Assembly: GCA_022651245.1 (NCBI GenBank) | Contig: JALCQM010000031.1 | Span: 1-32,935 of the forward strand | Reading direction: 5' to 3' | Length of the DNA stretch: 32,935 nt | From: Lactobacillus sp. | GTDB taxonomy: Bacteria > Bacillota > Bacilli > Lactobacillales > Lactobacillaceae | Shown here: positions 1 to 32,935 of the stretch, in pieces | Numbering within the stretch: the first letter of the stretch is position 1 | How the letters are laid out: every line of letters starts with the position of its first letter | The notes under the pieces: model-generated | Database searches by the model: none | What the model saw: only the letters and a program-made list of their open reading frames with translations | Told to the model about the DNA's origin: nothing | Translations under genes and position numbers: made by a program

Positions 1-81
1 AAGCTCTCGTCTGGCACACACGGTTGTTCACGGCTATCTGGCAATGTACGGACACAATTGCATTGCGCGATATTAACCAAC

Positions 82-115
82 AAAAAAAGCATGCCGACTC
101 GCGGAATGCTTTTTT
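82..115 (-). terminator. Rho-independent terminator of tuf
   Basis: Inverted repeat AAAAAAGCAT (83-92) / ATGCTTTTTT (106-115), with an inner CCG/CGG pairing around an ACTCG loop. It lies 12 bases beyond the tuf stop codon. The flanking A and T runs make it able to stop transcription from either strand. Confidence 0.85.
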
Positions 116-127
116 CGTGACAGCGTC

Positions 128-1318
128 TTAGTCCAGAATTTCGGAAACGACACCGGCACCAACGGTACGGCCACCTTCACGAACGGTGAACTTAGTACCC
201 TTTTCGATCGCAACTGGGTTGATCAAGTCAACTTCGAAGGTCACGTTATCGCCAGGCATAACCATTTCAACGCCATCTGGCAGTTCGATCACACCGGTAA
301 CATCAGTGGTGTGGAAGTAGAACTGAGGACGATAGTTGGAGAAGAATGGCGTATGACGGCCACCTTCGTCCTTAGTCAAGATATAAACTTCACCCTTGAA
401 CTTGGAGTGGAGTTGGATCGAACCTGGCTTAGCCAAAACTTGGCCACGTTCAACTTGTTCGCGGTTAACACCACGAAGCAAGACACCAACGTTATCGCCG
501 GCTTCACCAAGATCCAAGGTCTTACGGAACATTTCCAGACCCGTAACGGTGGACTTGAGAACTTCTGGCTTCAAGCCGATGATTTCAACTTCGTCGCCGA
601 CCTTAACGGTACCACGGTCGATACGACCAGAAGCAACGGTACCACGACCAGTGATCGTGAAGACGTCTTCAACAGGCATCAAGAAAGGCTTGTCGGTATC
701 ACGTTCTGGGGTTGGGATATATTCGTCAACCGTGTCCATGAGTTCTTCGATAACCTTTTCTTGTTCTGGGTCGCCTTCAAGCGCCTTGAGGGCAGAACCG
801 CGGAGAACAGGAATATCGTCACCAGGGAAATCGTATTCGGACAAGAGTTCACGGACTTCCATCTCGACAAGGTCGATAAGTTCTTCATCATCAACCAAGT
901 CAGTCTTGTTCAAGAAGACAACGATGTAGTCAACACCAACCTGGCGAGCCAAGAGGATGTGTTCACGCGTCTGTGGCATTGGGCCGTCAGTAGCGGCAAC
1001 AACCAAGATCGCACCATCCATCTGCGCAGCACCGGTGATCATGTTCTTAACGTAATCCGCGTGCCCAGGGGCATCGATATGCGCATAGTGGCGCTTTTCG
1101 GTTTCGTATTCAACGTGCGCGGTGTTAATGGTGATACCACGTTCTTTTTCTTCTGGGGCAGCATCGATAGATGCATAGTCTTGCGCCTTAGCAAGGCCCT
1201 TTTCGGAAAGTACTTTGGTGATAGCCGCGGTCAGGGTAGTCTTACCGTGGTCAACGTGCCCGATCGTACCAATGTTTACGTGGGGCTTAGTGCGTTCATA
1301 GTGTTCTTTTTCAGCCAT
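128..1318 (-). CDS. tuf: Elongation factor Tu
   Basis: EF-Tu is the cytoplasmic GTPase that delivers aminoacyl-tRNA to the ribosomal A site. The 396-residue product has the family's usual length. It begins [20 protein letters not shown], with the G1 loop GHVDHGKT near residues 19-26, then DAPGHADY (G3), NKTD (G4) and the two beta-barrel domains, ending in [10 protein letters not shown]. The open frame runs on upstream to 1495, but the ATG at 1316-1318 is chosen because an AGGAGG ribosome binding site lies at 1330-1335 and homology starts there. The gene has its own promoter and terminator, so it is probably transcribed alone, although read-through from the TPR gene upstream cannot be excluded. 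Confidence 0.98.
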
Positions 1319-1453
1319 GAAAAAACGAACCTCCTGTATTTTTGTCGCAAAGATATGCATCGCAATAGCCACGCAATCCTTTACGTTATAGTGTACTACA
1401 TTCACGCCGAAACACAAAACAAATATTTCGGCTGGAAATGAATTCCGAAAATG

Positions 1454-1482
1454 ATTATATCGAGAATCGGCGACTTTGTAAA
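1454..1482 (-). promoter_or_regulatory. Promoter of tuf
   Basis: On the minus strand a -35 TTTACA (1477-1482), a 17-base spacer and a perfect -10 TATAAT (1454-1459). The start point would be near 1447, giving a leader of about 130 bases before the tuf start. Confidence 0.75.
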
Positions 1483-1525
1483 CCCGTGGCGTCAAGTTTT
1501 TTTCATTTACACCAAAATCGCGATA

Positions 1526-2440
1526 TTACGCCATATCCATCAACTTCGCGGTTTGCTGTTGCATCCAGTTGAAGAGGTCTCGTTCCGCTTGCGTCACACC
1601 GTTATCCTCTTTATGCAAATAACTGGTCGCAAAATGCGCTGGATCTGGGATCGCCTGATCAATAAAGGGATACAGATACCCCAGTTCGAACCGCAACACT
1701 TCTACAGTGGCCCGCATCAACTCCGGATCGCCTAAGCCGATCTGGCGCTGCACTTGATCTAAAACGGCTAACAACGTCTTATCCCCTAAAACGCTGGGTA
1801 AGTCTTTCGGGACGACTTCCCCACTTTGCTGATACCCCACGACCGTCACAGGCTGGTCGTCGCCCACCGCAGTCAATGCATCCAGCAGGCTAATGCGAAC
1901 CGCTGGATGCACATCAGGATCCGCAAGGTTCGCCCGTGCCGCCCCACTTAGTTCCGTACGTGGCAGACGACCGAGGTCCTTCAGTAGGGCTTCTTGCTGG
2001 TGTGGGTCGAATCCCCCGAGATGCCGTAACTGCCGAGCCAGTGCCATAATCTCAGCTTGATGCGCTTGTAGGTCTTGCCCCTCAGCGGCTTCGATCCGCG
2101 CTTTGATCGGTGCCTGTTGTGCACTAGGAACATGGTGCAAGACCGCCCAGGCAAAACGATAATCCGGTAGTGAGAGCAATGTGTCATATAACGTCGCCGT
2201 GTCTTCTGGACGCGCCAAAAAGTCTTCCATAAATTCACTTAAATACGAAACCGCCTCTTGTGGTTGCTGTACGCCGTTGTACGCCGCAACTAAAAGTCGG
2301 GCGACCTCAAACGCTGGCGCCTGCTTAAAGGCTTTCTCTAAGTGGGCAACGGCGCTTGCGTAGTTTTGACTTTTTAACGCCCGCTGCCCCAGGCTCAAAT
2401 GACGATTCGTGTTGTTAGGCATTGAAACGACTTTTCCCAT
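1526..2440 (-). CDS. TPR-repeat-like cytoplasmic protein
   Basis: A 304-residue soluble protein with no signal peptide or membrane segment. Residues about 13-80 look like paired helices of tetratricopeptide repeats: LSLGQRALKSQNYASAVAHL is followed by EKAFKQAPAFEVARLLVAAY, with typical small and aromatic spacing. The remainder is alpha-helical and Gln/Ala/Leu-rich. Proteins of this kind sit beside tuf or RNase J genes in lactobacilli, but I know no assigned function; a protein-protein interaction role is inferred only from the TPR pattern. The start ATG (2438-2440) has an AAGGAG site just upstream. It ends 44 bases before the tuf -35 box, with no obvious terminator between. Confidence 0.7.
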   Translation of the reverse strand: MGKVVSMPNNTNRHLSLGQRALKSQNYASAVAHLEKAFKQAPAFEVARLLVAAYNGVQQPQEAVSYLSEFMEDFLARPEDTATLYDTLLSLPDYRFAWAVLHHVPSAQQAPIKARIEAAEGQDLQAHQAEIMALARQLRHLGGFDPHQQEALLKDLGRLPRTELSGAARANLADPDVHPAVRISLLDALTAVGDDQPVTVVGYQQSGEVVPKDLPSVLGDKTLLAVLDQVQRQIGLGDPELMRATVEVLRFELGYLYPFIDQAIPDPAHFATSYLHKEDNGVTQAERDLFNWMQQQTAKLMDMA

Positions 2441-2533
2441 GATGCACTCCTTTTAGACGTGACCGACTCGGCAACCAATTAAGCCTTCGTGAGTCCCTAT
2501 TTATCGCTTTGCAACAGTTAGTTGGCTGTATTT

Positions 2534-2562
2534 ATTGTACCCGTCTTCTCCCATGTGGGCAA
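2534..2562 (-). promoter_or_regulatory. Possible promoter of the TPR-like gene
   Basis: Minus-strand TTGCCC (2557-2562), 17-base spacer, TACAAT (2534-2539). The spacing is ideal and the -10 box good, but the -35 box matches only in TTG. It sits about 95 bases upstream of the TPR-like start codon. Confidence 0.4.
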
Positions 2563-2637
2563 TTGGACAAAGGCGCGTTTAGCATCTGACCAAAGTCTGA
2601 AGGTCCCCCCGCGTTTCTTGACGTCACGTCCGGACAC

Positions 2638-2692
2638 ACAAACGCCATTGTGCCGCGACTCAAGAAATGAATCGTGGCACAATGGCGTTTGT
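2638..2692 (-). terminator. Long hairpin downstream of rnjB
   Basis: A perfect 17-bp inverted repeat (2638-2654 with 2676-2692) whose stem continues inward (2655-2661 with 2669-2675, one G-T pair and one mismatch) around a 7-base AAGAAAT loop, giving about 24 paired positions. It starts 41 bases past the rnjB stop. The T-tract is poor on both strands, so it may act as a 3' end stabiliser or small repeat element as well as, or instead of, a classic terminator. Confidence 0.6.
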
Positions 2693-2733
2693 ATTTTGGC
2701 TAAGCCAACTCGATTGCTCAGCCGCCAGTTAAA

Positions 2734-4416
2734 TTACTGACGTTTCGCACTATTTTGATTAACTTCCATGATCACTGGAAGGATGACTGGCCGCCGTTTC
2801 GTTTGATCGAACAAGAAATGACTCAGATCATCTCTAACTGCCTGTTTTAGGGTACTCCAATCGAATTCCTTGTGATCGAGATTCTTTTGCACGGATTCCG
2901 TCACGAGCTTCGCAGATTCCTGCAACAAATCTTTAGAGGTTTTCATATAAACGAACCCTCGGGATTGGATCTTCGGGTGCGCGACGACTTTTTTCTTCTT
3001 CCGGTCGATCGTCACGACGGCGATGAAAATACCATCCTCCGCCAGCATCTTGCGATCACGCAAAACAATGTTACCAATATCGCCCACACCGATGCCGTCG
3101 ATCATCGTGTTACCGGCATCCACATGCCCGGCGTTGTGCATCTTGCCTTTTTCAATGCTCAAGATGTCCCCTAAGCCCGGGATGAAAATATGCGAATAAG
3201 GGATGCCCACTTCATGAGCAATCTCTGCGTGTGCCGCAAGTAGCCGGTACTCGCCGATGACTGGAACCACGTATCGAGGCCGCAATAAATTCAGCAATAA
3301 CTGCAAGTCTTGTTTGTTGGCATGACCAGAAGCATGCAACGTATCGCTGATCGATTTCACTTCACCACCGGCGCGGTAGATCAGGTCTTTGGTTTTGGCC
3401 GCCATTGTTTCCATGGCATGCGAAATCGAGGTGGTAATAAACACAAGATCGCCTTCGTGGATGTGGATCAGACGATGCTTAGAGGTTGCCATCCGTTGCA
3501 AGGACTTCAGCGGTTCCCCCATCCGACCGGTTTCAAGGATCACGGTTTGTTCTGGCGCCAATTCTTTAATATCTTTGGTCGTTGCCAAGATATCAGAGTT
3601 TGGTAACTTGATGTATTTCATTTTGATCGCAGTTTTGACGATCTTTTGCACATCGCGGCCCGTCAATACGACCCGCCGATCATTCGCGGCTGCGGCGTCC
3701 AGCACTTGCTGGATCCGTTCGATATTACTTGCCACCCCAGCCACAATGATCCGGCCAGGATGATACTTGAAAGTTTCTTTGATCTTAGCGTAGATCTCAC
3801 GCTCAGAAGCATTCGTATAAGGGGACTCCGCATTAGCTGAATCAGAAAGTAAGGCCAACACCCGTTGCTCGCCGATGCGTGCCAAACGTGCAAGGTCTGT
3901 GCGGTACATTGGCCGCGCGCTTTGATCGAACTTGAAATCCCCGGTGTAGATCACTTGCCCCGCCTGCGTTTGGATATCAATCCCCAACGATCCCGGAATA
4001 CTATGTGTCGTCCGGAAAAACGACACTGAAACGCTGTCAAAGTCGATCACGGATTTTTCATCGATCACGTGAAAATCCTTGAACTTTTTAGCTTGCGGAT
4101 CAGTCGCCGTTGCGAGTTTAGCTAAGGCAATCGTCAACTCAGAGCCAAACACAGGGACAGGATGCGTATTTAAGAAATACGGCAAGGCCCCGATCGCATC
4201 TGCGTGTCCGTGCGTTAAGAAGATCCCGGCGATGCGATCAGCGTTCTCCTCTAAGTAAGTCAGGTCTGGAATCACAATATCGATTCCTAGTAATTCGTTG
4301 TCGGGGTACTTCAACCCAAAATCGACAACGAAAATTTGATCGTCCACTTCGATGGCATACATGTTCTTACCGTTTTCACGCACACCGCCGAGGGCAACCA
4401 GATTGATTTTTGTCAT
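2734..4416 (-). CDS. rnjB: Ribonuclease J2 (metallo-beta-lactamase / beta-CASP family)
   Basis: RNase J proteins are cytoplasmic exo/endoribonucleases; in Firmicutes J1 and J2 work as a complex in mRNA decay and rRNA maturation. This 560-residue protein has the expected length. The metallo-beta-lactamase motif is HGHADAIG at 69-76: H69, H71 and D73 are kept, but the second histidine of the usual HxHxDH is A74. Later motifs include YTGDFKFD and ASGHANKQDL. The paralogue at 32625 has an intact HGHEDHIGG, which makes that one J1 and this one J2, known in the family to be catalytically weak. A GAGGTG site precedes the ATG at 4414-4416. It lies downstream of rpsO but is separated from it by a strong terminator. 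Confidence 0.9.
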   Translation of the reverse strand: MTKINLVALGGVRENGKNMYAIEVDDQIFVVDFGLKYPDNELLGIDIVIPDLTYLEENADRIAGIFLTHGHADAIGALPYFLNTHPVPVFGSELTIALAKLATATDPQAKKFKDFHVIDEKSVIDFDSVSVSFFRTTHSIPGSLGIDIQTQAGQVIYTGDFKFDQSARPMYRTDLARLARIGEQRVLALLSDSANAESPYTNASEREIYAKIKETFKYHPGRIIVAGVASNIERIQQVLDAAAANDRRVVLTGRDVQKIVKTAIKMKYIKLPNSDILATTKDIKELAPEQTVILETGRMGEPLKSLQRMATSKHRLIHIHEGDLVFITTSISHAMETMAAKTKDLIYRAGGEVKSISDTLHASGHANKQDLQLLLNLLRPRYVVPVIGEYRLLAAHAEIAHEVGIPYSHIFIPGLGDILSIEKGKMHNAGHVDAGNTMIDGIGVGDIGNIVLRDRKMLAEDGIFIAVVTIDRKKKKVVAHPKIQSRGFVYMKTSKDLLQESAKLVTESVQKNLDHKEFDWSTLKQAVRDDLSHFLFDQTKRRPVILPVIMEVNQNSAKRQ

Positions 4417-4538
4417 GGTTTCACCTCAAAATTTAATTAACCGGTAAACTCCCGGTCACGGTTTTTCCTAACGACTAGTGTACCACACGTCTGCCAAAAT
4501 ACCTACGCCCGTCACATCGCGACTTTAGTCAAAAAAAA

Positions 4539-4575
4539 GCGACCCCCAATTGGGAGCCGCCTTCGGCATTGTCGC
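4539..4575 (-). terminator. Rho-independent terminator of rpsO
   Basis: On the minus strand GCGAC (from 4575) pairs with GTCGC (ending 4539), with an inner CTCCCAATTGGGGG pairing, followed by eight T residues (4531-4538 on the plus strand are A). It starts directly after the rpsO stop codon, separating rpsO from rnjB. Confidence 0.85.
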
Positions 4576-4845
4576 TTAACGACGCAGGCCTAAACTCTTG
4601 ATTAAATCACGATAACGGGTCACGTCTTTGTTCCGCAAGTAGCGAAGCAAGTTACGACGTTGGCCAATCTTCTTCATCAAACCAACATAAGAATGATGGT
4701 CCTTATGATGAACGTCCAAGTGATCGTTTAAAGCCAAGATATCAGCAGTCAAAACTGCGATTTGCACTTCCGGAGAGCCAGTATCGCCTTCGTGACGTGC
4801 ATACTTAGCGATGATTTCGTTCTTTTGTGTTTGTGAAATAGCCAT
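4576..4845 (-). CDS. rpsO: 30S ribosomal protein S15
   Basis: S15 binds the central domain of 16S rRNA early in small-subunit assembly. The product has 89 residues, the standard length, and shows the family's [30 protein letters not shown] and C-terminal SLGLRR motifs. The ATG at 4843-4845 has AAAGGTGG upstream. It is a single-gene unit bounded by a promoter at about 4940-4967 and a terminator directly after the stop. The roughly 85-base leader could carry the S15 autoregulatory structure known in several bacteria. Confidence 0.98.
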
Positions 4846-4938
4846 GGGTTATTTCCACCTTTCTTATAATAATTGCCTGAGACTGAGCAACGCGCGGTGA
4901 ACCGCGGAGCTAAGTGACAGGTTCAAAAGCACTTGTTT

Positions 4939-4967
4939 ACTTTACCGGAGTTTTACCCGGATTGCAA
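4939..4967 (-). promoter_or_regulatory. Promoter of rpsO
   Basis: Minus-strand TTGCAA (4962-4967), 17-base spacer, TAAAGT (4939-4944). The predicted leader contains a CGCGGT/ACCGCG hairpin (4893-4906) upstream of the ribosome binding site. Confidence 0.55.
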
Positions 4968-5036
4968 GTCTCCCCCCTCAAGGTAGAACACGCCTTTTTC
5001 AACAGGTATCAAGCACTTTTCCTTTACAAGTTTTTA

Positions 5037-5065
5037 TTGCATTGACCGGGTGCCTTCGGTATAAT
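5037..5065 (+). promoter_or_regulatory. Promoter of rpsT
   Basis: TTGCAT (5037-5042), a 17-base spacer and a perfect TATAAT (5060-5065), 60 bases upstream of the rpsT start. Confidence 0.75.
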
Positions 5066-5124
5066 ACTTGCTGTTGAACCGAAAACAGTTCTGTATCAAC
5101 TAATAAATCTCGGAGGTGAACCTC

Positions 5125-5379
5125 ATGCCACAAATCAAATCTGCAATCAAGCGTGTGAAGACGCAAGAAGCTTCCCGCCAAAAGAATGCTGCACAATCCA
5201 GCGCATTGCGTAGCACGATCAAGAAGTACAAGGCGGCCCAAGCAAATGGTGCCGACAACGCCCAAGACTTACTCAAGGACGCGACTCGTGCTATCGATAT
5301 GGCTGCGTCCAAAGGCCTGATCCACAAGAACAAGGCTGGTCGCGATAAGAGCCGTTTATCCGCTTTACTGAATAAGTAA
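5125..5379 (+). CDS. rpsT: 30S ribosomal protein S20
   Basis: S20 binds 16S rRNA and is one of the primary assembly proteins of the small subunit. The 84-residue basic helical protein starts [14 protein letters not shown], with the late conserved segment [20 protein letters not shown] at 5116 is in frame but lies inside the GGAGGTG ribosome binding site (5112-5118), so the ATG at 5125 is the real start, 7 bases after that site. It has its own promoter and terminator, and is convergent with holA. Confidence 0.97.
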
Positions 5380-5386
5380 TCCGGTG

Positions 5387-5411
5387 GCCTCGCCTCAGCG
5401 AGGCTTTTTTT
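5387..5411 (+). terminator. Rho-independent terminator of rpsT
   Basis: Perfect 7-bp stem GCCTCGC (5387-5393) / GCGAGGC (5398-5404), loop CTCA, then seven T residues (5405-5411). It begins 8 bases after the rpsT stop. Confidence 0.93.
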
Positions 5412-5425
5412 ATGCCCAGAATCAA

Positions 5426-5462
5426 AAAATAGGGGCACCCGACTTTGGGGTGCCCCTATTTT
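5426..5462 (-). terminator. Bidirectional terminator between rpsT and holA
   Basis: Perfect 15-bp stem (5426-5440 with 5448-5462) with a 7-base loop, GC-rich in the middle and flanked by A and T runs. It ends the comEA-comEC-holA unit on the minus strand and backs up the rpsT terminator on the plus strand. Confidence 0.9.
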
Positions 5463-5513
5463 GGTCCTCTAAGCGCATCGTTCATGCCTTTTTTAGGCGC
5501 GGTATACCTAAGA

Positions 5514-6533
5514 TCACGCGGTACGGGCATATTGCAAAACAAATAACTCAAAGGCGAGCGCCTTATCGACTCGCCCCATCTTCATGTCTGCTTCTGTTGC
5601 GACTAGGCCAACATAGGCATGTCGCAACGCTTGACCATCGAGGTGGCCACTTTGCCGCCATGCCAATTTAACGCGGTAGGGATGGACTTTCAACGTCGAC
5701 GCGACGCTACCTTGGCTATACCCCTTCTTCGCTAATATCTGCACCTGAAGCAAAAGTCGAAATTGCCCGACCAACAAGCTGTTCAGACGGATCGGCTCTT
5801 CTTTTTGCAACAACAGGTCCCGATAGATGCTTAACGCCGCTGTGACATCTTTTGCCAACACGGCATTGACCAAATCAAACACCCGGTCTGTGAGCTGTTT
5901 AGGCACCAAAGCTGCGATCGCGGCGGCATCTAACGCCGCCCCGTTAGCAGCATACAACGTCAGCTTAGGCAATTGTGCCATCATCACGCTGTAATCTGCA
6001 TTCGCTCGCTGCGCCAATGCTTCCAAACCATCCGGGGTCACCGTCAGCCCTTGCTTGCGCAACGCAACTTGGACCGCTTGTTTAGCCTGTCGTTCATCTA
6101 ACGGCTTCGCCTCAACGACCAAAGCATTTTGCTTTAGCGCCTTGGTTAACCGTTTGCGTTCATCTAGTTTAGGATACGGCGCGACGAGCACCATCAGCGT
6201 TGACTCAACAGGCGCTTTAAAGTATGCGGTTAAGGCTTCTAGATCATGTTCAACTTTAGTCGGCTTGTTTTCTCCCGTGAGAAAATACGGGTTTTGAATC
6301 ACCACTTCGCGATGATCCCCAAAAAAAGGGGGCGACGTCGCATCGTCTAGAGCAACCGCTACAGGCGTTTGGCGCATATCATAAGTGGCAAAGTTCATCG
6401 TGGCTTCTTCTTCAGGGATCAGCGCCTTAACCGCCGCTAGTGCTTGCGTACGCACGGCTTCTTCTTCACCAAGGATCAAAACCAAAGGCGGGAGCTGTTG
6501 TTTAAGTTGCTTGAGAAATTCAGTGATCTGCAT
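5514..6533 (-). CDS. holA: DNA polymerase III subunit delta
   Basis: The delta subunit opens the beta sliding clamp within the clamp loader complex. The 339-residue product matches the family length. The N-terminal domain includes LVLILGEEEAVRTQAL and PFFGDHREVVIQNPYFLTG; the C-terminal helical collar includes RLNSLLVGQFRLLLQVQ, LKVHPYRVKLAWRQS and the closing KMGRVDKALAFELFVL. As is normal for delta, there is no Walker A motif. The start overlaps the end of comEC by 14 bases, with an AAAGGA site inside comEC, so the two are probably translationally linked. The comEC-holA-rpsT order is common in Firmicutes. Confidence 0.93.
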   Translation of the reverse strand: MQITEFLKQLKQQLPPLVLILGEEEAVRTQALAAVKALIPEEEATMNFATYDMRQTPVAVALDDATSPPFFGDHREVVIQNPYFLTGENKPTKVEHDLEALTAYFKAPVESTLMVLVAPYPKLDERKRLTKALKQNALVVEAKPLDERQAKQAVQVALRKQGLTVTPDGLEALAQRANADYSVMMAQLPKLTLYAANGAALDAAAIAALVPKQLTDRVFDLVNAVLAKDVTAALSIYRDLLLQKEEPIRLNSLLVGQFRLLLQVQILAKKGYSQGSVASTLKVHPYRVKLAWRQSGHLDGQALRHAYVGLVATEADMKMGRVDKALAFELFVLQYARTA

Positions 6534-8703
6534 GATTAGTGTCCTTTAAAAAGTAGTTGATTCGGTGAGTCGTCAATAAACTATCCACCCACAACATCCC
6601 CGAATCCGCCGTCACCCACCATGGGACACCAGCCGAAGCTAGTGTTTGCAACGTCTCAGGGTGTGGATGACCATAACGATTCCCGCTGCCAGCAGAGATA
6701 AACGCAGCGCGTAACTGCCACTGGGCAATCAAATCCGGTGTGGTGGCAGTCCGCGACCCGTGGTGGGCGACCTTAAGGTAATCGACCGCTAAGTGCTGTG
6801 GGATCAACTCACGGGTTTCCACGCCTGCATCCGCATCGCCAGTAAATAACCAGCGACCGTCTCCAATTTTACCATAGAGCACGAGCGAATCCGCGTTTTT
6901 CTCGACGGCCGTCGCCGCTTTTGGTGCCACCACTTGCAAGGCAATGGGACCAACTGACAACGTCGCACCGCCCAAAACTGCTCGACTCGTGGTCACTCGG
7001 CCCGCCTTAGCCGCCTGAATCAAAGGGTGGTCAGCAGCTAGCGGCGTCGTCACTAACAATTGGACCGGAAACTGCCGGGTCAAAGCCGCCGCATCCCCAA
7101 CATGATCGGCATCGGCATGCGTCAAGACCAAGGTATCCAAGTGGGTGTACCCGCGGGCATACAAATAATTGACGATCACTCGCGTGGCAGGCGGCTGCCG
7201 ACTGGTCCCAAAAATCCGCCCCCCGGTATCGATTAACAACGTGCCTTGCTTGTTAGGGGCTTCGATCAGGATCGCGTCACCTTGCCCAACATCGAAAAGG
7301 CTGACCCGCGCCTCCGGATGCCAATTAGCGCTGCCATAAGCCAAAACGAGCCAAAGGCCAACATAACGCCAGCGTCCATGCGCCAACGCCAGGATCGCAA
7401 CCACCACCCCGCTGGCCGCAAGCGGCGTTGAAATTGCCCCAAAAACGACCTGCCCAGGAAGATTACCCAAGGTGGTCAGCCCTGCCTCACCACCGCGTAG
7501 CAGCAATTCTAACCACGGCACCAAGGCGCTGTCGGGCCACAACACCGCCAACACCAATAACGGCATCAACCCAACTTCAAAAAGCGGCACTAACAACCAA
7601 TTGAACACCCCGGTCAGCAAGTGAAAGCGGAAGGTATGCGCGATGACGACAGGTAAGCTCACCACTAATAAGCGCCATGACAGTCCCCATGCAGAAACGC
7701 GGGGAAGTAACAATAAGACCCCGGTCAACAAGTAGGTCAGCTGCCCGCCAAAGGTATACAAGACCATTGGCCGCCACGCTAGATTGCCGATCAAGACCAA
7801 ACTAAACACGTCTAGTCCTGTCAAATTCAACCCTAAACGGGCATTTACACTCAACCCCCAACGCATCCATACCGAACGGATCAGCCCCGCGCCACTTGGA
7901 ATCAAAATCAATAGTGCCGGAAGGCTAAAGACCAGCCCCCACTCTGCGATTTCGTGAGGAATGCGCAGCCGGTCAGTGAGCCATAGTAACGCGGCGACTA
8001 ACGCAAACAAATGGAGTCCGGAAACCGAAAAAAGGTGAAAAATACCTAGATTGATAAACGTCGTGCGCACTGGATCAAAATCTTGATCTAGCTGTCCCAG
8101 CAATAACCCTTTGGCATACCGGGCCACATACGGTGGTAGTGTCGCAATGCGCCGTTGCAATAAAACCCGCCAACGATAAAGCCGCGCGGGCAGCGACACC
8201 GCGGGCAAAACCTGCATGTGCAACGGCTGACGGGGCACGGTATAGGCTTGATGCAGCTGCGCCCAGGCATACTGCGCAAAATCAAACTCATATAGATTAC
8301 GGGCCCCAGCTACCCGTTGCGGCGGCTTTTGCCAACTGACCGTCACCGGGGTCGTCAGCTGGCTTAATTGCCGCGCTTGTGCTTCGGTTACCGTCACCTG
8401 CCCGCCGGTCGCCACCCCGTTGGCCGCTTGCCCCGTATAAGTGGCCAGCGTCCCTGTCACCTGCCAGGCACTCGGCATGACCACGATCGCACCCCGCGGG
8501 ACTGGTGGCGCAGCGCGCAGCTGGGCTTCATGCCACCCCAAGCCAAGCCCAACCAAGGCAAAAATCACGACCCCTCCTTTGGTCAGTGTCCAGCCCTGCC
8601 ATACCGCCCAGCCTAAAACGATGAGCCCAACAATATGCGGCCCCAGCACCGTCGTAATCCCACCGCCAACCGCGGCCGCGGCCACCCACCAACGCCCGCT
8701 CAT
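6520..8703 (-). CDS. comEC: ComEC/Rec2 family DNA internalisation channel protein
   Basis: ComEC forms the membrane channel that takes single-stranded DNA into the cytoplasm during transformation. The 727-residue product has the three expected parts: two N-terminal membrane helices followed by a soluble domain (about 1-180), the multi-spanning competence domain (about 190-450, including GLLLGQLDQDF and FSVSGLHLFAL), and a C-terminal metallo-beta-lactamase-like domain (about 465-710) with FDVGQGDAILIE, LTHADADHVGD, LFTGDAD and KVAHHGSR. No frameshift or truncation is visible. Its ATG overlaps the comEA stop as ATGA (8700-8703), which implies coupled translation. Many lactobacilli keep such genes without demonstrated natural transformation. 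Confidence 0.93.
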   Translation of the reverse strand: MSGRWWVAAAAVGGGITTVLGPHIVGLIVLGWAVWQGWTLTKGGVVIFALVGLGLGWHEAQLRAAPPVPRGAIVVMPSAWQVTGTLATYTGQAANGVATGGQVTVTEAQARQLSQLTTPVTVSWQKPPQRVAGARNLYEFDFAQYAWAQLHQAYTVPRQPLHMQVLPAVSLPARLYRWRVLLQRRIATLPPYVARYAKGLLLGQLDQDFDPVRTTFINLGIFHLFSVSGLHLFALVAALLWLTDRLRIPHEIAEWGLVFSLPALLILIPSGAGLIRSVWMRWGLSVNARLGLNLTGLDVFSLVLIGNLAWRPMVLYTFGGQLTYLLTGVLLLLPRVSAWGLSWRLLVVSLPVVIAHTFRFHLLTGVFNWLLVPLFEVGLMPLLVLAVLWPDSALVPWLELLLRGGEAGLTTLGNLPGQVVFGAISTPLAASGVVVAILALAHGRWRYVGLWLVLAYGSANWHPEARVSLFDVGQGDAILIEAPNKQGTLLIDTGGRIFGTSRQPPATRVIVNYLYARGYTHLDTLVLTHADADHVGDAAALTRQFPVQLLVTTPLAADHPLIQAAKAGRVTTSRAVLGGATLSVGPIALQVVAPKAATAVEKNADSLVLYGKIGDGRWLFTGDADAGVETRELIPQHLAVDYLKVAHHGSRTATTPDLIAQWQLRAAFISAGSGNRYGHPHPETLQTLASAGVPWWVTADSGMLWVDSLLTTHRINYFLKDTNHADH

Positions 8704-9344
8704 GGGCCGACCGTCACTAAAGGTGACAGTCGTTCATACGTTTTATCGCCGATTCCACTGACTTCTTTAAGCTCCTCCACCGATTTAAACCCGCCATTAG
8801 CATCACGATAAGCGATAATATCGGCGGCTTTTTTAGGGCCAACGCCACTCAGCGTCTGTAGCTCCGCTTCAGTCGCGGTGTTCAAATTAACCAACGCCGC
8901 ACCGTCTGCCCCACTTGCCTGACTCGCTCCCACCACACCACTAGGGGCCGCCACAGGCGCCGCTTCACCTTTCACAGGGATCAACAAGCTTTCTTGATCA
9001 TTCGCAATCGCCGCCAAGTTAACGCCAGAAATGTCAGCGGCCGCAGTTAGGCCACCCGCAGCTTTCACGACGGCATCCCAACGCGTCGTCCCGTCGACAG
9101 GGTATAACCCCGGCTTAGCCACGGCGCCTTTGACATGGACAAACCCTGCCTTTGGGCCACTACTGCTCAATTGTGCCACACTCGTACTGCTGGTCGTGCT
9201 AGCGCTAACCGCAAGCGACGAGCTACTTTCGATTGGGGTCAGCGCGACCTCGCGTTTGCCTTGCCACCACATGAATCCCAATATGGCAATCGCGATCACC
9301 CCGATGCCCCAGTAGTCTCGCAGCCAGTTTTTTATCGTCTCCAT
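8700..9344 (-). CDS. comEA: ComEA-type DNA receptor for competence
   Basis: ComEA is a membrane-anchored DNA-binding protein that hands incoming DNA to ComEC. This 214-residue protein has an N-terminal membrane anchor (about 14-28, IGVIAIAILGFMWW), a Ser/Thr-rich linker, an SLBB-like domain (about 68-125, FVHVKGAVAKPGLYPVDG) and a C-terminal helix-hairpin-helix domain (about 150-212, VNLNTATEAELQTLSGVGPK and VSGIGDKTYERL). The ATG at 9342-9344 follows an AGGGGG site. It is the first gene of the comEA-comEC-holA unit. I did not find a convincing promoter or a recognised competence sigma-factor box in the short gap after the 9394-9435 hairpin. Confidence 0.93.
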   Translation of the reverse strand: METIKNWLRDYWGIGVIAIAILGFMWWQGKREVALTPIESSSSLAVSASTTSSTSVAQLSSSGPKAGFVHVKGAVAKPGLYPVDGTTRWDAVVKAAGGLTAAADISGVNLAAIANDQESLLIPVKGEAAPVAAPSGVVGASQASGADGAALVNLNTATEAELQTLSGVGPKKAADIIAYRDANGGFKSVEELKEVSGIGDKTYERLSPLVTVGP

Positions 9345-9393
9345 TTTTCTACCCCCTACATGATTAGATTTCGCGGATCACGATCAGAAACAC

Positions 9394-9435
9394 AAAGACC
9401 TCCGCCTGGCGACAAATCGTCAGACGGAGGTCTTT
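9394..9435 (-). terminator. Hairpin terminator of the ftsW-sepM operon
   Basis: An 11-bp perfect stem (9394-9404 with 9425-9435) continuing into a 7-bp inner stem with one G-T pair around a CAAA loop. It lies about 95 bases downstream of sepM and about 50 bases upstream of comEA, so it separates the two minus-strand operons. Confidence 0.75.
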
Positions 9436-9528
9436 GGTTGATGGGGTAAAAAATGAAGCTAGTCATTCTGCGTTGGCCTCATCGCCGTCATCGAGATAAC
9501 AACTTCAACCAGCTTGCTTTAAACGGTC

Positions 9529-10575
9529 TTAATGCGCTTTGAGATAGGCCAAGGCGTCTTGCAAGGTGCGAACCGGGACGATTTTCATCTTTGACCCGAG
9601 TTCGCGTGCCGTCTTCTTGGCAACAGCGTAGTTATTTTGATACGTCGGATCCAATTTCAAAAGCTTTTTAGTCGCTGGCATGTCCGGCGCAAAAAATACT
9701 TTGGCCCCTTGCTTATTGGCCATGTAGACCTTTTTATCGATCCCGCCGATTTGGCCCACCGTTCCATCGGCATCGATGGTCCCAGTGCCGGCAATTTTTT
9801 GGCCATGCCGGAAATCTTTCCCGGTGATTTGCGTATAGACTTGAACCGCAAACATCAAGCCTGCACTCGGGCCACCAATATTCCCGGCATCAATCGTCAC
9901 TTTGGGGCGCGTCTTCGTCACCGTATGCTCGGTCAGCGTGATCCCGATGCCTGCCTTTTTCGTTCCCGGCAAGCGCATCAGCTTGCCAGTGGCCGTGTGC
10001 TGTTGGCCATGACGCTGATAGGTCAACGTTAATCGGCTACCAACTGGGCGAGACTGGATGGCTTGAACATAGGCGTTTGCCGTCTGATAGGCTTTCCCAT
10101 CCAGCTTTGTGATCGTATCCCCCAATTGCAGCTGAGACTTGAACGGTGACCCTTTCAGTAAAGACATCACATAGATCCCTTTGTGCGTGATTTGATAAGG
10201 CCGCTTTGCTGCCTTGAAAGCCGCTGCCGTCGCCATATCAGCCGCGCTTTTAATGTAATACCGTTGCAATTGCGCATATTCTGCCGAGGTTTCATTTCCC
10301 ATCAAATCACTGGCATCATCGATTTCAGCGTAGGGTTGAAGCTTCCCATAAAGTAACTCGACTGGTGTCGCCGGGCCAATGATCCCCACCGTCGTCAACA
10401 GATAACTCCCTTTGGCCGTATCTTTTGTCCCGGCGACTTTAACGTAGGGCTTGAGTGATTCTGCCGACCCTGGCACTTCGACATATTTGCCGGTTGGCCA
10501 GAAGAGAAACTCCCCTAAAAGACCGACGACAAACACCACCAAGACAGCAACGATAACGCCGCGCCGCTTACTCAT
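9529..10575 (-). CDS. SepM/YlbL-type PDZ-Lon serine protease
   Basis: Members are membrane-anchored extracellular serine proteases; SepM of Streptococcus mutans trims a competence peptide, and YlbL is the Bacillus homologue. The 348-residue product has an N-terminal membrane anchor (about 5-25), a PDZ domain (about 130-200, GSPFKSQLQLGDTITKLDGK) and a C-terminal Lon-type protease domain with catalytic Ser237 in GGPSAG and Lys282 in GGIDKK. A GTG nine bases upstream is also in frame but lies within the AGGTG ribosome binding site, so the ATG at 10573-10575 is preferred. The first 8 bases overlap the end of coaD (ATGAGTAA). The substrate here is unknown. Confidence 0.9.
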   Translation of the reverse strand: MSKRRGVIVAVLVVFVVGLLGEFLFWPTGKYVEVPGSAESLKPYVKVAGTKDTAKGSYLLTTVGIIGPATPVELLYGKLQPYAEIDDASDLMGNETSAEYAQLQRYYIKSAADMATAAAFKAAKRPYQITHKGIYVMSLLKGSPFKSQLQLGDTITKLDGKAYQTANAYVQAIQSRPVGSRLTLTYQRHGQQHTATGKLMRLPGTKKAGIGITLTEHTVTKTRPKVTIDAGNIGGPSAGLMFAVQVYTQITGKDFRHGQKIAGTGTIDADGTVGQIGGIDKKVYMANKQGAKVFFAPDMPATKKLLKLDPTYQNNYAVAKKTARELGSKMKIVPVRTLQDALAYLKAH

Positions 10576-11062
10576 GACGGGCACCTAGCTTGGCTTGCAA
10601 CGCAGCATCAATATTGGGGGGTAACATGGCTGACACATCGCCACCAAAACTCGCCACTTCTTTGATCAAACTCGACGACAAATAAGAATACTGCTTATCC
10701 GCCAACAGCAGCACCGTTTCGATTTGCGTATCCAACTGGTGATTCATCGCCGCAATGTCAGCCTCATAGTTATAATCAGCCACATTCCGCAAGCCGCGGA
10801 TCAAATAGTGCGCACCGATTTGTTTGGCAAAGGTCACCGTCAACATTTCGGGCTGCGCGACGACCTGGACATTGCCAAACGATTGGACCGCCGCTTGAAT
10901 CAACGCGACCTTCTCCGTACTTGAAAATAACGGGTGCTTGTTGGTATTCGTCATCGCCGCGATCACGACGGTATCAAACAGGCTAGCTGCGCGCCGGACA
11001 GTATCCAAGTGGCCATTCGTAAACGGGTCAAAACTCCCCGGAAAAACTGCGATCCGCGTCAT
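10568..11062 (-). CDS. coaD: Phosphopantetheine adenylyltransferase
   Basis: CoaD transfers AMP from ATP to 4'-phosphopantetheine, the penultimate step of coenzyme A synthesis. The 164-residue product shows the nucleotidyltransferase motif GSFDPFTNGH (9-18), YLIRGLRNVADYNYE and the C-terminal SSSLIKE motif. The ATG overlaps the rsmD stop as ATGA (11059-11062). The rsmD-coaD-sepM order is the conserved ylbH-ylbI-ylbL arrangement of Firmicutes. Confidence 0.97.
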   Translation of the reverse strand: MTRIAVFPGSFDPFTNGHLDTVRRAASLFDTVVIAAMTNTNKHPLFSSTEKVALIQAAVQSFGNVQVVAQPEMLTVTFAKQIGAHYLIRGLRNVADYNYEADIAAMNHQLDTQIETVLLLADKQYSYLSSSLIKEVASFGGDVSAMLPPNIDAALQAKLGARHE

Positions 11063-11613
11063 GCCTCCACCGCCTTTTTCAAGATCAACACCTGGGCCAC
11101 CCCGTAGGTTTGCCGCCGGAGTTGCACGTAACCTGGGATCTCATCAGGATACACGACGTCCATGCCCGTTTCTAAGAGTACCCGGCCCTCTGGTGCGAGC
11201 AGCTCTAACTCTAAAAATCGCGCCAACTGGGCCAACACCTCTTGCTGGGCATAAGGCGGGTCCGCCATGATCAAATCAAATTGTTGGCCCGCCAAACTGT
11301 CCAAGGCTTTATCAACCGGTGCCTTGATCACCGTAAAACGCGCCTCAGCACCGAGTTTGGCAATATTCGCCTTGATCGTCTTGATCGCAGCAAATTGTCG
11401 GTCAACCGCCGTTGCGTGGACCATCCCGCGAGAAACGGCCTCGATACCTAAGGCACCAGTTCCGGCATACAGATCCAACGCCTGACCACCATCAAAATAG
11501 GGCCCCAACATATTGAACATCGACTCTTTGACTTTATCTGCCGTTGGCCGCGTTTGGTCGCCGCTGACCGCATCGAGCCGGCGCCCACGAAATTCACCGC
11601 TGATCACGCGCAC
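11059..11613 (-). CDS. rsmD: 16S rRNA (guanine(966)-N(2))-methyltransferase RsmD
   Basis: RsmD uses S-adenosylmethionine to methylate a guanine in the small-subunit rRNA. The 184-residue protein begins RVISGEFRGRRL, has TRPTADKVKESMFNML, the SAM-binding LDLYAGTGALGIEAVSRG and the catalytic DPPY in LIMADPPYAQQ. An in-frame GTG at 11620-11622 sits inside the AGGAGGTGG ribosome binding site, so the GTG at 11611-11613 (M-R-V-I-S-G, the usual family start) is chosen. It overlaps the end of ylbG by 20 bases, a sign of tight coupling. Confidence 0.93.
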   Translation of the reverse strand: MRVISGEFRGRRLDAVSGDQTRPTADKVKESMFNMLGPYFDGGQALDLYAGTGALGIEAVSRGMVHATAVDRQFAAIKTIKANIAKLGAEARFTVIKAPVDKALDSLAGQQFDLIMADPPYAQQEVLAQLARFLELELLAPEGRVLLETGMDVVYPDEIPGYVQLRRQTYGVAQVLILKKAVEA

Positions 11614-11908
11614 GAAGGCCACCTCCTTTTTGATGCGTGGCCTGAATCAGCCGGTTCATTGCTGTATCTGTATCGGGACCGTAAGCGACCGCAAGCTCCG
11701 GGCGATGTGAAGGTTCGACTGCGCGCACGAAGCGCAATTTTTCCAGTTTAGCCGTTGTCGCTTCTAAATCCGCTTGGTCAAGATACAAATACGCATACTT
11801 CATCTTCTTAGACACGTACATGACGGTTCCGTAATGCCGTAGCGCCCGAATCTGCTTCAAAGAATAGACCCAGACCACCAAACCAACTCTGGGAGTGATT
11901 GTGAACAT
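11594..11908 (-). CDS. YlbG family (UPF0298 / DUF2129) protein
   Basis: A 104-residue cytoplasmic protein of a conserved Firmicutes family without a firmly established function. The diagnostic region is GLVVWVYSLKQIRALRHYGT followed by VMYVSKKMKYAYLYLDQ. It is somewhat longer at the C terminus than typical homologues of about 90 residues, and the extra tail overlaps the start of rsmD. The ATG at 11906-11908 follows an AGGTG site, 8 bases after the pyc stop. The neighbourhood (pyc upstream, rsmD downstream) is the same as in other Firmicutes. Confidence 0.88.
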   Translation of the reverse strand: MFTITPRVGLVVWVYSLKQIRALRHYGTVMYVSKKMKYAYLYLDQADLEATTAKLEKLRFVRAVEPSHRPELAVAYGPDTDTAMNRLIQATHQKGGGLRARDQR

Positions 11909-11916
11909 TCAGTCAC

Positions 11917-14900
11917 CTACATTTCTTCCGCAACGGGCTTGATCGTCGCCAGTAATTCTTGACTCTGAACCAGATCGCCCGCCTCAACATACAAGTGTGT
12001 GATTTTGCCAGTAAACGGTGCGTGCACCGTGGTTTCCATCTTCATCGCTTCCGTGACAAACAAGTCGTCGCCTTCTTGGACCCGCTGGCCTTTTTCCACG
12101 GCTACAGACACGATGCGACCACCCATCGGCGCCCCAATCTGGTTCTTGTTGGTCGGCTCTGCCAACTGGTGCGCAGCGGTCGTGTGCTGCGTGTTGGCAT
12201 CACGCACCTGCGTTTCTTGCTTTTGCCCATTGATCGTGAAGTATAGTGTCCGCAAGCCGCCAGCATCAGGTTCCCCAATCGCATCTAAGCGCATGATGTA
12301 CATGATCCCTGGCTTGACGGCCACGCTAATGGTTTCGCCTAACCGCATGCCTTGGAAGTAAGTCGGCGAATCCAGGGTCGTCACGGGGCCATATTGGCCA
12401 TGGTCCGATTGATACTGCTTGAAGACTTCTGGGTACAAGATCGCACTCAAAACGTCTTCTTCACTCGGGTCTTCTAAGCCGCCAGCAACCAGCTCACGTT
12501 GCACCTGTGCAAAATCAACGGGCGCAGCTAAACTACCTGGACGCACAGTTAAGGCAGGCTGTCCCTTCAAGATCTTTTGTTGCAACAACTGTGGGAACCC
12601 CCCAGCCGGCTGCCCAAGATCACCTTTGAAGAAGCTGACAACAGATTCCGGAAAATCAATGGTTTCGCCATGATCTAACACAGCCGCAGGGGTCAGCTCA
12701 TTTTGGAGCATAAACAGCGCCATGTCACCGACCACTTTAGAGGATGGGGTCACTTTGACAATATCGCCGAATAAGTCATTGACTGCCGCGTACATCTTCT
12801 TGACCGCACCAAAATCTGTCAATCCCATCGATTTGGCTTGCTGTTGCAGGTTAGAATACTGGCCACCTGGCATCTGCACCGCGTAAATGTCTGTCAACGG
12901 ACCCGAAACCCCGTTAGCAAAGTCGGCATAGTAAGGCCGGATACTTTGGAAATAGGCGTCCAATTTTTCTGCATTTTGGATGTTCAGCTCTGGTTGGCGC
13001 TTGTTTCCTGCGAGCGCATAGTACAGGCTTTCCATCGATGGCTGTGAGGTCGTCCCGGAAAAGGCGCTTTGGGCCACATCAACGATGTCGACGCCTGCGT
13101 TGACCGCCTGCACATAAGTGGCGACGCCATTGCCTGTCGTATCGTGCGTATGCAAATGGATCGGCACATCGACCGCATCCTTCAACGCACTGACCAACGT
13201 GTAGGCCGCTTGCGGCTTAAGCAAGCCGGCCATATCCTTGATGGCCAAGATATCAGCCCCTGCATTGACCAATTGCTTTGCCAAGTCAACATAATAGGCC
13301 AAATTATACTTGGGATGGGCGTCACCTAAAATATCACCGGTATAACACATCGTCCCTTCAGCCAGCTTGCCAGTCTCTTTGACCGCATCGATGCTGTGCG
13401 TTAATTGCGGCACCCAGTTCAATGAATCAAAGATTCTAAAGACGTCGATCCCGTCTTTAGCCGCGGTTTTGATGAACGCCCGGAGCACGTTATCCGGATA
13501 GTTTTTGTACCCCACGGCATTCGACCCACGAAATAGCATCTGCAATAGCGTATTCGGCATTGCCTTACGCAAAAGTGCCAACCGCTGCCACGGGTCTTCT
13601 TTCAAGAACCGGTAAGCCACATCGAAAGTCGCCCCGCCCCACATCTCCATCGAAAAGAGATTCGGCAAGCCGTTGGCCATATCAGGGGCAACACGTAACA
13701 TGTCGCGCGTCCGCATCCGCGTCGCAAACAAACTTTGGTGGGCATCACGGAACGTGGTATCCGTCAACAAGACTTGCGGATGCGCACTGATCCAATCGGT
13801 CACCGCCTTAGGGCCTTGCTCACGCAATAATTGTGGCAGGCCCCCACTGACTGCTGGCCAATGCAGCGGTCCTTGCGGAAATTGGGCTTGGTAATGCCAA
13901 TCTGGGTAATATTTCTGTTCGTGACGTTCCAATCCCGGGAAGCCATTGACCGTGATTTCACTGACATAGTGCATCAACTCGCCAGAACGCGACCGCACCG
14001 GCCGTAATTTGAACAGCTCCGGCGTGGTATCGATGAAGGTGGTTTCTGCCGCCCCCGCTTGGAACGTTGGGTGTGCCAGCACGTTTTTCAAAAATGGGAG
14101 GTTCGTCTTGACCCCAGTGATCCGGTATTCTTTTAACGCCCGCTGCATCTTGCGCACCGCACCACCAAACGTGGCGGAATGCACGGATGTTTTGACCAAC
14201 AAGGAATCAAAATACGGGCTGACGACGGCGCCGGCATAAGCATTCCCAACATCTAAACGGACCCCTAAGCCACCCGGAGAACGGTAAGTGGAAATCGTCC
14301 CGGTATCCGGCATAAAGTGATTGGCAGGGTCTTCCGTCGTGATCCGGCATTGGATCGCCGCACCGCGGAACGTGATATCAGCTTGCTGCGGGAAATGCAG
14401 GTCGTTAAAAAGATCCGCGCCAGCGGCAACACGTAACTGGGATTGGACGATGTCGGTGTCGGTGATCAATTCGGTGATCGTATGTTCCACTTGGATCCGC
14501 GGGTTCACTTCGATGAAGTAGAAGTCATTGCCTTCGACTAAGAACTCAACGGTGCCAGCATTTTCGTAATGTAAATGACTCATCAACTGCACCGCAGCGT
14601 CACAGATCCGCTGGCGCAAGTCCGTTGGTAACCCGATTGCCGGGGCAATTTCGATCACCTTTTGATTCCGCCGTTGAACCGAGCAATCACGTTCGAACAG
14701 GTGCACCAAATGGCCGTAGTTATCCCCTAAGACCTGTACTTCGATATGTTTGGCCGACTTGATGTACTTCTCGACATACATCCGATCGTCACCAAAACTC
14801 GCCTGCGCTTCGTTGACCGCATTTTGATAGACCTGGCGTAGTTCGGCTTCCGAATGGACGATGCGCATTCCTTTCCCACCGCCGCCACTGGCCGCTTTTA

Positions 14901-15369
14901 ACATGACTGGAAACCCATGGGTTTGCGTAAAGGTCAAAATCTCATCAAAATCGCGCGTGGGCTCAGGCGTCCCTGGAATAGTGGCTAACCCGGCAGCTTG
15001 TGCCGCCTCTTTGGCTGCCACCTTATCGCCAAAAATATCCAATAGTTCCGACCGTGGGCCAACGAACGTTAAGCCCGCCGCCCGCACTTTACGCGCAAAC
15101 TCAGCATTTTCAGAAAGCAGGCCGTAACCTGGATGAATCGCATCGGCCCCAGACGCTTTGGCGATGCGAATAATATCATCCATATCCAAGTATGCGGCAA
15201 TCGGCGCTTTACCGGCACCGACTTGGTAAGACTCTTCTGCTTTGAACCGGTGGATCGCTAATTCGTCTTCTTTGGCGAAGATCCCAACGGTTTCCAAGCC
15301 TAACTCTTCAGCCGCGCGGAAAATGCGAATCGCGATTTCCCCACGGTTTGCGACTAACACTTTATGCAT
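11917..15369 (-). CDS. pyc: Pyruvate carboxylase
   Basis: Pyc converts pyruvate, bicarbonate and ATP into oxaloacetate, feeding aspartate and other C4 compounds. The 1150-residue length fits the single-chain enzyme. Biotin carboxylase domain about 1-450 (HPGYGLLSENAEFA, KAASGGGGKGMRIV, FIEVNPRIQVEHT), carboxyltransferase about 530-800 (LLTDTTFRDAHQSLFATRMR, HLHTHDTTGNG), allosteric region, and a biotin carrier domain at the C terminus with the biotinylated Lys1110 in EAMKMET. The start ATG (15367-15369) overlaps the end of ftsW by 8 bases and has only a weak purine-rich site, suggesting translation coupled to ftsW. Confidence 0.97.
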   Translation of the reverse strand: MHKVLVANRGEIAIRIFRAAEELGLETVGIFAKEDELAIHRFKAEESYQVGAGKAPIAAYLDMDDIIRIAKASGADAIHPGYGLLSENAEFARKVRAAGLTFVGPRSELLDIFGDKVAAKEAAQAAGLATIPGTPEPTRDFDEILTFTQTHGFPVMLKAASGGGGKGMRIVHSEAELRQVYQNAVNEAQASFGDDRMYVEKYIKSAKHIEVQVLGDNYGHLVHLFERDCSVQRRNQKVIEIAPAIGLPTDLRQRICDAAVQLMSHLHYENAGTVEFLVEGNDFYFIEVNPRIQVEHTITELITDTDIVQSQLRVAAGADLFNDLHFPQQADITFRGAAIQCRITTEDPANHFMPDTGTISTYRSPGGLGVRLDVGNAYAGAVVSPYFDSLLVKTSVHSATFGGAVRKMQRALKEYRITGVKTNLPFLKNVLAHPTFQAGAAETTFIDTTPELFKLRPVRSRSGELMHYVSEITVNGFPGLERHEQKYYPDWHYQAQFPQGPLHWPAVSGGLPQLLREQGPKAVTDWISAHPQVLLTDTTFRDAHQSLFATRMRTRDMLRVAPDMANGLPNLFSMEMWGGATFDVAYRFLKEDPWQRLALLRKAMPNTLLQMLFRGSNAVGYKNYPDNVLRAFIKTAAKDGIDVFRIFDSLNWVPQLTHSIDAVKETGKLAEGTMCYTGDILGDAHPKYNLAYYVDLAKQLVNAGADILAIKDMAGLLKPQAAYTLVSALKDAVDVPIHLHTHDTTGNGVATYVQAVNAGVDIVDVAQSAFSGTTSQPSMESLYYALAGNKRQPELNIQNAEKLDAYFQSIRPYYADFANGVSGPLTDIYAVQMPGGQYSNLQQQAKSMGLTDFGAVKKMYAAVNDLFGDIVKVTPSSKVVGDMALFMLQNELTPAAVLDHGETIDFPESVVSFFKGDLGQPAGGFPQLLQQKILKGQPALTVRPGSLAAPVDFAQVQRELVAGGLEDPSEEDVLSAILYPEVFKQYQSDHGQYGPVTTLDSPTYFQGMRLGETISVAVKPGIMYIMRLDAIGEPDAGGLRTLYFTINGQKQETQVRDANTQHTTAAHQLAEPTNKNQIGAPMGGRIVSVAVEKGQRVQEGDDLFVTEAMKMETTVHAPFTGKITHLYVEAGDLVQSQELLATIKPVAEEM

Positions 15370-16552
15370 GCTTTACGCCCACTTTCTTTTCTTTCGCGCG
15401 CTTTTGCGTCGCGCTAATATTTAACATGATCCCGATCGCGGCACACAATACGAACATTGACGAACCGCCATAACTGATGAACGGCAGCGTAACGCCGGTG
15501 ACCGGCAATAACCCGACCACCGCGCCGACGTTGAACGTGGTCTGGATCAACATCATCGTCGCGATGCCATAAGCAATCAATGCATGGTAACTACTTTGTG
15601 CCCGAACCCCGAGCAAGTAGAACCGTAAAATCAAAAAGAAGATCAACCCAATAATGACGATGGCCCCGATCAGTCCTAGCTCCTCAGTGATCACCGCCAA
15701 AATAAAATCAGTGTACGGTTCTGGCAAGTAACCCAACTTTTGGCTGCTATTGCCTAACCCGACACCAAACATTCCCCCGTGCGCGATTGCCACCAAGGAG
15801 TTGACCACTTGGTTGCCTTCTAACTTGCGCATGGCAAAGGGGTGAATCGCCGCCAGCAGTCGCCGCACTTGATACGATTCTAGCAACGCCTTAGGCAAAG
15901 ACAGGTGGCTTAAAGCGTAATACAACCCCGCGACTAACGCGCCGACTGCTGCCGCCCAAGTCAGCCCATACCGGATCGAAATTCCGCTAGCGGCCAACAT
16001 CACCACGGTGATCCCGCCAATGATCATCGCCCCACCGGTATCCGGCTGAAAAAGGACCAAAATCAAACAAAAGGCCACCATGATGACTGGCTGGGCCAGC
16101 TGTTTCAAGGAAAAATCGGGATCAAGCATTTGGTTTTGACGCTTCGAAAACATCGTCGCCAAATACACGATCACGGCCAGTTTTGCCAGCTCAGTTGGCT
16201 GAATATTGATCGGGCCCAGCTGGATCCAAGCGGTGGCACCGTTAATCGCGGCGCTTGGGCGCAAATGGCTCAAAAGGAATAAATAGAGCAACAGCGCAAA
16301 AGTAATCGCCCACATGAGCTTGATCCATCGGGGATGCGTGAACACTTGCAACTTGAAGTAGTAAAAAAACACCACCAGGAACAAACCGATCAGCGCAAAT
16401 AAAAGCTGACGCACCATCATCGCCGTTTCGGCCATCCCATATTGCGTCTTGATCCAATAGGCGCTCGCTGAGTAAACCATGACCACCCCAATAGCGGTCA
16501 ATACCAGATACGGGACTAAAATATAATAGTCCAAATAACGCAGTTTCTTCAC
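15362..16552 (-). CDS. ftsW: FtsW-type peptidoglycan glycosyltransferase (SEDS family)
   Basis: SEDS proteins polymerise lipid II into glycan strands; FtsW acts at the division septum with a class B penicillin-binding protein. The 396-residue protein has about ten membrane segments. Conserved parts are GPINIQPTELAKLAVIVYLA, LFQPDTGGAMII, LPEPYTDFILAVITEELGL and the C-terminal GVTLPFISYGGSSM. Assignment as FtsW rather than RodA rests mainly on the ftsW-pyc gene order known from Firmicutes. The start is GTG (16550-16552), with an AAAGGG site about ten bases upstream. It is the first gene of the operon running down to sepM. Confidence 0.9.
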   Translation of the reverse strand: MKKLRYLDYYILVPYLVLTAIGVVMVYSASAYWIKTQYGMAETAMMVRQLLFALIGLFLVVFFYYFKLQVFTHPRWIKLMWAITFALLLYLFLLSHLRPSAAINGATAWIQLGPINIQPTELAKLAVIVYLATMFSKRQNQMLDPDFSLKQLAQPVIMVAFCLILVLFQPDTGGAMIIGGITVVMLAASGISIRYGLTWAAAVGALVAGLYYALSHLSLPKALLESYQVRRLLAAIHPFAMRKLEGNQVVNSLVAIAHGGMFGVGLGNSSQKLGYLPEPYTDFILAVITEELGLIGAIVIIGLIFFLILRFYLLGVRAQSSYHALIAYGIATMMLIQTTFNVGAVVGLLPVTGVTLPFISYGGSSMFVLCAAIGIMLNISATQKRAKEKKVGVKHA

Positions 16553-16586
16553 AACACAATCGCCCTTTCACGGCAAAGTTAGCACT

Positions 16587-16597
16587 ATTATAGCATA
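16587..16597 (-). promoter_or_regulatory. Extended -10 promoter of ftsW operon
   Basis: Minus-strand TGCTATAAT: a perfect -10 TATAAT (16587-16592) preceded by the TGn extension. No good -35 box is found at 16-18 bases, which is typical for extended -10 promoters. The start codon is 34 bases downstream of the -10 box. Confidence 0.6.
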
Positions 16598-16747
16598 TGC
16601 GCATGCACGAATCGTGCCGCAAGTGAACCAGCGCCAAGGGTGTCCTCATCATTCTACCATTTTTTCATTTTTACCGTGATTAAAAAACTTGTTCTCACGC
16701 ACCGGCTAGCATCCCTAGCAACTAAACCTTATTTTTTCAAAAAAGGC

Positions 16748-16776
16748 TTGTAATTTGATGAGGTTGCGATTAAAGT
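16748..16776 (+). promoter_or_regulatory. Promoter of the metY T-box unit
   Basis: TTGTAA (16748-16753), 17-base spacer, TAAAGT (16771-16776). The start point would be near 16783, just ahead of the T-box stem I. Confidence 0.5.
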
Positions 16777-16782
16777 AATTAC

Positions 16783-17065
16783 CAACAGATGGCAATGACA
16801 AGATAAGTACCACAAGAAACGTGCGCAGAGAGCCGGTCGTTGGTGTAAGCCGGTCACGTCGAATGTGCGAAAATGGTCTTCGAGCCAGTGAACCGGTGAG
16901 CAGTCGTGAGCCGAGTCCGGGTGCGCCCGTTAAAGCGCTAGAGTATCCATGGCAGTGTGGCCGTGCGTACTCGATGAGTGGTCGGTAGCGATAACGATCA
17001 AAACACGGGTGGTAACACGACATGTCGTCCCGGGGTCTTCATTCAGAAGACCCCGGGATTTTTTT
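16783..17065 (+). ncRNA. T-box leader, probably tRNA-Met responsive
   Basis: A T-box leader binds a specific uncharged tRNA and then lets transcription pass a terminator. Stem I shows the AGAGAGCCGG (AG-bulge) and GGTGTAAGCCGG elements, then GCGAAAATGGTCTTCGAG, where ATG (16873-16875) is the likely specifier codon for methionine. The T-box motif is CGGGTGGTAACACG (17006-17019, consensus AGGGTGGNACCGCG). The terminator is a perfect 12-bp stem (17029-17040 with 17046-17057) followed by seven T residues (17059-17065). The competing antiterminator would pair the T-box with bases at the 5' side of the terminator. A methionine specifier agrees with the downstream gene metY. Confidence 0.88.
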
Positions 17066-17145
17066 ATTCCCGTGTGGCATTGGCCATGCCAACTACCGTC
17101 ACATCAATATGTTCACACACGTCGTCTAAAACAGAGGGATTAATT

Positions 17146-18432
17146 ATGACTGAAAACCACTACCATTTTGAAACATTGCAATTACACGCTGGCCAAGAAA
17201 CGCCGGACACCGCTACTGGCGCCCGCGTCACGCCGATCTACCAAACTGCTAGTTTCGTGTTCAAAGACGCGAAACAAGCCGCAGACCGCTTTGCCTTGCG
17301 CGACGCCGGCAACATCTACGGCCGCTTAACGAACCCGACCAACGCCGCACTCGAAGCGCGGATCGCCGCTTTAGAAGGTGGGACTAGCGCAATTTCGCTT
17401 GCTTCTGGTGCCGCAGCGGTCACCGCAGCGATTCTTAACATTGCAGGCGCCGGCGACCACATCGTCTCCGCGTCCACGATTTATGGTGGGACTTATGAGC
17501 TGTTTTCTGAGACTTTCAAGAAACTAGGCATCGAAACGACCTTCGTGGATCCAGACGATCCGCAAAACTTCGAAGATGCGATCAAAGACAACACGAAGGC
17601 CGTGTTCTTCGAATCCTTGGGGAACCCTGCGATCAATATCGTCGACTTTGAAGCCGTGTCAGCCATTGCGCATCGGCATGGGATCTTGAGTATCGTCGAC
17701 TCGACCTTCGCCACGCCTTACTTAATCCGCCCACTGGAACACGGCGTCGACGTCGTCGTTCATTCTGCCACCAAATTTATTGGCGGCCACGGCGCGACCC
17801 TAGGTGGGTTAGTGATTGAAAACGGTCAGTTCGACTACCGGGCCAGCGGTAACTATCCAGACTTCACCACGCCCACCCCGTCGTACAATGGCATTGTCTG
17901 GGCTGACCTAGCGCCAGCTGCCTTTACTACCAAGATCCGTGCCGAGCACCTACGTGACACCGGGGCAACCTTGTCTCCGCAATCGGCTTGGTACTTCTTA
18001 CAAGGGCTTGAGACCTTGAGCCTACGCGTCGAACGGCACGTGGCCAACACACGCAGAATCGTGCAGTTCTTAGAGGATAATCCCAAGGTTGCTTGGGTTT
18101 CCTACCCAGAAGCTAAGGACTCCAAATACGCTGCGCTTGCGGCCAAATATTTTCCCAAAGGCACCGGTTCGATCTTTACCTTCGGCTTGAAAGCCGGGCG
18201 TGACGGCGCGATCACTTTGATCAATCACCTTGACCTCTTCTCGTTGTTAGCCAATGTCGGGGATGCGAAATCTCTGATTATCCACCCCGCGTCGACTACC
18301 CATGCGCAACTCAACGACGCGCAGTTGCAAACTGCCGGGATCACGCCAGATTTGATTCGGCTATCCGTCGGCATCGAAAACGTCGACGACCTGATTGCAG
18401 ACCTGACACAAGCCCTTCAGTACGTCGACTGA
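17146..18432 (+). CDS. metY: O-acetylhomoserine sulfhydrylase-type PLP enzyme (Cys/Met metabolism)
   Basis: The family makes homocysteine from O-acetylhomoserine and sulfide, the last-but-one step to methionine. The 428-residue product starts with [20 protein letters not shown], has the PLP-binding lysine K210 in [11 protein letters not shown], and [20 protein letters not shown] near residue 58. The long insert at about 225-260 ([20 protein letters not shown]) favours MetY over cystathionine gamma-synthase or lyase. The frame stays open back to 16978 inside the T-box, but the ATG at 17146 with a GAGGGA site is the real start. It is a single-gene unit under T-box control. The exact sulfur donor cannot be settled from sequence. 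Confidence 0.9.
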
Positions 18433-18462
18433 CCTTCCTCCAGGTCACAATATCCATTCAAC

Positions 18463-18499
18463 AAAGAAACCTCCGCAAACGAGCAGCGGAGGTTTCTTT
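18463..18499 (+). terminator. Rho-independent terminator of metY
   Basis: Perfect 14-bp stem (18463-18476 with 18486-18499) around a 9-base loop, ending in TTTCTTT. It begins 31 bases after the metY stop. Confidence 0.88.
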
Positions 18500-18531
18500 G
18501 TGTGCTTGAACCCCAAGGACTAGCCCTGATC

Positions 18532-18583
18532 ACAAAAAGCGTGCTCGCACAGGCTAACTACCCGGTGCGAACACGCTTTTTGT
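18532..18583 (-). terminator. Hairpin terminator of typA
   Basis: A 19-position stem (18532-18550 with 18565-18583) with a single mismatch and a 14-base loop, bordered by five A and five T residues. It lies about 45 bases past the typA stop and can also work on the plus strand. Confidence 0.85.
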
Positions 18584-18628
18584 CAAGGCGCTAACCCCAC
18601 GTTCGGTTGCAGCCCTTGCACGACCACT

Positions 18629-20470
18629 TTAGTTAGTCGCTTTTTTCTTTTTCTTGTCAGCCTTTTGACGTTCGCCTGTGTTCAAGATCTTCTTACGTAA
18701 ACGAACGGACTCAGGCGTCACTTCACACAACTCGTCTTCGTTCAAGAATTCGATCGATTCTTCTAAGGACAAGTGTTTTGGCGTCTTGATCGCAGCCGCA
18801 TGGTCTTTACCAGAAGCACGCGTATTGGTCAGGTTCTTCCCCTTCGTCGCGTTAACGGCAATGTCCATTTCACGAGAGTTCTGACCAACGATCATCCCTT
18901 CGTAAACTTCGGTACCGGCATCGATGAAGAGCTGGCCACGATCTTCGATCGATTGCAGCGAATAAGTGGTCGCTTGCCCAGCATTGATCGAAACTAACGC
19001 CCCTGACGTGCGGCCAGGTTCCCAGTTTTTAACGACTGGCAAATACTTCTCGAAGGTGTGGTTCATGATCCCATACCCACCCGTGGAGCTCAAGAACTCG
19101 GTGGAATAGCCGATCAAACCACGAGAAGGCGCTAAGAAGGTCAAACGGGTCTGGCCGTTGCCTTCGTTTTCCATGTTTTGCATTTCGCCTTTGCGTTGTG
19201 CCATCGCATCGATGATCGTCCCGGTATATTCTTCTGGGGTATCGATCTGCACTTCTTCAAAAGGTTCGCAAAGTGTGCCGTCGATTTCGCGATAGATCAC
19301 TTCTGGACGACCAAGCTGCAATTCGAAGCCGGCGCGCCGCATCTCTTCAACCAAGATGGACAAATGCAGCTCCCCACGACCGGAAACCATCCACGCCCCT
19401 GCCTGATCGGTATCGTCGACGCGCAAGGAAACGTCGGTTTGCAACTTGCTGCGCAAATAGTCTTCCAGCTTACGGGCTGTGACCTTGTCGCCTTCACGGC
19501 CAGCAAATGGCGAATCGTTTTGTAAGAACATCATCTGCAATGTTGGCGGATCGATACGCAAGACCGGCAAGGCATCTGGATGTGCGGCGTCCGCAACGGT
19601 TTCGCCGACATAAATGTCTTCCATCCCCGAAACCGCGATCAAATCCCCAGACTTCGCGCTTTGCACTTCGACCCGCTTCAAGCCGAAGAACCCAAAGATT
19701 TTGGTGACGCGGAAGTTCTTTTGAGAACCATCTAGCTTCAACACCGTCACGTTATCCCCAACCGAAATCGTCCCACGGAAGACGCGGCCGATCCCGATAC
19801 GACCAACATAGTCGTTGTAGTCCAACATGGAAACCTGGAACTGCAAGGGTTCGTCAGAGGTATCTTCCGGTGCCGGGATGGTCTTCAAGATCGTGTCAAA
19901 CAACGGCACCATCGTGTGTTCTTGATCGTCTGGATCATCAGAATAACTAGACGTCCCGTTGATTGCTGAAGCATAAACGATCGGGAATTCAAGTTGGTCT
20001 TCTTCGGCGCCCAGGTCAATAAACAATTCGAGCACTTCGTCAACGACTTCGGCTGGACGTGCCCCTGGACGGTCGATCTTGTTGATCACCACGATCGGGG
20101 TCAGATGCTGCTCCAAGGCCTTCTTCAAAACGAAGCGGGTCTGCGGCATGGTGCCTTCAAAGGCATCGACGACCAGTAACACACCATCGACCATTTTCAT
20201 GATCCGTTCGACTTCACCACCGAAGTCCGCGTGTCCTGGGGTATCCACGATGTTGATCGTGGTGTCGCCGTATTTAACGGCCGTGTTCTTGGAGAGGATG
20301 GTGATCCCGCGTTCTTTTTCGATCGCGTTGGTGTCCATAGCGCGGTCTTGCAGGTTAATATGCTCATCCAAGGTGTCTGATTGCTTCAGCATCTCGTTGA
20401 CCAAAGTGGTTTTCCCATGGTCAACGTGGGCAATAATCGCAATGTTCCGAATATCGTCGCGTGTCTTCAC
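18629..20470 (-). CDS. typA: Ribosome-associated GTPase BipA/TypA
   Basis: TypA/BipA is a translational GTPase that aids large ribosomal subunit assembly, mainly in the cold or under stress. The 613-residue length is normal. Motifs are [11 protein letters not shown] (G1), DTPGHADFGGEVER (G3) and NKIDRPGARP (G4) in the first 140 residues, followed by EF-G-like domains and the BipA-specific C-terminal part (SLEESIEFLNEDELCEVTPE, SVRLRKKIL), with a lysine-rich tail. The start is GTG (20468-20470) with an AAAGGAAG site 8 bases upstream. It is transcribed separately from suhB, whose terminator lies in the 212-base gap. Confidence 0.97.
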   Translation of the reverse strand: MKTRDDIRNIAIIAHVDHGKTTLVNEMLKQSDTLDEHINLQDRAMDTNAIEKERGITILSKNTAVKYGDTTINIVDTPGHADFGGEVERIMKMVDGVLLVVDAFEGTMPQTRFVLKKALEQHLTPIVVINKIDRPGARPAEVVDEVLELFIDLGAEEDQLEFPIVYASAINGTSSYSDDPDDQEHTMVPLFDTILKTIPAPEDTSDEPLQFQVSMLDYNDYVGRIGIGRVFRGTISVGDNVTVLKLDGSQKNFRVTKIFGFFGLKRVEVQSAKSGDLIAVSGMEDIYVGETVADAAHPDALPVLRIDPPTLQMMFLQNDSPFAGREGDKVTARKLEDYLRSKLQTDVSLRVDDTDQAGAWMVSGRGELHLSILVEEMRRAGFELQLGRPEVIYREIDGTLCEPFEEVQIDTPEEYTGTIIDAMAQRKGEMQNMENEGNGQTRLTFLAPSRGLIGYSTEFLSSTGGYGIMNHTFEKYLPVVKNWEPGRTSGALVSINAGQATTYSLQSIEDRGQLFIDAGTEVYEGMIVGQNSREMDIAVNATKGKNLTNTRASGKDHAAAIKTPKHLSLEESIEFLNEDELCEVTPESVRLRKKILNTGERQKADKKKKKATN

Positions 20471-20595
20471 GTGTTCTACTTCCTTTCAGGCTGGTACAAG
20501 TTGTATAAATCAATGAACTGTTACTCAAAACGGCATTATGGGCGTGGCCTGCATTGTCCTTGCGCCTTCGCGCGCCGATCTCAGTCTAAGCTCAT

Positions 20596-20633
20596 AAAAA
20601 AATCGTGTCGCATGCGACACAGTATCCGATTTG
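20596..20633 (-). terminator. Rho-independent terminator of the suhB cluster
   Basis: A palindrome GTGTCGCATGCGACAC (20605-20620) forms a 6-bp stem with CATG loop; outer AAATCG/CGATTT segments can extend it. On the minus strand it is followed by a run of seven T residues (20596-20602 are A on the plus strand). Confidence 0.8.
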
Positions 20634-20682
20634 AAATTATAACATAACTCAGGCGTGCTGTCTTGATTTTCAGAAAAGTATT

Positions 20683-21459
20683 TTAACCGCGCATCAACGC
20701 CATCAGCGCGTGGTGTGCCTGTGGCATTGCCGCCACCACGATCCCTGGCTCGAGCAGATCAATGCCGGCGTTATCTGGGCGGGTCACAACCAGCCCATAT
20801 TGGGTGCCAATCGCTAATCCTGCGGCCACATCCCAAGGTTGCAAGTATGAGATATAACCGATTTGCTGGCCCAACGCGACGGCCTTGAATTCCATCCCGG
20901 CGCTGCCGATGAGCCGCGGTCCCGCACTGGCCAGCGCGGCGTCCGCAACATGCGTCCCGTTATGGATCAACATCCTGCCATTGACCCCTAATAACCCATC
21001 GGCCAAGGGCAGATCTGGTGGTGCAGGCAGTAACTTGTTGTTCAAGCGTACTGGCCATTGCGGTCCGCCGGTGATGAGTTCGTTGCGCGCCACATCAAGA
21101 ATCGCGCCGTACAGCGGGGCGCCATCTAAAAAGACCCCGATCATGACGGCAAAGTTCGCCCGCTGCTTAACAAAATTCATCGTGCCATCGATCGGATCGA
21201 CAAAAAACACCATGCCCGCCAGGCGATCGACTTTAGCCTGGCCACCTTCTTCACCTTCGATATGGGCTTGCGGGTAAGCCGCGTGGATCTGCGCAATCAA
21301 AAATTGCTGGTTCGCGCGGTCGACATTCGTGACCAGGTCTGTCCGGCCGGACTTCGTCGCCACCGTCAGCGGCGTCTGCAACGCCTGATAGATACGCCGA
21401 CGACTCTCCGCCAACCACTCACGAACTTGCGCATCTAGGGTTGCCACCAGCGCCGTCAT
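20683..21459 (-). CDS. suhB: Inositol monophosphatase family protein
   Basis: Members are Mg2+-dependent, Li+-sensitive phosphatases acting on inositol phosphates or related sugar phosphates. The 258-residue length is normal. Metal-binding residues are in IEGEEGG (E70, E71), DPIDGTMNF (88-96; D88, D91, G92, T93) and the late PWDVAAGLAIG. The true substrate in Gram-positive bacteria is unclear. The ATG overlaps the stop of the UPF0223 gene as ATGA (21456-21459), so the two are probably co-translated. Confidence 0.9.
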   Translation of the reverse strand: MTALVATLDAQVREWLAESRRRIYQALQTPLTVATKSGRTDLVTNVDRANQQFLIAQIHAAYPQAHIEGEEGGQAKVDRLAGMVFFVDPIDGTMNFVKQRANFAVMIGVFLDGAPLYGAILDVARNELITGGPQWPVRLNNKLLPAPPDLPLADGLLGVNGRMLIHNGTHVADAALASAGPRLIGSAGMEFKAVALGQQIGYISYLQPWDVAAGLAIGTQYGLVVTRPDNAGIDLLEPGIVVAAMPQAHHALMALMRG

Positions 21460-21737
21460 GATAACTGCACCTTGATTTTCTGGTGGCTACCAGCACGTGC
21501 TTCTTTGACCACAGCGTACAGTGAATAGCCACTCACACTTTCAAACTCGCGACCCAACGTCTTTTCTGTGGCCTTATCCGGAACCACTGTCTTAAATCCC
21601 CGGTAAGCCGCCAAGAGATTATCACGATCAACGCCGTGTTCGTAGGCGTCTTCAACGAGTTGATAAAACGTCGTCACTTTGATCATCTCAGCAGTCGTCC
21701 AATCCATATCTAGCGGGTATTGATAGTTAGGTTTCAT
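21456..21737 (-). CDS. UPF0223 (YktA-like) family protein
   Basis: A 93-residue cytoplasmic protein of a conserved Firmicutes family of unknown function, recognised from YPLDMDWTTAEMIKVTTFYQ near the start and GFKTVVPDKATEKTLGREFE in the middle. Homologues often neighbour suhB, as here. Both ends overlap neighbours by 4 bases as ATGA: the start with the LDH-like gene (21734-21737) and the stop with suhB (21456-21459). Confidence 0.87.
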   Translation of the reverse strand: MKPNYQYPLDMDWTTAEMIKVTTFYQLVEDAYEHGVDRDNLLAAYRGFKTVVPDKATEKTLGREFESVSGYSLYAVVKEARAGSHQKIKVQLS

Positions 21738-22615
21738 ACCGCCGCTCCTTTCTCGATGGCTTCAATTTCAGCTTGCTGTGCCGCAATCGTCGTTTCAAGT
21801 GCGGCCTCTTCTGCTTCAGACCCGGTCAGTGTTGCCAACGGCGCCGCCCCTTTGGCTGTGACGCGAACGGGCGTAGCAAAGGTCCCTTGCGCCGTGATCA
21901 CCGTCAACGGGGCCAATAGCCACTCACCCGTGAACGCAGCGAGTACGCGCGCCACTAACGGCGGCCACAACATTGCGGCGTCAGCAACGGCAAACGCGGC
22001 ACAAGCTGCCGGCACTGCTGCTAACAGCGGATGTGCTTGCCCTGCTTCTGGTTGTAACAAGCTCAACAATGGCGTCGCTGCAACATAAGCGCGACTCCAA
22101 ACCAACACCGGTGCCGTCATACTGCCCACGACATAGGCCGTCACTGCCGCCTTTGGCACCGCCAAAGCCGCCGCCACTTGCTGTTCAAAACACGCTGTCA
22201 TGCCCATCGTTCCCAGTCCCAGCACGGCTTGTTTGGCTAAGCCAGAAAAGCGCTGGGCGAAATAGGTCATCAACCAATCATCATGACTTGCAACCAAGAT
22301 CATGCCAGCAAAGCCAGCTGCCATGGCACTAGCGATCACCTTGCGCATCTGCGCCAACATCTGTGCCCGCCAATCATTAACGCCGTATTCCCCGTAATCC
22401 GCGATGACCAAGACGTCGGCCTCCCCTAAAGTCTTCGTCGTTGCCTTCACGAACTGGTTCGTGCCTAACGTCCCCAAAACAGCTAGGCTGTCTACGGCCA
22501 AAGCGTCTGGATCTAGTGCGGCCAACGCAACTTCAAGTTGTTGCTGACTCCGCAACAAGTGCGCGGTAATCGCAATCGTCAGCCGACTTTGCCCGCATAC
22601 CACGATTTTTTGCAT
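21734..22615 (-). CDS. Lactate/malate dehydrogenase-like protein lacking the catalytic residues
   Basis: The 293-residue protein has the outline of the LDH/MDH family: an N-terminal Rossmann-like strand, LGEADVLVIADYGEYG in the place of the usual DLVVITAG region, VLGLGTMGMTACFEQQVAAA in place of VxGxGTxLDxARFR, and VVGSMTAPVLVWS in place of VxGEHGDSxxPVWS. However, the glycine-rich NAD loop is replaced by CGQSRLT (7-13), the active-site Asp and Arg by M139 and E144, and the catalytic His by about M166. It is very alanine-rich. I expect it cannot act as a dehydrogenase; binding or regulatory roles are speculation. A GGGAGG site supports the ATG at 22613-22615. It heads the three-gene cluster with UPF0223 and suhB. 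Confidence 0.7.
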   Translation of the reverse strand: MQKIVVCGQSRLTIAITAHLLRSQQQLEVALAALDPDALAVDSLAVLGTLGTNQFVKATTKTLGEADVLVIADYGEYGVNDWRAQMLAQMRKVIASAMAAGFAGMILVASHDDWLMTYFAQRFSGLAKQAVLGLGTMGMTACFEQQVAAALAVPKAAVTAYVVGSMTAPVLVWSRAYVAATPLLSLLQPEAGQAHPLLAAVPAACAAFAVADAAMLWPPLVARVLAAFTGEWLLAPLTVITAQGTFATPVRVTAKGAAPLATLTGSEAEEAALETTIAAQQAEIEAIEKGAAV

Positions 22616-22734
22616 GCCTTACCTCCCAAGTCTCTCCCCCAATTTTAGCAAACTTTTAAGCAAACAAAAACTGTGCCGCTCAGATCGGCGCACAAGCACT
22701 CGCTCACCGCATACTCAGTGCCAAGCACACTAAA

Positions 22735-22768
22735 AAATGCAGCTCCCCACATACGGGTAGCTGCATTT
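22735..22768 (-). terminator. Rho-independent terminator of pdhD
   Basis: Stem AAATGCAGCT (22735-22744) / AGCTGCATTT (22759-22768), with inner CCC/GGG pairing and a small loop, followed on the minus strand by more T residues. It starts 10 bases after the pdhD stop. Confidence 0.87.
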
Positions 22769-22777
22769 ACACCGAAG

Positions 22778-24181
22778 TTAGATGTTGACGGGCATCCCTA
22801 AGGCAAGTTCAGCGCCATCCATAATCGCTTCGCCTAAAGTTGGATGAGGATGGATCGTCAATGCCAGGTCTTCGACATTCAAGCCAGATTCAACCGCCAC
22901 ACTCAATTCTGAAATTAAATCAGAGGCGCCTGGTCCAGCAACCTGTGCGCCGATCACGGTCCCAGCCGGATTGGTGACTAAGCGGACAAACCCATCTGTT
23001 TGATCCAAGGAAATCGCACGACCGTTTGCGGCAAACGGGAACTTCGCGGCCTTAGCGTCGATACCTTGAGCTTTTGCTTCCTTTTGAGACAACCCCACGG
23101 TCGCTAGTTCAGGGTCCGTAAAGCAAACTGCAGGCATGGCCTTATAGTCCACCGCGGCTGCTTTACCGGCAATGGCCTCGGCAGCCACCTTGCCTTCATA
23201 ACTCGCCTTGTGCGCCAACGCGGCACCAGGCACAATATCGCCGATTGCATAAATATTAGCAACGTTGGTGCGACCTTGTTGATCGACCTTGATCAACCCG
23301 CGATCCGTGGTTTCGATCCCGACGATATCTAACCCCATATCGGCAGTATTAGGCCGGCGACCGACTGTCACCATCACGTAATCGGCAGTAATGGTCTTGT
23401 CTGCCCCATCAACCGCGTAGGTGACCTTGACCCCATCGGCAGATTCAACGGCTTCTTTGGCCATTGCACCGGTGATCACATCCACCCCGCGCTTCTTGAA
23501 GGACGTGGTCACAAGTTTGACCATGTCTTTTTCGAAATTCGGTAAGATTGAATCGGTTCCTTCAAGGATCGTCACGTGTGCCCCCAAGTTGGCATAGGCG
23601 CTTGCCAACTCAGAGCCGACGTAACCGCCGCCGATGACGACGAATTCTTTTGGCACTTCTGGTAGGGATAAGCCCCCGGTCGAGTCCACGACCCGCTTAC
23701 CGAACTTGAAGCCTTTGATCTCGATTGGGTGGCTCCCAGTCGCTAAGATCAAATTCTTGAACGTGTAAGTTTGCGCAGAGTCCTTTTGCATGACCCGCAA
23801 AGAGTGGTCATCTTTCAAAAAGGCCGTTCCCCACACCACATCGATCTTGTGCTTTTTGAACAGCATCCCGACCCCACCGGTCAGACGTTCAACCACTTTG
23901 TGTTGCTTCCAGTCTTGCGTCTTTTCCCAATTCAGGGTCGCCCCTTGACTTTCAACACCAAAAACAGAACCGCCTTGTGCCTCTTGAAAGGCATGCCCGG
24001 CATTGATCAGCGCTTTGGAAGGAATACAGCCGACGTTCAAACAAACACCGCCGATGAACGTATTTTCGATCACTGTGACCTTTTGGCCCATTTGCGCGGC
24101 GCGAATCGCCGCAACATAGCCGCCAGGGCCGGCACCGATCACAACGGTGTCCAAATCAATTGCAAAATCACCAACAACCAT
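22778..24181 (-). CDS. pdhD: Dihydrolipoyl dehydrogenase (E3 of pyruvate dehydrogenase)
   Basis: E3 is the FAD flavoprotein that reoxidises the dihydrolipoyl arm of E2 and passes electrons to NAD+. The 467-residue product has the FAD loop [12 protein letters not shown] (14-25), the redox disulfide [13 protein letters not shown] (C47 and C52), the NAD loop [12 protein letters not shown], and the C-terminal HPHPTLGEA with the catalytic histidine. The ATG at 24179-24181 is 2 bases after the pdhC stop; its GGAGGG site overlaps the last pdhC codons. It is the last gene of the pdh operon. Confidence 0.97.
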
Positions 24182-24183
24182 GC

Positions 24184-25794
24184 TTATCCCTCCATCAACA
24201 GCAGATCTGGGTCTGCAAGCAATGTCTTCAATTCGTTCAAGGCGCGTTGGGCCATCGCCCCATCAATCAGGCGGTGATCGTAACTCATCGACAGCTTCAA
24301 CATGCTGCCAACAACGATTTCACCGTCTTCGTTGACATAAGGTTCCTTCGCGATCTTACCAACCCCGAGAATGGCCACTTCAGGCTGGTTGATCACAGGC
24401 GTGAACCAGCCACCACCGATCGATCCCACGTTCGAGATGGTCATCGAGCCACCCGACATCTCTTTGGCAGATAGCTTGCCATCGTACGCCTTTTGCGCGT
24501 TATCCGTAATTTCTTTGGCAATCGCAAACACGGATTTGCTATCAGCATTCTTGATCACTGGGACGTACAGCCCATGATCCGTATCCGTCGCGATCCCAAC
24601 GTTGAAGTAATGTTTATAGACGATCTCATCGGTACTATTATCGATCGAGGCATTGAGTGCTGGGAAGTCCCGCAGTACTGTGACCAAGGCCTTCACGATA
24701 TATGGCAAGAAGGTCAGCTTGATTCCTTTATCCGCAGCATACGCCTTGTAAGTCTTACGGTGTGCCATCAACTTCGACACTTCAACTTCATCAAAGCTCG
24801 TCACATGCGGACTATTGGCTTTAGAAGCCAGCATCGCCTTGGCGATCGCTTTACGTGTCGGCGTCATCTTCTCGCGCGTCTCAAGATCAGCGACACTGGC
24901 ATCAGGCACATACGGCTTAACCGCAGGCGCAGCTGGCTTGGCGGCTGGCGCTGGGGTTGGCGTTGCCGGTGCAGCGGCTGTCGGCGCTGGCGCAACAGGC
25001 CCAGTGCTTGCCCCGCCGGCTTTGAAGGCATCAACATCTTCTTTCGTGATCCGGCCGCGCTTACCTGAACCTGGTACTTGCGAAATATCGATTCCATTAT
25101 CACGTGCATACTGCCGAACCGACGGCATGGCGAGGATTTCGCGGTTAGGATCAGCCACGGCAGGCACACCCGTTGCAGGGGTCGCCGCCGCTGGCGCTTC
25201 AGCTGGTGCGGCTGGTGCCGTCGCTGTAGCAGGCGCGTCGTTATGTCCAGGGGCATCCATTTCGACCATGACGTCCCCGACTGTGGCCGTTTCGCCTTCA
25301 GGAATCAGGACCTTCAAAACTTTCCCTGTGACTGGAGACGGGATCTCTTCCACCGATTTGTCACTTTGAACTTCGACTAAGGTGTCGTCTTCTTTAACCT
25401 CATCACCAGCTGCCACGTGCCACTTAACGATTTCCCCTTCAGCTAGGCCTTCGCCTAATTCAGGCATCTTGAATTGATAAACCCCACCAGCCGGTGCAGC
25501 TGGTGCAGCTGGTGTCGCGGCGGCAGGCGCGGTAGCGGCAGGCGTTGCGGCACCAGAGCCATCATCGATTTGGACCAAGGCCTGACCGACGGTGGCCACT
25601 TCACCTTCTTGTACCATGATGCTCAAGATCTTCCCTGTCACTGGTGACGGGATTTCTTCAACCGATTTATCGTTTTGAACTTCTAAAAGCGTATCGTCTT
25701 CTTTGATCTCGTCGCCAACGGCAACATGCCATTTAACGATTTCCCCTTCTGCAATACCTTCCCCAATATCAGGAAGTTTGAATTCATAAGCCAT
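24184..25794 (-). CDS. pdhC: Dihydrolipoyllysine-residue acetyltransferase (E2 of pyruvate dehydrogenase)
   Basis: E2 forms the core of the complex and transfers the acetyl group to coenzyme A. The 536-residue protein carries two lipoyl domains: residues 2-77 with K43 in [10 protein letters not shown] and about 106-181 with K146 in [10 protein letters not shown]. Ala/Pro/Thr-rich linkers follow each, then the E1/E3-binding domain (about 219-258, [15 protein letters not shown]) and the catalytic domain (about 310-536) with the HRLIDG motif (H507, D511). The ATG at 25792-25794 with AAGGGGTG upstream begins the first lipoyl domain; a further upstream in-frame ATG (25836) would add 14 unrelated residues. 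The two lipoyl domains are near duplicates, suggesting internal duplication or gene conversion. Confidence 0.95.
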
Positions 25795-25850
25795 TTTGGC
25801 ACCCCTTTTTATATAGTAGATTCGTATCGTCCACACTCGCCGGTCAACAT

Positions 25851-26828
25851 TTAGAAGTTGACCGTCTCCCGGACTTTTTCTTCGACGTCTTTGGCGTTAG
25901 GTAACCAAACACTTTCGGCTTGTCCAAATGGGAAGGGTGTATCTGGTGCGGCAACGCGGCCGATCGGCGCTTCCAGCGATAAAATCGCCCGTTCAGAGAT
26001 CTCGGCGATCACGCTGGCGGCAACCCCAGCCATCCGCTGTGCTTCTTGCACGACAACCACCCGGTGTGTCTTCTTGACAGAGGCAATGATCGTCTCCACG
26101 TCTAATGGCGCCACCGTCCGTAAGTCGACAATTTCGACATTGATATTGTCTTTAGCTAAGACGTCTGCCGCCTTCTTCGCTTCGCGGACCATCGCACCAT
26201 AGGTAATGATCGACACATCGCTGCCTTCTTTAGTGATCGCTGCCTTGTCCAAAGGCACGGTATAGGCATCGTCTGGCACCTCTTCGCGGAAGGAACGGTA
26301 CAACTTCATGTGTTCAAGGTATAAAACGGGGTCATTGCTGCGAATCGCAGCAATCAATAGGCCTTTGGCATCATAAGGGTTGCTGGGAACCACGACGCGC
26401 ATCCCAGGAAATTGGGCAACGAGTCCTTCGAAGTTATCCGAGTGCATTTCTGGTGTATGCACCCCGCCACCAAAAGGCGCCCGAATCGTGATCGGCATGC
26501 TGCGGGTGTTTCCCATCTTGTAACGCATCCGCGACATCTGCCCACCAATCGAATCCATCACTTCAAAGACGAACCCGTAAAATTGAATTTCAGGAATCGG
26601 CCGCCATCCGGTCAAAGCCAACCCGATCGACAACCCACCAATGCCAGATTCAGCTAACGGGGTATCAAAAACACGGTCTTCGCCATGCTTTGCCTGCAGG
26701 CCGTCTGTGGCCCGGAACACCCCACCATTTTTACCAACATCTTCGCCAAATACCAACGTCTTCGGATCGGCGGCTAATTCTAAATCAAGCGCATTCGTGA
26801 TCGCTTGAATCATCGTTTTTTGTGCCAT
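25851..26828 (-). CDS. pdhB: Pyruvate dehydrogenase E1 component subunit beta
   Basis: E1 beta pairs with E1 alpha to decarboxylate pyruvate with thiamine diphosphate. The 325-residue length is normal. Typical segments are [59 protein letters not shown] and [12 protein letters not shown]. The ATG (26826-26828) follows the pdhA stop by one base and has an AAGGAG site inside the end of pdhA, so the two subunits should be made in equal amounts. Confidence 0.97.
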
Positions 26829-26829
26829 G

Positions 26830-27951
<1,122 letters not shown>

Positions 27952-28011
27952 TCATTGTTATCTGTAGCATTCTATAGCAAAAACTGTATTACTAATCTTT
28001 TCTACGTTTAA

Positions 28012-28040
28012 ACTTTAACACATGGCGAAACGACGTGCAA
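28012..28040 (-). promoter_or_regulatory. Promoter of the pdhABCD operon
   Basis: Minus-strand TTGCAC (28035-28040), 17-base spacer and TAAAGT (28012-28017), with a TG extension just before the -10 box (TGTTAAAGT). The start point would be near 28005, leaving a leader of about 70 bases. The -35 box is weak, so activation or the extension may matter. Confidence 0.5.
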
Positions 28041-28049
28041 GCGTTTTAG
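28036..28049. promoter_or_regulatory. Weak cre-like site over the pdh -35 box
   Basis: TGCAAGCGTTTTAG resembles the CcpA operator consensus TGWAANCGNTNWCA with three mismatches. It overlaps the predicted -35 box, so CcpA bound here would block the polymerase. The match is weak. Confidence 0.35.
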
Positions 28050-28141
28050 GATACCGGTTTCTCTCCAAAAATTCGCGGTTTGACAGCTGAAAACAGATTT
28101 CACCGATTTAACTGTACAGACTCATTGTAAATATCAAACAG

Positions 28142-28155
28142 TCATAACGCTTTCA
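28142..28155. promoter_or_regulatory. Good cre-like site upstream of pdhA
   Basis: On the minus strand TGAAAGCGTTATGA, matching TGWAANCGNTNWCA at 13 of 14 positions. It lies about 100 bases upstream of the predicted pdh -35 box, a position where CcpA could activate, or help looping with the weaker site at 28036. Confidence 0.5.
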
Positions 28156-28182
28156 ATTTCACAAAGTCTGTTACTTTTCACA

Positions 28183-28446
28183 AATTATCTCATGATAATT
28201 CAACAGCCGTGGTGCTGCGACTCCTACTCATCATGTGGCACGTTTCACAGCCAGACACCTGTGACTATAACAGCTCGCCTTATCGCGACACCCATGTTTC
28301 GTTCCCCTCACGTCAAGCGTAGCGAAAAGCCCCCACTTGACGCAACTTTTTTGGTCGAAAAATGTTACACCGACCACCCATTCGTCACGTCGCCAAAGGT
28401 GGGCAGACATGCCTGAAAACTGCAAGATCACCACAACCCACAAAAA
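28183..28446. other. Gene-free stretch between pdhA and the P-type ATPase fragment
   Basis: No credible gene is seen. Short open frames on both strands are Cys/His/Trp-rich, lack ribosome binding sites and resemble no family. It holds a 7-bp inverted repeat AATTATC/GATAATT (28183-28200) and a hairpin with stem CGTCAAG/CTTGACG (28311-28342), followed on the plus strand by a T-rich run, resembling an orphan terminator. Confidence 0.6.
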
Positions 28447-28469
28447 AAGACCCGCTGTGAGCGAGTCTT
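28442..28469 (-). terminator. Rho-independent terminator of the M-box operon
   Basis: On the minus strand AAGAC and AGCG pair with CGCT and GTCTT across one mismatch, loop CAC, followed by seven T residues (28442-28448 are A on the plus strand). It is 14 bases past the stop of the P-type ATPase fragment. Confidence 0.83.
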
Positions 28470-28482
28470 CTGGTCATTTTGT

Positions 28483-29292
28483 TCATATCCAGCGTGACGA
28501 GACTGGGTCCTGGTTGTATCGGAACGCGACTTCTTTCGCGCGTTGCCGGAGTTGCCCAACCAGGGTTGTGTGGTCATTAAACCGATCGATTCTAACTTGA
28601 AACTGCTGCGTGGTACTAACCGCTAGTTGGCCGAGATGTGCCAGCCGCATTCCCAGCTGTGTCCAGCTAGCGCGAAATTGCAACTTGCACAGCGCCACTA
28701 AGCCGCTAAGCACAGTGCGCACCTCGACGCCAGACTTCGCAGTCAAAAATGGCATTAGCCGGGCCACGGCAAACCGTTGTGCCCCGACGGCCAAGACTTG
28801 AGCCTGCACTTCAGTGGTGATCCGGCTGCCTGCGATCACCTGGTCATGTGGTGTCGCTACCCGCAACGCAGCCAGCACCCATGCAAGGGGGCCGGTGATC
28901 GTCGCCTGTTGAGCCGACAAGGCCACGTCGACAGGAACAACGCTACCTGCTGGCAATAAAATTGTATCCCCAGGAACCAGTGCCCCGACTGGCCGTGGCC
29001 GAATCAAACCTTCACGAATCACTAAGACTTCTTTATGGGCGTTCGCAAATTCTTGTAACACCCGCCGGACAAGCACACTAGCCCCGATCCCAAGCAAGCT
29101 AAGGAGGATGAGCATCACAATCGCTAAATCACTGCCGATTGTCACTTCAAGGATGCTGGCACCACCAAGCAGGAGCAGGAGTGCTGGCACAATCGTCATG
29201 TGCGCGTTGTGGACATGCAGGTCTGGTTGTACCGTCAACTTTGCTTTTTGAACTTCATAGCGGGTCAACCCGCTGTTTACTTGCATCAACAT
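28483..29292 (-). CDS. N-terminal-only P-type ATPase protein (two TM segments plus actuator domain), M-box controlled
   Basis: The 269-residue protein matches the first third of a P-type cation ATPase: an N-terminal GLTRYEVQKA-like segment, TM1 (about 33-50), TM2 (about 55-75) and an actuator domain (about 87-180) with LVPGDTILLPAGSVVPVDVA and VIAGSRITTEVQAQVLAVG. The catalytic TGES loop reads TGPL (133-136), lacking the glutamate needed for dephosphorylation. No TM3-TM10, DKTGT phosphorylation site or nucleotide domain follows; the last 80 residues are unlike known ATPase parts. It therefore cannot pump by itself. The start is the ATG at 29290-29292, 6 bases after GAGGAG, not the TTG codons upstream. 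An M-box, an own promoter and a terminator immediately downstream argue for a functional, domesticated gene, though a decayed Mg2+ transporter is the alternative. Confidence 0.75.
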   Translation of the reverse strand: MLMQVNSGLTRYEVQKAKLTVQPDLHVHNAHMTIVPALLLLLGGASILEVTIGSDLAIVMLILLSLLGIGASVLVRRVLQEFANAHKEVLVIREGLIRPRPVGALVPGDTILLPAGSVVPVDVALSAQQATITGPLAWVLAALRVATPHDQVIAGSRITTEVQAQVLAVGAQRFAVARLMPFLTAKSGVEVRTVLSGLVALCKLQFRASWTQLGMRLAHLGQLAVSTTQQFQVRIDRFNDHTTLVGQLRQRAKEVAFRYNQDPVSSRWI

Positions 29293-29298
29293 CAACAA

Positions 29299-29318
29299 CT
29301 CCTCTCTTCCCAGAGAGG
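29299..29318 (-). promoter_or_regulatory. Hairpin covering the ribosome binding site of the ATPase fragment
   Basis: CCTCTC and GAGAGG (29301-29306 and 29313-29318) form a perfect 6-bp stem with a 6-base loop. On the minus strand the 3' arm is the first part of GAGAGGAG, the ribosome binding site of the ATPase-like gene, so pairing would hide it. The stop codon of the short ORF (29331-29333) lies 12 bases upstream of the stem. Confidence 0.55.
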
Positions 29319-29330
29319 CTTGCGATGCGC

Positions 29331-29423
29331 CTATTGACTGATTAAATCAAATGGTGGCACAATGACAAACCTTCCGGGATCTGCATTGTCGGGACTACCG
29401 CCATCAATCGCTGTTTGTTTCAT
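29331..29423 (-). CDS. Short 30-residue ORF between M-box and ATPase fragment
   Basis: A small ORF with a strong AAAGGTGG site 7 bases ahead of its ATG (29421-29423), ending in TAG. The peptide begins MKQTAIDGGSPDNADPGRF and continues hydrophobic with two adjacent prolines before a short tail. It has four prolines and four aspartates, no membrane segment and no family I recognise. Its position between the Mg2+ riboswitch terminator and the ribosome binding site hairpin of the next gene recalls a leader peptide (as in enterobacterial mgtL), but a free-standing small protein is possible. The strong ribosome binding site and spacing are the main support. Confidence 0.6.
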   Translation of the reverse strand: MKQTAIDGGSPDNADPGRFVIVPPFDLISQ

Positions 29424-29466
29424 GTGCTCACCACCTTTCATTCACTCGCCGTCATGCGCTTTGATA

Positions 29467-29675
29467 GAAAAAAGCGCACACCGAAAGGGTATGCGCGATC
29501 CTTGCATCCCAATCGTTTAGTTTTAGCACTATACGCCTAGAAGCAAGCTTCAGCTACGTTAGCGCAAGCCTTTGTAGACAAGCGCAGTTGACTCATTGGC
29601 ATCTCTGGATGTTTCTGAGCAGCAGCATTGTTCGTATAGGAGCCTCACCTAACGGAAAGCACCGTATTTTTAATG
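29467..29675 (-). ncRNA. M-box (ykoK-type) Mg2+ riboswitch with terminator
   Basis: On the minus strand the aptamer shows the diagnostic CGTTAGGTGAGGCTCCTATA, then GCTGCTGC, GAGATGCCAATGAGTCAACTG, and a distal CGTATAGTGCTAAA that pairs with the earlier CTATACG. These are the signature blocks of the M-box. It is followed by the terminator GCGCATACC..GGTGTGCGC (29474-29496, nine paired positions with one mismatch) and a T run (29467-29473 are A on the plus strand). In the family high Mg2+ folds the aptamer and ends transcription; low Mg2+ permits read-through, here into the short ORF and the ATPase-like gene. Confidence 0.92.
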
Positions 29676-29682
29676 CACCTAT

Positions 29683-29711
29683 ACTTTACCAGCTTGGGAC
29701 TTACCTGTCAA
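29683..29711 (-). promoter_or_regulatory. Promoter of the M-box unit
   Basis: Minus-strand perfect TTGACA (29706-29711), 17-base spacer, TAAAGT (29683-29688) with TGG before it (extended -10). It places the start point a few bases ahead of the M-box. Confidence 0.75.
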
Positions 29712-29753
29712 GTTTTCGCCTTACTTTCCAGTCTAGTCGCAGTTGCTGGCTTG

Positions 29754-29767
29754 TGGTAAAGTAGAAT
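29754..29767 (+). promoter_or_regulatory. Possible promoter of def
   Basis: TGGTAAAGT (29754-29762) is an extended -10-like element and TAGAAT (29762-29767) an alternative -10. No good -35 box is seen at the proper distance. The site lies about 30 bases upstream of the def start. Confidence 0.3.
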
Positions 29768-29794
29768 ACAGCATGAATGTATGGAGGAAAAGCC

Positions 29795-30349
29795 GTGTAT
29801 TTAATGAAAGACATTACCCGCGACGGCGCGCCCGTTTTACGTCAAACTGCCGCTAAAGTCGAGTTCCCACTGTCGGCAGCCGATAAGCAATTAGCCCACG
29901 ATATGATGGAATATCTCGTGATCAGCCAAGACGAAGAAGAAAACAAGCAGTATCACCTTCGTCCCGGTGTTGGTTTAGCTGCCCCTCAAGTGGGCGTTGG
30001 CGAAGCGATGGCCGCGGTCTTGGTTCCCGGTGCGGACAACGAGATCTTGTTTAAAGCCGTTTTGATCAATCCCGTGATCATTAGCCACAGCGTTCAAGAC
30101 GCAGCGCTATCCGAAGGCGAAGGTTGCTTGAGCGTCGACAAGGACGTGCCTGGCTATGTGGTTCGCCATGACCGCATCACGATCCGCTACCAAACCTTAG
30201 AAGGCGAAACCAAGAAGATCCGGTTGAAAAACTACCCGGCGATCGTTTGCCAACACGAAATCGACCATCTCAATGGCATCTTGTTTTATGATCACATCAA
30301 TGAGAAAGAACCGTTCCAAATCGATGCCAACGCCGTCTTGATCGACTAA
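29795..30349 (+). CDS. def: Peptide deformylase
   Basis: Def removes the formyl group from the initiator methionine of new proteins, using a bound metal ion. The 184-residue product has all three motifs: [10 protein letters not shown] (58-67), EGCLSV with metal ligand C111, and QHEIDHLNG with H154 and H158. The start is GTG (29795-29797), 6 bases after a GGAGG site, giving [11 protein letters not shown] as in other Firmicutes type-2 deformylases; the ATG at 29777 precedes the ribosome binding site and is rejected. It is a single-gene unit, divergent from the M-box operon. Confidence 0.96.
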
Positions 30350-30371
30350 GACCCCGTGGCTGACCACACGC

Positions 30372-30422
30372 AAAAGGCCGCGACTCAGCATCCGCCCTGG
30401 ATGTTTCGTCGCGGCCTTTTTT
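30372..30422 (+). terminator. Bidirectional terminator between def and the symporter gene
   Basis: 13-bp perfect stem (30372-30384 with 30408-30420) and an inner CATCC/GGATG stem with a GCCCT loop, flanked by A and T runs. It serves def on the plus strand and the symporter gene on the minus strand. Confidence 0.9.
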
Positions 30423-30431
30423 GGCGCTTGG

Positions 30432-31673
30432 CTATGGCTTGACGCGTTGACGCCGTTTTTTACCTTCGACTAACCGGGCAACCAACATGGAGCTGGCAAT
30501 GTTCCCCGTCGAATTCAGCAGTGTCGCGGGCACATCAATGATCGTTGAGATCACGATCAACAACGGGATCGCGTCGGTTGGGTAACCAAACATGGTCACA
30601 ATCAGCGTCTCAGCGATCATCCCGCCGACAGGCACCGCGCCCATAACGGCGCCAACGAAGAAGCCCCCGGCAATGATCGCGCCGATGCTCGACCAACTCG
30701 TGATATCATGGCCGAACAGCAAGAAGAGAAACGAGACCTTAAACACCCCACCGATCGCAGAGCCGTCTTTATGGATGTTCGCGCCCAACGGGATCACCGT
30801 GTCGACAATGTCTGGGGCCACTCCGATCCCTCTAGCCGCCTGCAAATTCACCGGGATGCAAGCCGCGCTGGAACTGGTCGCGATCGCCGTGATCGCGGGG
30901 ATGCTGACATGGCGCCAATAAGCCCGCACGCCAGGACGCCCATTCGCCAACCAGGCGTACAGCGTCATGACGCCAAAGAAATAGATGACCGTTAAGCCTA
31001 AATACAATAAGAAGCTGCGCAGGTAACCGCCCACGATTTGGCTCCCTAACGTGCCCACCACCCCAGCAAAATAACAAGCTAATCCAAACGGGGCGTAGTA
31101 CATCACATAGTGGACCGCCTTCAAGATCACGGCGTTACCAGCGCCTAAAAACCGCCGGAACGGCTCACCATGTTCGCCACTGGCACTGGTGGCAATCCCG
31201 ATCACCAGTGAAAACACGATGGTCGCTAACATGTGTGACTTCGACAACAACTTACTGAAATCATCCACGGTAAACAATTCGACGAGCTGTTGGAGCGCAG
31301 GCACCTGGCTATTTTGGCCCTTCACGCTGCCCATCATGGCCTTTAATTTCGGCAAGTCACCACTTTGGATCAACGGAAACAAGCGCACACCAAGATAGCC
31401 AATGATTGTTGCGACCAACGCCGTGAATAAAAAGACCCCGACGGTGCTGGCCAAGATACGACCTAGCCGCGCTTTGTTGCCCATTTGTCCAATCGCGCTC
31501 GCGATGGAGAAAAAAATCAACGGGATCAGGAGCATGTACATCAAGTTCAAGAAAAGTTCGCCAAACGGCTGCAGTACCGTGGCTTTTTCACCCACAACGG
31601 CGCCGACGAGCCCACCGATCACGACACCACCAAGCAACAGGAAGGTGTCTCGATAATTGCGTAGAAATTTCAC
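30432..31673 (-). CDS. DAACS-family dicarboxylate/amino acid:cation symporter
   Basis: The family imports acidic or neutral amino acids or dicarboxylates with H+ or Na+. The 413-residue protein has about eight membrane segments plus two re-entrant loops: HP1 with SSSAACIPV (from 267) and HP2 with VPVGGMIAE. The NMDGT motif of TM7 reads HKDGS (301-305). In TM8 the segment DVPATLLNSTGN (380-391) keeps the Asp that holds the substrate amino group and the Asn, but has Ala at the position of the side-chain-binding Arg and Asn at the last Asp (D405 of GltPh). Acidic amino acids may therefore not be the substrate. The start is GTG (31671-31673) after AGAGGGG. It stands alone. Confidence 0.88.
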   Translation of the reverse strand: MKFLRNYRDTFLLLGGVVIGGLVGAVVGEKATVLQPFGELFLNLMYMLLIPLIFFSIASAIGQMGNKARLGRILASTVGVFLFTALVATIIGYLGVRLFPLIQSGDLPKLKAMMGSVKGQNSQVPALQQLVELFTVDDFSKLLSKSHMLATIVFSLVIGIATSASGEHGEPFRRFLGAGNAVILKAVHYVMYYAPFGLACYFAGVVGTLGSQIVGGYLRSFLLYLGLTVIYFFGVMTLYAWLANGRPGVRAYWRHVSIPAITAIATSSSAACIPVNLQAARGIGVAPDIVDTVIPLGANIHKDGSAIGGVFKVSFLFLLFGHDITSWSSIGAIIAGGFFVGAVMGAVPVGGMIAETLIVTMFGYPTDAIPLLIVISTIIDVPATLLNSTGNIASSMLVARLVEGKKRRQRVKP

Positions 31674-31766
31674 GTGATATTAACCCCTCTATTATAATTT
31701 AATCGTTAGTTAATATTACGCGCTACTACCAACGGAAACAAGTCTAATTCCTGCGTTCCAGACACG

Positions 31767-31791
31767 AAAAAAGCCGGGCTTCATACCCGGC
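31767..31791 (-). terminator. Terminator overlapping the end of the membrane-anchored protein gene
   Basis: Stem GCCGGG (31773-31778) / CCCGGC (31786-31791) with a 7-base loop and six T residues on the minus strand (31767-31772 are A on the plus strand). The TGA stop (31781-31783) lies in the loop. Confidence 0.83.
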
Positions 31792-32218
31792 GAATGTCCT
31801 GAACGTATTCACGTGTCGCCGCATTGGTCACATAGGCGATATCAATGTGTGTCGTCGCCTCTCGCGTCCACCAATCCGTGATCACCAACTGCGGGGTTGG
31901 CTGACCTGATTGGACAGGCGGCTTCGCTTTCAAAGCCGCAGCAAAATCCGTTTTCGTCATCCCCTGCTTCGGCGTTGGCAATGCATACGCAAAGGCCATG
32001 ATCCCGTGTCCCCAAATATCGGCGACCGGTTGCGACCGCAGCGGATCCGGATAGGCCCAATTCAAGTCATGTAGTACTTGGGCGACCTCTTGATCACACA
32101 GGTGCTGATTCCGACGCATCAATACCTTCATTGCTCGCTTGCGACGTGATAACCGCCACCAAACCAGCACAATGAGCCCGACAACGACAATCATGCCGCT
32201 CACTAGCCACCACCACAT
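31781..32218 (-). CDS. Hypothetical membrane-anchored protein
   Basis: A 145-residue protein with one N-terminal membrane segment (about 2-21, WWWLVSGMIVVVGLIVLVWW) followed by a positive stretch RLSRRKRAMKVLMRR, so the rest (about 110 residues) probably lies in the cytoplasm. The body shows LPTPKQGMTKTDFAAALKAK and LVITDWWTREATTHIDIAYV but no family I can name. The ATG at 32216-32218 has an AAGGAGG site 8 bases upstream; an in-frame ATG at 32254 would place the ribosome binding site inside the gene. It is divergent from rpoY, with a -10-like TATAAT at 32253-32258. Confidence 0.75.
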   Translation of the reverse strand: MWWWLVSGMIVVVGLIVLVWWRLSRRKRAMKVLMRRNQHLCDQEVAQVLHDLNWAYPDPLRSQPVADIWGHGIMAFAYALPTPKQGMTKTDFAAALKAKPPVQSGQPTPQLVITDWWTREATTHIDIAYVTNAATREYVQDIRRV

Positions 32219-32252
32219 AACGTGACCTCCTTGTCTAAAATACACTACTGTC

Positions 32253-32258
32253 ATTATA
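32253..32258 (-). promoter_or_regulatory. Possible -10 box of the membrane-anchored protein gene
   Basis: Minus-strand perfect TATAAT, 34 bases upstream of the start codon. No clear -35 box is found at 16-18 bases. Confidence 0.4.
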
Positions 32259-32361
32259 CCTTATTCGGCCTGTCCGCGTCGTATAGCGCACAGGCTGGGT
32301 TTATGCTAAACTATTAATAACTGTTGAAATTCTCAACAAATGACCGGCAAATGCATGTTCA

Positions 32362-32384
32362 CCCCTCAACTAGGGGCGATTTTT
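32362..32384 (+). terminator. Weak attenuator-like hairpin ahead of rpoY
   Basis: CCCCT (32362-32366) pairs with AGGGG (32372-32376), 5-base loop, followed by CGATTTTTG. It sits about 20 bases upstream of rpoY and could attenuate rpoY-rnjA transcription; the stem is short. Confidence 0.35.
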
Positions 32385-32406
32385 GCGTATTCGAAAGGAG
32401 TTCATT

Positions 32407-32619
32407 ATGATCTACAAAGTTTTGTATCAAAAAGATAAGGTGGTCAACCCTCGCCGGGAAACCACCCAGACGCTTTATCTCGAAGCGCCATCCGCAGTTG
32501 AAGCACGTGCCTTGGTGGAAGCTAACACCCCATACAACATCGAGTTCGTGCAAGAATTAAGCGGTAACTTCTTGGATTACGAGAAGCAATCTTCTGAATT
32601 CAAGCTAACGGAGTTTTAA
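32407..32619 (+). CDS. rpoY: DNA-directed RNA polymerase subunit epsilon
   Basis: RpoY (formerly YkzG, DUF1447) is a small accessory subunit bound to RNA polymerase in Firmicutes. The 70-residue product has the usual length and family sequence, [20 protein letters not shown] and [20 protein letters not shown]. The ATG at 32407 follows AAAGGAG by 6 bases; an ATG 24 bases upstream lies before the ribosome binding site and is rejected. It is 5 bases ahead of rnjA, the standard Firmicutes pairing. Confidence 0.95.
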
Positions 32620-32624
32620 CTTAA

Positions 32625-32935
32625 ATGAAACTCAACGTTAAAAATAACGAAACCGCCGTTTTTGCGATCGGCGGTTTAGGCGAAATCGGGAAAAACATGT
32701 ATGGGGTCCAATTCCAAGATGAAATCATCGTCATTGACGCTGGGATCAAATTCCCAGAAGATGACTTGCTTGGGATCGACTATGTGATTTCCGATTATTC
32801 CTACCTTGTTCAGAATCAAGACAAGATCAAGGCCTTGGTCATCACCCACGGGCATGAAGACCATATTGGTGGTATTCCGTACTTCCTGAAGCAGGTGCCG
32901 AACGTGCCGGTTTTTGCACCGCCTTTAGCTGCCGC
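32625..32935 (+). CDS. rnjA: Ribonuclease J1, 5' part (gene cut by window end)
   Basis: RNase J1 is the main 5'-to-3' exoribonuclease in Firmicutes. Only the first 103 codons are present. They show the conserved [28 protein letters not shown] and the complete metal-binding motif HGHEDHIGG (75-83), in contrast to the altered copy in rnjB. The ATG at 32625-32627 has a CGGAG site about 11 bases upstream inside the end of rpoY, so its translation is probably linked to rpoY. Confidence 0.95.

Follow-up and report, generated by a model that had tools for sequence, protein, structure and literature searches.

The M-box riboswitch is regarded as a marker for genes of Mg2+ transport. PMC4072509 describes its location as upstream of corA, mgtE or mgtA in nearly all cases, the exception being genes related to nramp. 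The described case that comes nearest to the arrangement reported here is mgtQ-mgtB of Salmonella, for which PMC8092293 describes control by PhoP, an 8-codon ORF whose Asp/Glu codons are needed, and a target that is a working transporter. Acidic pairs of this kind are linked to ribosome drop-off, and MgtL, the leader of E. coli mgtA, works via a Rho-dependent terminator (both according to PMC11282234). Within the Lactobacillaceae, the targets of riboswitches have been surveyed in 15 genomes (PMC3766115).

The locus described here was found in a window, viz. the whole analysed stretch of 32,935 nucleotides, from the genus Lacticaseibacillus, which is g1 among the genera labelled g1-g40 in this work. 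It resembles other loci with the M-box (RF00380) in its aptamer score, its terminator architecture and the presence of one copy upstream of an operon; however, in contrast to the usual targets, this M-box is upstream of a small ORF and a protein unable to pump. The latter protein is similar to MgtA (a P3B-type Mg2+ ATPase) in having the N-terminal segment, TM1-2 and the first half of the actuator fold, but it differs in lacking the TGES loop, the P domain, the N domain and the later membrane helices. With mgtQ-mgtB, the locus shares the pairing of short-ORF codons with a downstream sequence and the placement of the next gene's ribosome site in a hairpin, whereas the upstream M-box, the length of 30 codons, the acidic pairs that are mostly missing and the target, which is a fragment, are all different. 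A likeness is also seen to E. coli MgtL, described in PMC11282234 as a leader peptide that is linked to Mg2+ and contains Pro and acidic residues, residues in which the small ORFs of genus g21 are likewise rich. The sole M-box of nearly the whole genus precedes a non-pump, which selection has preserved also where the species has no MgtA that can be recognised, and this suggests that a Mg2+ switch has been rewired from a pump to a regulatory job in nearly all of the genus. An M-box before a conserved non-pump points to a pseudo-ATPase with a role linked to Mg2+, and also to a leader-peptide switch upon which a riboswitch is superimposed.

Organization of the locus

The features of the locus are all on the minus strand, in the order promoter-like site, M-box, terminator, 30-codon ORF, hairpin with the ribosome-binding site, 269-codon ORF and terminator. 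The promoter-like site (29683..29711) has the form TTGACA-17-TAAAGT with a TG and shows 10/12 matches. It is followed by the M-box aptamer (29501..29663), which scores 122.5 bits against a gathering score of 44 (E 3.2e-27) and is the sole match of an Rfam scan of the window at the gathering score, and then by an intrinsic terminator-like hairpin with a T run (29474..29496), as identified by the site scan. Over a 2-kb stretch, 2 promoter-like sites were found versus 1.3 in shuffled sequences and 2 terminator-like sites versus 2.3, and because these frequencies are about equal to those in the shuffles, the promoter and terminator calls rest on position rather than on count. Between the terminator and the fragment gene is present the small ORF of 30 codons (29331..29423), MKQTAIDGGSPDNADPGRFVIVPPFDLISQ, which is absent from the description in the initial annotation. 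It has a strong Shine-Dalgarno (SD) region (29428..29438), for which pairing with the ORF's own VPP codons is possible. Inside the VPP codons lies region 1, TGTGCC (29356..29361), the 5' arm of a stem referred to as 1:2, whose 3' arm is region 2, GGCGCA (29326..29331). The SD sequence of the fragment gene, GAGAGGAG, is enclosed by the hairpin CCTCTCT-GGGA-AGAGAGG (29301..29318). The fragment gene itself (28483..29292) encodes a protein of 269 amino acids from an ATG, or 271 from an upstream TTG, and 3' of it there is a hairpin with a T run (28442..28468) that is seen in the fold but was not flagged by the site scan.

The fragment protein has one Pfam match, to E1-E2_ATPase (PF00122), which covers residues 87-174 and the first half of the profile with an E-value of 1.2e-7, above the cut-off. 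The position of the TGES loop reads TGPL, and this loop is absent in all 28 fragments of the genus, the lone TGE (locus L006) being in another stretch as judged by eye. The DKTG motif was looked for in the same fragments and found in 0/28, and no remnant of a P or N domain was present downstream of the stop codon in the window or after any other fragment tested. Judged from its sequence, the fragment cannot act as a P-type pump. The observation made in the initial annotation of this locus, viz. an M-box with its own promoter and terminator, followed by a protein consisting of the N-terminal segment, TM1-TM2 and actuator alone, with TGPL in place of TGES and a terminator directly after it, is therefore upheld by these results, the promoter and first terminator by virtue of their position and the last terminator from the fold.

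A model of the fragment by AlphaFold2 (29 sequences; mean pLDDT 77.9, pTM 0.60) has two membrane-like helices (residues 35-52 and 54-82), a domain rich in beta structure (88-168, with 87-95 for blocks of ten residues) and, at lower confidence, a long helix (191-242); an NQDPVS motif is present at the C-terminus. The best 50 of 287 Foldseek matches to this model are all P-type ATPases, with E-values down to 1.1e-8 and TM-scores of just 0.30-0.36 relative to the query. Against solved structures, a profile of the fragment gives a far stronger match to a fungal H+-ATPase (2e-14) than to MgtA (4e-5); its score with the MgtA model TIGR01524 is 13.3 bits, which does not reach the cut-off of 610.75, and the other NCBIfam matches are weak and mixed. 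By these comparisons the window fragment, taken alone, is too diverged for assignment to MgtA or to any other P-type family. Near the C-terminus, the motif [NH]Q-x-[PT] (consensus FRYNQDPVS) is present in 28/28 fragments of the genus. In the last 15 codons, the wobble positions of this motif are unusually constant (GTC in 25/27 rows and TCG or ACG in 26/27, with L012 excluded), which could mean an RNA function there.

Conservation and selection within Lacticaseibacillus

Homologues of the fragment were detected in 43 of 150 relatives. Within Lacticaseibacillus, 27/30 genomes have a match that stands alone, in a frame open for 255-302 codons, two of these matches being partial and later read whole, and an additional open fragment was identified via its M-box locus in G020, which brings the number to 28/30. 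The kept loci have open frames of 248-271 codons in 28/28 cases. In G019, the small ORF and most of the fragment are kept, with the N-terminal motif in another frame by eye, and it looks frameshifted; in G003, no fragment or small ORF was found. A search for pdhA in these two genomes was also empty, in a test lacking a positive control. The fragments are 22-55% identical to that of the window. The dN/dS values are 0.15-0.34 for the seven closest pairs (dS < 0.7) and 0.23-0.76 for pairs at dS 0.7-1.2, and because of the latter values the constraint on the fragment is regarded as moderate. A scan of named genomes for exact peptides retrieved no relative, and an alignment-based scan of them retrieved 22 loci, all from Lacticaseibacillus. 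In a profile search covering the order (295 genomes), the best whole-profile matches among those listed were from this genus, and the listed matches outside it were mostly longer ATPase frames.

The M-box is present in 26/30 genomes of the genus, in a single copy each and always at the fragment locus. No M-box or remnant of it was detected by cmscan (E<=5) in the stretches scanned from G003, G012, G017 and G019. In G012 and G017 (loci L027 and L026), the small ORF and the fragment are open despite the undetectable M-box. A terminator-like hairpin was found under a strict rule in 21/28 leaders, and two of the seven leaders that lack it are without an M-box. The search for homologues proposed in the initial annotation has thus retrieved the same layout. 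Its statement that no homologue of the layout was known does not hold at the sequence level, as nearly every species of the genus has one; in the literature searched, however, no description was found, with the proviso that an unremarked entry in the supplementary lists of PMC3766115 is possible.

Small ORF and pairing in the leader RNA

The small ORF is present in all 28 open loci of the genus, with a length of 27-33 codons, and contains DP in 27 and PP in 22 of them. The pN/pS ratio for codons 1-24 is 0.60 in the reading frame of the ORF versus 0.98 and 1.45 in the other frames, and the indels are multiples of three by eye. Its synonymous sites are constrained (pS 0.449 versus 0.703 in the fragment ORF), which is consistent with RNA pairing. 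In g13, g15, g21 and g25, the in-frame ratio for the small ORF is likewise below those of both other frames; in g12 one other frame about equals the in-frame ratio, and in g20 a coding signal is absent (0.77 versus 0.69 and 0.93). Ribosome drop-off by acidic pairs was considered for the genus and is not supported, the motif being present in 1/28 small ORFs and missing from that of the window. Outside the genus, it occurs in 13/13 small ORFs of g15, 6/6 of g25 and 2/3 of g21.

The two arms of the hairpin that encloses the SD of the fragment gene change together in different species (CCTCTCT/AGAGAGG, CTTCCCG/CGGGAAG, CCTCC/GGAGG and others). In a shuffle test of 21 of the 28 leaders, which are representatives chosen by us, the mean helix energy of this hairpin was -8.7 versus -3.2 for shuffled upstream sequence, with p<=0.05 in 14/21 leaders and p 0.005 for the leader in the window. 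For 13 control gene starts of the window the mean was -3.2, although one of these (at 8703) reached -15.3 and is stronger than the SD hairpin. The hairpin is weak in L003, L004 and L013. In other genera, it was found at p<=0.05 in g12 (4/4) and g11 (1/1). Hairpins of this kind drawn by eye in g21 and g25 were rejected, as they were no better than shuffles (0/3 and 0/6). The stem 1:2, formed by the VPP codons and the intergenic stretch, also shows changes in both arms (TGTGCC/GGCGCA, GCTGCC/GGCAGC, ACCGCC/GGCGGT), and its mean energy is -9.5 versus -3.9 in shuffles, with p<=0.05 in 17/21 leaders. A stem 2:3 of 3-5 pairs, drawn by eye alone, would free the ribosome site of the fragment. An RNAalifold analysis of 27/28 leaders (L025, with a long insert, was omitted) recovered a helix of six pairs between the SD of the small ORF and the VPP codons, two of them with changes on both sides, and did not recover the other two of the three proposed stems. 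The two pairings of the VPP codons, with their own SD or with the intergenic stretch, are mutually exclusive, which is a likeness to attenuators in general. Because the ribosome-binding site of the fragment is in a hairpin and codons of the small ORF pair downstream, the leader looks like a translational attenuator.

M-box loci in other genera and the origin of the fragment

A search with RF00380 of 301 genomes from the family produced matches in 103 genomes from 16/40 genera, comprising 15 Lacticaseibacillus genomes and 100 places elsewhere; these 100 places were all read, five of them with a flank of 1.5 kb. The M-box is followed by the small ORF and a fragment in g11 (1 genome), g12 (4/4) and g25 (6/6), by the small ORF and a long ATPase gene in g21 (3; frames of 754, 878 and 878 amino acids), and by the small ORF with no ATPase gene in g13 (14/14), g15 (13/14), g20 (14/14 places) and g17 (1/1). 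A long ATPase gene with no recognised small ORF follows it in g5, g9, g10, g30 and g40, in 14/21 places in g37 (four seen in part) and in 4/8 places in g14, the remainder of which comprise three genes preceded by short ORFs of doubtful relation and one place at a contig edge. In g12 (2) and g25 (1), second M-boxes are likewise followed by a long ATPase gene and no recognised small ORF. In another g25 genome (G089, locus L075), a second M-box is followed by an ATPase frame with an interruption inside the 1.5 kb that were read. Five full-length proteins following an M-box (from g10, g12, g21, g25 and g37) were scanned and all are MgtA (951-1066 bits). One full-length MgtA-type protein of g37 (L130; 981.8 bits) has DKTGT present and no TGE in its first 350 residues.

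The profile made from the Lacticaseibacillus fragments matches 13/13 of the fragments tested from g11, g12, g25 and g37, and for those of g12, g25 and g37 the dN/dS values of 0.06-0.42 over the pairs listed indicate purifying selection. As in the window, a deformylase gene adjoins the M-box in g11, g12, g17 and g25 (one genome each) and in g21 (three), with pdhABCD coming next in those of g12 and g25. Because this deformylase-side locus is shared by the fragments of g11, g12 and g25, the small ORF of g17 and the full-length MgtA of g21, the window gene is most simply regarded, from the comparison of these loci, as a shortened and retained MgtA. A full-length ATPase at the locus, which the initial annotation had named as evidence against a retained gene, does therefore occur, viz. 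the MgtA after the small ORF in g21. However, since the fragments are conserved and not decaying, the g21 gene should be interpreted as showing the probable origin of the gene. In seven of 14 genomes of g37 (L140-L144, L185, L186), the M-box is followed by an MgtA half of 331-346 amino acids that ends before DKTGT; this looks like an independent truncation.

Structured RNA in genera without the ATPase gene

In g13, g15 and g20, about 430 nt from the small ORF onward form a structured RNA that covaries and encloses the small ORF. In the RNAalifold analysis (13, 13 and 14 loci, respectively, with L187 and L106 excluded), the energies were -47.6, -76.7 and -50.0 versus -3.2 (sd 1.7), -29.3 (4.2) and -3.6 (2.5) for column-shuffled alignments, and 25/71, 24/81 and 44/79 pairs had changes on both sides. 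Rfam at the gathering score detected nothing in 14 such loci beyond the M-box and rRNA, and at E<=1 in three loci it added one chance-level miRNA match. Downstream, 8/10 loci examined have an opposite-strand frame of 432-453 codons that is symporter-like (one such frame matches the dicarboxylate symporter of the window with 28% identity), and 23S and 5S rRNA come next in six of these eight. The structure (L105, L112, L131, L173 and other loci of g13, g15 and g20) is a candidate for a new RNA under putative Mg2+ control; no description of an M-box with a small ORF and a structured RNA without an ATPase gene was found in the literature searched.

Evolutionary and functional interpretation

The anatomy of the locus, its conservation, the selection upon it, the helices better than those in shuffles and the shared locus are established by computation, and the most likely reading of the fragment protein is that of a conserved pseudo-ATPase controlled twice at the RNA level. 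The best explanation as a whole is that a shortened mgtA operon now encodes an attenuated pseudo-ATPase acting by contact, to which, taken in all its parts, we assign slightly less than an even chance. If so, then an ancestral operon of M-box, small ORF and mgtA beside the deformylase gene would have lost the catalytic two thirds of MgtA and retained the first third as a pseudo-ATPase. At low Mg2+, the M-box would permit transcription past its terminator, and ribosomes on the 30-codon ORF would set whether its VPP codons pair with their own SD or with the intergenic stretch, the state of this pairing deciding if the SD of the fragment remains enclosed by the hairpin. The protein made would be small and membrane-bound, with TM1-2 and an actuator domain devoid of its chemistry; it would do no pumping and would most likely act by contact with another membrane protein. 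This partner would more probably be CorA or a P-ATPase of the Ca2+ type than MgtA. An ATPase scoring above the MgtA cut-off is present in 5/30 Lacticaseibacillus genomes, and that of the window is not among them. In the window assembly (~90% complete), none of 11 other P-type ATPases, six of which were scanned singly, exceeds this cut-off, no MgtE was found, and two CorA proteins were found. In G005, G010, G023, G027 and G028, the full-length MgtA (1050-1073 bits) is away from the sole M-box.

Other interpretations of these results differ in whether the fragment is the selected product and in what it would act upon. If the small-ORF peptide or its leader RNA is the selected product, then the fragment is a secondary passenger that has been dropped in some lineages, as could be expected from the small ORF outliving the ATPase gene in g13, g15, g20 and g17, from the covarying RNA of about 430 nt in the genera without this gene and from the constraint on small-ORF synonymous sites. 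We regard this as rather unlikely. Counting against it, the fragment is under purifying selection in Lacticaseibacillus, g12, g25 and g37 and open in 28/30 Lacticaseibacillus genomes, and the small ORF of g20 is without a coding signal. Alternatively, the fragment could act on full-length MgtA as a regulatory or dominant-negative partner, along the lines of the suggestion in the initial annotation that it may regulate or compete with a full-length Mg2+ ATPase. Further M-boxes before a full-length ATPase are indeed found in 2/4 genomes of g12, in g25 (G053) and in 6/7 of the g37 genomes with the MgtA half, one such gene from each of these genera having been verified as MgtA, and five Lacticaseibacillus genomes carry MgtA. 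However, because the fragment is found in 28/30 Lacticaseibacillus genomes and 25/30, including that of the window, have nothing above the MgtA cut-off, such a partnership cannot be general going by gene content, and we consider this the least probable of the interpretations discussed here, with a very small chance of being correct.

It could also be argued that the fragments are remnants of mgtA in slow decay, with a residual constraint imposed by translation or by RNA elements within the coding region. The rapid divergence within the genus, the moderate dN/dS at greater distance, the seemingly frameshifted copy in G019 and the empty G003, as well as the near-constant wobble positions at the C-terminus, which could mean RNA function, are all in accord with such decay. 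Set against these are the open frames in 28/28 kept loci, the dN/dS well under 1 in close pairs, the C-terminal motif in 28/28 and the purifying selection on fragments in four genera. A pseudogene was judged unlikely on the basis of the conservation and dN/dS, and slow decay has in our view a small chance of being correct. The view in the initial annotation that this is a retained gene and not fresh decay is thus supported; the many broken or missing copies that it had associated with neutral decay are not seen, as G019 alone looks broken and G003 alone is empty.

For the family, the shortened operon with an attenuated pseudo-ATPase can be extended to the tentative proposal, somewhat more doubtful than even, that, across a large part of the Lactobacillaceae, the Mg2+ riboswitch has been transferred from a transporter to a regulatory output, which in some genera would be a leader peptide with a conserved but catalytically inactive MgtA fragment and in others a large structured RNA with a small ORF, and that truncated MgtA behind an M-box has arisen more than once, viz. 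in g37 and at the deformylase locus. One M-box of g15 (L106, G169) is located before a protein of 580 amino acids followed by an ABC-ATPase-like gene, and this is possibly an unusual M-box target.
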